Assembly: GCA_028283825.1 (NCBI GenBank)
Contig: JAPWJW010000003.1
Span: 1,077,501-1,141,500, forward strand
DNA from: Azospirillaceae bacterium
Lineage (GTDB): Bacteria; Pseudomonadota; Alphaproteobacteria; Azospirillales; Azospirillaceae
Length of the DNA: 64,000 nt
Direction of reading: 5' to 3'
In this document: in pieces, positions 1 to 64,000 of the stretch
Layout of the letters: every line of letters starts with the position of its first letter
Numbering within the stretch: the first letter of the stretch is position 1
Notes under the pieces: model-generated
Told to the model about the DNA's origin: nothing
Database searches by the model: none
The model's input: only the letters and a program-made list of their open reading frames with translations
Translations under genes and position numbers: made by a program

Positions 1-80
1 CGCCATCCTTCGGGGAGCACTTCACCGCCGCGCCGTTCGTTGTCGTCCAGCGCGTCGGTGAACGGGGTTATAGAGACCAC
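1..80 (-). CDS. Possible 5' end of a gene running off the left edge (unrecognised)
   Basis: An open minus-strand frame starts at a GTG at 78-80 and stays open to the window edge. It reads as a plausible protein start with the segment ALDDNERRGGEVLPEGWR. The same frame has a TAG at 93-95, so this GTG is the only available start. No clear Shine-Dalgarno sequence precedes it and the fragment is only 26 residues, so no family can be named. The polar, protein-like composition is the only argument for coding. Confidence 0.35.
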   Translation of the reverse strand, partial: MVSITPFTDALDDNERRGGEVLPEGW

Positions 81-203
81 AGACGGGGCTGTCTACAGCT
101 ATTTTCAGCCCAATCTCACTTTTTTCGAAACGCGGCGTAGTCCCTATCCCCCACCCCGCCTGAGACCCGCGGAAAGCCTGGGGAAACAGCCCTCCCGCCG
201 CCC

Positions 204-632
204 TCAGGCCAGGCCCAATTGGCGCAATTCGGCCAGGATATGGGGCGGAAGGTCACCATTTCCCGCCGCCGCCTGGTCCAGATCGACAGGCGCGTCCTCC
301 GGCTTCAGGTAGCGCCAGCCCTGGAAGGGGCGTTTGGGCTGGGGCACGGTCTCCACCAGCTCCGTATCCAGCAGCATGCGGCAGACCTCATCCCCCTCGG
401 GCGAACGCAGCAGGTCGAAACCGACGAAGCGGGCGCGGCAGCAGAGGATGCCCTTCACCACCCAATAGAGGGAGCCGCCGTCCAGCAGCTCGGCCGTGCG
501 GGTGGGCATGCGGCGGGTATATGTCGGGACCACACGATGGCCGTTCCAGTCGATCTGGTTACGGCTGCGCCAATCGCGCATGTCGGCAAGGTCGGTGGCG
601 CCCACGGCGAGGCGCAGCATGTGCAGGGGCAT
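204..632 (-). CDS. DUF1489 family protein
   Basis: This 142-residue protein of unknown function begins MPLHMLRLAVGATDL, and has RTAELLDGGSLYWVVKG near the middle and RARFVGFDL after it. This is the DUF1489 pattern, a family of about 140 residues that is largely restricted to Alphaproteobacteria. There is no signal peptide or membrane segment, so it is probably cytoplasmic. It stands alone on the minus strand. Family membership is from recognition of the conserved blocks; the role is not known. Confidence 0.8.
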   Translation of the reverse strand: MPLHMLRLAVGATDLADMRDWRSRNQIDWNGHRVVPTYTRRMPTRTAELLDGGSLYWVVKGILCCRARFVGFDLLRSPEGDEVCRMLLDTELVETVPQPKRPFQGWRYLKPEDAPVDLDQAAAGNGDLPPHILAELRQLGLA

Positions 633-754
633 CGGTTCTCAAGACCTGGCAAATCACCGGGCACCGGCCCGGTCAGAAGGCTTGAGAGACTATGCCCTTA
701 TAAGGTGGGGTCAAGGCGTGCCGTCACAGGGGACGGCGGGACATGAGACTGTGA

Positions 755-1096
755 TCAGGCGGTGGCGGTGGCGTTCATGGAACGGCACTTGGCCTCGAAC
801 CCATCGGAGATGAAGTCCGGCCGCTTGAACATGCCCTTCAGCCAGGCGGCCAGCAGGCACAACTCTTCAAGCTTCAGGACCTCATCCAACGTGCCGGCCG
901 GAAAACGGATGCTGAAGCTGTCGGCGACGACGTCCAGCACCTCTTCCACCTGCTCGATGCTGAGACCGCAGTCGGACTCCAGCACGGCGGTGCGGGTCAG
1001 GATCTTTTCATCGACGCCGTAATCGTCCCGGATCAGCTTCACGATCCAACGGAACAGGTGCATCCAATTACTGACGCCCTCGATCGATCGGCTCAC
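755..1096 (-). CDS. Small acyl-carrier-protein-like protein (DUF1493-like)
   Basis: The protein has 113 residues. The segment LESDCGLSIEQVEEVLD, followed by an amphipathic stretch with FSIRFPAGTLDEVLKLEELCLLAAWL, has the four-helix layout of acyl carrier proteins. The D-C-G-L-S block sits where ACPs have the phosphopantetheinylated D-S-L motif. The canonical DSL is not intact, so attachment of a prosthetic group is uncertain. The start shown is a GTG; an ATG at 1063 (MHLFRWIV) is an alternative. No fatty-acid synthesis genes are adjacent. The family assignment is inference from the fold-like pattern. Confidence 0.55.
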   Translation of the reverse strand: MSRSIEGVSNWMHLFRWIVKLIRDDYGVDEKILTRTAVLESDCGLSIEQVEEVLDVVADSFSIRFPAGTLDEVLKLEELCLLAAWLKGMFKRPDFISDGFEAKCRSMNATATA

Positions 1097-1238
1097 GGCA
1101 TCCGCCCCATAGTTTCAGGCCCCGCGCCGGGAGGGTATCCCGTCCGCACAGAGCCCCATCCCTACCAGAAAAGCGTTAAGACTTTTTTGACGTGGACGCC
1201 AGCGATGTTTGCGAAATTCTCGCCCATCGGGCCATGCG

Positions 1239-2189
1239 TCAGTTATCCGCGGTCCGGCGACCGGGGGCTTTGCGCGTGCTGGAATAACTGAAGATGGCGT
1301 TGAAGCCGAACAGCAGCAGCAGCATGCCCACGATCACCTCCGCCGCCACGACCACACGGACCAGGGCGCCCACCGGCACGATGTCGCCGTACCCCACGGT
1401 GGACAGCGTGACGACAGAGAAATAGAGGCTTTCCGCCAGGCTGATCTTCTGCGGCGTGCCGGCGATGATGAACTGGCTGACGGGGGAGTAGCGGTCCACC
1501 ACCGTGTAGAGGGCGGCGAAGATGATCACCAGCAGGGAATAGAAGGTGAAGAAGGCGAAGGCCGGCTCCACCAGGGCGGCGATCTGCTCAAAGAACTCCT
1601 CGAACAGCAGGCCGGTCTCCAGCAGCATCACCACCATGTCGTAGCTGACCAGCAGCACGATGAGGGCGATGAAACCCATGGCCGCCAGGAAGGCCTCGCG
1701 CACCACCGGCAAGGGGGTGGTGGGCGTCAGCAGGAAGGTCGCCGCCCCCACCACCAGGAAAGGCACGCCCCAGGCCAGGGCCCGGCCGACGCGGCGCGCG
1801 TCGCTGCGGCGCGGAACATCCCCCAGCACCATGGCGCGGATGCCGGCCCGGCGCATCACCACACCACCCAGGAAGGTCGCCAGCGGCAGGACGAAGCCCA
1901 GCGCCAGCATGCCGTGCGACAGCCCGGAAAAGTGCGCCTCGACAAAAAACTGGAAGATGATGGCGTAGACGCTGACGAAATTGGCGAGACCGATGGTGAA
2001 GAAACGGCTGCCGGGGAACAGCAGATGGCAGGTGCCCACCAGCACCGACACCGCCCCCAGCAGCACCAGGGTCAGCCCCGTCTCCGTCCCCTGGACGGTC
2101 AGGGCGATCAGCGCCAGCAGCGCGACGGTGAGGCCGACGGAAACGACAAGGTGGCGGCGCTTGCGCCGACGCGGCGGGGCCTTGGGCAT
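1239..2189 (-). CDS. Ion channel protein with potassium-channel pore
   Basis: This 316-residue membrane protein has several hydrophobic helices in its first two thirds, a basic N-terminus (PKAPPRRRKRR), and a C-terminal two-helix pore module of the Ion_trans_2 type. The selectivity-filter signature TVGYGD lies at about residues 264-269, followed by a last transmembrane helix. It is therefore likely to be an inner-membrane K+-selective channel. The ATG at 2187-2189 overlaps the TGA of the upstream isomerase gene (TGATG), which indicates translational coupling and fixes the start. No RCK/TrkA-N regulatory domain is seen, so gating is unknown. Confidence 0.8.
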   Translation of the reverse strand: MPKAPPRRRKRRHLVVSVGLTVALLALIALTVQGTETGLTLVLLGAVSVLVGTCHLLFPGSRFFTIGLANFVSVYAIIFQFFVEAHFSGLSHGMLALGFVLPLATFLGGVVMRRAGIRAMVLGDVPRRSDARRVGRALAWGVPFLVVGAATFLLTPTTPLPVVREAFLAAMGFIALIVLLVSYDMVVMLLETGLLFEEFFEQIAALVEPAFAFFTFYSLLVIIFAALYTVVDRYSPVSQFIIAGTPQKISLAESLYFSVVTLSTVGYGDIVPVGALVRVVVAAEVIVGMLLLLFGFNAIFSYSSTRKAPGRRTADN

Positions 2190-2800
2190 CACCAGCCCCC
2201 CCGGGCCAGCCAATCCTCCACCTGGACCAGCCGGTCCGCCCCCCAGAACCCCTCCCCATCCACGAAGATGAAGGGGGAGCCGAAGACGCCCCGGGTGATG
2301 GCCGCGTCCGTCTCAGCCCGCAGCCTGTCCTTCACCGCCTGGTCCTGCATGCCGGCGGTCAGTGTCGCCCCATCGATGCCGAGACCGGCGGCGACAGCGA
2401 TCACCACGTCGATCTGGGAAATGTCCCGCCCGTCGCGCCAGTGCGCCTGGTAGAGCGCCACCGCCAGGCGATGCCCCAAGGCCGCGTCCTGGGTCAACGC
2501 CCAATAAAAGGCGCGCGAGGGCGTGACGGCGCTGATGGGCATGGCGGCGGGCCAGGTCAGCGGCAGGCCGTAATAACGGGCGGACCGCACCACGTCGTGG
2601 CGCAGGTAATCGCCCTGCAAGGGACGCTGCACCGTGGCGGTGACGCCCGTCATCTTGAACACCGCCCCCAGCAGGATGGGATGCCAGGCGACGGCGCGGC
2701 CATGGCGGGCCGCCAACTCGTCGATGCGCATGGCGGCGAAATAGCCGTAGGGCGAGGCGAAATCGAAATAGAAATCCAAGGGCACCGCATCGGCCGGCAT
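2189..2800 (-). CDS. 2-hydroxychromene-2-carboxylate isomerase / DsbA-family oxidoreductase
   Basis: The protein has 203 residues. The N-terminal YFDFASPYGYFAA block is typical of the HCCA isomerase (kappa-class GST-like) branch of the thioredoxin-fold DsbA family. In that branch a Ser-Pro replaces the CxxC active site. The C-terminal GVFGSPFIFVDGEGFWGADRL block is the conserved cis-Pro/GVFGVPTF-type region. The likely role is a glutathione-linked isomerase or transferase in aromatic metabolism, but the physiological substrate cannot be read from sequence. It is the first gene of a two-gene unit with the channel gene. The ATG at 2800 is preferred over upstream starts, which lead into low-quality sequence. 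Confidence 0.8.
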   Translation of the reverse strand: MPADAVPLDFYFDFASPYGYFAAMRIDELAARHGRAVAWHPILLGAVFKMTGVTATVQRPLQGDYLRHDVVRSARYYGLPLTWPAAMPISAVTPSRAFYWALTQDAALGHRLAVALYQAHWRDGRDISQIDVVIAVAAGLGIDGATLTAGMQDQAVKDRLRAETDAAITRGVFGSPFIFVDGEGFWGADRLVQVEDWLARGGW

Positions 2801-2833
2801 GGCGTCCCCATCCCTATGGTCTTTATGGCATTC

Positions 2834-2863
2834 GGGCGGCCGTCCCCTTCGGCACGGCCGCCC
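2834..2863 (-). terminator. Hairpin downstream of the thiolase gene
   Basis: A perfect 10-bp inverted repeat (GGGCGGCCGT / ACGGCCGCCC) with a 10-nt loop lies 36 nt past the thiolase stop. There is no T-run, so it may be a weak or Rho-assisted terminator, or a 3'-end stabilising hairpin. Confidence 0.45.
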
Positions 2864-2898
2864 GTTAACCACTATGCCTGTCGGCCGATTTGGGCAAA

Positions 2899-4086
2899 TT
2901 AATTGAGCAGTTCCACCGCCATGGCCGTGGCCTCGCCCCCACCGATGCACAGGCTCGCGACACCGCGCGTCCGGTCATAGCGCTTCAGGGCGGCCAGCAG
3001 GGTCACCAGGATGCGGGCACCGGACGCGCCGATGGGGTGGCCCAGGGCACAGGCGCCGCCATGGACGTTCACCTTGTCGTGCGGAATGTCGAACTCCCGC
3101 ATCGCCGCCATGGGCACCACGGCGAAGGCCTCGTTGATCTCGAACAAATCAACATCGCGCGCCTGCCAGCCGGTCCTGGCGAACAGCGCCTGGATGGCGC
3201 CGATGGGGGCGGTGGTGAACCAGTTGGGGGCACGGGCATGGCTGGCGTGGCCGACGATACGGGCCAGGGGCGTCAGCCCGCGCTTTTCCGCCACGCTGGC
3301 GCGGGTCAGCACCAGGGCGGCGGCACCATCGCTGATGCTGGCGCTGCTGGCCGCCGTCACCGTGCCGTCCTTACGGAAGGGGGTCTTGAGCGTGGGGATC
3401 TTCTCCGGCTTGCCCTTCAGCGGCTGTTCGTCCCGGGTGATGACGACATCGCCGCCCTTGCCCTTCACCGTCACGCCCACCGTCTCACCATCGAACCAGC
3501 CGTTCTCCACCGCCGCCTTGGCCCGGCGCAGGCTTTCGATGGCGTAGGCGTCCTGCATCTCGCGGGTGAACTGGTAATGGGCGGCCGTGTCCTCGGCGAA
3601 GGTGCCCATGGCGCGGCCCCGGTCGTAGGCGTCCTCCAACCCGTCCAGCGCCATGTGGTCGTAGATGGTGGCGTGGCCGTAACGGTAGCCGCCGCGCGCC
3701 CGGTCCAGCAGGTAGGGGGCGTTGGACATGCTTTCCATGCCGCCGGCCAGCACAACGTCGGCACTGCCGGCCAACAGCAAATCATGGCCCAGCATGGTGG
3801 CCTTCATGCCGCTGCCGCACATCTTGTTGATGGTGCTGCACGGCACCGACTGCGGCAGGCCGGCACCCAGCGCCGCCTGGCGGCCAGGCGCCTGGCCCTG
3901 CCCCGCCTGCAACACGCAGCCCATCACCACCTCATCAATGGCGTCGGCGCCCAGGCCGGACCGCTCGACGGCGCCCTTCACCGCCGCCGCCCCCAACTGG
4001 GCCGCCGGCAGGCCGGACAAGTCGCCCATCATGCCGCCCATGGCGGTGCGGGCGGCGCTGACGATGACAATCGGATCACTCGACAT
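2899..4086 (-). CDS. Acetyl-CoA acetyltransferase (thiolase)
   Basis: The protein has 395 residues, standard for biosynthetic/degradative thiolases. It would catalyse the reversible condensation of two acetyl-CoA, or thiolysis of 3-ketoacyl-CoA. Catalytic residues are visible: Cys90 in NKMCGSGMK, His350 in ALGHPIGASGAR and Cys380 in ASLCIGGGEA. The GGMESMSNAPYLL block is typical of the PhaA/AtoB group. It follows the TetR gene by only 3 nt, so the two are co-transcribed and the thiolase is the probable regulated target. No phaB or phaC is adjacent, so PHB synthesis is possible but not shown. Confidence 0.9.
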   Translation of the reverse strand: MSSDPIVIVSAARTAMGGMMGDLSGLPAAQLGAAAVKGAVERSGLGADAIDEVVMGCVLQAGQGQAPGRQAALGAGLPQSVPCSTINKMCGSGMKATMLGHDLLLAGSADVVLAGGMESMSNAPYLLDRARGGYRYGHATIYDHMALDGLEDAYDRGRAMGTFAEDTAAHYQFTREMQDAYAIESLRRAKAAVENGWFDGETVGVTVKGKGGDVVITRDEQPLKGKPEKIPTLKTPFRKDGTVTAASSASISDGAAALVLTRASVAEKRGLTPLARIVGHASHARAPNWFTTAPIGAIQALFARTGWQARDVDLFEINEAFAVVPMAAMREFDIPHDKVNVHGGACALGHPIGASGARILVTLLAALKRYDRTRGVASLCIGGGEATAMAVELLN

Positions 4087-4089
4087 GGC

Positions 4090-4719
4090 TTAGTCACTCC
4101 CGTGTGTTTTGTTCGGTCGCGTGGCCGCCGCCACCAGGTCGCGCCAGGCGCGGCGGACGAAATCCAGGCCTTCGGGCTCGCCCAACAGGCGACAGGTCAT
4201 GGTCTGGGCGAAGGCGATGCCCACCATGTGGAAAGCGAAAAGGTCCAAATCCAGGTCGGCCCGGAAATGCCCGGCTTCCACCGCCAGACTGGCCGCCTGA
4301 CGGATGAAGGTCCGCAGGCGGCGCTGGGCATCGGCGATCTCATCGCGCAAGGGGCCCGGGCGGTCGTCCAATTCCAGGCTGGCCGCCTGGATGGGGCAGC
4401 CGCCGGGAAACGGCGGCGACCGGTTCCACGCCCACCAGCCCTCGGCGAAGGCCTCCAGCCGGGGCAGGCCACGCGGCAGATCCAGCACCGGCCGGATGAC
4501 GTTATCGGTGAAACAGGCCTGGGCCTGGACCAGCACCGCCACCTGCAACTGTTCCTTGGACCCGAAATGGGCGAACAGGCCGCTTTTCGACAGGCCGGTG
4601 CGTTCCGCCAGCAGGCCGATGGTCAGGCCGGACAAGCCATCCGTGCTCATGAGGCTCAAGGCCTCATCCAAGATGGTGGCTCGGGTGCGGTCACCCTTGC
4701 TGAGGGACGGCGTGCTCAT
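4090..4719 (-). CDS. TetR/AcrR family transcriptional regulator
   Basis: The protein has 209 residues. The N-terminal helix-turn-helix is clear: TRATILDEALSLMSTDG, then LTIGLLAERTGLSKSGLFAHFGSKEQL. The C-terminal part is a helical ligand-binding domain with PGGCPIQAASLELDD, similar to regulators of acyl-CoA or lipid metabolism genes. It is first in an operon with the thiolase (3-nt gap). A 20-bp imperfect palindrome lies directly upstream and is the likely autoregulatory operator. The inducer is unknown; an acyl-CoA is a guess from the neighbour. Confidence 0.88.
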   Translation of the reverse strand: MSTPSLSKGDRTRATILDEALSLMSTDGLSGLTIGLLAERTGLSKSGLFAHFGSKEQLQVAVLVQAQACFTDNVIRPVLDLPRGLPRLEAFAEGWWAWNRSPPFPGGCPIQAASLELDDRPGPLRDEIADAQRRLRTFIRQAASLAVEAGHFRADLDLDLFAFHMVGIAFAQTMTCRLLGEPEGLDFVRRAWRDLVAAATRPNKTHGSD

Positions 4720-4731
4720 GAGGCGAAAAAT

Positions 4732-4751
4732 AAACGAACGATCGTGCTTTT
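4732..4751 (-). promoter_or_regulatory. Probable TetR operator upstream of the TetR-thiolase operon
   Basis: AAACGAACGATCGTGCTTTT matches its own reverse complement at 16 of 20 positions. It is centred on a perfect ACGATCGT core, 13-32 nt upstream of the regulator's start codon. Position, size and symmetry fit a TetR-family autorepression site. Confidence 0.65.
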
Positions 4752-4780
4752 GTCAAGACACGTCCCAAGCAAGGGGAGCC

Positions 4781-4824
4781 CAAAAAGCGAAAGGCCCGCC
4801 CCGGATCACTCCAGAGCAGGCCTT
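4781..4824 (-). terminator. Rho-independent terminator of maeB
   Basis: The arms AAGGCCTGC and GCGGGCCTT (one mismatch) are followed on the minus strand by TTTCGCTTTTT, about 70 nt after the maeB stop codon. It sits between maeB and the tetR promoter. Confidence 0.65.
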
Positions 4825-4893
4825 CCATACTTTGCACTCTATCCGGGCACTCCATCCAGGCGGATGGCGCCCGCAGGCAAGCAACCTAAACCC

Positions 4894-7179
4894 TTAAGCC
4901 CCCTCGCCCGCCTCGTACATCTGGGCGTCCACCACGGCCAGGGCCGACATGTTGACGATACCGCGCACGGTGACGGACGGGGTGAGGATGTGCACCGGCT
5001 GGGCGGCACCCAGCAGCACCGGCCCCACCGGCTGGCCCTCGCCCAGGGTCTTCAGCAGGTTGAAGGCGATGTTGGCGGCGTCGCGGCTGGGCATGATCAG
5101 CAGGTTGGCCGTGCCCTTCAGGCGGCTGTTGGGGAAGACCCGGTCGCGGATGTCGGCGGAGATGGCGCTGTCAGCGTGCATCTCACCCTCGACCTCCAGC
5201 GTCGGGCAGGCCTGCTCGATCTTGGCCAGCGCCTCGCGCATCTTCAGGGCGGAGGCGTCGGCATGGCTACCGAAGTTGGAATGCGACAGCAGCGCCACCT
5301 TGGGCACCACGCCGAAGCGCCGCACCTCTTCCGCCGCCAGCGCCGTCATGGCGGCGATCTGGTCGGCCGTCGGCTCGGCGTTCACATAGGCGTCGGCCAG
5401 GAAGAAGGTGCCCTTGGGCAGGATCAGCACCGACAGGGCGGCCGGGATGGTGGTGCCCGGCTTCAGGCCGATGACGTCCAGCACGTGTTCCAGATGCCAG
5501 TCATAAAGACCGACGGTGCCGGCGATCATGGCGTCGGCGTCACCCTTGCGCACCAGCATCGAGCCGATGACGGTGGTGTTGGCGCGCACGACCTGCCGGG
5601 CGCGGTCGGGGCTGACGCCGCGACGCTCCATCAGGCTGTGATAGCTCTGCCAATAATCGGCATAGCGGGGGTCGTTCTGCGGATCGACCAGTTCCACGTC
5701 GCGGTCCAGCGCGATGCGCAGGCCCAGCTTCTCGATGCGGCGGGCCACCACCTCGCGGCGGCCGATCAGGATGGGCTTGGCCAGGCCGTCGTCCACCACG
5801 AACTGCACGGCGCGCAGCACCCGCTCCTCCTCGCCCTCGGCGTAGACCAGGCGCTTGGGCGCCTGCTTGGCGCGGGAGAACACCGGCTTCATCAGCAGGC
5901 CGGAACGGAAGACGAACTGCGACAACCGCTCACGATAGGCGTCGAAATCGGTGATGGGCCGCGTCGCCACGCCGCTGTCCATGGCGGCCTTGGCCACCGC
6001 CGGCGCGATCTCCAGGATCAGGCGCGGGTCGAAAGGCTTGGGGATGATGTTGTCGGCGCCGAAACCGGTCGATTGGTCGCCGTAGGCGGCGGCCACCACG
6101 TCATGCTGTTCCGCCATGGCCAGGTTGGCGATGGCCTTCACCGCGGCGATCTTCATCGCCTCATTGATCTGGGTGGCACCCACGTCAAGCGCACCCCGGA
6201 AGATGAAGGGGAAGCAGAGGACGTTGTTGACCTGGTTGGGGTAGTCGGACCGGCCGGTGGCGATGATGGCGTCGGGCTGCGCCTCGCGCGCCTCTTCCGG
6301 CATGATCTCCGGCGTCGGGTTGGCCAGCGCCAGGATGACGGGCTGGCCCGCCATCTTGGACACCATGGGCTTGGTCAGGACGCGCGGCGCCGATAGCCCC
6401 AGGAAAATGTCCGCGCCCTCGATGATGTCGTCCAGGGTACGGGCGTTGGTCTTCTTGGCGTAGCGCGCCTTGCGCGGGTCCATCAGTTCGGTGCGGCCGT
6501 CATAGACCACGCCCTTGATGTCGCTGACCCAGATGTTGTCCACCGGCATGCCCATGTCGACCAGCAGGTCCAGGCAGGCCAGGGCGGCGGCGCCGGCGCC
6601 GCTGGCCACCAGCTTGACCTCGTCGATCTTGCGGTTGCGCAGCTTCAGGGCGTTGGTGATGGCGGCGGCGACGATGATGGCGGTGCCGTGCTGGTCGTCA
6701 TGGAAGACCGGGATCTTCATGCGCTGACGCAGCTTGCTTTCCACCTCGAAGCATTCCGGCGCCTTGATGTCCTCAAGGTTGATGCCGCCGAAGGTGGGTT
6801 CCAGCGCCGCGATGATGTCGACCAGCTTATCGGGATCCTTCTCGTCGATCTCGATATCGAAGACGTCGATGCCGGCGAACTTCTTGAACAGGACGCCCTT
6901 GCCTTCCATCACCGGCTTGGCGGCCAGCGGGCCGATGTCGCCCAGGCCCAGCACGGCCGTGCCGTTGGTGATGACGGCCACCAGATTGCCGCGCGAGGTC
7001 ATCTGGCTGGCTTCGGCCGGGTCGGCGACGATGGCCTCACAGGCGAAGGCCACGCCCGGCGAATAGGCCAGCGCCAGGTCGCGCTGCGTCGCCAGCGGCT
7101 TGGTCGCCTGGACGGCGATCTTACCGGGCGTCGGCAGCCGGTGGTAATCAAGGGCGGCTTCGCGAAACTCGTCAGACAT
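4894..7179 (-). CDS. maeB: NADP-dependent malic enzyme with phosphotransacetylase-like domain (MaeB type)
   Basis: The protein has about 761 residues, the usual length of MaeB-type malic enzymes. It decarboxylates malate to pyruvate with NADP reduction. The N-terminal malic domain has [24 protein letters not shown] and [15 protein letters not shown]. The NAD(P)-binding domain has [16 protein letters not shown]. The C-terminal third is a phosphate acetyl/butyryl-transferase-like domain ([15 protein letters not shown], ending [13 protein letters not shown]), which in this family is regulatory, responding to acetyl-CoA, rather than catalytic. The ATG at 7179 ([14 protein letters not shown]) fits the family N-terminus better than the ATG at 7206. 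It is monocistronic and has its own terminator. Confidence 0.93.
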
Positions 7180-7354
7180 GGGGCCGGTCTCTTCTGCGGG
7201 GAACAAGGCACTTCTTGCTTAGGCTGCGGGGGCCGCGATTGTCCAGAGGCGAACGGCTGGCAGGTGCCATTCCGCGCCCGCAGCACCCCCCAGGCATGCG
7301 TTCAACCCAGTATACGTTTCCCTTCATCCGGGCAACCGATACCCCGGATACGCG

Positions 7355-7385
7355 AAAGGCCGGTTCCACGGGGGAACCGGCCTTT
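7355..7385 (-). terminator. Terminator of tRNA-Leu
   Basis: A perfect 13-bp stem, AAAGGCCGGTTCC / GGAACCGGCCTTT, with a 5-nt loop begins 7 nt after the tRNA 3' end on the minus strand. The T-tract is short (TTT). Confidence 0.75.
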
Positions 7386-7392
7386 CAAGAGA

Positions 7393-7477
7393 TGGTGCGG
7401 TCAAGAAGACTCGAACTTCCACGGGTTGCCCCACAGCGACCTCAACGCTGCGCGTCTACCAATTCCGCCATGACCGC
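7393..7477 (-). tRNA. tRNA-Leu (anticodon GAG)
   Basis: This is an 85-nt minus-strand class II tRNA. The acceptor stem GCGGTCA pairs with TGACCGC, followed by A and an encoded CCA. The anticodon stem CAGCG/CGCTG encloses the loop TTGAGGT, giving anticodon GAG for CTC/CTT leucine codons. A long variable arm and the T-arm sequence GTTCGAGTC are present, as expected for tRNA-Leu. Confidence 0.95.
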
Positions 7478-7657
7478 ATCATGTCAGAACCTCGTCGGCA
7501 AGGGCTTGCCAACGGGTGAAGGGGGGAATAGCAAATCGCCGATCCCATAGCAAGCCCCTGTATGGCGCTTACCAGCGCTGCGGGCTCGCTATATATAAGG
7601 TGTGCTTCCTATATAAGGGGGCCGCCCCCGGCTTTCACACGACAGGCCCGTTCCCCG

Positions 7658-8368
7658 ATGTCCCTGCCCCAACCCGCCGCCGCCGCGATCCCCGGCCCCG
7701 AATGGAAGATCAGCGACCAGCCGGCACCCTATCCCGAGGCCGTGGCCGCGATGGAGGAACGGGTGGCCGCCATCCGCGCCGGTACCGCGCCGGAGCTGGT
7801 ATGGCTGCTGGAACACCCGCCGCTCTACACCGCCGGCACCAGCGCCAGGCAAGAGGATCTGCTGGACCATGGCCGATTCCCAGTGTTCCAGACCGGGCGC
7901 GGCGGGCAGTTCACCTATCATGGCCCCGGCCAGCGCGTGGCCTATGTCATGCTGGACCTGATGAAGCGCGGGCCCGACCTGCACGCCTATGTCACCAACC
8001 TGGAAGAATGGATCATCCGCACCCTGGCCCTGTTCAACATCAAGGGTGAACGGCGGTGCGGCCGGGTGGGCATCTGGGTGGACAAGCAGCCCTACGGCGG
8101 GCTACCCGGCCAGGAGGACAAGATCGGCGCCATCGGCGTGCGGGTGCGGCGCGGCGTCACCTATCACGGCATCTCATTGAACGTGGACCCGAACCTCAGC
8201 CATTTCGGCGGCATCGTGCCCTGCGGCATCACCCAATATGGCGTCACCTCCATGCACGCGCTGGGGCATCTGGCCAGCCTGCATGAGGTGGACGCGGCGA
8301 TGCGTGACGCCTGGGACGGCGTGTTCGAGACCGCCGGCGGCGTCACGGTGGGGACCTGCGCCGGCTAG
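7658..8368 (+). CDS. lipB: Lipoyl(octanoyl) transferase LipB
   Basis: The protein has 236 residues. It transfers octanoyl from acyl-ACP to lipoyl domains of 2-oxoacid dehydrogenases and GcvH, the first step of protein lipoylation. Family motifs are clear: [43 protein letters not shown] (conserved Lys) and [10 protein letters not shown] with the catalytic Cys at about residue 189. The ATG at 7658 was chosen because it precedes the conserved region at the usual distance; the open frame extends further upstream into promoter-like sequence. lipA is not in the window. Confidence 0.93.
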
Positions 8369-8481
8369 GCGGAAGAACCCGCATCGCGGGTATCCGTTTG
8401 GCTGGTGATCGCCTGATAGTTGGATTCCCGCTTCCGCCACCCGCATAGTGGCCCCTCACACCACAGGGGTTGGAGGGGGCG

Positions 8482-9249
8482 GTGGAAACCACGCTTGTGT
8501 CCCGGCCGGTCGCGACGGCCGACCGGCATGCCTTTTACCTGGCGATGGCGACCGCGTTCATGGCGATCGCCTTCGGGGGCTTCATCCCCACCTACTGGCG
8601 GCCAGTGATCAACGGCACCTTCCACCGGCCGGCGATCCTGCACATCCATGGCTTCGTCCTGTTCAGCTGGTGCCTGTTCTATTTCGTGCAGACGGCCCTG
8701 GTGGCGCGCGGCCGCACGCCGGACCATCGCAACTGGGGCCTGGCCGGCATCGCGCTGTTCAGCGTGATGGTCTGCACCATCCTGGCGAGCCAAGTGGCGA
8801 TTCTGAAGTTGAACGAGCAGCTGGGATATGGTGATCAGGCGCGGCGTTTCGCGGCCGTGGGCCTCACCGCCCTGCCGGGCCTGATCGCGGTTTTCGCGGC
8901 GGCGATCGTGATGGTTCGCCGGACGGAGACGCACAAGCGGCTGATGGTGCTGCTCATGACCATGCTGATGCAGCCCGCCGTCGCCCGGGTTTTCGTGACC
9001 TTGCTGGCACCGGCCGGCGCCTCGGAGGGGCCGCCACCGCCGCCGTTCGTCGCGGTTCCACCGGGATTGGTGGCGGACCTGCTGATCGTCGTCGCCCTGG
9101 TTCATGACTGGCGTACCCGGGGCCGGCCGCACCGGGTCTATGTCTACGGATTGCCGCTGGCCATCCTGAACCAGTTGATCGTGATCCCCGTCGCCGGCAG
9201 CGCGGCGTGGATGAACTTCGCCACCAGTTTCGGGCGAATCCTGGATTGA
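8482..9249 (+). CDS. Multi-pass membrane protein of unknown function
   Basis: The protein has 255 residues and about six or seven hydrophobic helices. The motif RPAILHIHGFVLFSWCLFYFVQ near residues 55-77 has two closely spaced histidines, and PDHRNWGLAGI follows. This arrangement is common in uncharacterised bacterial membrane proteins and could bind a metal or heme. The GTG at 8482 is preferred because GGAGGGGG lies just upstream; a TTG at 8470 also opens the frame. It is flanked by lipB upstream on the same strand and convergent mscL downstream. I do not recognise a named family. Confidence 0.7.
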   Translation: METTLVSRPVATADRHAFYLAMATAFMAIAFGGFIPTYWRPVINGTFHRPAILHIHGFVLFSWCLFYFVQTALVARGRTPDHRNWGLAGIALFSVMVCTILASQVAILKLNEQLGYGDQARRFAAVGLTALPGLIAVFAAAIVMVRRTETHKRLMVLLMTMLMQPAVARVFVTLLAPAGASEGPPPPPFVAVPPGLVADLLIVVALVHDWRTRGRPHRVYVYGLPLAILNQLIVIPVAGSAAWMNFATSFGRILD

Positions 9250-9284
9250 GGCCGGGCCGCGACGGCGCCCCGGCACCCGTCGGC

Positions 9285-9686
9285 TCAGTTCCTGGCCTTC
9301 AGCAGGTCGCGGATTTCCTCCAGCAGCACTTCCTGCCGGGGCGGGGCCGACACCGCCTTGGTACGGAAGCGGTTCACCTGCTTCACCAGCAGGAACACGG
9401 CAAGCGCCACGATGAAGAAGCGGATCACGACGTTGATGAAGACGCCGTAGTTGATGGTGGCGATGCTCGCGTCCTGGGCCGCCTTCAGGCTGGGGTAATG
9501 CTCGCCGTTCAACGCCACGAAGTAGCTGGAGAAGTCGATGCCGCCCAGGAGGTAGCCGATGGGGGGCATGATCAGGTCATTGACCAGCGAATTGACGATA
9601 CCGGTGAAGGCGGCGCCGACGATGATACCAACCGCCAGGTCGATGACGTTGCCCCGGCTGATGAACGACTTGAACTCTTCCCACAT
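9285..9686 (-). CDS. mscL: Large-conductance mechanosensitive channel MscL
   Basis: The protein has 133 residues and forms a homopentameric inner-membrane channel that releases solutes on hypo-osmotic shock. The family signature is intact: EEFKSFISRGNVIDLAVGIIVGAAF for TM1, NDLIMPPIGYLLGG, a second helix (INVVIRFFIVALAVFLLV), and the C-terminal helix LLEEIRDLLKARN. The ATG at 9686 follows AAGGGG at good spacing; the upstream ATG at 9719 adds 11 residues not typical of the family. Immediately upstream are two long intergenic palindromes. Confidence 0.95.
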   Translation of the reverse strand: MWEEFKSFISRGNVIDLAVGIIVGAAFTGIVNSLVNDLIMPPIGYLLGGIDFSSYFVALNGEHYPSLKAAQDASIATINYGVFINVVIRFFIVALAVFLLVKQVNRFRTKAVSAPPRQEVLLEEIRDLLKARN

Positions 9687-9720
9687 GCGCTTATCCCCTT
9701 GCTTGTGCGGGCCCTGCATT

Positions 9721-9766
9721 AGAGCGGAACGCGATCAGGTGGCATCACCTGATCGCGTTCCGCTCT
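9721..9766. repeat. Intergenic palindrome 1 (21-bp perfect stem)
   Basis: AGAGCGGAACGCGATCAGGTG is followed by GCAT and its exact reverse complement. This matches the AGAGC...GATCAGGTG type of dispersed intergenic palindrome common in alphaproteobacterial genomes. It lies just upstream of mscL. Confidence 0.85.
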
Positions 9767-9778
9767 ATCATGAACAGC

Positions 9779-9822
9779 TTTAGAGCAAGATGCGATCACG
9801 CGTGATCGCATCTTGCTCTAAA
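9779..9822. repeat. Intergenic palindrome 2 (44-bp perfect palindrome)
   Basis: A 22-nt arm beginning TTTAGAGCAAGATGCGATC is followed without any loop by its exact reverse complement. It shares AGAGC ends and an internal GATCA with palindrome 1, so it looks like the same repeat family. Confidence 0.85.
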
Positions 9823-9880
9823 TCGGGCCCTTCATGGCTTGACCGGCACAGTATGCCGACAGCGGACATGCCGGGTCACT

Positions 9881-9929
9881 AGAGCAGATCGCGAAAAGGT
9901 GGAATCACCTTTGAAGCGTGAATCTGCTC
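9881..9929. repeat. Intergenic palindrome 3 (imperfect, same family)
   Basis: AGAGCAGAT and ATCTGCTC form the outer arms, and AAGGTG-GAAT-CACCTT forms the inner stem. The internal bases between them do not pair fully. The same AGAGC ends and GGTG-N4-CACC core as palindrome 1 tie it to that family. Confidence 0.75.
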
Positions 9930-9965
9930 GCAACCGGCTATCACCCACAAGGGACGTGAACAAAC

Positions 9966-9995
9966 GAAAGGCCGGCCTGTTTCCAGGCCGGCCTC
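9966..9995 (-). terminator. Terminator of the che operon
   Basis: An 11-bp stem, AGGCCGGCCTG / CAGGCCGGCCT, is followed on the minus strand by TTCGTTTGTT, about 30 nt after the cheR stop codon. This fits a Rho-independent terminator for cheAWYBR. Confidence 0.8.
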
Positions 9996-10024
9996 CGTTT
10001 GAAACACGGGAATGACAGCGATCG

Positions 10025-10834
10025 TCAGGCCAGGACGTACAGGCCGCGCTGGCCGTCCATCGGCTTGAACTTATCGGTGATGCCCAGGACCGTTTCGGCA
10101 CCGCCCAGGTACAGCACGCCATCGGGCGGCATCTGCTTGGCGATGGCTTCCAGCACCTTGGTCTTGGTGGGCTGGTCGAAATAGATCAGCACGTTGCGGC
10201 AGAACACCACGTCGAACTGGCCCAGCGGCGACAGGTCGGTCAGCAGGTTGTATTCGCGGAAGTTAGCCATCTGCCGCACCTGCGGCGACAGCTGCCACTT
10301 GTCACCCATCTGCTTGAAATATTTCACCAGATGGGTGATGGGCAGGCCACGCTGCACCTCGAACTGGGTGTAGATGCCGGCGCGCGACTTCTCCACCATT
10401 TCCGACGACAGGTCGGTACCCACGATCTCGATCCGCCAGCCGGCCAGACGCACCGAATCTTCCGCCAGCATCATGGACAGGGAGTAGGCCTCCTGCCCGC
10501 TGGAGCAGGCGGCGGACCAGACGCGGATCGACTTTTTGGTGGCGCGGCTTTCCAGCAATGCCGGCAGGACCACCTGCTTGAACTGGTCGAACGGCTTCTG
10601 GTCGCGGAAGAAGGACGACTCATTCGTCGTCATCGCTTCCGTGATATCCCTCAGCAAGGTTTCATCCTTGCGGGCCCGGACCGTCGTCGCCAGTTCATCC
10701 AGCGTCTTCAGGTTCCATTTACGGGCCACGGGCATGAGACGCGATTCAAGCAGGTAGGCCTTGTCCTTGGTCAGGACCAAGCCCGAACGCTGCTTCAGCA
10801 TCGTGCAGAACATGTCGAAGTCTTCGACCTTCAT
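10025..10834 (-). CDS. cheR: Chemotaxis protein methyltransferase CheR
   Basis: The protein has 269 residues and methylates glutamates of chemoreceptors using SAM. The N-terminal helical CheR_N domain is followed by the methyltransferase domain: TTNESSFFRD, VWSAACSSGQEAYSLSMML (SAM-binding loop), IVGTDLSSEMVEKSRAGIY and DVVFCRNVLIYFD. The ATG at 10834 overlaps the TGA of cheB as ATGA, which sets the start and implies coupled translation. It is the last gene of the operon, before the terminator. Confidence 0.96.
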   Translation of the reverse strand: MKVEDFDMFCTMLKQRSGLVLTKDKAYLLESRLMPVARKWNLKTLDELATTVRARKDETLLRDITEAMTTNESSFFRDQKPFDQFKQVVLPALLESRATKKSIRVWSAACSSGQEAYSLSMMLAEDSVRLAGWRIEIVGTDLSSEMVEKSRAGIYTQFEVQRGLPITHLVKYFKQMGDKWQLSPQVRQMANFREYNLLTDLSPLGQFDVVFCRNVLIYFDQPTKTKVLEAIAKQMPPDGVLYLGGAETVLGITDKFKPMDGQRGLYVLA

Positions 10835-12051
10835 GCCGCCGTCCTCAGTGCGATCTTGCGGATAAATGGACCGATGTCCTTCAGCGGAAGGATGGAACTG
10901 CAGAGACCCGCCGTCGCGACGGCCCCCGGCATACCCCAAACCACGCTGCTGGCCTCGTCCTGCCCAACAACCATTCCCCCGGCCTGGACCACATGGTCGC
11001 AACCGCCGCGACCGTCGTGCCCCATCCCGGTGAGGATGACCGCCAACACTTTACGCCCATAAATCTTAACAATACTGCGCAACATCGGATCGACAGCCGG
11101 ACGACAGAAATTTTCCGGCGGATCCTTGGTCAACTGCGCCGTGGTCACGCCGTTGCGCGACACCAGCAGGAAATGGTTGTCGCCCGGGGCGACATAGGCG
11201 CGGCCGCCGACGATGGGTTCCCCGTCCTTGGCCTCGGCGCATTCGATGCCGCACTGCCGGGTGATGTGCTCCGCCAGGATGGTGGTGAAGGTCGCCGGCA
11301 TGTGCTGCGTGATCACGATGGGCTGGTGCAGGCCGCCCCGGAAATGACTCAGCACCTCGAACAAGGCCTGCGGCCCGCCGGTGGAGCTGCCGATGGCGAT
11401 GATGTCGGGCCGGATGTCCGGCGCCGGCCGCAAGGTCACGGGCCCCGGGTCCAGCAGGCGGCTGCGCAGCGGCGTCGGGGCCGCCGTCCCGGTGGCCGGC
11501 GCCGCACCCGGAGCGACCGGTGACGGTGCCACGATGGGACGCGGGGGCAGCGGCCGGGCGGCGGGCGCACCCTTGCGCGGGTCGGCACGGCGTGCCGCCT
11601 CCGCCAAGGCGCGCACCTTGGCGACCAGCTCTTCCTTGAAGCTCTCGGCGCCCGTCAGTTCACGGGTGGAGGACGGCTTGGTCACATAGTCGGACGCGCC
11701 GGCGCGCAGCGCGCGCAGGGAGATGTCGGCGTTCTTGGCGGTCAGCGTCGAGGCCATGATGATCTTGACGCTGGGATCGGTGGCGATCAGTTGCGGCAGG
11801 GCGGTCAGGCCATCCATCACCGGCATCTCGATATCCAGGACGATGACGTCCAGGGTCTGACGCGCCAGGGTGTTGATGGCCATCTGGCCGTTGGCCACGG
11901 ACGACACGACACGGATGTCGTTGTCCCCCTCCAGCGTCCGGGTCAGAAGACCGCGGATGACCGCTGAATCGTCCACGACCATGACCCGGTAGGGTTCGGT
12001 CGTGGTGGCCGCCGGGGACGCAGCCTGAGGTCGTCCGGGGATGTCATTCAT
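10831..12051 (-). CDS. cheB: Chemotaxis response regulator / protein-glutamate methylesterase CheB
   Basis: The protein has 406 residues and removes receptor methyl esters (and deamidates) when phosphorylated by CheA. The N-terminal receiver domain has acidic residues in VVDDS, the phospho-acceptor Asp73 in VLDIEMP, and VTKPS. A Pro/Ala-rich linker of about 60 residues follows. The C-terminal esterase domain shows the Ser-His-Asp triad in IGSSTGG, ITQHMP and LTGMGHDG. It ends in an ATGA overlap with cheR and starts 20 nt after cheY. Confidence 0.96.
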   Translation of the reverse strand: MNDIPGRPQAASPAATTTEPYRVMVVDDSAVIRGLLTRTLEGDNDIRVVSSVANGQMAINTLARQTLDVIVLDIEMPVMDGLTALPQLIATDPSVKIIMASTLTAKNADISLRALRAGASDYVTKPSSTRELTGAESFKEELVAKVRALAEAARRADPRKGAPAARPLPPRPIVAPSPVAPGAAPATGTAAPTPLRSRLLDPGPVTLRPAPDIRPDIIAIGSSTGGPQALFEVLSHFRGGLHQPIVITQHMPATFTTILAEHITRQCGIECAEAKDGEPIVGGRAYVAPGDNHFLLVSRNGVTTAQLTKDPPENFCRPAVDPMLRSIVKIYGRKVLAVILTGMGHDGRGGCDHVVQAGGMVVGQDEASSVVWGMPGAVATAGLCSSILPLKDIGPFIRKIALRTAA

Positions 12052-12071
12052 GATCTTATTGATCCCGGACT

Positions 12072-12437
12072 TCAGAGAAGCCCGACCTGCTGGAACTTGG
12101 TTTGGATGATCTCACTGTCGAAGGGCTTCATGATGTACTCATTCGCCCCGGCCGACAGCGCTTCCTGAATGTGGGCCAGATCATTCTCGGTGGTGCAGAA
12201 CACCACCTTGGGCGCCTGCCCACCCGACATTTTCCGCAGACGGCGGAGGAACTCGATGCCGGTCATCACCGGCATGTTCCAGTCGAGCAGAATGGCGTCC
12301 GGCATGGACGCGGCGCACAGATCCATGGCCTGCTTGCCATCCTCGGCTTCTGAACAGGTGAAGTTCAGTTCTTCCAGGATCTTGCGCGCGACCTTGCGAA
12401 CGACACGGCTGTCATCGACGACCAGGCAAGACTTCAT
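12072..12437 (-). CDS. cheY: Chemotaxis response regulator CheY
   Basis: This is a 121-residue single receiver domain. It has the acidic pocket LVVDDS, phospho-acceptor Asp52 in LLDWNMPVMTG, conserved Thr in FCTTEN and Lys in IMKPFDSE. When phosphorylated by CheA it would act on the flagellar switch. It sits between cheW and cheB in the operon. No output domain is present, as expected for CheY. Confidence 0.95.
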   Translation of the reverse strand: MKSCLVVDDSRVVRKVARKILEELNFTCSEAEDGKQAMDLCAASMPDAILLDWNMPVMTGIEFLRRLRKMSGGQAPKVVFCTTENDLAHIQEALSAGANEYIMKPFDSEIIQTKFQQVGLL

Positions 12438-12491
12438 GCAAAGGACCTCGGGTTGCTAAGCGCTCGAAAGCACCGGTGGTTTAGCCCAGGC

Positions 12492-12984
12492 TCAGGCGAC
12501 TTCGGTATTAGCGAAATTCAACAACCGCGACACGTCAAGCACAACGAGAAGATTTTCCCGAAGGCGGTAAATACCCCGTGGACACTTCCCGCCACCGCAA
12601 GTCCATCGTGGCCGGCTGCCGCTCGAAATCATCGGAGGTTAAGCTCAACACCTCACCGACGCTATCCACCATGAGGGAGTAGAGCTCCCCTTTGTGGTCC
12701 ACGACGATGCTCATGCCAGGCTTGTCCTTGTCGCGCGGCGGCAGGCCCAGACGCAGGCGCACGTCGATGGCGGTGACGATGCGGCCGCGCAGGTTCAGGG
12801 AACCGGCAACCTCCGGCGGGGACAGCGGGATGCGCGTGATGCGCTGCGGACCCAGCACGTCCTGGACCTGCAGAACCGGGATGCCGAACACCTGGTCGGC
12901 GATGGTCATGGTGACGAAGTCTTCGTTCTTGACGATCGCGACTTCAGTGCCACCGGTGCGCTTGGCGGGGAGGTTCGTACTCAT
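12492..12984 (-). CDS. cheW: Chemotaxis coupling protein CheW, frameshifted near the 3' end
   Basis: CheW links CheA to receptors. The body is normal: VTMTIADQVFGIPVLQVQDVLG, ITRIPLSPPEVAGSLNLRGRIVTAIDVR and VDSVGEVLSL. In the annotated frame the protein ends abnormally with STGYLPPSGKSSRCA at 12535 (149 residues). Removing one nucleotide near 12566-12576 (minus-strand GGGGTATTTACC) restores the family C-terminus STGIYRLRENLLVVLDVSRLLN, ending at a TGA at 12492. The shift is therefore a 1-nt insertion, either real or a sequencing error. Without the fix the last beta-strands and helix are lost. The start overlaps cheA as ATGA. Confidence 0.9.
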
Positions 12985-15653
12985 GCGGCACCCTTGGTCT
13001 CGGAAATGGTCTGCTGGAGGGTGAAGAGCAGCGCGTCACGGTCGAACTTCGCCACATAGTCGGTGAAGCCGGCCTGACGGCCGCGATCCAGGTCGCGCGG
13101 GGTGGCGTGGCTGGACAGCGCCACCAGCGGCACGTTCTGCCAGCGGCTGTTGCCGCGCACCGCCTGGGCGAATTCCAGGCCGCTCATGCCCGGCATCTCG
13201 ATGTCGCTGACGATGACGTCGAAGTCCTCGCCGGACTCGCAGAGGCCCAGCGCCTCGTCGGCGCTCTGCACCGCGGTGACGTTGTAGCCCGACACGGTCA
13301 GCAGCGGCGTCAGCAGGTTGCGGAAGAAGGGGCTGTCGTCGACCAGCAGCACCTTGTGCAGGCGCTCATCCTCGAACCGGTCGGTGGCGTTGCCGAACCA
13401 GTCGCGGAACGCCTGGGTCAGGTAGAAGCCGGCGTCGATGACGTCCGTCGCCTTGTCGGCGATGATGGCGCTGCCCATGAAGCCGGCCCGTTCGGTGCCC
13501 AGTTCCACCTGCAGCTTGTCCTCGACGATGTCGATGATCTCGTCCACCACCAGGCCCATGGAGCGGTCGCCGTCGGCGAACACCAGGACCGGCTGGCGCT
13601 TGTCGCGCTGCACCTGCCAGGCCGGGTCGATCGGCACCAGCGGCATCAGCTTGCCGCGGTACTGCACCACCGGCTGGCCGTTGGACGCCTCGACCTGGTT
13701 GAGGTCGATGTCTTCCAGTCGGGCCACCAGCGACAGCGGCACGGCCTTGGGCGCGCCGTCGCCGGCACGGAACAGCAGCAGGGCCATGCGGTCGTCCTGA
13801 CGGGTGGCGTGCTTGGCCTCCGCGGCGGCGGCGGCGGTGTCGTGCACACCGCCGGACAGTTCGCCGGAGAAGCTGGCGATGCCGTTGGGGTCCAGGATCA
13901 TGATGACCGAGCCGTCACCCAGGATGGTGTTGCCCGAGAACAGCTCGATATGGCGCAGGATGGGCGCCACCGGCTTCACCACGATTTCCTCGGTGTCGAA
14001 CACGCGGTCGACGATGATGCCGAAGGTGTAGTTGCCGACCTGGGCCACCACGATGAAGGTCTCGCGGTTGTCCTGTTCGCCGTCGCCCAGCTTCAGCAGC
14101 CGTTCCAGGCTGACCAGGGGCAGCAGGCGGTTGCGCAGGCGCAGCACCGGCGTGCCGTTGATCCGCTCGATCTTGTGTTCGCTGTCCTGGGCGGCGCGCA
14201 CCAGTTCGATCACACTGATCTGCGGGATGGCGAAACGCTCGCCACCGCATTCGACGATCAGGGCCGAGACGATGGCCAGGGTCAGTGGGATCTTGATGGT
14301 GAAGGTGGTGCCGCGGCCCTCGATCGACTTCAGCTCGATCGTGCCGCCGATCTTCTCGATGTTGGTCTTCACCACGTCCATGCCGACACCGCGGCCCGAC
14401 ACGCTGGTGACCTTGGCGGCGGTGGAGAAGCCGGCCTTGAAGATGTACTGCTGGATCTGCTGATCCGACATGCTGGCCAGCTCGGCCTCGGAGGCCAGGC
14501 CGTTCTGCAGGATCTTGCGCTTGATCGCCTCGATCGCCAGGCCTTTGCCGTCGTCGGAGATCTCGATGATGATGTGGCCGCCTTCATGGAAGGCGTTCAG
14601 CGTAACGCGGCCGGTCTCGGACTTGCCCTTGGCGACACGGTCGGACGGCACCTCCAGCCCATGGTCGGCGGAGTTGCGGACCATGTGGGTCAGCGGGTCC
14701 TTGATCAGCTCCAGCACCTGACGGTCCAGTTCCGTGTCGGCGCCCAGCATCTGCAGGTCGATTTTCTTGTGCAGTTCGTGCGCCAGGTCGCGCACCAGGC
14801 GCGGCAGCTTGGCCCAGGCGTTGCCGATGGGCTGCATGCGCGTCTTCATGACGCCTTCCTGCAGCTCCGACGTCACATGGTTCAAACGCTGCAGCGGAAC
14901 CGCGAATTCGCTTTCCTTCTGGCTGCGCAGGATCTGCAGCAGCTGGTTGCGGGTCAACACCAGCTCGGAAACCATGGTCATCAGGTTTTCGAGCAGGTCG
15001 ACGTTGACGCGGATGGTCTGGTTGGCCAGCGCCGACTCACCGCCGCCATCAGCATGCGGCGGGGGCGGCGGCGCCTGGCTGGCGGCGGGCGCCGGAGCGG
15101 GTGCCGGGGCCGGCGGAGCGGCTTCGGCGACGGGCGCCACTTCGCGGGTGGCGGCGGGCACCGGGGCCGACGCCACGGGGGCCGCGACAGGGGCCGCGGT
15201 CAAGGCCGCGGGAACCGGCTCGAACTCCGGCACCGGCGGGGGAGGTTCGGCGGCGGTGGGGGCGGCGGCCGCCTCCCGGCCTTCGGCCAGCGCGTTCAGG
15301 CGGTCGATCAGGTTCTGATCATTGCCCGGCGGCTCGGCTTCGGTCTTTTCCAGGACCAGCAGGATGGACTTGATGGCGTCCAGCGATTCAAGGATCAGCG
15401 TGACGGCGTAGGGGCTGACGTTCAGCTCACCATCGCGGAAACGGCCCAGCACGTTTTCCGAAGCATGCGCCACCGCTTCCAGCCGCGGCAAGCCCAGGAA
15501 GCCGCAGGTCCCCTTGATAGTATGGACCAGGCGGAAAATATTGCTGAGCAAGCCGGGGTCATTTGGGTTCTGCTCAAGCCGCACCAACTCGACGTCCAAG
15601 ACCGCAATATTCTCATTGGTCTCGGTCAGAAATTCGCTCAGCAGATCATCCAT
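12981..15653 (-). CDS. cheA: Hybrid chemotaxis histidine kinase CheA with C-terminal receiver domain
   Basis: The protein has about 890 residues, longer than standard CheA. In order it has an N-terminal HPt domain with His44 in RLVHTIKGTCGFLG and a long Pro/Ala linker at about residues 120-205. The dimerisation helix pair (NQTIRVNVDLLENLMTMVSEL) and the HATPase (THMVRNSADHGLE, SDDGKGL, GRGVGMDVV) follow. Next come a CheW-like domain (LTLAIVSALIVECGGERFAIP) and a second partial CheW-like segment (ALLLFRAGDGAPKAVPL). A C-terminal receiver domain ends it (KVLLVDDSPFFRNLL, DVIVSDIEMPGMSGLEF). It is first in cheAWYBR. The ATG at 15653 gives the usual MDDLLSEFLTETNE start. Confidence 0.95.
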   Translation of the reverse strand: MDDLLSEFLTETNENIAVLDVELVRLEQNPNDPGLLSNIFRLVHTIKGTCGFLGLPRLEAVAHASENVLGRFRDGELNVSPYAVTLILESLDAIKSILLVLEKTEAEPPGNDQNLIDRLNALAEGREAAAAPTAAEPPPPVPEFEPVPAALTAAPVAAPVASAPVPAATREVAPVAEAAPPAPAPAPAPAASQAPPPPPHADGGGESALANQTIRVNVDLLENLMTMVSELVLTRNQLLQILRSQKESEFAVPLQRLNHVTSELQEGVMKTRMQPIGNAWAKLPRLVRDLAHELHKKIDLQMLGADTELDRQVLELIKDPLTHMVRNSADHGLEVPSDRVAKGKSETGRVTLNAFHEGGHIIIEISDDGKGLAIEAIKRKILQNGLASEAELASMSDQQIQQYIFKAGFSTAAKVTSVSGRGVGMDVVKTNIEKIGGTIELKSIEGRGTTFTIKIPLTLAIVSALIVECGGERFAIPQISVIELVRAAQDSEHKIERINGTPVLRLRNRLLPLVSLERLLKLGDGEQDNRETFIVVAQVGNYTFGIIVDRVFDTEEIVVKPVAPILRHIELFSGNTILGDGSVIMILDPNGIASFSGELSGGVHDTAAAAAEAKHATRQDDRMALLLFRAGDGAPKAVPLSLVARLEDIDLNQVEASNGQPVVQYRGKLMPLVPIDPAWQVQRDKRQPVLVFADGDRSMGLVVDEIIDIVEDKLQVELGTERAGFMGSAIIADKATDVIDAGFYLTQAFRDWFGNATDRFEDERLHKVLLVDDSPFFRNLLTPLLTVSGYNVTAVQSADEALGLCESGEDFDVIVSDIEMPGMSGLEFAQAVRGNSRWQNVPLVALSSHATPRDLDRGRQAGFTDYVAKFDRDALLFTLQQTISETKGAA

Positions 15654-15958
15654 GGTCCACGTCCCGTTGCCATGCGCGTATCGAGGCCGCCCCAACGAAC
15701 GACCCCGCAGGAATAAGGTGTTAGCCCCGGCCCCCGCCCCATCATCAATTCCACCCCGTCGGGCCGGCTTCGAAACCGGCGTCGTCGGCGATGAGACCCC
15801 TAATAGTGCCAGGAGGCGCCACTCCCTACACTCATCTTTTCCAGAAAGACGATTAAGAACACGTTACTCCCGCGAGATTGATGGCGTGCCCGGCGACGCA
15901 TGACAAGCGATAAACGCGTTAAGGTAGGTGTTCCGGATGAAAGATGCTCGCACCCCTG
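15654..15958. other. 305-bp intergenic region upstream of the che operon
   Basis: No gene is seen here. It must carry the cheA promoter. I see no convincing sigma-28 or sigma-70 box. One CtrA-like site with a single mismatch (TTAA-N7-TTAC) lies at 15853-15867. Confidence 0.5.
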
Positions 15959-16594
15959 TCAAAGCCCCCGTGGTTCCAGGGAGAATCGCAATCCGTCCGG
16001 ACCTTTGGCCCCGGTCACGATGCGCCAGCCGCATTGTTCCGCGAACCGCCCGGTGACATAGCCCTGCACGCTGCGCGGGGTGAGTTCGCTCTGCGGGACA
16101 GCGCCGTCCAGGGCCGCCTGCACCTCCTCGCGCAGCCCCACCTTGGGGCCCTGGGCCGTGAGCGACAAAGGGGCCGCCCCTTCCGGCCCTGCGACCGTGA
16201 CGACACCACCGTGGGGCAGTGCCTCCTCCGCCAAAAGCCCCAGGTTCAGCGCCAGTTTCAGCAATCCGTCCTCCGCCTTGGGCATGACGTCGGCCGGCCA
16301 TTCCAGGCGCACCCGCCCCCCCCGGAACCAGGCCGACAGCACCGTCCGCGCCTCGGCCGCGGTGAAGGCGCTGCTGCCGCCGGCGGCCCCATAGGCCAGA
16401 CGGAACAGGCGCAGGCGCCGCGCCGCCTGGTCGGCACTGTCGGCGATCAGGGACATGGCCTCGTCGGCCATGGATTGGCCCATTTCCTCAATGAGTTCCA
16501 CGCCATTGGCGATGGCGCCCACCGGGCTGATCAGGTCGTGGCACAGGCGGGAGCAGAGCAGTTCGACGACGTTCAGATCCAGGGTTACCGTCAT
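15959..16594 (-). CDS. chpT: ChpT-like histidine phosphotransferase
   Basis: The protein has 211 residues. The segment VELLCSRLCHDLISPVGAIANGVELIEEMG carries the phospho-accepting His in the CHDLISPVGAI motif of ChpT, the dimeric phosphotransferase that passes phosphate from CckA to CtrA and CpdR in Alphaproteobacteria. The C-terminal half is the degenerate HATPase-like ChpT domain, ending GLRFSLEPRG. It lies upstream of cheA on the same strand with a 305-bp gap, so co-transcription is uncertain. The link to CtrA is established for the family; its regulation of this che operon is inference. Confidence 0.88.
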   Translation of the reverse strand: MTVTLDLNVVELLCSRLCHDLISPVGAIANGVELIEEMGQSMADEAMSLIADSADQAARRLRLFRLAYGAAGGSSAFTAAEARTVLSAWFRGGRVRLEWPADVMPKAEDGLLKLALNLGLLAEEALPHGGVVTVAGPEGAAPLSLTAQGPKVGLREEVQAALDGAVPQSELTPRSVQGYVTGRFAEQCGWRIVTGAKGPDGLRFSLEPRGL

Positions 16595-16789
16595 GCGTAA
16601 GGCCTTGTCTTGTTGTGGCCGCCGGTCATAGTGGGCAGCACCCCAGCATAAAGGACGCCCGGCCCGATGGCAGGGTTTTCACGACGCGGGCAGCGCAGAA
16701 CAAATGGGTAAGGGCAAAAGGATAGGTGACGCGATTTTCGCCCCCGACCCGGCCGCCCTTCTCTCTCCCTAGCCTAAGGAAGTACCTCC

Positions 16790-17020
16790 ATGGCCCGTTC
16801 CGGACCCGAATCAGTGAACGTCGCCGCCCTGCTGACCCCCGGCACCTATGTCGTTCATCCAGGTCAGCCCGATTGGGGCCTGGGGCAGGTGCAGTCCGCC
16901 GTGGGATCGCGCGTCACCGTCAACTTCCCCCACGCCGGCAAGCAGCTGATCGATGCCGCAATCGTGCCCCTGCAGGTGACGGAGCCGGAGGACTGGGCGC
17001 CCATGCGGGAAGGACAATAG
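16790..17020 (+). CDS. DUF3553 domain protein
   Basis: This 76-residue protein has the DUF3553 pattern: GTYVVHPGQPDWGLGQVQSAVGSRVTVNF, then HAGKQLID. It resembles small SH3/Tudor-like barrels found alone or at the end of UvrD-type helicases in Alphaproteobacteria. AAGGAAG just upstream of the ATG is a good ribosome binding site. The function is unknown; a nucleic-acid or protein interaction role is a guess from the fold. It precedes moaA on the same strand with an 87-nt gap. Confidence 0.85.
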   Translation: MARSGPESVNVAALLTPGTYVVHPGQPDWGLGQVQSAVGSRVTVNFPHAGKQLIDAAIVPLQVTEPEDWAPMREGQ

Positions 17021-17107
17021 ACGCCCCCCCTGTATTGATATGTTCCCCGCACCATATTTGACCTAGATGATCACCGTCACTGGCGCCCCGCACCATCGCG
17101 GGCATGA

Positions 17108-18229
17108 ATGACGAAGAACCCGCGTATTTCCTTTGAGGACCCGGCAACGATGGCGGATGGCGCCCTGATCCCCCTGGCGGATGGCGCCGCGCATGCGGCG
17201 ACGGACAACACCGCGCCCATGATCGATCCGTTCGGCCGGTCCATCCGCTACCTGCGCGTCTCGGTCACCGACCGTTGTGATTTCCGCTGCGTCTATTGCA
17301 TGTCGGAAGACATGTCCTTCCTGCCCAAGGACCAGGTCCTGTCGCTGGAGGAACTGGAGCGCCTGTGCAGCACCTTCATCGCCACCGGCGTGCGCAAGCT
17401 GCGCCTGACGGGCGGGGAGCCGCTGGTGCGCCGCGGCATCATGGATTTGATCCGCAGCCTGGGCCGCCACCTGGCCACCGGCGCGCTGGACGAACTGACG
17501 CTGACCACCAACGGCAGCCAGCTGGGCCGCTATGCCGCCGACCTGTATGCCGCCGGCGTCCGCCGGGTGAACGTCAGCCTGGACACGCTGGACCCCGATC
17601 GTTTCAAGGCCATCACCCGCTGGGGCAAGCTGGCACCGGTGCTGGATGGCATTGCCGCCGCCAAGGCCGCCGGCCTGTCGGTCAAGATCAACTGCGTGGC
17701 CCTGCGCGGCGTGAACGACGGTGAGATCCACGACCTGGTCGCCTGGTGCGGGCGCGAGGGCCATGACCTGACCTTCATCGAGGTCATGCCCATGGGCGAC
17801 ATGGATGAGGGCGGACAGGGCGGCGGCGTGCGGGCCGACCAGTACTGGCCCCTGTCCATGCTACGTGCCGAACTGGCGCGGCGCTGGACCCTGACCGACC
17901 TGCCCATCAGCACCGGCGGCCCCGCCCGCTATGCCCGGGTGGCGGAGACCGGCGGCCGTATCGGCTTCATCACACCCATGACCCACAATTTCTGCGAAAG
18001 CTGCAACCGCGTGCGGCTGACCTGCACCGGCATGCTGTACATGTGCCTGGGCCAGGACGACGCCGCCGACCTGCGGGCGGTGCTGCGCGCATCCCCCGAC
18101 GACGACGCGCCGCTGACGGTCGCCATCGCCGAGGCCATCGCGCGCAAGCCCAAGGGGCACGACTTCATCATCGACCGCCGCCACAAGGGTCCCGCCGTCA
18201 GCCGGCACATGAGCGTCACCGGCGGCTGA
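17108..18229 (+). CDS. moaA: GTP 3',8-cyclase MoaA
   Basis: The protein has 373 residues. This radical-SAM enzyme catalyses the first step of molybdenum cofactor synthesis. The N-terminal CDFRCVYC motif binds the SAM-ligating 4Fe-4S cluster. The C-terminal [18 protein letters not shown] motif holds the second cluster that binds [16 protein letters not shown] and LTTNGSQL are conserved. The protein ends in the Gly-Gly tail needed for activity in MoaA. The core begins at [19 protein letters not shown]; the first about 37 residues are poorly conserved, so an ATG at 17150 or 17219 could be the true start. No other moa gene is nearby. Confidence 0.93.
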
Positions 18230-18407
18230 CACCTCAACCCCCGCGTGAAATCGGGACGGCCGTTACCCGGCCGGCCTTTGGTCATCGTTCCTTTACCCGG
18301 ATCGATCCGCTAAGGTAGCGTCCGATTGCGGTTAACGGGTCCCCGGCAGCGACCCCCGAACAATTCCCCAGCCCACCCCTTGAGCGGGCGAACCCAGGCG
18401 AAGGCGC

Positions 18408-19274
18408 ATGCTCGATCAATCCCCGCGCCCCCCGATCCGGATTCCGGGCCAGACGTCCGCCGCGTCCGCCACCGACGGAATGCCCGGCCAGTGCGACGCC
18501 CCGCCCCTGCCCGCCAATCCGGCGCTGTGCATCGTGGCGTCGGACACGCCGGAAGCGCTGCTGGCCCGCGATGAACTGGCGGACCGCTATGGCGCCGTGC
18601 GGGCCGAGGATGCCGACGTCATCATCGCGCTGGGCGGCGATGGCTTCCTGCTGGAAACGTTGCACCGCTACCTGCCGCTGTGCAAACCGGTCTACGGCAT
18701 GAACCGCGGGTCGGTGGGCTTCCTGCTGAACTACTACAGTCCTGATGAGCTGACCGACCGCCTGCGCCGGGCCCAGCGCGTGGCGCTGAACCCCCTGCGC
18801 ATGGTGGCCACCAACGCCCAGGGGCGACATGAGGCCCTGGCCTTCAACGAGGTGTCGCTGCTGCGCGAGACCCGCCAGGCCGCCAAGCTGCGCATCAGCG
18901 TGGACGGGGTGGAGCGCCTGGCGGAGCTGGCCTGCGACGGCGCCCTGGTGTCCACCCCCGCCGGCAGCACGGCCTACAACCTGTCGGCCCACGGCCCCAT
19001 CATCCCCCTGGGCGCCGGCGTCCTGGCCCTGACACCCATCAGCGCCTTCCGCCCCCGGCGCTGGCGCGGCGCCCTGCTGCCCCATGCCGCCCGCTTGCAA
19101 TTCGATATTCTGGAGGGCGCCAAGCGCCCGGTCAGCGCCGTGGCCGACTTCACCGAGATCCGCGACGTGGCGCGGGTGGAGGTGTGTGAGGACCGCAGCG
19201 TCGCCAGCATCCTGCTGTTCGATCCGGAAATGAACCTGGAAGAGCGGATCCTGAAGGAACAGTTCACGCCCTGA
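18408..19274 (+). CDS. nadK: NAD kinase
   Basis: The protein has 288 residues and phosphorylates NAD to NADP. The signature GGDGF is at residues 76-80 in [16 protein letters not shown]. Also conserved are [18 protein letters not shown]-type FNEVSLLRE, and the glycine-rich [22 protein letters not shown] loop. The first about 37 residues are a Pro-rich extension without family similarity, so the real start may be slightly internal, although no strong alternative ribosome binding site is evident. It follows moaA by 178 nt and may have its own promoter. Confidence 0.93.
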
Positions 19275-19415
19275 TCCGCGTGGGATTGCCCGCTAAGGGC
19301 GGCGCGGAAGGGGGGAACCATCCGTCGCCAGACGTGATACAACCTTCCGCCGGCGGGCCTGCGGGGCTTGGACGGACCGCCGGGAATCGAAACAAGAGAC
19401 TGTCAGGGAAACCCG

Positions 19416-21545
19416 ATGACACGTACCGCTCTGCTTGGAACCGTGGGCGCATTGGCGCTCGCAGCGCTCACCGCCGCCCCGGCGCTGGCGGCGAAGCCCG
19501 CCAACCCCTTCGCCGCCGCCAGCACCTTGCCGTTTGAGGCCCCGCGCTTCGACGTCATCAAGGACGCCGACTACCTGCCCGCCTTCCAGCAGGGCATGAA
19601 GATCCAGCTGGCCGAGATCAAGAAGATCGCCGACAACCCGTCGGCCCCCACCTTCGACAACACCCTGGTGGCGATGGAGAAGTCCGGCCGCATGCTGGAC
19701 CGGGTGAGCCAGGCCTTCTTCGGCGTGGTGCAGGCCAACACCAACGACACGCTGGACAAGGTGCAGACCGAGGTGTCGCCCAAGCTGGCCCAGCACCAGG
19801 ATGCCATCTATCTCAACGCCAAGCTGTTCCAGCGGGTCAAGGCGCTGTACGACACGCGCGACAGCCTGAACCTGAACCCTGAGCAGGCCCAGCTGCTGAA
19901 GGTCTGCTACGAGCAGTTCATCCACGCCGGCGCCCAGCTGAACGACGCCGACAAGGCCAAGCTGCGCGAGCTCAACACCACGCTGTCGTCGCTGGAGACC
20001 GCCTTCCAGCAGAAGCTGGTGGCCGCGGCCAAGGCCGGCGGCCTGGTGGTGGACGACAAGGCCAAGCTGGCCGGCCTGGGCGATAACGGCATCGCCGCCG
20101 CCGGTGAGGCCGCCAAGGGCCGCAAGCTGGACGGCAAGTACCTGCTGCCGCTGCAGAACACCACGCAGCAGCCCGCCCTGTCCTCCCTGGATGACCGGGC
20201 CACGCGCCAGGCCCTGTTCGAGCGCAGCTGGACCCGCGCCGAAACGGGCGACGCCAACGACACCCGCGCCACCATCGCCGACCTGGCCCACCTGCGGGCG
20301 CAGAAGGCCAAGCTGCTGGGCTTCCCCAACTACGCGGCCTACGTGCTGTCCGACCAGATGGCGGTGACGCCGGAGGCGGCGGAAGGCTTCATGAAGCGCA
20401 TGGTCCCCGCGCTGGCGGCGGAACAGAAGCGCGAGGCGGCGGAGATCCAGGCCCAGATCAAGAAGGACGGCCAGGATTTCGACCTGAAGCCCTGGGACTG
20501 GGCCAAGTACGCCGAAGAGGTGCGCAAGGCCAAGTACGACCTGGATGAAGGCACGCTGAAGCCCTATTTCGAGCTGCACACCGTGCTGGAGGAGGGCGTG
20601 TTCTACGCCGCCAACCAGCTGTACGGCCTGACCTTCAAGCGCCGCACCGACATCCCCGTCTACCAGCCCGACGTGCTGGTCTATGAGGTGACGGACAAGG
20701 ACGGCTCCCCCCTGGGGCTGATGTATTTCGACTACTTCAAGCGCGACAACAAGTCGGGCGGGGCCTGGATGTCCAACTTCGTCCAGCAGTCCAAGCTGCT
20801 GGGCACCAAGCCCGTGATCTACAACGTCGCCAACTTCACCAAGCCCGCCCCGGGCCAGCCGGCGCTGATCAGCTTCAGCGACGTCACCACCATGTTCCAC
20901 GAATTCGGCCACGCCCTGCACGGCCTGTTCGCCAACCAGACCTATGAGAGCCTGTCGGGCACCAACGTGGCGCGCGACTTCGTCGAGTTCCCGTCGCAGT
21001 TCAATGAGCACTGGGCGCTGGACCCCAAGGTCCTGGCCCACTATGCCAAGAACTACCAGACGGGCGAGGTCATGCCGGCCGAACTGGTGGAGAAGATCAA
21101 GAAGGCCGCCACCTTCAACCAGGGCTATGGCCTGGGCGAGGTTGTCGCCGCCGCCATGCTGGACCTGGAATGGCATTCCCTGCCGGCCGACGCGCCCAAG
21201 CAGGACGTCGACGCCTTCGAGAAGGAGGCGCTGGCCAGGGGTGGTCTGGACGTGGACGACGTGCCGCCCCGCTATCGCTCCAGCTATTTCCTGCACATCT
21301 GGGGCAACGGCTACGCCGCCGGCTATTACGCCTACCTGTGGACGGAGATGCTGGATGACGACAGCTACGCCTGGTTCAAGGACCATGGCGGCCTGACGCG
21401 CGAGAACGGCGACCGCTTCCGCGAGATGATCCTGTCCAAGGGTCACACCGAGGAATACGGCCCCATGTTCCGCGCCTTCTACGGCAAGGACCCGGACATC
21501 GGGCCCATGCTGGAGAACCGCGGCCTGGCGCCGGAAGGCAAGTAG
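19416..21545 (+). CDS. dcp: M3-family peptidyl-dipeptidase (Dcp-like), exported
   Basis: The protein has 709 residues. The N-terminus is a Sec-type signal peptide (TRTALLGTVGALALAALTAAPALAA), placing it in the periplasm. The zinc site HEFGH is at about 495-499 in TTMFHEFGHALHGLFA, with downstream conserved blocks DFVEFPSQFNEHW and YYAYLWTEMLDDD, typical of oligopeptidase A/Dcp enzymes that remove C-terminal dipeptides from short peptides. The ATG at 19416 is chosen because the signal peptide starts there. A terminator follows the stop codon. Confidence 0.92.
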   Translation: MTRTALLGTVGALALAALTAAPALAAKPANPFAAASTLPFEAPRFDVIKDADYLPAFQQGMKIQLAEIKKIADNPSAPTFDNTLVAMEKSGRMLDRVSQAFFGVVQANTNDTLDKVQTEVSPKLAQHQDAIYLNAKLFQRVKALYDTRDSLNLNPEQAQLLKVCYEQFIHAGAQLNDADKAKLRELNTTLSSLETAFQQKLVAAAKAGGLVVDDKAKLAGLGDNGIAAAGEAAKGRKLDGKYLLPLQNTTQQPALSSLDDRATRQALFERSWTRAETGDANDTRATIADLAHLRAQKAKLLGFPNYAAYVLSDQMAVTPEAAEGFMKRMVPALAAEQKREAAEIQAQIKKDGQDFDLKPWDWAKYAEEVRKAKYDLDEGTLKPYFELHTVLEEGVFYAANQLYGLTFKRRTDIPVYQPDVLVYEVTDKDGSPLGLMYFDYFKRDNKSGGAWMSNFVQQSKLLGTKPVIYNVANFTKPAPGQPALISFSDVTTMFHEFGHALHGLFANQTYESLSGTNVARDFVEFPSQFNEHWALDPKVLAHYAKNYQTGEVMPAELVEKIKKAATFNQGYGLGEVVAAAMLDLEWHSLPADAPKQDVDAFEKEALARGGLDVDDVPPRYRSSYFLHIWGNGYAAGYYAYLWTEMLDDDSYAWFKDHGGLTRENGDRFREMILSKGHTEEYGPMFRAFYGKDPDIGPMLENRGLAPEGK

Positions 21546-21603
21546 CTCCCCAGTCGGTTTGGAGCCGGCGGTGTCATGCCGTCGGCCCTTCAGACCACTG
21601 ACA

Positions 21604-21634
21604 AACCCCGTCGGATTCCGGCGGGGTTTTGTTT
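21604..21634 (+). terminator. Terminator of the M3 peptidase gene
   Basis: The AACCCCG / CGGGGTT stem is followed by TTGTTTT on the plus strand, about 60 nt after the stop codon. Confidence 0.75.
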
Positions 21635-21672
21635 TGGATGTTTCCACACCAGCGGCGCGAGAATTCGGCGCG

Positions 21673-21783
21673 TGCCGCTGTAGGCTGCGGCCGCAGCCGC
21701 CGGAGCCTTTTGGGGAGCGTAGCGGACCGAAAGGCGAGGATAGCCCAAGCGGCCGGACGGCCGCGCCCGGCGCCTGAGGGGCA
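21673..21783 (+). repeat. Structured interspersed element, copy A
   Basis: This is one of three full copies in the window. It starts GCCGCTGTAGGC and ends GCGCCTGAGGGGC. Stems: GGCTGC-GGCC-GCAGCC, CCTTT/AAAGG, GCGGCC-GGAC-GGCCGC, and GCCC/GGGC around GGCGCCTGA. Copies B and C keep the same stems with different bases. It lies between convergent dcp and the amidohydrolase gene, 10 nt from the latter's stop codon. Confidence 0.85.
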
Positions 21784-21793
21784 ACGCTTGAGC

Positions 21794-22654
21794 CTATTCC
21801 GCCGCCAGGCGGCGGTCGCCGATGCGGGCGGCGGCGAAGGCGTGGATGGCGCGCATCAGCGCTTCCAGGTCATGGGACAGGCGCCAGAAGCCGTCGTGGC
21901 GTTCCAGCGTCTCCTCATCCATGTACAGCCGGCGGTCGATCTCCAGCTGCAAACTGTGGCGGCCGCGCGTGGGCACGCCGTAGCGCCGCACCAGTTCCAC
22001 CCCCTTGTAGGGGTCGTTGTGGCGCACGCGGTACCCCATGCCGCGCAGCGTGGCGGCGACGAAGCGGCTGAAGGACGGGTCGCAGCTGGCGCCATCGCGG
22101 TCGCCCAGCACGAAGTCCGCCCCGGAATCGCCGGTGCCCAGCGTCGGCATGGAATGGCAGTTGAGGTGCCAGACCTGGCCGAAGCGGCCATGCAGGTCGT
22201 CCAGCACCGCCTTCAGCTGCGCGTGATAGGGCCGCCAATAGCGTTCGATACGGGCCTGCACCTCACGCACCGTCAGCTTGGCGGCGTACAGCGCCTCCCC
22301 CGGGCGGCTGACCGTGCGCACCAGGCCCATGCCGTGGCGGCTTTTTTCCGAGGGGTTCAGGGGGCCGGGCCATGCGTCGGCCAGGCAGGCGGGGTCGATG
22401 TCGTCCTCCGCCCGGTTCACATCGATATAGCTGCGCGGGAACAGGGCCTGGATCAGGGTGGCGCCCAGTTGCGGCGCGCGGCCGAACAACTCATCCACAT
22501 GCGCGTCTTCGGACTGGCGCAGCAGCATCAGGGGGCAACGGGGCGTGAAGCCCAGGGGATAGGCGGAACCGCTGTGGGGCGAGTCATAGACGACCGGGAC
22601 CAGCGTGCCTTCCGGGTCATGGCGCACCAGCACGTCATCTATCGTGAATCGCAT
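21794..22654 (-). CDS. N-formylglutamate amidohydrolase family protein
   Basis: The protein has 286 residues. VVYDSPHSGSAYP at the N-terminus, RSYIDVNRAEDDIDP, NCHSMPT and YRVRHNDPYKGVELVRRYG are the conserved metal-binding and substrate blocks of the N-formylglutamate amidohydrolase fold, a zinc deformylase related to M14 peptidases. In histidine degradation such enzymes split N-formylglutamate into formate and glutamate. No hut genes are adjacent, so the natural substrate is uncertain. The next gene, divergent on the plus strand, is another M14-type deacylase. Confidence 0.88.
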   Translation of the reverse strand: MRFTIDDVLVRHDPEGTLVPVVYDSPHSGSAYPLGFTPRCPLMLLRQSEDAHVDELFGRAPQLGATLIQALFPRSYIDVNRAEDDIDPACLADAWPGPLNPSEKSRHGMGLVRTVSRPGEALYAAKLTVREVQARIERYWRPYHAQLKAVLDDLHGRFGQVWHLNCHSMPTLGTGDSGADFVLGDRDGASCDPSFSRFVAATLRGMGYRVRHNDPYKGVELVRRYGVPTRGRHSLQLEIDRRLYMDEETLERHDGFWRLSHDLEALMRAIHAFAAARIGDRRLAAE

Positions 22655-22835
22655 CTAACTCTCACCACCAGTGGTGGCACCAGCAGCAGGACCGGCGCAA
22701 TAAGCGTTCACCATACCCCAGGGCGAGGCATCCCGTCCCTTTTCTTGACGCGTCGGACCCGGCACTATTGATGGAGCAACCAATAGGGGAAAAGGCAGCC
22801 ATGGCGCCGAAGAACACGGGCGGAGGAGGACGCTG

Positions 22836-23816
22836 ATGTGGGACAGCCCCGCCCCCGCCCTGGCCATGCCCGACCTGCGCGCCCACCGCGCCGGCAACAT
22901 GGGCGTGCCCTACGTCTGGCGGTTCCAGGCCAAGGCGCCGGGGCCCCATGTGGCGGTGGTGGTGCTGGTCCACGGCAACGAGCCCTGCGGCGCCGTGGCG
23001 CTGGACCGGCTGTTGCGGCGGGGCCTGCGGCCGGAACGCGGCGTGTGGACGCTGGCCTTCGCCAATCCCGACGCGGCCCTGGGCGGCCGCATGTTCGGCC
23101 CGCCGGCCAACCCCGTCCGCTATCTGGACCGGGATATGAACCGGCTGTGGACGGCGCCGGACGCGGCGGCGCTGGCGGGTGTCTTCTCCCCCGGGCGGGA
23201 ACAGGCGCGCGTGGCGGCGCTGGCCCCGTTGCTGCTACAGGCCGACCTGCTGTTGGACCTGCATTCCATGCAGGCGCCCTCCCCGCCCCTGACGCTGTGT
23301 GGCCGGTCGGCGCGCGGCCGCGATCTGGCGACACGCCTGGGGGACCCCGGCTGGGTGGTGGCCGACGACGGACACGCCGACGGCAAGCGCCTGATCGACC
23401 ACCCCCGCTTCACCGGCCCCACCGGCACCGCCGCCGCCATCCTGATCGAATGCGGCCAGCATGCCGCGCCGGCGGCCGGGGCCCAGGCCTGGCGCGCCCT
23501 GGTGCGTTTCCTGGCACTGTCGGACACGCTGGGCGCCGCCACCGCCCGCACCCTGCTGGCGGAGATCAACGCGCCGGAGATGCCGCCCGGCCGTCCCACC
23601 GTGGTGGACGTGACCCATGTCATCCAGGCGGAAACGGACGACTTCGCCTTCGTCCGCCCCTTCCAGGGGCTGGAGCGCATTCCCGACGCCGGCACCCTGC
23701 TGGCCCTGGACGGCCGCCGCGCGATCCATACGCCCTACGACGATTGCATCCTGGTGATGCCCAGCCGCACGCCGCGCCGGGGCCAGACGACCGTAAGGCT
23801 GGGCCGGATCGTGTGA
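22836..23816 (+). CDS. Succinylglutamate desuccinylase/aspartoacylase family protein (M14-like)
   Basis: The protein has 326 residues. The zinc-binding motif HGNEPCG (His and Glu ligands) is at about residue 49. FANPDAAL and YLDRDMNRLW follow, then the second His ligand in LLLDLHSMQAP. These are the AstE/ASPA family signatures, amide hydrolases acting on N-acylated amino acids. The C-terminal about 100 residues form the beta-rich domain usual in the family (VVDVTHVIQAETDDFAF). The start is chosen by GGAGGA just upstream of the ATG. The specific substrate is unknown; there is no arginine-succinyl pathway nearby. Confidence 0.85.
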   Translation: MWDSPAPALAMPDLRAHRAGNMGVPYVWRFQAKAPGPHVAVVVLVHGNEPCGAVALDRLLRRGLRPERGVWTLAFANPDAALGGRMFGPPANPVRYLDRDMNRLWTAPDAAALAGVFSPGREQARVAALAPLLLQADLLLDLHSMQAPSPPLTLCGRSARGRDLATRLGDPGWVVADDGHADGKRLIDHPRFTGPTGTAAAILIECGQHAAPAAGAQAWRALVRFLALSDTLGAATARTLLAEINAPEMPPGRPTVVDVTHVIQAETDDFAFVRPFQGLERIPDAGTLLALDGRRAIHTPYDDCILVMPSRTPRRGQTTVRLGRIV

Positions 23817-23844
23817 CCTGCCGGCCTCTGATCGAGGCCGCCCC

Positions 23845-25621
23845 TTACTCCACGAACCGCGCCTGTTGCAGCAGGTCGTGGAAGGTGCGCAGCACGGCGG
23901 CCCGCTCGGCCTCCGTCGCCACCCCCTCGACCAGCTTGGCATCGAAGTTCGGTTGGCGCAGGTGGGCGACGACCTGGTCGCGGACGATACGCCGCGCCTT
24001 GGGGCTGGCCAGCACATCGGCGGCGGCGAACTGCACCAGGCGCATCGCGCGCACCCGCAGGCTGGCGGCGGGATCATCCAGACGCTCGATCACCCGGTTC
24101 TGCACGATGTAGGCGGCCACCAGGTCGTCCAGCCGGCCGGCCACACGCTCCGCCACCCCGCCGGCCAGCGAGGGCCCCCCCGTCACCAGGCGGTAGAGGG
24201 CGGCCACGGCCTCCATCTTCGGCTTCAGCGGCAGGGTGCCGTCCACCAGGTCGTTCAGGGTGCCGGCACCGGTGATCACATCCATCGCCCGGGCGGCGAT
24301 GACGGGCCCATCCTTGGCCCCCACGTCCGACCGCGCCAGGCCGGCCAGATAGGCCAGCCGCGCCGCACCCGACGGCAGCAGCGCCAGCACGCCGTCCAGC
24401 GCGACGCGCCGGCCCTCCGCCCCGCCTTCCACGACGAAGCGGTGATAGCCCATCAGCATGGCCTCGGCCATCGGCGGACCACCGACCGGACCATCGGTGC
24501 GCAGCAGGCGGGCCAGCAGCGCCCGGTAGGCCATCCTCTGCTGCATCGGCTCGCCATGGGACAGGCGTTGCGCGCCCCCGCACCTGCCGGCGCAGGAAAT
24601 CCAGCAGCACGGCCCGCGTCTCCACCCCGTGCGGACCCGCCGCCCAGCGGCCGATGGCGGCGGCACAGGCCGAGGATTGTTCCGTGGGTGCCGGTTCAAA
24701 ACGGCCGTCCATCAGGTCCAGCAGGCGCCCCAGGGCGGTCACCAGGTCGGGCTGGCGGCCCAGAAGGTCGCGCACCATGTCGGGCGCGCTCAGCACGTCG
24801 GCCAGCAGCTGGTCCAGCAGGGCGGCATGGGCCGGCGCCAGCGTGTCGTCCGACGCCAGGTCGATCAGCCATTCCGCCTTGCCCGCCAGGCCGCGGATGT
24901 TGACCAGGTCGCGGCAGAGGATGACCTTGCCCAGGTATGCCACCTCCTCCGCCGCGCCGTCGCCGGCCGGAACCAGGCCCAGGACATGGCGCATGGTGGC
25001 GTCGAAGCCGATTTCCTTAGGGTAGGGCAGATTGCGGCCGGCCACCGCCTTTTCCGCCCGCAGGCGCAGACCGTCCAGCATGCCCAGAAGGGCGTCGCGC
25101 CGGGCGCGGCTGTCCTCCCCCGTCCCACGCGATTGCAGGATGGCGACGCGGGTGGCGGCATCGGGCACCAGCGCCTGGTAACCCAGCACCCGCTTGGCCT
25201 CGCCGGCATGGTGCAGCAGTTCCGAGGCGGTCACGCCCTTTTCATCCAGGTAGGGGCGCATGATCCGGGAGATCAACACCCGGCTGTCAAAGGACAGGAG
25301 CTCGCGCCCGACACGGCAATAGTGCGCCTCCTCCACCGCCACGGGCGACAGGGGGCGTGGGGCCTCCGTCCGGAACTCGGTATGGATGACGGTATCCACC
25401 GTCTGGCCGCCGCCGGGGCGGACGAATTCGCGGATGATGCGCACGCCGGCGCGGGCCGGCAGGATGCGCGCCGCCAGGGCGCGGGCCTCATCCTCTTTCC
25501 GGCAGACCCGTTCGGTCAGCCAGTGGTCGTTCTTGAAGAATTGCACTTCAAAGGAGACGCCCCGCGCCTCCATCGGCGGAGGCGCGCGCTCGGCCTCGCC
25601 ATAGGTCAGTTCCATCGTCAT
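23845..25621 (-). pseudogene. Large unrecognised protein gene disrupted by a 1-nt frameshift
   Basis: Two adjacent reading frames join into one protein of about 590 residues. The upstream frame (start near 25621, MTMELTYGEAERAPP) is coherent to LLDFLRRQVRG, then degenerates into Arg/Gly-rich text. The other frame continues sensibly with AQRLSHGEPMQQRMAYRALLARLL and runs to LLQQARFVE at 23845. The switch is at the five-C run 24575-24579 (G run on the minus strand). Deleting one G gives VRGAQRLSHG and restores a single frame. It is either a real mutation or a homopolymer error. The N-terminal region (VSFEVQFFKNDHWLTERVC) and the helical remainder match no family I recognise. Confidence 0.75.
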
Positions 25622-25838
25622 CGCCCGCCCCGACAACCGGCAATGAGCCCCAGGCGGACGGGAAAGCCCCCTTTCCCATCCGCCTGAGTGACCCGGCCCT
25701 TCGGCAGCCCCGCCGCTTTAAGCCGACTCCATTGCATGAATGCTGGGTAAAGGGTGACGCCACGCACCCGCGCAGTCAACCGAATGATCTATTACGATTG
25801 GAGAATCAGATGATTCCCCCACCTATCTAAACGGCGTA

Positions 25839-26336
25839 TCAACGATCGGGCTTGCCCTTGGTCCATGTCGGGTTGGCGTTGAACAACGGCACCGTGGAAA
25901 TGGCCATCTTGGCCGAGGCGTCCTTCACCTGGCGGCTGTAGATGACGTAGATCAGCGTGTCGTTGGCCCGATCATAGATTCGCCGGACGGCGATGGACTT
26001 GAAGATCAGGCTCTTGCGTTCGGAAAACACCTCCTCGCCACTCTTGGAGGTGTCGATCTTGCCGATGACGATGGGCCCCGTCTGCCGGCAGGAGATGGAG
26101 GTGTTGGACGGATCCTCGAACCAGTTGCCCTTGCGCAGGCGGTCGATGACGCTACGCGAGAAGCTGACGACGTGGCAGGTGACGCCCTGGATGTCGGGAT
26201 CGGACACCGCCTCGACGGTCAGCCCGTTCCCGGTCCAGTCGTTGCTGAACGACCCCACCTCATCGGCACGGGCGGCGGGGGCCGCCACCGCCAACCAGGC
26301 GGCGGCAACCCAGGCTGCGACGGTCAGGGATTTCAA
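25839..26336 (-). CDS. creA: CreA family protein (periplasmic)
   Basis: The protein has 165 residues. A signal peptide (KSLTVAAWVAAAWLAVAAPAARA) is followed by DEVGSFSNDWTGNGLTVEAVSDPDIQGVTCHVV, the CreA pattern, then FEDPSNTSISCRQTGPI and IVIGKIDTSKSGEEVFSERKSLIFK. Two cysteines (CHVV, SCRQ) probably form a disulphide. The function is unknown. The start is a TTG at 26334-26336 overlapping the TGA of the upstream gene (TTGA), which implies translational coupling. Confidence 0.85.
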   Translation of the reverse strand: MKSLTVAAWVAAAWLAVAAPAARADEVGSFSNDWTGNGLTVEAVSDPDIQGVTCHVVSFSRSVIDRLRKGNWFEDPSNTSISCRQTGPIVIGKIDTSKSGEEVFSERKSLIFKSIAVRRIYDRANDTLIYVIYSRQVKDASAKMAISTVPLFNANPTWTKGKPDR

Positions 26337-26749
26337 CTGGTCAAATCTTCCATGGTCTGGCGCACGATCTGGACGATCTGGCCCCCACGACCGGCGACGT
26401 CGAAGCCGGCGGAACTGGTGATCACGGACAGTTCGATCTCGGTGGTCGGCGCGTAACGGGCGATTTCCGACACCACCTGGTTGGACAGGACATCCTCCTT
26501 GTCCACGCCCAGGGACTTCGCCACCTCCGTCCGCCAGCCGTTGATGGCGGAGATGATGGCCGATTCGATCTGGGCCGTTTCCTCCTTGCGGCGCAGGTCG
26601 CGGTATTGCACCAGCACACGCCACGCCCCCTCGGCATAGGCGGTGTCGATGCGCGACACCTCCACCGTGCGCAGGAAGGACGCCATGCGAATCTCATCCT
26701 CGTCATGAGAAGCGTCGCGGATGGAGAAGGTGCGGATTTCCAGGGTCAT
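26333..26749 (-). CDS. HRDC-domain-like small protein
   Basis: The protein has 138 residues. The N-terminal half is a beta-rich segment (LEIRTFSIRDASHDEDE, WRVLVQYRDLRRKEET). The C-terminal half, INGWRTEVAKSLGVDKEDVLSNQVVSEIARYAPTT, has the helical A-x2-x-G-V-x5-VLSN-x4-IA pattern of HRDC domains, which in RecQ and RNase D bind nucleic acid. The domain call is by pattern only. It is coupled to creA by a TTGA overlap, although a shared function is not obvious. Confidence 0.65.
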   Translation of the reverse strand: MTLEIRTFSIRDASHDEDEIRMASFLRTVEVSRIDTAYAEGAWRVLVQYRDLRRKEETAQIESAIISAINGWRTEVAKSLGVDKEDVLSNQVVSEIARYAPTTEIELSVITSSAGFDVAGRGGQIVQIVRQTMEDLTS

Positions 26750-27068
26750 GCGCAGTCCCGATCAATAGGGCCCAGAGGAGGGCCCAGAGGAAGGCCCGGA
26801 CGACGCCGCCACACCCAGACGGGCGGCGTCCTTTCCGTGGATGCTTTCGAATATAGCCGAGCCGGGGCCGCTTTGCAGGGGGCAACACCATCGGCATGTC
26901 CGTTTTCGACCCCGGGGCGGCAATTTTCCGCCTCGCGCCCGGCCATGTATTTAATTATCACCTGCCGATCGTTCCTCCACCGACGTGACCGGCGGCCATC
27001 GCCCCATCACGGAAGGGACGGGAACGGCCCGTTCGCCTGGCCGATGCATATTTTAAGGAAACGATCCC
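26750..27068. other. 319-bp intergenic region with a 12-bp tandem repeat
   Basis: The region separates the divergent HRDC-like and ferredoxin genes. AGGGCCCAGAGG occurs twice in tandem at 26767-26790, with a partial third unit (AAGGCCC) after it, about 18 nt upstream of the HRDC-like start codon. The ferredoxin start is preceded by AAGGAAA. I see no other gene. Confidence 0.6.
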
Positions 27069-27386
27069 ATGCCCAAGATCCACGTTGTCGATGCCGATGG
27101 CGCGGAGCACGCCTTCGATGGGGATGTGAAGGCGTCCCTGATGGAAAACATCTGCGACCAAGACCTGCCGCTGGACGCCGATTGCGGCGGCTCCTGCGCC
27201 TGCGCCACCTGTCACGTCCTGGTTGACCCCGCCTGGACGGATCGCCTGGCGGAGCCCAGCCTGGATGAGCTGTCGCTGCTGGAGGAGGAATCATCCTACC
27301 GGCCCGGCCGCTCGCGCCTGTCCTGCCAGATCGACTTCCGGCCTGAACTGGATGGCCTGCGCGTGACACTGCTGCCCCGGAGATAG
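27069..27386 (+). CDS. 2Fe-2S ferredoxin (adrenodoxin type)
   Basis: This 105-residue electron carrier has the plant/vertebrate-type 2Fe-2S ligands in DADCGGSCACATCHV (Cys-x5-Cys-x2-Cys) and the fourth Cys in SRLSCQI. LDELSLLEEESSYRPGRSRLSCQI matches adrenodoxin-like ferredoxins such as those serving P450 or isoprenoid pathways. An isc operon is not adjacent, so the partner is unknown. AAGGAAA lies 7 nt before the ATG. Repeat copy B begins 5 nt past its stop codon. Confidence 0.92.
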   Translation: MPKIHVVDADGAEHAFDGDVKASLMENICDQDLPLDADCGGSCACATCHVLVDPAWTDRLAEPSLDELSLLEEESSYRPGRSRLSCQIDFRPELDGLRVTLLPRR

Positions 27387-27391
27387 TCTTA

Positions 27392-27500
27392 GCGCCCTCA
27401 GGCGCCGGGCGCCGGCATCCGCCGGCTGGGCTTCCTCGTTTAGCGGTCCACTCCGTTCCCCGCGAAACTCCGGCGGCCCCGGTCGGGGCCTGCAGCGGCG
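27392..27500 (-). repeat. Structured interspersed element, copy B
   Basis: This copy reads on the minus strand. GGCCCC-GACC-GGGGCC, GCCGGC-GGAT-GCCGGC and GCGCCC/GGGCGC stems occupy the same places as in copies A and C. The middle stem is GTTTcGCGG/CCGCtAAAC. It is bounded by the ferredoxin stop codon (5 nt away). Confidence 0.85.
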
Positions 27501-27510
27501 TGATCGCCGC

Positions 27511-27532
27511 TGCTCCTCAGGCGCCGGACGCG
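27511..27532 (-). repeat. Truncated fourth fragment of the structured element
   Basis: CTCAGGCGCCGGACGCG repeats the terminal part of copy B (CTCAGGCGCCGGGCGCC), directly beside it and in the same orientation. The rest of the element is absent. Confidence 0.5.
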
Positions 27533-27546
27533 CCAAACGCCCAAAG

Positions 27547-27584
27547 AAAAAGGCGCCGCAGGGTTTCCCCTCCGGCGCCTTTTC
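27547..27584. terminator. Bidirectional terminator between ferredoxin and SapC-like genes
   Basis: AAAAGGCGCCG and CGGCGCCTTTT form an 11-bp stem with A and T flanks, so it can serve both convergent genes. Confidence 0.75.
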
Positions 27585-27604
27585 CTATTGGGTCAAACCA
27601 GGCG

Positions 27605-28366
27605 TCAGGCCTTGTTGGCCAGCACCCGCTCCGACGCCAGCTCGGCCAGCACGCTCCAGCGGCTCAGCGAGATGAAGTGGGAGTAGATCAGGCCCAGGTA
27701 GCCGCGCTTGCGCCAGTCCAGGAAGACCTCGTCCGGCAGCTCGTTGAACTTCTTCTCATCGATGATGGTGAAGCCCGTCAGGGTCATGCGGCTGTTGTCA
27801 TGCGACAGCGTCAGGTCCAGGCGCTGTTCGACCAGCAGGCCACGCTCATGCAATTCCTTGCAGAAGGCGCTGGTGGCGACGGCGGACTGGTTGAAGGTGG
27901 CGCAGAAGTTCAGGGCGTCGTTGCCGGCAGCGCCGGCCTTGTCGCCCTCGAACAGGGGGATGTCGCCGTCCGGGCCCACCAGGTTGGGGTCTTCCTCGAC
28001 GCACAGCACCAGACGCTCACGGTCCGGGGTTTCCATCATCAGGAAGGGATAGCGGCGGACATAGGCCGGGATCGGCGTGTTCTTGCGCCAGTTGCCCTCG
28101 GCATCCACGAACAGGTTCTCATCCGGGCGCACGCCGGTCAGCACCACCGCCGCCGGGCTGTCGCCCAGGGTGAAGACGATGGGGTAGTTGCTGTTGAGGG
28201 CGATGAACTCTTCACCGACGATCGGAATGGCGTTGGCGTTGGCCGCGTAGGAGAAGGTCCGCTTCTGCTTCAGCTTCCATTCCCGATGGCGGTTGATGTC
28301 AACGGGAACGGGTTCCCGATAGAACGGAGGCATCTGGCCGGCTTCGGTCGCGGCGGCGTCGGTCAT
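27605..28366 (-). CDS. SapC family protein
   Basis: The protein has 253 residues. PPFYREPVPVDINRHREWKLK at the N-terminus, IPIVGEEFIALNSNYPIVFT, YVRRYPFLMMET and LDLTLSHDNSRMTLTGFTIIDEKKFNELPDE are the SapC (PF07277) pattern. The name comes from a Campylobacter S-layer export gene, but in Alphaproteobacteria the role is not established. There is no signal peptide or membrane helix. It is monocistronic. Confidence 0.87.
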   Translation of the reverse strand: MTDAAATEAGQMPPFYREPVPVDINRHREWKLKQKRTFSYAANANAIPIVGEEFIALNSNYPIVFTLGDSPAAVVLTGVRPDENLFVDAEGNWRKNTPIPAYVRRYPFLMMETPDRERLVLCVEEDPNLVGPDGDIPLFEGDKAGAAGNDALNFCATFNQSAVATSAFCKELHERGLLVEQRLDLTLSHDNSRMTLTGFTIIDEKKFNELPDEVFLDWRKRGYLGLIYSHFISLSRWSVLAELASERVLANKA

Positions 28367-28554
28367 GGCAAAAAGTCCTGAAGTTACCGGTTAAAATATA
28401 CTGGCCGGGAATTCGGACCCTTGTCGCGCGCCCTCCCCCCCGACGGGATGGGCTTTCAAGTGCCGGAATTGCATGCCCAAGTCAACAGGCCCCGCGACCC
28501 TGCCATGCCCCAAGCGCGTGACGAATTGTGACGAAGGCCGGACGACCGCACTTT

Positions 28555-28920
28555 TCAACCGCCGCGTACCGTGACTTTCGGCCGCTTCCTGGCCAGTTCA
28601 TGTTCACCCAGCCAGATCACCAGGGTGGCGGCACCAGACATGACCTGCAGCACCTTCTCCGCCTTGGCCGGCATGCGGATCTTCCGCGCCATGCAATAGG
28701 CCACCAGGGCCGCCGCCACTTCCGTCTCCGTGAAGGGGACCTCATGCACCTGGCCGTAATCATCCTCGATGGGCAGGTTGATGGTGACGGGCGGCCCCTC
28801 GACGACGATCGGGTCCTTGACCGTACCCGGGGGCAGCTTGCGGTTCAGGCGTCCCGCGAATTCCACGATGGCCGTCATCAGCTCCCGCTCCGTGAAGCTG
28901 ATCGCCCGCATCTCCTGCAT
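28555..28920 (-). CDS. Conserved-looking small protein, unknown function
   Basis: The protein has 121 residues beginning MQEMRAISFTERELMTAIVEFAGRL. The segments VEGPPVTINLPIEDDYGQVHEVPFTETEVAAALVAYCMARKIRMP and LVIWLGEH suggest an alpha/beta cytoplasmic protein. I do not recognise a family. Coding is supported by balanced composition and a GGGAC ribosome-binding sequence upstream of the ATG. It is transcribed alone, between the SapC-like and leucine dehydrogenase genes. Confidence 0.7.
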   Translation of the reverse strand: MQEMRAISFTERELMTAIVEFAGRLNRKLPPGTVKDPIVVEGPPVTINLPIEDDYGQVHEVPFTETEVAAALVAYCMARKIRMPAKAEKVLQVMSGAATLVIWLGEHELARKRPKVTVRGG

Positions 28921-29016
28921 GCCCCGTCCCTTTCAACGCCCCGTACCTGACGCGGGCATCATATAGGGCGGCGCCGGGGGCGGCCATCCCACCCTAAGGG
29001 CAGGTCGGAAAAGGAA

Positions 29017-29046
29017 AAGGCCGGCGCATCGGGGCGCCGGCCTTCT
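29017..29046 (-). terminator. Terminator of the leucine dehydrogenase-type gene
   Basis: A GC-rich stem, AAGGCCGGCGC / GCGCCGGCCTT, with a short loop is followed on the minus strand by TTCC, about 27 nt after the stop codon. Confidence 0.65.
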
Positions 29047-29072
29047 CGGGAAAACATCGGTCAAGGACGGGG

Positions 29073-30140
29073 TCAGGCGACCTTGGCCATGCCCTTGGCG
29101 CGACCGGCGGCCAGGCGCTCGCGCGCCATCTGGTCCGCCACCTCGTTGGTGGGGCGATCCTGGGCGTCGGCGCGGCGGAAGATGTCCGCCAGCGTACCGT
29201 GGATGGCCTCCACCTTGGCCAGGATGGCGTCCTTGGCATAGGCGCCGCCCACCTCGCCGGCGACATTGATGATGCCGCCGCCGTTGATGACGTAGTCGGG
29301 GGCGTACAGCACACCCATGGAGCGCAGCTGCCGACCGATGGCGTCCACCGCCAGCTGGTTGTTGGCGCCACCGGCCACCACCTTGGCCTTCAGCTGGCCC
29401 AGGGACTGGTCGTTCAGCACGCCGCCCAGGGCGCAAGGGGCGAACACGTCCACGTCCTGGGCATGGATCAGGGCCGGATCGACGGCGGTGGCGCCGAAAC
29501 GCTCGACGGCACGGCCGACCTGCTCGGCGAAGATGTCGCTGACGGTCAGGATGGCGCCGTCATCGGCCAGGCGCTGGCACAAATTGCTGCCGACATTGCC
29601 CAGGCCCTGCACGGCCACACGCACGCCCTTCAGGCTGTCGGTGCCCAGGCGGTGGCTGACCGCCGCCTTGATGCCCAGATAGACGCCATAGGCGGTGAAG
29701 GGCGACGGGTCGCCGCTGGCGGCCGCACCATGGTTCAGGCCGGCGACATGGCTGGTCTCACGCCCCATCACCTGCACGTCGGCGACGGTGATGCCCACGT
29801 CCTCCGCCGCGATGTAGCGGCCACCCAGGCTTTCGATCATGCGGCCGAAGGCGCGGAACAGGCCGTCGGACTTGGCGGTCTTGGGATCGCCGATCAGCAC
29901 CGACTTGCCACCGCCCAGCGGCAGGCCCGCCATCACGTTCTTGTAGCTCATGCCCCGCGACAGGCGCAGGACATCCTTCACCGCGTCGGCTTCGGTGGCA
30001 TAGGGCCACATGCGGCAGCCGCCGCAAGCGGGGCCCATGGTGGTGTCGTGGACGGCGATGATAGCCTTGAGGCCGCTCTCCGGGTCACGGCCGAACAGGA
30101 CCAGCTCGTGATTATCGAAGTCCGGAGCGTCGAACAGCAT
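29073..30140 (-). CDS. Leu/Phe/Val (amino acid) dehydrogenase
   Basis: The protein has 355 residues, the length of leucine/phenylalanine dehydrogenases rather than glutamate dehydrogenase. It would oxidatively deaminate branched or aromatic amino acids with NAD. TMGPACGGCRMWPY and GMSYKNVMAGLPLGGGKSVL contain the two conserved lysines of the active site. VAVQGLGNVGSNLCQRL is the Rossmann dinucleotide-binding motif, and VAGGANNQL and VINGGGIINV are conserved. It is monocistronic with a terminator. Leucine versus phenylalanine preference cannot be decided from the sequence alone. Confidence 0.88.
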   Translation of the reverse strand: MLFDAPDFDNHELVLFGRDPESGLKAIIAVHDTTMGPACGGCRMWPYATEADAVKDVLRLSRGMSYKNVMAGLPLGGGKSVLIGDPKTAKSDGLFRAFGRMIESLGGRYIAAEDVGITVADVQVMGRETSHVAGLNHGAAASGDPSPFTAYGVYLGIKAAVSHRLGTDSLKGVRVAVQGLGNVGSNLCQRLADDGAILTVSDIFAEQVGRAVERFGATAVDPALIHAQDVDVFAPCALGGVLNDQSLGQLKAKVVAGGANNQLAVDAIGRQLRSMGVLYAPDYVINGGGIINVAGEVGGAYAKDAILAKVEAIHGTLADIFRRADAQDRPTNEVADQMARERLAAGRAKGMAKVA

Positions 30141-30437
30141 GGGGGCACTCTCCTGCCTGGGGCCCGCCTTCTGCCAAGGCGGCCCGGTGATCCGCGAGGC
30201 CGCCGGGGGCGGCGGGTTCTGGGCGGAACTGTCTGCAGGGGGAGCTTAGGGTCGGGGCCCCGGCCGGTCGATTTCGTTCTTTTATTGCGCGGCGCAGCTT
30301 TGGCCAACGGTTGGGGCGGCTATCGGTAATGTCCTGTCGCGAACACGATGCGGAGGCAAAAATGGCCGGCAGCGCCGCCGATCAGGGATTAAATTCCCCG
30401 ATGGCGCCCTCCGGTCGGCCATGCCCATGCGCGATTT

Positions 30438-31340
30438 TCAGCGGCCGGCGCGCAAGCCCTGTGGCCGCCCCTGGCGGGCGGGCGCCTCACCCAGGCGCGG
30501 CGTGACGCGGCCATCGGGCAAGCGGGCGTCATCACCACCCAGCGACGGTTCACGACGCCCATCGGGGCGGCCGCCGCCCCGCTTGGGCGCCTTGCGGCTG
30601 GGACGCCGGCCGCTCCACCACCAGATGCCGGCCATCAGCAGGAACAGGGCGGCGATGAAACCCATCAGGGCGTTGCGCGCCCAGTCCGGCGCCGTGAGAT
30701 CCAGCCCCTTGTCTTCCGGCGTATCGCCGGTGGGCTGCGATTCCACCGCGATGCGGGCGGCACCGGTGGTGCCGTCGGACGAAGCATCAGAGGAAGGGGC
30801 CGCATTGCCGCCCGGGCGCTGGGTCACGGACGGCGGCGGCAGGTTGGCCTGGGGCGCGGCGTTCGCGGGCGCGGCACTGGCCGAGGGATTGCGGGTGATG
30901 CTGAGGACGGTGTTGTCCGTCTCCTGCGCGCCACGCTCCACCCCCACGGCGGAGCGCGCGGCCTTGGGCTGCACGTCCTCTTCCCGCAGGCGCGGCTGCG
31001 ACGCCTTGGCCCGGCTGGTGGGGTCGGTCAGGTTGCCCACGGTCTTGTCCACCGGGCGACCGATCATCATGTGGTCAATGGTGGCCTGGTCCAGCTGGCC
31101 GGTGACCTTCAGGCCTTCCGCCTTCTGGTATTGCTTGAGGCCGGCGATGGTGGATGCGTCCATCTTGGAACTGGCGCGGCCCTGGTAGAGGCCCTTCTCC
31201 TTCATGATGTCCTGCGCCCACTGGATAGTGGCGCTGTTGGGCTCGCCATCCGCGGCCCAAGCGACAGGGGCGCCGGCCAGGGTGGTCAGCATCACCGCCG
31301 CGACGGCGCGGGCAAGGAAAGGCCGACGGACGTGCAACAT
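30438..31340 (-). CDS. Exported peptidoglycan-binding-domain protein with C-terminal membrane anchor
   Basis: The protein has about 300 residues. The signal peptide VRRPFLARAVAAVMLTTLA is followed by a putative peptidoglycan-binding domain at about 30-95 (MKEKGLYQGRASSKMDASTIAGLKQYQKAEGLKVTGQLD, the PG_binding_1 pattern). A long disordered Pro/Ala/Ser region, one transmembrane helix (NALMGFIAALFLLMAGIWWW) and a basic, Arg/Gly-rich cytoplasmic tail complete it. The ATG at 31340 is preferred because AGGGA lies about 10 nt upstream and the signal peptide starts there. It may tether the envelope to the cell wall; the partner is unknown. Confidence 0.78.
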   Translation of the reverse strand: MLHVRRPFLARAVAAVMLTTLAGAPVAWAADGEPNSATIQWAQDIMKEKGLYQGRASSKMDASTIAGLKQYQKAEGLKVTGQLDQATIDHMMIGRPVDKTVGNLTDPTSRAKASQPRLREEDVQPKAARSAVGVERGAQETDNTVLSITRNPSASAAPANAAPQANLPPPSVTQRPGGNAAPSSDASSDGTTGAARIAVESQPTGDTPEDKGLDLTAPDWARNALMGFIAALFLLMAGIWWWSGRRPSRKAPKRGGGRPDGRREPSLGGDDARLPDGRVTPRLGEAPARQGRPQGLRAGR

Positions 31341-31661
31341 CACGGAACTATCCCTCATCAAATAAGGATCAAGACATCGGCCGCGCGGCAGAACGAACAT
31401 TTCCCACGGGCACCTTTAGGCAGCGTGTTACAATTCGCGGGTCTTTGCCATGTGCAATTTGGCCGCCGGGCCCCGTAAATGCTGCATTGCGGCGCCACTT
31501 TGTAGGTAGCCCCGACGCCCAAGCGGGCACAAAGCGGCTGACGGGCTCAAAATGGCCCGGCATTGTGGGAAAATCATGGCATGCCGGACCACCTGGGCTG
31601 GTGCGGCCCATGGAACCGCCGTCGGCGGAAACGGAAACAAGAAGAAAGCGGAACCCTGCAT
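31341..31661. other. 321-bp divergent intergenic region
   Basis: The region lies between the peptidoglycan-binding gene (minus) and the HPt gene (plus) and must hold both promoters. No gene, strong hairpin or clear operator is seen. Confidence 0.5.
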
Positions 31662-32048
31662 ATGACTGCCGAAAATCACGCCGCCTCCTTGGGCGACGCG
31701 CCCGTGCTGGACCGGGGGGTGCTGACCGCCCACATGAACGATTTGGGCGTCGACCTGGTGCGGCAGATCGCCGAGAAGTATCTGGACGACGCGCCGGCCA
31801 GCGTGGCGGCGGTGCGCGCGGCGGCGGAGGCGCAGGACCTGCCCCAGTTGCAGAAGCTGATCCACCGTCTGGGCGGCGGCGCGCAAACCGTGGGCCTGGC
31901 CGCCCTGTCGGCACAGGCCAAGGCGGCGGAACACGCCCTGCGCCAGGGCCATGCCGAGGAAGGCCTGCGCGAGGCCACGCGCCTGCTGGCCCGGGTGGAC
32001 AGCGACCTCAAAACCCTGGCGGAATTCCGCGACAGCCTGAAGGGCTGA
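31662..32048 (+). CDS. Stand-alone HPt phosphotransfer protein
   Basis: This 128-residue protein consists almost entirely of an HPt helical bundle. The phospho-accepting histidine is His68 in QLQKLIHRLGGGAQTVGL, matching the HRLxGGAxxxG signature. FLDD-type DLVRQIAEKYLDDAP precedes it. It has no kinase domain, so it would shuttle phosphate between a hybrid kinase and a response regulator. The start at 31662 excludes an Arg-rich upstream stretch. An OmpR-type response regulator lies convergently next door, but a functional link is only suggested by proximity. Confidence 0.85.
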   Translation: MTAENHAASLGDAPVLDRGVLTAHMNDLGVDLVRQIAEKYLDDAPASVAAVRAAAEAQDLPQLQKLIHRLGGGAQTVGLAALSAQAKAAEHALRQGHAEEGLREATRLLARVDSDLKTLAEFRDSLKG

Positions 32049-32098
32049 AGCCGCTTCTGTGACGCCGTCATTACCAGCGGCATGAGCAATCGTCTCAT

Positions 32099-32210
32099 GC
32101 CGCTGTAGGCCCCGACCGGGGCCGCCGGACCTTTCCGGGGAGCCGCAGGCGAACTGGAAAGGGAGGATAAGGCCAAGGGCGCGGATGCGCCCGCCCGCCG
32201 TCTGAGGGCA
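32099..32210 (+). repeat. Structured interspersed element, copy C
   Basis: The element starts GCCGCTGTAGGC and ends CGTCTGAGGGCA. Stems: GGCCCC-GACC-GGGGCC, CCTTTCC/GGAAAGG, GGGCGC-GGAT-GCGCCC and GCCC/GGGC. It lies between convergent HPt and response-regulator genes, 7 nt from the latter's stop codon. Confidence 0.85.
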
Positions 32211-32217
32211 CCCTTAA

Positions 32218-32934
32218 TTAAGTCACGTCGGCGCCCAGGCGATAGCCCAGGCCCTTTTCCGTCAGGATCAGGTGCGACTGGGTGCCGCCGTCGTTCATCT
32301 TGCGCCGCAACCGGCTGACCAGCACGTCGATGGTGCGGTCGCTGGGGTTGCGGTCGGTGCCGCTGACGGCGTCGATCAACTGGTCACGCGTGACCACCCG
32401 GCCGCCGGAACGGACCAGCAGGGCCAGCAATTCGAACTCGCCGCGCGTCACCCGCACCTCGACACCCTGCGGGTCGATCAGGCGGCGGCGGGCCAGGTCG
32501 ATGGTCCAGCCGCCGAAGCGGCGCACCGTGCCCTCCGCCCGGCGCATCTTGCTGGGGTGGGTGCGGCGCAGCAGGTTGCGCGCCCGGGCCAGCAGTTCAC
32601 GCGGGTTGGGCGGCTTGGTCACATAGTCGTCGCCACCGGTTTCCAGGCCGAAGACGCGGTCGTCCTCGTTGGCGCGGCGGGTGACGATGATGATGCCGAC
32701 GTTGGAGATTTCGCGGATGTCGCGGGCGATGGAAAACCCATCCTCATCCGGCAGTTCGATGTCGAGCAGCACAAGGTCGGGCGGTTGCCGGACGATCGCT
32801 TCCCGCGTCTGCTTGCCGTTGGACGCCTCGGCAATCATGAAACCGGCCTGATGAAAGTAACCCGCCAGCAAGGCCCTGGTCGCCGGCTCGTCCTCAACGA
32901 TCAGGACCAGCGGCGCTTCCACACTCTCCGTCAT
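32218..32934 (-). CDS. OmpR/PhoB-type response regulator
   Basis: The protein has 238 residues. The receiver domain has the acidic pair in IVEDE, phospho-acceptor Asp58 in VLLDIELPDEDGFS and Lys in DDYVTKPPNP. The C-terminal winged helix has VRVTRGEFELLALLVRSGGRVVTRDQLIDAVSG and RTIDVLVSRLRRKM, ending ILTEKGLGYRL, so it is a DNA-binding transcription factor. No histidine kinase is adjacent, so it is an orphan; the convergent HPt protein is one possible phosphodonor. Target genes are unknown. Confidence 0.9.
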   Translation of the reverse strand: MTESVEAPLVLIVEDEPATRALLAGYFHQAGFMIAEASNGKQTREAIVRQPPDLVLLDIELPDEDGFSIARDIREISNVGIIIVTRRANEDDRVFGLETGGDDYVTKPPNPRELLARARNLLRRTHPSKMRRAEGTVRRFGGWTIDLARRRLIDPQGVEVRVTRGEFELLALLVRSGGRVVTRDQLIDAVSGTDRNPSDRTIDVLVSRLRRKMNDGGTQSHLILTEKGLGYRLGADVT

Positions 32935-33206
32935 GACTCTTCCAACCCCCCTGCGGCCCGCTGCCCCAAATGCGCGCGCCGGCCCTTGGCGACAGAATGT
33001 CCTTCACGGCCCCACAACGCAAGTCCCTGACAGACCAGGGCCGTGGCCTCTACGTATAGGGAAAACGGACAGGGGAAAATTGGAAAAACGCGATTAATAT
33101 GACAATGGCGGGACCGTGGACGACAACCACGGCGACCCGCCATCGCACAACACCCAACCGCCGGTGGGCAACCCCTCCCGAGTCTGGGGGCCCAGTCGGG
33201 ATATTC

Positions 33207-36200
33207 TCAGCCGCCCAGCCCCAGCAGATCGGCGTTGCCGCCGAAGGCGGTGATGTTGACGGTCAAGGTCTTTTCCGTGGCGAAGCGCAGCAGATAGTGC
33301 GGGCCGCCGGCCTTGGGGCCCGTGCCCGACAGGCCGTGGCCACCGAAGGGCTGCACGCCCACCACAGCACCCACCATGTTGCGGTTGATGTAGGTGTTGC
33401 CGCAGTTCAGGCGCCGGAAAATCTCCTGCGCCCGGTTCTCCAGCCGGCTGTGCACGCCCAGGGTCAGGCCGTACCCGGTGGCGTCGATGTCGGCCAGCAC
33501 CTGGTCCAGGGCGTCGGCCTTCCAGCGCACGATATGCAGGATGGGGCCGAACACCTCGCGCGGCAGGCGCTTCAGGCCGTCGATCTCATAGAGGCGGGGA
33601 CCGAAGAAGGTGCCGTCGGCGTGGGGGGTACCCGTCGGGCAGGCGTGGACCAGCTTGGCCTCACGGTCCATGCGGGCGGCGTGATCTTCCAGGATCTTGC
33701 GCGCGTCGGCATCGATGATGGGGCCGACATCGGTCGCCAGATCCATCGGATCGCCCAGGGTGATCAGCTCCATGGCGCCCTTCAGCAGGTGGGCCATCTG
33801 GTCGGCCACGTCGTCCTGCACGAACAGCACCCGCATGGCGGAACAGCGCTGGCCCGCCGACTGGAAGGCCGACGTGATGCAATCGTCCACCACCTGTTCC
33901 AGCAGGGCGGTGCTGTCGACGATCATGGCGTTCTGGCCGCCGGTCTCCGCGACCAGGGGGACGATGGCGCCGTCGCGGGCGGCCAGCGCCCGGTTGATGG
34001 CGCGCGCCGTCTCGGTGGAACCGGTGAAGGCGACACCGCCGATGCGGGCGTCGGCCACCAAGGCCGCCCCCACCGTCTCACCATCCCCCGGCAGCAGGTG
34101 CAGGATGTCGGTCGGCACGCCGGCGCCATGGAACAGGCGCACGGCGCGGGCGCCGACCAGGGTGGTCTGCTCGGCCGGCTTGGCCACCACGGCGTTGCCA
34201 GCGGCCAACGCCGCCGCCACCTGGCCGGCGAAGATGGCCAGGGGGAAGTTCCACGGGCTGATGCAGACGAAGGTGCCACGACCGTGCAGCGACAGCTCAT
34301 TGCTTTCGCCCGTCGGGCCCGGCAGGCGGGTGGGCGCGCCGAACTGGGTGCGGGCCAGGCCGGCGTAATAGCGGCAGAAGTCCACCGCCTCGCGCACCTC
34401 GGCCACCGCGTCGCCCCAGGTCTTGCCGGCCTCGCGGATCAGGATGCCCATCAGGGCCGGGGTGTCGCCTTCCAGCGCGTCGCCCATGGCGTCCAGGATG
34501 CGGGCGCGGCCCTCACCACCCAGGTCGTTCCAGGCGGGTTGCGCCTTCGCCGACAGGGCCAGCGCCCGGTCGATCTGTTCCGGTGTCGTGTCGGCGGTGG
34601 TACCCACCGGACGCTTCCTGTCCGACGGGTCCAGCACCGGTCGGGCGTTCTTACCCGCCACGTCCTGGCCGCCGACGATGGGACCGGCCGTCCAGGATTG
34701 CGCCAGCGCGGCGTCGATGTCGGCGCGCAGGGCCTGCACCGTGGCGTCGTCCGTCAGGTCGATGCCGCGGGAGTTGGCGCGGTCAGCACCGTAAAGCTTG
34801 TCGGGGGTGGGGATACCGGCATGGCGCAGCACGGGCAAAGCCTCCAGAAGGGCGATCGGGTCGGCAACCACCTGGCCCACGGGGATGGCCGGGTCCATGT
34901 AGGCGTTGACGAAGTTGCTGTTGGCGCCGTTCTCAAGCAGACGGCGGACGAGATAGGGCAGCAGGTCCTCATGCGTGCCGACCGGCGCATAGATGCGCAC
35001 GCGCGGCACGGCGCGCAGCTGGTCGCGGGCGGCGGCGTACAGCAGGTCGCCCATGCCGTGCAGGCGCTGGAACTCCAGGTCGCGGTTGTCGCCGGCCAGG
35101 TGCAGGATGGCGGCGATGGTGTAGGCGTTGTGGGTGGCGAACTGCGGGTAGATGGCGTCCTTGGCCGCCAGCATCTTACGCGCACACACCAGGTAACTCA
35201 GGTCCGTCGCCGCCTTCTTGGTGTAGACGGGATAGTCGGCGTGGCCCTGGGTCTGGGAGAATTTAATCTCCGTATCCCAATAGGCGCCCTTCACCAGGCG
35301 CACCATCAGGCGGCGCCCGGCGGAACGGCCCAACGCCGCCAGCCAGTCGACCAGATGGGCGGTGCGCTTCTGATAGGCCTGGATGGCCAGGCCCAGGCCG
35401 TGCCAGCCGGCCAGGTCCGGATCGCGCGCCAGGCCTTCCAGCAGGTCCAGCGAGATGTCCAGGCGGTCGGCCTCTTCCGCGTCGATGGTCAGGTTGATGT
35501 CCCAGCGCTTGGCCTGGATGGCCAGGTCCTTCACCCGGGGCAGCAACTGCGCCATCACGTCGGCGTACTTGGCGTAGACGTAGCGCGGGTGCAGGGCCGA
35601 CAGCTTGATGGAGACGCCGGGGGCGGCATAGGGACCCTTGCCCGCCGCCGCCTTGCCCACCGTGGCGATGGCGTTGAGGTAGGAGGCCTGGTAGCGGTCG
35701 GCCTGTTCCCAGGTGCGCGCCCCCTCACCCAGCATGTCGTAGGAATGGACGGTGCCCTCGGGCTTGACCTTCCTGGCCTCGGCCACCGCCTCGGCGATGG
35801 TGCGGCCCATGACAAAGTGTTCGCCCATCACCCGCATGGCCTTCATCATGGCGGCGCGGATGACGGGTTCGCCCGAACGCTGGATCAGGCGGCGCAGCAG
35901 GCCGGGGGCGTCACCCTGGCGGGGCTCCACCTCGACCACGCGGCCGGTCAGCATCAGGCCCCAGGCGGCGGCGTTGACGAAGGCGCTGTCGGACCGGCCC
36001 AGATGCTGGTCCCACTGCCCCTTCATGATCTTCTCGGCGATCAGGCGGTCGGCGGTGTCCGGGTCGGCGATGCGCAACAGGCATTCGGCGATGCACATGA
36101 GGGCGATGCCCTCCTGGTTGGACAGCCCGAACTCCTGCATGAAGGCGTCCAAGGGGCCCAGTTCCGAACGGCGGGCGCGGGCGGCGTTCACCACCGCCAC

Positions 36201-36362
36201 CGCCTGGCCATCGATGCGCCGGCGCTCCTCCGCGCTCAGACCGTGGGCCGCCAGCAGGGCGCGCACCGCCATCTCTTCATTCACATGCTTGGCACCGCGC
36301 AGGGCGGCGCGCGGGGTATCGAGATCAGCGGTTGAGGCGGTGGAAACCGGCGCCTGGGACAT
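33207..36362 (-). CDS. putA: Bifunctional proline dehydrogenase / L-glutamate-gamma-semialdehyde dehydrogenase PutA
   Basis: The protein has 1051 residues and oxidises proline to glutamate via P5C with FAD and NAD, probably peripheral to the inner membrane. The N-terminal helical arm and beta8-alpha8 PRODH barrel have ISIKLSALHPRY-type VSIKLSALHPRY, MVRLVKGAYWDTEIK and FATHNAYTIAAI. The C-terminal aldehyde dehydrogenase has FVCISPWNFPLAIF, GGVAFTGSTETA, general base Glu in VAETGGQN and catalytic Cys in SAGQRCSAMRVL (about residue 840). The ribbon-helix-helix DNA-binding domain of enteric PutA is absent, so control falls to the divergent Lrp-type gene. Confidence 0.96.
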   Translation of the reverse strand: MSQAPVSTASTADLDTPRAALRGAKHVNEEMAVRALLAAHGLSAEERRRIDGQAVAVVNAARARRSELGPLDAFMQEFGLSNQEGIALMCIAECLLRIADPDTADRLIAEKIMKGQWDQHLGRSDSAFVNAAAWGLMLTGRVVEVEPRQGDAPGLLRRLIQRSGEPVIRAAMMKAMRVMGEHFVMGRTIAEAVAEARKVKPEGTVHSYDMLGEGARTWEQADRYQASYLNAIATVGKAAAGKGPYAAPGVSIKLSALHPRYVYAKYADVMAQLLPRVKDLAIQAKRWDINLTIDAEEADRLDISLDLLEGLARDPDLAGWHGLGLAIQAYQKRTAHLVDWLAALGRSAGRRLMVRLVKGAYWDTEIKFSQTQGHADYPVYTKKAATDLSYLVCARKMLAAKDAIYPQFATHNAYTIAAILHLAGDNRDLEFQRLHGMGDLLYAAARDQLRAVPRVRIYAPVGTHEDLLPYLVRRLLENGANSNFVNAYMDPAIPVGQVVADPIALLEALPVLRHAGIPTPDKLYGADRANSRGIDLTDDATVQALRADIDAALAQSWTAGPIVGGQDVAGKNARPVLDPSDRKRPVGTTADTTPEQIDRALALSAKAQPAWNDLGGEGRARILDAMGDALEGDTPALMGILIREAGKTWGDAVAEVREAVDFCRYYAGLARTQFGAPTRLPGPTGESNELSLHGRGTFVCISPWNFPLAIFAGQVAAALAAGNAVVAKPAEQTTLVGARAVRLFHGAGVPTDILHLLPGDGETVGAALVADARIGGVAFTGSTETARAINRALAARDGAIVPLVAETGGQNAMIVDSTALLEQVVDDCITSAFQSAGQRCSAMRVLFVQDDVADQMAHLLKGAMELITLGDPMDLATDVGPIIDADARKILEDHAARMDREAKLVHACPTGTPHADGTFFGPRLYEIDGLKRLPREVFGPILHIVRWKADALDQVLADIDATGYGLTLGVHSRLENRAQEIFRRLNCGNTYINRNMVGAVVGVQPFGGHGLSGTGPKAGGPHYLLRFATEKTLTVNITAFGGNADLLGLGG

Positions 36363-36491
36363 GACACTGCCTTAGGGTCGAGGGGGTGGTGGATGTCGCG
36401 GATTATGGCGAGATGCGCGGCATATTTCCCGCCGATTTAGGCGATTTTTCAGTATATCATCCGGCCAAGAACACCTTCGGACGACGAAAAT

Positions 36492-36977
36492 ATGACCCGC
36501 CAAACCGCGGACCAGTTGGACCGCATCGACCTGAACATCCTGCGCATCCTGCAGGAGGATGGGCGGCTATCGAACGTTGAGCTGTCGCGGCGGGTGAACC
36601 TGTCGCCCACGCCCTGTCTGGAACGGGTTCGGCGCCTGGAACGCGACGGTTACATCCAGGGCTACAATGCCCGGCTGGACCCGGAACGGTTGGGCCGCGG
36701 CCTGATGGCCTTCATCGAGGTGCGGCTGGACCGCACCACCCCCGACGTCTTCCACATCTTCGCCGAGGCGGTGGCCCGCCTGGATGAGATCCAGGAATGC
36801 CACATGGTGGCCGGCGGCTTCGACTACCTGGTCAAGGTGCGGGTGGCCGACATGGCCGCCTACCGCGCCTTCCTGGGCGACAAGCTGTCCAGCATCCAGG
36901 GTGTTGCCCAGACCCACACCTACATGGTGATGGAGGAGGTCAAATCCACGGCGGCGATACCGGTGCCGGGGCGATAG
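36492..36977 (+). CDS. putR: Lrp/AsnC family regulator, probable proline-responsive activator of putA (PutR-like)
   Basis: The protein has 161 residues. The N-terminal helix-turn-helix LDRIDLNILRILQEDGRLSNVELSRRVNLSPTPCLERVRRLERDGYI is typical of Lrp/AsnC proteins, and the RAM effector domain follows (HMVAGGFDYLVKVRVADMAAYRAFL). Divergent arrangement from putA with a 129-bp shared intergenic region is the known PutR pattern in Alphaproteobacteria, where the protein activates putA with proline. The symbol rests on synteny and family, not on a visible operator. Confidence 0.85.
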   Translation: MTRQTADQLDRIDLNILRILQEDGRLSNVELSRRVNLSPTPCLERVRRLERDGYIQGYNARLDPERLGRGLMAFIEVRLDRTTPDVFHIFAEAVARLDEIQECHMVAGGFDYLVKVRVADMAAYRAFLGDKLSSIQGVAQTHTYMVMEEVKSTAAIPVPGR

Positions 36978-37044
36978 CGGACCGCCTACAAGAAAGCAAT
37001 CCAACCAAGCATCGCCACCGACAATGGCAACAATATTAGGAATA

Positions 37045-37746
37045 TTAGATTTGATGCTCACGCAGTAATTTCACAGCATCTTCCACGTCATGTTCCACCA
37101 TCCCCCGCAGTGACACGCAGTTGGCGGGTGACCCTCCATAAGATTGGGAAATGGTTTCATCAAGGGCCCGCTGGAACTGTGCCCTTCGCGGCAAATTTTT
37201 TATATTCTGGATATATTGTTTCGCAAACGTCAGGCTATTATTTTCCGCCCACCCACAGAAGTGGGCCATGGTGGCTCTATTTGCCACAGAAAGTATCGCC
37301 CGATAGGCGTCGTGGACAAATGGCCCACACAGAGAACTCAACGGAGCGCCATCAGCCCCCGCCCGCTCACAATCCCAAACCGTATAAGAGTCGTTCGACC
37401 AATATGCGATTGCCTTATAATTCTTCCAACCTCCATCGCCGAAGAACTTAGAACTTTCCTGGCTTTGAGGAATTTTGTCACCAACCGCGAAGAAAGCGAC
37501 AAAGCAAGGATTGTGATCCCGGCACACCGCAGAAACGGCGCCATCGTACACGGACCTATCCTTCAGAGAATCAGATGATATCTCAATAAATGGACTATAC
37601 GGCCCCTCAGAAAGACCACCAACCAAATGCCATTTCGTCTTTTTTTCCATAGTTTCCGCAGAAATTGCATCGTCGTTTTTTGCGAGCACCAGGAAAGACA
37701 CAACCAAAGACAGACAAAAAAGGCCGCTTAGTATATATTTTTTCAT
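37045..37746 (-). CDS. Exported orphan protein in AT-rich DNA
   Basis: The protein has 233 residues. MKKYILSGLFCLSLVVSFLVLA is a clear signal peptide, so the product is exported. The mature part has several cysteines (AVCRDHNPCF, WDCERAG, SLCGPF, HFCGW, ANCVS), suggesting disulphides, and the block FFGDGGWKNYKAIAYWSNDSYTVWDCE. I do not recognise a family. Base composition here is far more AT-rich than the neighbours (about half AT) and codon use differs, indicating recent acquisition. The start at 37746 is set by the signal peptide. Confidence 0.72.
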   Translation of the reverse strand: MKKYILSGLFCLSLVVSFLVLAKNDDAISAETMEKKTKWHLVGGLSEGPYSPFIEISSDSLKDRSVYDGAVSAVCRDHNPCFVAFFAVGDKIPQSQESSKFFGDGGWKNYKAIAYWSNDSYTVWDCERAGADGAPLSSLCGPFVHDAYRAILSVANRATMAHFCGWAENNSLTFAKQYIQNIKNLPRRAQFQRALDETISQSYGGSPANCVSLRGMVEHDVEDAVKLLREHQI

Positions 37747-37860
37747 TCTTCCCTCGGATAAATGCATATAGGAATCCCGTACCCAGCATATACCCGCGAC
37801 GGTATGAATCCTAAGGATGTTAGACAGAAGAATGGTCCGCGGCCGGCCGAAACAACAACC

Positions 37861-39072
37861 TCAAGCGGCTTCCAACCACCCCGCCATCCCCTCCGCCGCA
37901 ACCAGCGCCCCGCTGAAGCAAGCTTGCAGCAGGTAGCCGCCGGTGGGCGCTTCCCAGTCCAGCATCTCGCCCACGGCGAACACGCCCGGCAGGCGGCGCA
38001 GCATCAGGTGATCGTCCACCGCGTCCAGCTTTATGCCGCCGGCGGTGGAGATGGCGCGGGACAGGCCCTGCATGGCGGTCAGGGTGATGGGCAGGGCTTT
38101 CACCCGGGCGGCCAGCGCGGCCGGCGTGGCGAGGTCGGCGGGGGCAGCACCTTCGCGCAGCAGGGCGGGGATGATGCCCTCCAGCCCCAGGGCCTTGCGC
38201 AGGCGGTTCTTCAGGCTTTCCGAAGCCGGCGCGCGGACCAGGCGCTGGGTGACGGCGGCCAGGTCCAGGTCGGGCTTCAGGTCCAGGCGCAAGGTGGCAT
38301 GGCCGTCGCGGGCGATGGCCTCACGCAAGGGGGCGCCCAGGGCGTAGAGGGCGCCACCCTCCAGGCCCGTGCGGGTCACGATGGCCTCCCCCCGGCTGGT
38401 GTGGCCGGCGAAGGTCAGGGCGATGCGCTTCAGGGGCTGGCCCTCCGCGCGCGCGACGAACGTGGGGGACCAGGCGACGTCGAAGCCGGCGTTGGCCGGG
38501 CGGAAGGGGGCGATCCCGACGCCCTTGGCCGCCAGCAGGGGCGCCCAGCCGCCGTCGGAGCCCAGGCGCGGCCAACTGGCGCCGCCCAGGGCCAGCAGGG
38601 TGGCGTCGGCCGCCACCGCCAGCGGACCGTCCGGCACCTCGAAGACCAGCGCGCCATCGGCATCCCATCCGGTCCAGCGGTGGCGGGCCTTGAGCGTCAC
38701 GCCCAGCCCGTCCAGCCGGCGCAGCCAGGCGCGCAGCAGGGGGGAGGCCTTGAGGCCCACGGGGAATACCCGGCCGCTGCTGCCGACGAAGGTCTCTATC
38801 CCCAGCCCTTCCACCCAGGCGCGCAGGTCGGCGGGCGTGAAACGGTCGAGCCAAGGTTTCACCACCGGGGCGGCAGCACCGTAGCGGGTGAGGAAACGCT
38901 CCAGCGGTTCGGAATGGGTGATGTTCAGACCGCCGCGCCCCGCCATCAGGAACTTGCGCGCCGGTGACGGCATGGCATCGAAGACGGTGACGGCCATGCC
39001 CTTGGCGGCCAGCGCCTCGGCCGCCATGAGGCCGGCGGGGCCGGCGCCGATGATGGCCACCGTCCGCTTCAT
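37861..39072 (-). CDS. FAD-dependent oxidoreductase, BaiN/TIGR03862 type
   Basis: The protein has 403 residues. The N-terminal dinucleotide-binding motif VAIIGAGPAGLMAAEALAAKG starts at residue 5, followed by KFLMAGRGGLNITHSEP, a hallmark of the HI0933/BaiN-like flavoprotein family. The C-terminal FAD site is GVFAVGEMLDWEAPTGGYLLQACFSGALVA. The subgroup with this length matches the TIGR03862 flavoproteins of unknown substrate. The start at 39072 is preferred because the Rossmann motif follows directly; the upstream extension is Arg/Pro-rich. Confidence 0.88.
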   Translation of the reverse strand: MKRTVAIIGAGPAGLMAAEALAAKGMAVTVFDAMPSPARKFLMAGRGGLNITHSEPLERFLTRYGAAAPVVKPWLDRFTPADLRAWVEGLGIETFVGSSGRVFPVGLKASPLLRAWLRRLDGLGVTLKARHRWTGWDADGALVFEVPDGPLAVAADATLLALGGASWPRLGSDGGWAPLLAAKGVGIAPFRPANAGFDVAWSPTFVARAEGQPLKRIALTFAGHTSRGEAIVTRTGLEGGALYALGAPLREAIARDGHATLRLDLKPDLDLAAVTQRLVRAPASESLKNRLRKALGLEGIIPALLREGAAPADLATPAALAARVKALPITLTAMQGLSRAISTAGGIKLDAVDDHLMLRRLPGVFAVGEMLDWEAPTGGYLLQACFSGALVAAEGMAGWLEAA

Positions 39073-39198
39073 ATGATCCGCCAATGCCGGCACCATCCGT
39101 CCCCTTGGAATAAACCACAGGCCGCTTCTAGGCACGCCGAGCCGCACCCGTCAATCCGCACCACCGAAAAGCGGGCGCCGCCCTGTGCCGGACGCATC

Positions 39199-39218
39199 AC
39201 ATAAAGACATCTTTATGT
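39199..39218 (+). promoter_or_regulatory. SahR-type operator upstream of metH
   Basis: ACATAAAGACATCTTTATGT is a perfect 20-bp inverted repeat (9-bp arms, CA spacer) about 80 nt upstream of the first metH gene. The same core ATAAAGA-N2-TCTTTAT recurs upstream of the ArsR-methyltransferase gene at 46023-46038. Confidence 0.8.
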
Positions 39219-39299
39219 TTGCATCTGTATCCCCACATGACTAGGGTGACGCACGTTTCATTCAAGATACCGGCCGTCCCGCCGGTGGAGCATGCCATC

Positions 39300-40373
39300 A
39301 TGGCCCTGACCCGATCCGAACGCCTGGCCCGCCTGCCCGAATTGCTGAAGCAGCGCATCCTGGTGCTGGACGGCGCCATGGGCACCATGATCCAGGGTTA
39401 CAAACTGGACGAGGCGGGCTATCGCGGCGAACGGTTCCGGGATTGGCACCGCGACGTGCGCGGCAACAACGACCTGCTGAACCTGACGCAGCCGCAGATC
39501 GTGCGCGAAATCCATCAGCAGTATTTCGACGCCGGCGCCGATATCGTCGAGACCAACACCTTCAATTCCACCAGCATCAGCCTGGCCGACTACGGCATGG
39601 AAGGCCTGGCGTATGAGTTCAACAAGGCCGGTGCGGCCCTGGCGCGCCAGGCCGGCGACGCGCTGGAGGATGCCGACCCGTCGCGTCCCCGCTACGTCGC
39701 CGGCGCCATCGGCCCCACCAACCGCACCGCGTCCATCAGCCCGGTGGTGACCGACCCCGGCTTCCGCAACGTCGATTTCGATGAGCTGCGCACCGCCTAT
39801 GTGGAACAGACGCGCGGCCTGATCGATGGCGGCGTGGACATGCTGCTGGTGGAGACCATCTTCGACACCCTGAACGCCAAGGCGGCCCTGTTCGCGGTGG
39901 AGGAAGTGCTGGAGGAAAAAGGGTTGGAACTGCCGGTCATGATCTCCGGCACCATCACCGACCGGTCCGGCCGCACCCTGTCCGGCCAGACGACGGAAGC
40001 CTTCTGGAACAGCCTGCGCCATGTGAAGCCGCTGAGCATCGGCCTGAACTGCGCTCTGGGCGCCGATTTGATGCGCCCCTATGTGCAGGAACTGAGCCGG
40101 GTGGCCGACACCTTCGTCAGCGCCCATCCCAACGCCGGATTGCCCAATGAGTTCGGCGGCTATGACGAGACGCCGGAACAGATGGCCGAGCAACTGCACC
40201 ACTGGGCCGGCGACGGCCTGGTGAACATCCTGGGCGGCTGTTGCGGCACCTCCCCCGCCCATATCCGCGCGATTGCCGAGGCGGTGAAGGGTGTCACGCC
40301 CCGCACCCCGGCCGATCGCCCGGCGCGCATGCGCCTGGCCGGGCTGGAACCGTTCGAGATGCCCGCGTTCTGA
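39300..40373 (+). CDS. metH: Methionine synthase, homocysteine S-methyltransferase part (MetH N-terminal module)
   Basis: The protein has 357 residues and corresponds to the first module of cobalamin-dependent methionine synthase. [19 protein letters not shown] starts the barrel. [22 protein letters not shown] and the zinc-ligand cysteines (IGLNCALGA and [13 protein letters not shown]) are present. The gene stops at 40373, and the remaining modules are a separate gene 61 nt downstream. This split is known in several Alphaproteobacteria and both halves look intact. GGTGGAG precedes the ATG. An inverted repeat at 39199-39218 probably controls it. Confidence 0.93.
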
Positions 40374-40434
40374 TCCCCCGCCTTCCCCCAAGCCATCCCC
40401 GCCCGCAATCGTTTCGCCCCCGGAACCCGCCGCC

Positions 40435-43113
<2,679 letters not shown>

Positions 43114-43130
43114 GCGCCCTTCCAGGATAA

Positions 43131-43168
43131 GAAACGGGCCGCATCCATCGCCGGATGCGGCCCGTTTC
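43131..43168. terminator. Bidirectional terminator after metH
   Basis: A perfect 16-bp stem, GAAACGGGCCGCATCC / GGATGCGGCCCGTTTC, with a 6-nt loop lies between convergent metH and the crystallin-like gene. Confidence 0.85.
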
Positions 43169-43188
43169 ATTTCAGCGGTGCTGGAGCG

Positions 43189-43893
43189 TCACTGCCAGAT
43201 GTTGATCTGGTCCGGCGTGCAGCGATAGTGCCAGTGGTGGCCGTTCCAGCGCAGGCCACCGTCCCATTCCTCGCCCCGGAAATCGAAGTCGTGGGGCGGG
43301 CCGAAGCGCTGGACGAAGGCGTCGTAGATGCGGTGGCGGCAGTTGCCCATGGGCGGCGGCCCATCGTCGCGCCGGTCGTCGTTCCAGTTGATGCCGCCCT
43401 GCGGCCCCTGGTCATAACCCTGCTGCGGCTGGTCATAACCGGGCGGCCCCTCGGCCGGGCCGTTGTTCCAGTTGATGCCGCCACCATAGCCGGGCTGCGG
43501 CGGAGGGGGCGGTGGTTCATAGGCCGGCGGCGGCGGAGGCGGCGGACCGTCCCAGCGGCGGTCGCCGATCTCCCGCGCGGACGAGATGCTGTTGAACAGG
43601 CCGATGGAGCCCAGGTCGCCGATGCGCGTGCCCCGGCCCACCCGCTTACAGTCGCGAAAGCCGGAGTTCTTGCACACTTCCCAGTCGCCGGAGCGCACGA
43701 TCATGGACTTGGCGCGGTCGTTCCAGCGGCCCATGTCCGCCAGGTTTTCCACGCCGTCGCGGATGGTCAGCGCCTCCCCCCGGAAACCGGGTTCGGAAAA
43801 CAGCGTGATCTCGCCGGCCAGCGCGCCGGCGGCGGTGCCCAGGGTTCCGGCCAGGACGGCCATGCCCACCAGGCGTTGCAGCGTTTTTTTCAT
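43189..43893 (-). CDS. Exported beta/gamma-crystallin-domain protein with Pro-rich linker
   Basis: The protein has 234 residues. A signal peptide (KKTLQRLVGMAVLAGTLGTAAGALA) is followed by a Greek-key beta/gamma-crystallin-like domain: ITLFSEPGFRGEALTIRDGVENLADMGRWNDRAKSMIV, with WEVCKNSGFRDCKRVGRG as its second motif. A Pro/Gly-rich linker contains two copies of GGINWN. The C-terminal about 60 residues (NCRHRIYDAFVQRFG, WNGHHWHYRCTPDQINIWQ) form a compact Trp/His-rich segment. The start at 43893 is set by the signal peptide. It is probably periplasmic or secreted; the role is unknown. Confidence 0.78.
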   Translation of the reverse strand: MKKTLQRLVGMAVLAGTLGTAAGALAGEITLFSEPGFRGEALTIRDGVENLADMGRWNDRAKSMIVRSGDWEVCKNSGFRDCKRVGRGTRIGDLGSIGLFNSISSAREIGDRRWDGPPPPPPPAYEPPPPPPQPGYGGGINWNNGPAEGPPGYDQPQQGYDQGPQGGINWNDDRRDDGPPPMGNCRHRIYDAFVQRFGPPHDFDFRGEEWDGGLRWNGHHWHYRCTPDQINIWQ

Positions 43894-44066
43894 GACGATC
43901 CACCCTGTCCTCGACCGGACGGACGACCGCGATGGCCGTCCCTGTCCGAACATTCCATGGGTGCATTCCTGCAACGGAATGCCGCCCCCGGCGGATTTAA
44001 CCTAAACCGCCGAGAATGGCGAGCCCGTGGCAGGGTGATGACATCATTCGGGTTTTGGGGAAGCCT

Positions 44067-45975
<1,909 letters not shown>

Positions 45976-46022
45976 GGCCCAAAAGTCCCAATTGCGTTCG
46001 TCGTGTATGGTCGTTTGTACAT

Positions 46023-46038
46023 ATAAAGATGTCTTTAT
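46023..46038 (-). promoter_or_regulatory. SahR-type operator upstream of sahR-metF
   Basis: ATAAAGA-TG-TCTTTAT is a perfect inverted repeat with a 2-nt spacer, 48-63 nt upstream of the sahR start. It has identical arms to the metH site at 39201-39216, 6.8 kb away. Confidence 0.8.
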
Positions 46039-46257
46039 GCGAGAGAATAATCTCGCCGGACCGGGGTTGCCGGCCTACCCCGCAGTGCCGAAGCCGGCCC
46101 TGCCGCAAATGCGAAACCCATCCCTCAGATGCCCACCCCTATATCGAAGGTCAGATAGAAAAGGCCCCCCTGCTGGCCCACCTCTTAGTGGCGCCTGGAT
46201 TTCGCCATAAAGCATGGCAATCATCCTCAGTAACCGATCTCACCCGTGGGTTGCCGC

Positions 46258-47100
46258 ATGCGCCTCATGACGCTGACCTTGCCGAGCGGACGCCTGGTTT
46301 CTCGCCCGCTGCTTCGGCTGGGACGGCGGTTGGCCCCGACAATACTTGTCGTGGGCGCGCTCCTGGGCAGCTCGGCCTGCGCCACCCGTCCGGACGGCGG
46401 CACCATGCGCCCCGCCCTGGCAGGCCCCGAACCCAACGATCCGCTGGAAGGCATGAACCGCGGCATCTTCTGGTTCAATGACAAGGTGGACCAGAACGTG
46501 CTGCGCCCGGTGACCGTCGCCTACCGCTGGGTGTTGCCCCAGGGCCTGCGCGACGCCGTCTCCAACGTGCTGAACAACGTGCGCTCCCCCCTGACCCTGG
46601 CCAACAAGCTGCTGCAGGGGGATTGGGACGGCGCCGGGGTGGCGGTGGAGCGGTTCTTCGTCAATTCCACCGTCGGCATCGGCGGCCTGGTGGACGTGGC
46701 CGCCAACTGGGGCCTGCCCTACGACTATGAAAGCCTGGACCAGACCTTCGCCGTCTGGGGCATTGATGAGGGGCCGTACCTGGTCCTGCCCTTCCTGGGG
46801 CCATCGTCCGTGCGCGATGCCGTCGGCTACGGGCTGGAGGCCTGGGGCGACCCTGTGACGCGGGTGGCCGGAAATACCGACAACGACTGGGCCAACTACA
46901 CCCGCGTCGGCCTGACAGTGGTCGATGCGCGGTCCACCTACTTCGAGGCGCTGGACGACGTCCGCCGCAACAGCCTGGACTATTACGCCGCCATGCGCGC
47001 CCTGTACCGACAGCAGCGCGACGGCTACGTCCTCAACGGCAAGTCTGACCCGCACCAATATCCCACCATTCCCGACTACTCCCAGAACCCCGAGCCGTAA
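46258..47100 (+). CDS. mlaA: MlaA/VacJ family outer-membrane phospholipid-asymmetry protein
   Basis: The protein has about 280 residues. NDPLEGMNRGIFWFNDKVDQNVLRPVTVAYRWVLPQ starts the MlaA domain; FVNSTVGIGGLVDVA, ESLDQTFAVWGIDEGPYLVLPFLGPSSVRD and the YFEALDDVRRNSLDYYAAMRALYRQQR block complete it. MlaA extracts mislocalised phospholipids from the outer leaflet of the outer membrane and passes them to MlaC. A signal sequence with LLGSSAC suggests a lipoprotein, although the residue at -3 is Ser rather than Leu. ATG 46258 or GTG 46246 could be the start. mlaC follows on the same strand. Confidence 0.92.
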   Translation: MRLMTLTLPSGRLVSRPLLRLGRRLAPTILVVGALLGSSACATRPDGGTMRPALAGPEPNDPLEGMNRGIFWFNDKVDQNVLRPVTVAYRWVLPQGLRDAVSNVLNNVRSPLTLANKLLQGDWDGAGVAVERFFVNSTVGIGGLVDVAANWGLPYDYESLDQTFAVWGIDEGPYLVLPFLGPSSVRDAVGYGLEAWGDPVTRVAGNTDNDWANYTRVGLTVVDARSTYFEALDDVRRNSLDYYAAMRALYRQQRDGYVLNGKSDPHQYPTIPDYSQNPEP

Positions 47101-47107
47101 TAGAAAG

Positions 47108-47140
47108 GCCCCGCCCGCCGGCGCCCTGCCGGGAGGGGCC
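47108..47140 (+). other. Hairpin between mlaA and mlaC
   Basis: GGCCCC / GGGGCC outer arms enclose an inner GCCGG/CCGGC pairing directly after the mlaA stop. There is no T-run. It could attenuate or stabilise the transcript between the two genes. Confidence 0.45.
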
Positions 47141-47234
47141 GAACCGAACCAAACCCGGATCCCGTGACCCCCGTCACTGCACCCGCCCCCGTCAAAGACG
47201 GACAGTCCCGCCACACGATGAGACCAACAAGGCT

Positions 47235-47888
47235 ATGACCAACATGCTGACCCGCCGCACTCTTTTGCTCGGCACCGCTACGCTGGGCGTCGCCCTGTCC
47301 TTAGGGGTGCCCTTCGCCTCGCCCGCTTTCGCCGCCGCCGATACCGGTGCCGCGGTGAAGTTCGTGCAGTCGCTGGGCGACAAGGCCATCGGCGTCCTGT
47401 CGAAGCCCGGCATCTCGAAGGCGGAGGTCCAGTCCACCTTCGCCCAGTTGCTGGAACAGAATTTCGACGTCCAGACCATCGGCCGCTTCGTGCTGGGCCA
47501 GTACTGGAACCTGGCAAACGAGGCCCAGCGCCAGGAATACCAGAAGCTGTTCCAGACCATGATCGTCTCGGTCTATTCGGAACGCTTCAGCCAGTACGCG
47601 GGCGAGACCTTCAAGGTCGGCGCCGCCCAGCCGAACGGCGACAAGGACGCCATCGTCAACAGCCAGGTGGTGCGGTCCAACGGCCCGGCCGTGAACGTCG
47701 ATTGGCGCCTGCGGTCCAAGGACGGCAGCTTCCGCATCATCGACGTGGTGGTGGAGAATGTGAGCATGAGCCTAACCCAGCGGTCGGAATTCGCATCCGT
47801 CATCGAAAGCCACGGCCGCGACTTCAACGCCCTGCTGGAGGCGCTGCGCGACCGGATCCAGAAGGCGAACACCGGCGCCACCCAGTAA
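47235..47888 (+). CDS. mlaC: MlaC-type phospholipid-binding protein
   Basis: The protein has 217 residues. The signal peptide has a twin-arginine-like start (LTRRTLLLGTATLGVALSLG), ending near FASPAFAA. The mature part has FDVQTIGRFVLGQYWNLANEAQRQEYQKLFQTMIVSVYSERF and the NVDWRLRSKDGSFRIIDVVVENVSMSLTQRSEF block typical of MlaC/Ttg2D, the periplasmic carrier that shuttles phospholipids between MlaA and the MlaFEDB transporter. It lies 134 nt after mlaA; the mlaFED genes are not in the window. A terminator follows. Confidence 0.93.
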   Translation: MTNMLTRRTLLLGTATLGVALSLGVPFASPAFAAADTGAAVKFVQSLGDKAIGVLSKPGISKAEVQSTFAQLLEQNFDVQTIGRFVLGQYWNLANEAQRQEYQKLFQTMIVSVYSERFSQYAGETFKVGAAQPNGDKDAIVNSQVVRSNGPAVNVDWRLRSKDGSFRIIDVVVENVSMSLTQRSEFASVIESHGRDFNALLEALRDRIQKANTGATQ

Positions 47889-47956
47889 GTCAGCCACTTC
47901 AGCACGTGTTCTTAAAAAGCCGGTGAACCGGCATCGTTCGAGAGTTTGGCAGTTGG

Positions 47957-47994
47957 AAATGCCGCCCCCGGGCAACGACCTGGGGGCGGCATTT
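47957..47994 (+). terminator. Terminator of mlaA-mlaC
   Basis: A 13-bp stem, AAATGCCGCCCCC / GGGGGCGGCATTT, followed by CTGTTT lies 68 nt after the mlaC stop. It can also act for the convergent azoreductase gene. Confidence 0.8.
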
Positions 47995-48037
47995 CTGTTT
48001 CCGGAAAGCCTTGGCCGCGCCGAATACGGGTGCTGGG

Positions 48038-48661
48038 TCAGAACATGTCCGCCAGTTCCGCCGCCGTGAGCTTGGCCGCCGCGACCGTGTCGGCGGCGCG
48101 ACCATCCCAGGTATGCTCGACCGGCAGCGTCACAATCTCCCGCACGCCGATGAACGGCAGCCAGAATTCGATGTAGCCGCTCAAGTGTGAGAAGCCGGGC
48201 GACTGCTGGCCCTGGATCGCCGCTGCCTGACTTTGTCCGCGCACGTACACGACCAGGGCCTTGTCGATCGCCAGCGACGGCCCGTAGGCCTTGCCATCGA
48301 AGGTGAACAGCATGTTCCTTTGGCAGGATAGATCAATGAGTTGCTTCAATTTGTAGGGGTAGGAGAAATTCCACAGGGGAATGCCCAGGACGATCCGGTC
48401 AGCCGCCCTGAAGCGGGATGCCAGGCGTCCGATGCTGTCCCACGTGTCCTGTTCGGCGGCCGACATCGGCACGCCGGACACTCCTTTGTATTTGGTTCCG
48501 ATCGCGTCGCCATCGAACTCCGGCAACGGCTCTTTCCAAACGTCCAGCGTGTCGACCACCAGGTCGGACCGTCTGCGGCGGTAGGCGGAGAGGAAGGTGT
48601 CGACGATGGCGGCGGACACGGAGTCCGACCGCGGGGAGGCCAGTATGCTCAACAGTCGCAC
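48038..48661 (-). CDS. azoR: FMN-dependent NADH-azoreductase (flavodoxin-like fold)
   Basis: The protein has 207 residues. LLSILASPRSDSVSAAIVDTFL is the FMN phosphate-binding loop of AzoR/NQO-type enzymes. ADRIVLGIPLWNFSYPYKLKQLIDL is the family signature P-x-W-N-F-S-x-P, with FTFDGKAYGP after it. Such enzymes reduce quinones and azo dyes with NADH as electrophile-stress defence. The start is a GTG preceded by AAAGGA. It is divergent from a LysR regulator, which probably controls it. Confidence 0.88.
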   Translation of the reverse strand: MRLLSILASPRSDSVSAAIVDTFLSAYRRRRSDLVVDTLDVWKEPLPEFDGDAIGTKYKGVSGVPMSAAEQDTWDSIGRLASRFRAADRIVLGIPLWNFSYPYKLKQLIDLSCQRNMLFTFDGKAYGPSLAIDKALVVYVRGQSQAAAIQGQQSPGFSHLSGYIEFWLPFIGVREIVTLPVEHTWDGRAADTVAAAKLTAAELADMF

Positions 48662-48740
48662 GGGAGGGGATCCTTTCCTTCGCTCCGGTGGGCGGCATCA
48701 TAGGCGCTCGCGCAGACTCAGCCGGCTTGGCCCTGGGCAA

Positions 48741-48768
48741 GGCGCGCTTGCGCCGGCGCAAGCGCGCC
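48741..48768. promoter_or_regulatory. 28-bp perfect palindrome between azoR and its LysR regulator
   Basis: GGCGCGCTTGCGCC is followed immediately by its reverse complement, inside the 202-bp divergent intergenic region. It could be an operator or form a cruciform; LysR boxes (T-N11-A) are not evident in it. Confidence 0.5.
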
Positions 48769-48863
48769 ACGGGTTGCGCGGGCCATGACCCGCGACTTAT
48801 CTTTGCCTGCCCGCAAGCGGCTATTGAAATTGGCCCAATGGGTTTGCGAAAGGGCAAGACATC

Positions 48864-49751
48864 ATGGATTGGAACGACTTCCGCCTGATGCTGGCGATCA
48901 GCCGCGCGGGGTCGCTGACGGGTGCTGCCAAAGCGCTGGGCCATGATCATTCCACCATCTTCCGGCGGCTGAACGCGCTGGAGGCGCGGTTTCAGGTTCA
49001 GTTGTTCGAACGGAACGCCGGCGCCTATCGTGTCACCGACGCCGGCGAACGCATGCTTCTGGCGGCCGAACGCATGGAGGAGGAGGCGCTGGCCCTGGAC
49101 CGGGAGATCACCGGCCGGGATACCCGCCTATCGGGAAACCTCAAGATCACCTGCTCCGAAAGCCTGGCCTACCGGCTATTGAACGACCTGCTGGTGGAGT
49201 TCCGGGCAAGGCACGACGGGATCTCCATCGAACTGCTGGTCGACAACCGGCAACTGGACCTGCTGCGCCGCGAGGCGGACATCGCCATTCGCGCGACGCG
49301 GCCGGTAGAGGGGGACCTGTTCGGCCGGCAGATCGCGGAATCCGCCTGGGCGCTGTACGCCGCCCCGAAATACCTGGCTGGCCGGCCGGAGCCGGTGGCG
49401 CCGACCTTCGCGGGGCATAGTTTCATCGGCTGGGATACGGCCGCGACCGCCGCGGCCGCGACCTGGCTCACCCGGACGGTAGCCGGCGACGCGATCGTCT
49501 ACCGATCAAGCAGCCTGATCAATCAGATGATGGCGGTGAAAGCCGGCATCGGCATGGCGCTGCTGCCTTGCTATCTCGGGGACCAGGAACCGGACCTGGT
49601 CAGTGTATCCGGCCCGGAGGTGACACTGACCCGTGAACTCTGGCTGATCACCCACCGCGACCTTCGGAACACGGCGCGGGTGCGCGCCTTCTTCGATGTC
49701 GTCGGCCACGGCCTGATGGCGCGCCGGGAACTGATCGAAGGCCGGCGCTGA
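48864..49751 (+). CDS. LysR family transcriptional regulator
   Basis: The protein has 295 residues. The N-terminal winged helix MDWNDFRLMLAISRAGSLTGAAKALGHDHSTIFRRLNALEARFQVQLFER is typical of LysR proteins. The effector domain is of the periplasmic-binding type (LKITCSESLAYRLLNDLL, LLRREADIAIRATRP, GIGMALLPCYLGDQEPDL). The divergent position next to azoR suggests it regulates that gene in response to quinone-like or electrophilic inducers. This is inferred from gene order only. Confidence 0.9.
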   Translation: MDWNDFRLMLAISRAGSLTGAAKALGHDHSTIFRRLNALEARFQVQLFERNAGAYRVTDAGERMLLAAERMEEEALALDREITGRDTRLSGNLKITCSESLAYRLLNDLLVEFRARHDGISIELLVDNRQLDLLRREADIAIRATRPVEGDLFGRQIAESAWALYAAPKYLAGRPEPVAPTFAGHSFIGWDTAATAAAATWLTRTVAGDAIVYRSSSLINQMMAVKAGIGMALLPCYLGDQEPDLVSVSGPEVTLTRELWLITHRDLRNTARVRAFFDVVGHGLMARRELIEGRR

Positions 49752-49812
49752 CAACGCCGTTCGCCCTTCAAAAGCGGTTCCGCTTTGCCGCCGGCGGCAT
49801 TAGCGTGAGCCC

Positions 49813-50592
49813 ATGTTGTGGGAATGGATCGCCAGCTGCCTGACCGACTGCACCCCAGCCGCGCGCAGGCTGGGTTATCACCGTGAGCCCGCCGCCATCC
49901 AGGCCCGCGCCCGCCGCTGCCGCGACGCCTGGGCACCCCATCTGGCATGCAGCCGTGAAAAGGTGGCCTGGGCCGCCCAGGCGCATGGCAAGGGTGGTAC
50001 GCTGCTGGTGCTGGGCTCCGGCGCCTTGCTGGACCTGCCGGCGCCGCCTGAGTTGCTGACCCATTTCACCAGCGTCATCCTGGCCGACATCGCCCACCCA
50101 CCCACGGCACGCCGCCAGGCACGCCGACATGCGGCGGTGCGCCTGGCACGCGTCGATCTCACCGGCACCGTGGCCGACATCGTCGGTGGCCGGCCCCTGA
50201 AGCCCGGCTGCGATGCCTTCACCGATGGTCCCGCCCCGGATCTGGTGATTTCCCTGAATGTGCTGTCACAGTTGCCCCTCAAGGCCCGCGCCCAGGTGGC
50301 GGCACAGGGGGACGACATCGCGGCCGACACCTTGGCGGCGGACATCGTCGTCGCCCATCTCGACCACCTGGCGCGCCTCAACGCCCCTTGCCTGATTCTG
50401 ACCGATGTGGAGCGGCGCTGGCTGGACGCGGACGGCATCGTGCGGGCGTCGGAAGACCCGCTGTTCGGCCGGACTCTGCCGGGGGAACGCCTGGATAGCT
50501 GGCCCTGGGCCGTGGCTCCATTGGGTGAGATGGCCCAGGGCGGTGCCATGGAAACCACTGTGGCCGCCCACCTGGTGCGGAGCGGCCCCTGA
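49813..50592 (+). CDS. SAM-methyltransferase-like protein of unknown substrate
   Basis: The protein has 259 residues. GGTLLVLGSGALLDLP at about 60-75 looks like a class I methyltransferase motif I. VILADIAHPPTARRQAR follows as motif II, and DLVISLNVLSQLPLKAR resembles the D-x-V-x-x-N-x-L-x-Q-L motif IV of this fold. The N-terminus MLWEWIASCLTDCTPAARRLGYHREPAAI is distinctive. Several alphaproteobacterial proteins look like this, but I know no substrate. It is a single gene, same strand as the LysR regulator with a 61-nt gap. Confidence 0.65.
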   Translation: MLWEWIASCLTDCTPAARRLGYHREPAAIQARARRCRDAWAPHLACSREKVAWAAQAHGKGGTLLVLGSGALLDLPAPPELLTHFTSVILADIAHPPTARRQARRHAAVRLARVDLTGTVADIVGGRPLKPGCDAFTDGPAPDLVISLNVLSQLPLKARAQVAAQGDDIAADTLAADIVVAHLDHLARLNAPCLILTDVERRWLDADGIVRASEDPLFGRTLPGERLDSWPWAVAPLGEMAQGGAMETTVAAHLVRSGP

Positions 50593-50809
50593 GCCGTTCC
50601 TGCCAGGCAGGCGTCGCGAGCCGCGCCCTGGGTCGGAGTTAAGACTATCGTATAGATTGCAAATCCTCTCGGTTAGATCTCATCTTCTGCGGGCATAACG
50701 TCGGAGAATGCAATCCATGGGAGATTGCTCGCTGACCCATGTCCTGTTTTTCGCGCCTATTTCGCGCGGGGGAGAGGTCTCATGAACCCCGATGGCGGAG
50801 ACCCGCACC

Positions 50810-52150
50810 ATGACCTGCGAAGCATTGACCCCCCGTAAGGCAAACAGCCGCCGACGCGGTCTGGGGGGACTGGTGGCCGCCCTGCTGCTGGCCACAGCCC
50901 CCGCCCTGGCGGCCCCGCCCCCGGCCGCCCCCGCGGACCAGCTGGAAGGGGTGGTCATTCTGATGCGGCACAGCGTCCGCTCCTATATGAACGATCCACG
51001 CTGCACCAGCGCCCCGCAGTCGAGCTGTTTGGACAGCTGGTCGAAAGAGCCCTGGCCGCTTTTCAGCGTACCGCCGGGCAACCTCACGGAGCGGGGTTTC
51101 CAGCTGGCGAAGCTGCTGGGCGCCTATTATGGAGAACATTACCGCGCCCTGGGCATGCTCCCGGCGGACAAGTGCAACAGCATCTGGGTGCACGCCAACC
51201 GGACCCAGCGCACGATCAAGACCGGCGAGGCCCTGGCGGCCGGCCTGGCGCCGACCTGCGATATCCATGTCGATACCGTGGCGGAGGGGCAATACGATCC
51301 CCTATTCGATCCCGTGCCGGCCGGGGCCACCCACCTGGACATGAATCTCGCCCTGGCGTCCGTGCAGGGCCGCATCGGCGATGCCAAGCCCTGGACGGCG
51401 GCATGGGCCGCCAATACCGAAGCGCTGCAGACCCTGCTGCTGGACTGCAAGCCCGAACGGTGCAAGACCGAGATCAGGAACGGCGGACCGCTGGCCGGCC
51501 GGCAGTTGCTGACCGAAGTGCCGACGTCCCTGAGCATCGGCACCAGCGCCCCCGTCGACCTGAACAGCCCGGTATCAAGCGGCGCCACCCTGACCGACAG
51601 CCTGCTGATGGCCTATGCCGAGGGCTTTCCGGAATCCAAGCTGGCGGGGGGACGACTGACCCTACCCCTGATGAACCAGGTGGAGGCGTTGAACGAGGCC
51701 AACTGGGACATCCGGCTACGCACCCCCTACATGGCACGGGTGGGTGCCACACCCCTGCTTCAGCGCATCGTGTCCCTGCTGTCCGGCGACGGGGCGCCGT
51801 TCAGCGTGCTGGTCGGCCATGACGGTAACGTCATCCTGCTGGGCGGCCTGCTGCGCATGGACTGGGCCATGACAGGATATCAGCCGGGCGAGGTGCCCCC
51901 GGCGTCCGGCCTGGTGTTCGAACGCTGGCGGCGGGGCAGCGACGGCAAGATCGTCATTCGCGCCCGCTACACGACGCAAAGCCTGCAACAGCTGCGCGAA
52001 GCGAAGGTGCTGACGGAAGAACATCCCCCGCTGGCGTCGCCGGTGTTCATCCCCGGCTGCAGCGAGTCCGGCCTGACAACCATGGACTGCCCGCTGGAGA
52101 CCTTGCACATCGTCGCCTTCGCGGCGACGCACAGCCCCGACGTCCCCTGA
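50810..52150 (+). CDS. Histidine-type acid phosphatase (exported)
   Basis: The protein has 446 residues with a signal peptide (RRRGLGGLVAALLLATAPALAA). VVILMRHSVRSYMND carries the N-terminal catalytic His in an RH-x-x-R context, with Ser replacing the usual Gly of RHGxR. NLTERGFQLAKLLGAYY, WVHANRTQRTIKTGEALAAGL and FSVLVGHDGNVILLGGLL (the second catalytic HD pair) match Agp/AppA-type glucose-1-phosphatase or phytase enzymes. It is probably a periplasmic phosphomonoesterase. The ATG at 50810 has GGAG at 10 nt; an ATG at 50792 is the alternative. Confidence 0.85.
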   Translation: MTCEALTPRKANSRRRGLGGLVAALLLATAPALAAPPPAAPADQLEGVVILMRHSVRSYMNDPRCTSAPQSSCLDSWSKEPWPLFSVPPGNLTERGFQLAKLLGAYYGEHYRALGMLPADKCNSIWVHANRTQRTIKTGEALAAGLAPTCDIHVDTVAEGQYDPLFDPVPAGATHLDMNLALASVQGRIGDAKPWTAAWAANTEALQTLLLDCKPERCKTEIRNGGPLAGRQLLTEVPTSLSIGTSAPVDLNSPVSSGATLTDSLLMAYAEGFPESKLAGGRLTLPLMNQVEALNEANWDIRLRTPYMARVGATPLLQRIVSLLSGDGAPFSVLVGHDGNVILLGGLLRMDWAMTGYQPGEVPPASGLVFERWRRGSDGKIVIRARYTTQSLQQLREAKVLTEEHPPLASPVFIPGCSESGLTTMDCPLETLHIVAFAATHSPDVP

Positions 52151-52162
52151 AGGCTGTATCAT

Positions 52163-52196
52163 GTGAAAAAGGGGGCGGCCAACGGCCACCCCCTTC
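52163..52196 (-). terminator. Terminator of ettA
   Basis: The GGGGGTGGCC / GGCCGCCCCC stem is followed on the minus strand by CTTTTTCA, about 25 nt after the ettA stop. It can also serve the convergent phosphatase gene. Confidence 0.75.
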
Positions 52197-52220
52197 GTCC
52201 TCATCCCAAAACCGGTTCGC

Positions 52221-53897
<1,677 letters not shown>

Positions 53898-54019
53898 GGG
53901 CTGTCTCTTCACAAAGGGTGGGAACGAAGGCAGGGTGCGGACCCAGCCGGCGACGCCTTTTACCCCACCATCCCACCCCCGCGCAACGCGGGTGGCAACG
54001 ACGCGAAAGCCTTAAGGCC

Positions 54020-54475
54020 ATGTTGGACATCTATATCGACGCCGACGCCTGCCCGGTGAAGGAAGAGATCTTCAAGGTGGCGGAACGCTATCAGCTGAAG
54101 GCCTTCCTGGTGGCCAACGGCCCCTTGCGGGTGCCCCCCGGCGGCCTGGTGCAGCTGGTGGTGGTCAGCGACAGTTTCGACGCCGCCGACGACTGGATCG
54201 CCACCCACACCAGTGTGGGCGACATCGTCATCACCGCCGATATCCCCCTGGCCGACCGCTGCCTCAAGGCCGGCAGCCGGGTGATCGGACCCACGGGCCG
54301 CCCCTTCACGCCGCAGTCCATCGGTACCGCCATCGCCACCCGCGCGCTGATGAGCGACCTGCGCGCCATGGGCGTGGTCCAGGGCGGCAACGCCCCCATG
54401 GCCAAGCGCGACAAGTCGCAGTTCCTGCAGGCGCTGGACACCACCATCCACGCCATCAGGAAGACGGGCAAGTAG
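54020..54475 (+). CDS. YaiI/YqxD (UPF0178, DUF188) family protein
   Basis: The protein has 151 residues. LDIYIDADACPVKEEIFKVAERY at the N-terminus and DIVITADIPLADRCLKAG, GPTGRPFTPQSIG and GNAPMAKRDKSQFLQALD are the UPF0178 hallmark blocks. The D-x-D-x-C-P motif and conserved acidic residues suggest a PIN-like nuclease fold, but the function is not established. ATG 54020 is chosen because the conserved start follows directly. It is divergent from ettA. Confidence 0.9.
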   Translation: MLDIYIDADACPVKEEIFKVAERYQLKAFLVANGPLRVPPGGLVQLVVVSDSFDAADDWIATHTSVGDIVITADIPLADRCLKAGSRVIGPTGRPFTPQSIGTAIATRALMSDLRAMGVVQGGNAPMAKRDKSQFLQALDTTIHAIRKTGK

Positions 54476-54588
54476 CGGCAAACATCACGGTGCGGGCACG
54501 CCCCCGCCCCTTTCCCGCCCCAATGCCCCCCGAAGCTTTCCGTTGAGACTGGCGTCGAGTGTCCAGTCCGAATCGATGGAGGCAGGGC

Positions 54589-55305
54589 ATGCAACGACAC
54601 TCATGGCGGAAGACCATCCTGCTGACGGCAGTGGTCATGTCCCTGGGTGCCACGGCCACCCTGGCCAACACCCAGAAGGGTGTCGGCGCGTTCGAGCGCC
54701 GGGACTACAAAACCGCCCTGGCGGAACTGGCGCCGGCGGCGGAAAAGGGCGAGCCGGAGGCTCAGACCTATCTGGGCTGGATGTATGAGAAGGGGCTGGG
54801 GGTGCCGGTGGACTACGCCCGTGCCCAGGCCTGGTACGTCAAGGCGGCCGACAAGGGCCATGCCCACGCGCTGAACAATTTGGGTTCGCTCTATTTCATG
54901 GGCAACGGCGTGCCCAAGAACGCCACCAAGGGCATCAGCCTGTTCCGCCAGGCCGCCAAAAAGGGCGACGGCCAGGCCCAGATGAACCTGGCCATGATCT
55001 ATTACATGGGCCAGGACGCCCCCAAGGACGATACCGAGGCCGCCCGTTGGGCCAAGGAAGCCGCCCGCCGCGGCAACCCCAACGCCCAATCCCTGCTGGC
55101 CCGCCTGTACGACACCGGCGCCGGCCTGCCGCGCAACCCGGTGCTGGCCTATACCCTGGTCCTGCTGTCCGGCGACAACCCGGAAGCCAAGACCCTGCGC
55201 ACCCGCCTGGACGGCGAACTCAGCACCGCGCAGAAGGCGGAGGCACAGACCCTGGCCAGGAACTGGCAACCGGGCCAGCCCCTGCCCACGGCGACGCGGA
55301 CGTGA
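54589..55305 (+). CDS. Exported Sel1-repeat protein
   Basis: The protein has 238 residues. The signal peptide (RKTILLTAVVMSLGATATLA) is followed by about four Sel1/TPR-like repeats, each of the form A-x2-YLGxMYxxGxGVPxDxxxAxxWYxKAA, at roughly residues 55-190 (YLGWMYEKGLGVPVDYARAQAWYVKAA is one). Such alpha-helical solenoids mediate protein interactions in the periplasm. GGAGGCAGG upstream of the ATG fixes the start at 54589. It has no obvious partner gene. Confidence 0.87.
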   Translation: MQRHSWRKTILLTAVVMSLGATATLANTQKGVGAFERRDYKTALAELAPAAEKGEPEAQTYLGWMYEKGLGVPVDYARAQAWYVKAADKGHAHALNNLGSLYFMGNGVPKNATKGISLFRQAAKKGDGQAQMNLAMIYYMGQDAPKDDTEAARWAKEAARRGNPNAQSLLARLYDTGAGLPRNPVLAYTLVLLSGDNPEAKTLRTRLDGELSTAQKAEAQTLARNWQPGQPLPTATRT

Positions 55306-55318
55306 GGAGAGCGACCCT

Positions 55319-55735
55319 TCACACACCGTCCAACTGGATGACGCGTATATCGTCACACCGGATGCCGGCGTCATTGGTCAGAAACGTATCGCAGCCGGTC
55401 GTCAGCGCGGACGCGACGTGAACGGCATCTATCAGCTTTAAACGCTGCTGGGCCCCGAACAGGGCTGCGCGTTCCAGGATTTCCAGTCCAACTGGTATGA
55501 GCTGGAACACGCCGGAACCACCGAATATCTCACGATATGTCTCGACAAGCGCCGCATCTCCACGTTTGTGAGCGCCAAGCAAACATTCGGCGATGGTGAT
55601 TTGGCTCGTCAGGAACTGAGCACCGTCCAATTCTTTTATAAATAAATTAGCGAGCTTTTGCCGAAGGTCCGGCTGGCCTTCGACCTGATAGATAATGATA
55701 TTGGTATCAACATATACTCTGCGACCGGCCGGCAT
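55319..55735 (-). CDS. vapC: PIN-domain ribonuclease toxin (VapC-like)
   Basis: The protein has 138 residues. The acidic PIN catalytic residues are present: Asp10 in VYVDTNIIIY, Glu50 in ITIAEC, Asp103 in LIDAVHVASA and Asp122 in FLTNDAGI. VapC toxins cleave tRNA or rRNA in the cytoplasm when not bound by antitoxin. It starts 5 nt after the stop of the upstream small gene, the usual antitoxin-toxin order. It ends 13 nt from the convergent Sel1 gene. Confidence 0.85.
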   Translation of the reverse strand: MPAGRRVYVDTNIIIYQVEGQPDLRQKLANLFIKELDGAQFLTSQITIAECLLGAHKRGDAALVETYREIFGGSGVFQLIPVGLEILERAALFGAQQRLKLIDAVHVASALTTGCDTFLTNDAGIRCDDIRVIQLDGV

Positions 55736-55740
55736 TATCG

Positions 55741-55992
55741 CTATTCGTCGCCCCGGATTTCACGAATTTCCGCATCGATCTCCGCTTGGCCACGGCCGCC
55801 TGCCGCACCCACGCCCAAGCCAGACAGTGCCAGGAAACGGGCCACACCATCGCTGGCCTGACCAGCGGCCGCGCCAAGGTGAGCATCCGGTTCTTCAATG
55901 ATAATGGTGAACCGCTGCCCAGGCTGAAGGTTATGGGCCCGAGCCACGTCCTGAAAGGTCTGGATGGTCACGTCCCGCACGACATGGCCCAT
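55741..55992 (-). CDS. Probable antitoxin of the VapC-like module
   Basis: The protein has 83 residues. The N-terminal MGHVVRDVTIQTFQDVARAHNLQPGQRFTIIIEE may be the DNA-binding/dimer part, and the C-terminal acidic tail QAEIDAEIREIRGDE would wrap the toxin. The AbrB or RHH type cannot be fixed. Start: a promoter (TTGACG, 18 bp, TAACAT) at 56056-56027 places transcription start after the ATG at 56025, so the ATG at 55992 with GAGGA upstream is preferred. It is coupled with the toxin 5 nt downstream. Confidence 0.72.
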   Translation of the reverse strand: MGHVVRDVTIQTFQDVARAHNLQPGQRFTIIIEEPDAHLGAAAGQASDGVARFLALSGLGVGAAGGRGQAEIDAEIREIRGDE

Positions 55993-56026
55993 GGTCGGTT
56001 CCTCATGAGAGCGGATACTCGCCATG

Positions 56027-56056
56027 ATGTTATGCCCTCCAACGCCGAAACGTCAA
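56027..56056 (-). promoter_or_regulatory. Sigma-70-type promoter of the toxin-antitoxin operon
   Basis: On the minus strand TTGACG is followed after 18 nt by TAACAT. It lies between the group II intron 3' end and the antitoxin gene. Confidence 0.55.
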
Positions 56057-56173
56057 ATTGAAGGCCGCCGGCGACTGCATCACCAATCGGGATAGGGGGC
56101 GATCCTTGAGGACCGCTCCCCTCCCACACCACCCGGCATGCGGGTCCGCACCGGGCGGTTCGAGGAGTTGAGG

Positions 56174-57541
56174 TCAAGAGAGACGGGGCATTCCCAGGGC
56201 GTCCGCCCATTGCAGGGAGAGGACGGCATTGAGGGCCATCCCGCTGTTGCGCCACCAGCGGCGGCTATTGGCCGCCACCTGATGGAGCACCTTGGGTTTG
56301 GCCCCGAGTGCTTTCAGTTCCCTGTAGATGGTCGTGCCCCGTTTCCAATGCTTGAGCTGGATGGCCCGCAGCCGATGGCGCATCCACTTGTCCAGGTCGT
56401 TCCAGACCCGGGGTGTCTGCGCCAGGCGGAAGTAGGCCTTCCATCCCAGAACATAGGAACGCAGGCGCATCACCACCTCCTGCACACTGTTCCCGCCGGA
56501 ACGGCGGGTCAGCTGCCGGATGCGATGCTTGAAGGTCGCCAGCGGCTTGTCGGCAACCCGCCGCTTGATGACGCCACCGGGCGCCACCCAGAAGCCGTAG
56601 CCCAGGAACTTGCGGCCGAACACGCTGGTCACCGCGCTCTTGGTCTCGTTGACCGAGAGACGCAGTCGGCCGTAGAGCCGCCGCAACAGCGCCATCACCC
56701 GCTCACCCGCCTTCCGGCTGCGAACGTAAACGTTCGCATCGTCAGCGTAGCGCACGAAGCGATGACCCCGGCGCTCCAGTTCCCGGTCCACCTCGTCGAG
56801 CAAGACGTTGGCCAGCAGCGGCGACAGCGGGCCGCCCTGCGGCGTCCCCCTCTCCCGTGCCTGGACCACGCCCCCCACCATGATCCCGCTGTCCAGGTAC
56901 GACCGGATCAGCCGGACGATGCCGGCATCCCCAATGCGCTTCCAGAGACGGTCGATCAGGATGTCGTGGTTCACCCGGTCGAAGAACTTCTCCAGGTCCA
57001 CGTCAACCACAACCCGCCGGCCCGACTGGACGTACGACTGTGCCTTCAGCACCGCGTCGTGCGCCCCTCGCCCCGGACGGAAGCCGTAGCTGTACTCGCT
57101 GAAGCTCGGATCAAGGAGCGGCTGCAACACCTGCAGCAGCGCCTGCTGGATCAGGCGATCCGTCACCGTCGGGATGCCGAGTTCACGCTCGCCACCGTCC
57201 GGCTTCGGGATCGCCACCCGTCGTACCGGCCAAGGCCGGTACGTCCCCGACAACACCTGGCTCCGGATCGCGGGCCACACCGTGCGCAGATGGGCCGCCG
57301 TCTGGTCAATGTCCAGACCGTCAACCCCCGCCGCGCCCTTGTTGGACCGCACCCGTCGCCAAGCCCGTTGCAGGTTCTCTCGCGTCAGGGCCGCCAGCAG
57401 CAGCCCTGACCCCGTGTTTTCCATTTCCGGGCGCGGGCGCAAGGCTTCGTCGCTGCCGGGCCCGGGCAAGGCTTCACCTCGCCCCCCTCCCGACCGCCCC
57501 GCTTGCGCGGACATCTGACGCTCTGCCTTCCGCATCGCCAC
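56174..57541 (-). CDS. ltrA: Group II intron reverse transcriptase/maturase
   Basis: The protein has 455 residues. RT domain: NKGAAGVDGLDIDQ, WPVRRVAIPKPDGGERELGIPTVTDRLIQQALLQ, FSEYSYGFRPGRGAHDAV, VVDVDLEKFFDRVNHD, RGTPQGGPLSPLLANVLLDEVD and the catalytic YADD in FVRYADDANVYV. The maturase (X) and group-II-specific C-terminal segment follow (YVLGWKAYFRLAQTPRVWNDLDKWMRHRLR). No HNH endonuclease domain is seen at the C-terminus, so retrohoming would be En-independent. It supports splicing and mobility of the surrounding intron. The start among several N-terminal Met codons is not certain. Confidence 0.93.
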   Translation of the reverse strand: MAMRKAERQMSAQAGRSGGGRGEALPGPGSDEALRPRPEMENTGSGLLLAALTRENLQRAWRRVRSNKGAAGVDGLDIDQTAAHLRTVWPAIRSQVLSGTYRPWPVRRVAIPKPDGGERELGIPTVTDRLIQQALLQVLQPLLDPSFSEYSYGFRPGRGAHDAVLKAQSYVQSGRRVVVDVDLEKFFDRVNHDILIDRLWKRIGDAGIVRLIRSYLDSGIMVGGVVQARERGTPQGGPLSPLLANVLLDEVDRELERRGHRFVRYADDANVYVRSRKAGERVMALLRRLYGRLRLSVNETKSAVTSVFGRKFLGYGFWVAPGGVIKRRVADKPLATFKHRIRQLTRRSGGNSVQEVVMRLRSYVLGWKAYFRLAQTPRVWNDLDKWMRHRLRAIQLKHWKRGTTIYRELKALGAKPKVLHQVAANSRRWWRNSGMALNAVLSLQWADALGMPRLS

Positions 57542-57918
57542 GGTGGATCAACACTCCTCCTCGTTCGGTCCTTCGGCACCAGTTGAACCGGCCCCTACTA
57601 TGACCTCTGCTGACTTCCCGCTCCGGCTCGACACCGTCACCCTTTCAGGCATAAGGCGGGATCTCCCCAGGTAAGAGCGCGCTCCTTCACCACACAACCG
57701 CCGGATCTACGGCGCCGACCCTTGATCACGAGAGCTTCGCGGTTCATGGCCCGCTCGCCCTGCTCGGCACCGCCTTCTATCCGGTTCTTGTTCATCGGCT
57801 CGTGGTTTCGCTCCACGCTTCCTCCCCACGATCAGTCGCCCTCTCGCAGTTGCGTTTCGCTTCGTTCACCGTGATCAGCTTACGGAGGGACTTCCACCCT
57901 CAAGAACGCGCCCATGCT
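57542..57918 (-). other. Intron domains I-III (noncoding, 5' part of the group II intron)
   Basis: About 380 nt of GC-rich sequence between the intron 5' end and the RT start codon. It should fold into domains I to III. No gene is seen. Confidence 0.6.
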
Positions 57919-57930
57919 GGGCGCACCAAG

Positions 57931-57963
57931 AAAAGGGCCGCACCCCGGTTTGGGATGCGGCCC
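57931..57963 (-). terminator. Terminator of rpoBC
   Basis: GGGCCGCATCCC / GGGGTGCGGCCC with a 5-nt loop is followed on the minus strand by TTTTC, 28 nt after the rpoC stop. The intron begins just after its T-tract. Confidence 0.85.
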
Positions 57964-57991
57964 TTCGCTTTACTCAAGCATCCGGTTGGCC

Positions 57992-62275
<4,284 letters not shown>

Positions 62276-62293
62276 CTAAAAAGAACCCGGTGA

Positions 62294-64000
<1,707 letters not shown>

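Follow-up and report, generated by a model that had tools for sequence, protein, structure and literature searches.

Small, apparently mobile intergenic elements with a conserved pseudoknotted core in Alphaproteobacteria

It is common to regard small interspersed repeats as decayed DNA; the family described here carries a conserved fold. The ERIC, Correia-NEMIS, RUP and YPAL repeats resemble the present element in being shorter than about 200 bp, intergenic and multi-copy, with inverted ends, target duplication and a highly paired transcript. According to the sections of the comparison used here, most of these repeats have TA termini, are A+T-rich and form a stem loop by pairing of their 5′ and 3′ ends (PMC2229807), whereas the present element has a GC content of 0.63–0.79 (83 copies in the window's genome), a TNA duplication and a pseudoknotted multi-helix core found across families. 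As a small mobile repeat, it works like ERIC, NEMIS and RUP. The modules of the BOX repeat of Streptococcus pneumoniae differ from it in sequence. BOX is likewise a modular, structured and interspersed repeat that has proliferated, but in the portion of the report consulted it is described from streptococci and with different modules (PMC3049150).

Two further families share the alphaproteobacterial background. Br-REP1 and Br-REP2 of Bradyrhizobium are placed, in the part of the study drawn on here, in overlapping 3′-UTRs of convergent genes, with several stem-loops and with Br-REP1 at about 200 sites (PMC5082802). Host class, convergent gene ends and several stem-loops are common to both, but the Br-REP consensus is absent from our copies (best 6/20 and 17/39 mismatches). 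The CIR repeats of Caulobacter and Brucella are also intergenic and have been given a two-arm RNA model with a conserved GANTC within a loop (PMC2229807, excerpt), but GANTC occurs anywhere in just 18 of the 83 present copies. A third comparison is MRSC-65-2 from a 50-genome ncRNA screen, which, as far as the main text describes it, is a multi-copy covarying motif of diverse phyla, read as selfish with its RNA or DNA form left open, and among 250 mobile or repeat candidates in all, the others not being shown there (PMC11109978). By this description, its single long stem with a UYCCGG repeat sets it apart from the present multi-helix core. The repeats of a GTA paper (PMC9836097, consulted in excerpt) were considered as well and rejected, as those exceed 800 bp. 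A description of the element was not found in the full-text literature searched, which comprised articles without their supplements.

In the 64-kb window, that is, the whole stretch of DNA analysed, the initial annotation had pointed to three segments that align end to end. They are indeed homologous along their entire length, and the conserved blocks and swapped stems listed for them are present in all three; the limits then given cover the core and omit a 5′ hairpin, here called P0. The match limits below come from a covariance model (R1) built from 25 copies of the window's genome. The three copies, A, B and C, are among these 25 sequences and hence match R1 by construction, with E-values of 3e-26, 2e-21 and 3e-32, respectively, in an 864-kb search.

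21647–21781, + strand: copy A (R1 match 21649–21781, 123 bits; alignment), with P0, P1 GGCTGC/GCAGCC, P2, P3 GCGGCC GGAC GGCCGC, P4/pseudoknot and the 3′ end TGAGGGG
19443–21545, + strand: peptidase M3 gene, neighbour of copy A
21794–22654, − strand: N-formylglutamate amidohydrolase gene, neighbour of copy A
27394–27513, − strand: copy B (R1 match, 102.5 bits)
27069–27386, + strand: 2Fe-2S ferredoxin gene, neighbour of copy B
27605–28366, − strand: SapC gene, neighbour of copy B
32072–32209, + strand: copy C (R1 match 32074–32209, 149 bits), left end TACC at 32072
31563–32048, + strand: Hpt-domain gene, neighbour of copy C
32218–32934, − strand: response-regulator gene, neighbour of copy C
32075–32105, + strand: P0 hairpin of copy C, arms 32075–32086 and 32094–32105 (sequence, fold, consensus fold)
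32108–32123, + strand: P1 of copy C, GGCCCC/GGGGCC, conserved GACC loop (sequence, fold, covariation)
32130–32162, + strand: P2 of copy C, CCTTTCCGG/CTGGAAAGG, long form (sequence, fold, consensus fold)
32171–32199, + strand: pseudoknot triplets of copy C, GGC 32171–32173 with GCC 32197–32199, flanking P3 (covariation)
32177–32192, + strand: P3 of copy C, GGGCGC/GCGCCC, conserved GGAT loop (sequence, fold, covariation)
32194–32208, + strand: predicted P4 of copy C, CCC 32194–32196 with GGG 32206–32208, including the conserved TGAGGG
7396–7477, − strand: tRNA gene (RF00005)
57568–57845, − strand: group II intron domains (RF02001, 113.8 bits; RF01998, 45.5 bits)

Copy C, with the P0 arms CAGCGGCATGAG/CTCATGCCGCTG, is the best preserved of the three. 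P0 of copy B has a short form, GCAGCGGCGATCACGCCGCTGC, and P5, a 3′ hairpin of some copies, is not recognisable in copy A. Besides the three full matches, R1 gives one trivial antisense match on P0 in the window. Single-sequence folding yielded z-scores of −1.5 (A), −2.1 (B) and −4.0 (C), which are not decisive alone.

The element is about 135–180 bp long and arranged in the order P0, the P1–P4 core with its pseudoknot, an A-rich tail and sometimes P5, which is missing from many copies in the window's genome. The loops of P1 and P3 read GACY and GGAY, the block between P2 and P3 reads AAGSCAAG, and P3 is followed by CCCGSCGNYTGAGGG, involved in P4 and in the pseudoknot, in which a GSC 5′ of P3 pairs with a GSC 3′ of it. 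P2 has its long form in the window's genus and in contigs named Nitrospirillum, and in other genera it is reduced to a short hairpin whose loop is of the CATG or TTATG type. The unpaired blocks (the GAC loop, AAGCCAAG, GGA and GGCG..TGAGG) are kept across genera and families while the stems change. Likewise, the terminal hairpins vary between genomes while the core stays compact and pseudoknotted with its conserved unpaired blocks. In a subfamily of genome G010 that recurs at several places (L213, L214, L215, L230), the AAG of AAGCCAAG is replaced by an inserted hairpin, CCCC...GGGG.

Copy number was assessed in 864 kb of the window's genome (the window and 40 further tiles, each of 20 kb). 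A covariance-model search, as the initial annotation had proposed, gave 93 R1 matches at E ≤ 0.01 and 83 at E < 1e-8, or one per 10.4 kb, and relatives were matched too. Extrapolation from the 83 strong matches gives about 690 copies in the 7.16-Mb genome; probably, they number several hundred. All but one (L010) of the 80 strong matches outside the window, that is 79, are absent from the model by place. R1 also matched 150 of 150 scored candidates from 16,066 in this genome, blastn with copy C found at least 41 strong places, and each of six other genomes of the genus has at least 56 copies by R1.

Farther afield, 385 genomes sampled from the class were searched with a model R2 (E ≤ 1e-5); the core turned up in 34 of them, belonging to 28 of 277 genera, and in a sample of the phylum in 11 of 398 genomes, all 11 labelled as own or same class. 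An exact pattern occurred in at least 119 stretches of named genomes, of which 80 were used; as far as they could be recognised, their titles are alphaproteobacterial, two saying only Proteobacteria, and include Nitrospirillum, Azospirillum, Niveispirillum, Roseomonas, Roseococcus, Magnetospirillum, Erythrobacter, Qipengyuania, Sphingomonas and others. A slightly shorter pattern retrieved 48 stretches in viral contigs, and one element query had no match in phage records.

The full element, found in Azospirillaceae and one other family, has the ends TACC...GGTA/GATA and a 3-bp TNA target duplication. In A. ramasamyi (G033) and in genomes G010 and G045, near-identical copies run from TACC to GGTA/GATA, and the triplets flanking them are mostly TGA, TAA, TCA or TTA. 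Their ends are terminal inverted repeats (in G010, left TACCGGCGAGCCCTGATAC versus reversed right TACCATCGAGCCTTGATGG; similar in G033 and G045), each lying in a hairpin, P0 on the left and P5 on the right. The flanking 3-mers are identical at 34 of 50 paired ends, all of them TNA, against 14.6 expected from shuffling in sum (A. ramasamyi 10/12, shuffled 5.1; G010 19/32, 7.7; G045 5/6, 1.8), in a count that omits loci over 12 kb and repeated flanks and that comes from copies of these three genomes, not from the window's copies or core-only copies. Exact ends number 426 in G010 versus 1 and 3 in its congeners G020 and G027, with 0 in a reversed-pattern control, and by this comparison of sequences the element underwent a recent burst in G010.

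Presence and absence at orthologous places point the same way. The element is absent at locus B from all six other genomes of the genus and at locus C from five of the six. In the sixth, G006, it lies reversed at locus C, starting directly after a stop TGA and with TCA, not TGA, on the other side, which counts against the reading preferred below. We regard mobility as established at this level of comparison. A copy at L178 consists of the ends only with TGA on either side, and one P2–P3 deletion recurs at three places (L214, L219); together, these suggest that the core is dispensable in cis for movement.

An autonomous partner with the same ends was found neither in G033 nor in the 20 G010 stretches examined among those listed. 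The one long pair of ends in G033, 1,011 bp apart, turned out to be an unrelated insertion within P0 of an A. ramasamyi element (L171, 503–1515), which from its ends and ORF we take to be of the IS5 type, probably IS427-like. The wide end pairs of G010 were also rejected, as the stretches examined held ordinary genes. When the 1,923 ORFs lying near cores were compared by all-against-all BLAST, the large groups that recurred came from viral contigs only, and a recurrent neighbour protein was discarded as partner on this ground; three proteins of one such contig were identified.

Probably, then, these are small non-autonomous MITE-like elements with a built-in structured core, moved by a transposase and selected as RNA. 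A DDE-type transposase acting in trans would recognise the hairpin ends and insert at TNA, and insertion in TGA or TAA stops or their complements would duplicate the stop and spare the gene. The core would be transcribed and fold as RNA, its likeliest job being an RNA-level adaptation to intergenic life, with a folded body followed by GAGG and the A-rich tail, which upstream of a gene could provide a ribosome-binding site. Conservation of the loops is possibly due to a bound protein of the host or of a transposon.

The siting of the copies bears on this reading. Using gene contexts from a purpose-made codon-score gene caller, we found 82 copies with two flanking genes (the 83rd lies at a contig edge), with 45 in convergent, 35 in tandem and 2 in divergent gaps, compared to 15–18, 36 and 28–30 expected by gap length; none of the 82 had its midpoint inside a called gene. 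There were 113 convergent pairs in total; 52 of their gaps were at least 150 bp long, and 39 held a copy. Among 67 non-edge genome cases of the pattern-selected set, 24 were convergent, 21 and 15 tandem and 7 divergent. When the upstream gene had the same direction, its stop ended exactly 2 bases before the first base of the model, which is where the element's own first base falls, in 9 of 60 copies. The stops concerned are four TGA, three TAA and two TAG, and the latter two count against TNA targeting, since TAG is not TNA. On the other side, 11 of the 17 parsed P5-bearing copies face a convergent gene within 400 bases. In some rows of this count, the pattern for the right end breaks off too soon; the element end coincided with the stop of the convergent gene in 4 of the 11 by script and in 6 after two rows were shifted by 4 bases by eye, and in two more it lay 4–8 bases from the stop codon.

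It is possible, and of the alternatives the one we would give most room, that the core is mainly a cis-acting 3′-UTR or terminator element that stabilises or ends convergent transcripts, with mobility secondary. Besides the 45 of 82 copies between convergent genes, locus C speaks for it: sister genomes have a terminator-like hairpin there between the convergent genes, mostly ACGGGCCCGATC...GATCGGGCCCGT, and it is missing from the window's genome, where the element sits. However, such a hairpin persists beside the element at A and B (by eye), and on the + strand an A-rich stretch comes after the core, with no U-tract of an intrinsic terminator found 3′ of it in 149 distinct flanks of the pattern-selected set. 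Antisense copies were as common as sense copies in tandem gaps (20 and 15), and this near-even orientation is hard to square with a cis role that depends on a single reading direction. A transposase that duplicates TNA would often land in TGA or TAA with the stop kept, so that the target sequence alone can account for the siting at gene ends. The core itself needs a cause beyond TNA targeting; perhaps it works in trans, or perhaps it lets intergenic regions tolerate the element. In favour of the preferred reading, a start codon lay 10–13 bases past TGAGG in 11 of 29 same-direction cases from other genomes and viral contigs (5/15 genome, 6/14 viral); in the window's own genome, where one lay within 18 bases in 4 of 17, this spacing signal is weak.

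To the initial annotation, the stems of the three copies appeared to change in step, and this holds on a wider scale. Among 25 copies of the window's genome, 18 of 39 predicted pairs show double changes. In 118 cores from many genera (115 distinct), 95.0% of cells pair compared to 71.5% after shuffling, and there are 541 double-change cells versus 183 shuffled and at most 109 with slid partners, in an alignment that was fitted to R2 and therefore favours the structure of R2. Both controls are thus exceeded in the wide alignment, where a lack of significant covariation had been named as the outcome that would speak against the structural claim. In its pattern-selected loci, the letters of P4 and the pseudoknot are partly imposed: AAGCCAAG...GCCCGGCG..TGAGG in the exact-pattern loci of named genomes and viral contigs, with the model-found loci free of such imposition. 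P4 is nearly invariant in both alignments and consequently gains little covariation support.

For the pseudoknot, the 83 copies comprise 65 GCC/GGC, 11 GGC/GCC and 1 GCC/GCC, with 6 unparsed. The middle pair swaps in step and is pairable in 76 of the 77 parsed copies, under a parser that fixes the outer G and C and so tests the middle pair only. The swapped state occurs in 4 of the 115 distinct sequences of the wide alignment. From these comparisons, we conclude that the P1–P4 core with its pseudoknot is kept by compensatory change across Alphaproteobacteria and that selection on the fold of the core is well supported. The claim of the first analysis that RNA or single-strand DNA structure is selected, beyond mere copying, gains support accordingly as to structure, with an element that appears both mobile and structurally constrained.

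RNA rather than DNA structure is the likely form under selection. In the 83 copies, P2 has 24 G-U versus 4 A-C cells, and one further P2 pair has G-U as its consensus (57 copies). The corresponding numbers are 8 and 10 for P1, P3 and P4 combined and 26 and 23 for P0. The pooled core ratio of 32:14 (P 0.011 with cells treated as independent, which they are not) rests almost wholly on P2, making the strand argument suggestive and not general; the wide alignment gave 27 to 19.

A plain MITE whose stems are kept by palindrome correction at the DNA level, through template switching in hairpins, appears unlikely to us. It would fit the double changes of the wide alignment, which mostly exchange G-C for C-G, A-U or G-U intermediates being few, and the wobble without strand bias outside P2. 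It accounts poorly for the strand-biased wobble of P2, for unpaired blocks that are retained between genera and families whose stems differ, and for pseudoknot triplets that change together although the adjoining AAG and CCC stay non-complementary.

Equally doubtful is that the core is the ncRNA of a transposon system (a guide, bridge or omega-like RNA or a self-cleaving ribozyme) with a SINE-like spread. The compact pseudoknotted core with conserved unpaired blocks despite genome-specific terminal hairpins, the A-rich 3′ tail and the existence of tandem arrays would suit such an origin. Yet no Rfam gathering score was reached over the element in the window and nine loci, and with E up to 10 (seven loci) only scores far below the cut-offs were obtained. 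Also against it are the restriction of large recurring ORF groups near cores to viral contigs and the ends-only copy, which seems to have moved as well.

To our knowledge, HUH enzymes would not be expected to leave a matched 3-bp duplication. A REP-like element moved by RAYT or another Y1 (HUH) single-strand transposase is very improbable: hairpins at either end, gene-end siting, many copies and the Y1 proteins present in G010 and G033 agree with it, but PF01797 (Y1) had no hit in six genomes of the window's genus, the window's own included, so that REP/RAYT membership fails, nor was Y1_Tnp found in the copy-rich G017, G030 and G045, and the Y1 genes of G010 and G033, presumably ordinary IS200/IS605-type genes, show no complete set of element-end motifs over about 1.5 kb around them. 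The match to a known Rfam or REP family that the initial annotation had named as refuting its claim was found neither over the element in Rfam nor as a REP/RAYT partner.

More than 1% of the genome sequence sampled consists of this repeat family, with loops, pseudoknot and 3′ end kept across Alphaproteobacteria and stems and ends free to change. It would offer a natural experiment on which protein or ribosome contact the loops serve and on which transposase reads TNA stop codons, and it matters for how gene ends are annotated in nitrogen fixers associated with plants (Azospirillum and its relatives). In a bolder version, the core with its pseudoknot would work in trans, together with a host protein or transposase, and target the element precisely to stop codons, allowing hundreds of copies to persist between genes; it would constitute a class-wide RNA gene family within mobile DNA. 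To this speculation we give little credence; if true, it would amount to RNA-assisted transposition or an RNA-mimic system, one for which our searches turned up no described relative.

Some loci hold several cores or lie in particular contexts. Tandem core arrays with a spacing of roughly 108–128 bp occur in the window's genome at L134 (15841–16208), where a short GCGTAGCGACAAGG motif replaces the P0 hairpin, and also in L233, L261 and L263. The viral contig L236 bears portal, DUF6127 and prohead-protease genes, in an order that we take to be that of gene transfer agents, and a core lies between its portal and DUF6127 genes (6080–7844). The first 70 residues of one L236 protein are alike in proteins that follow a core in L240 and L271. 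In L240, a phage/GTA-type contig, inverted core pairs are found with their 5′ ends facing each other, four pairs within 6 kb (4817–10403).
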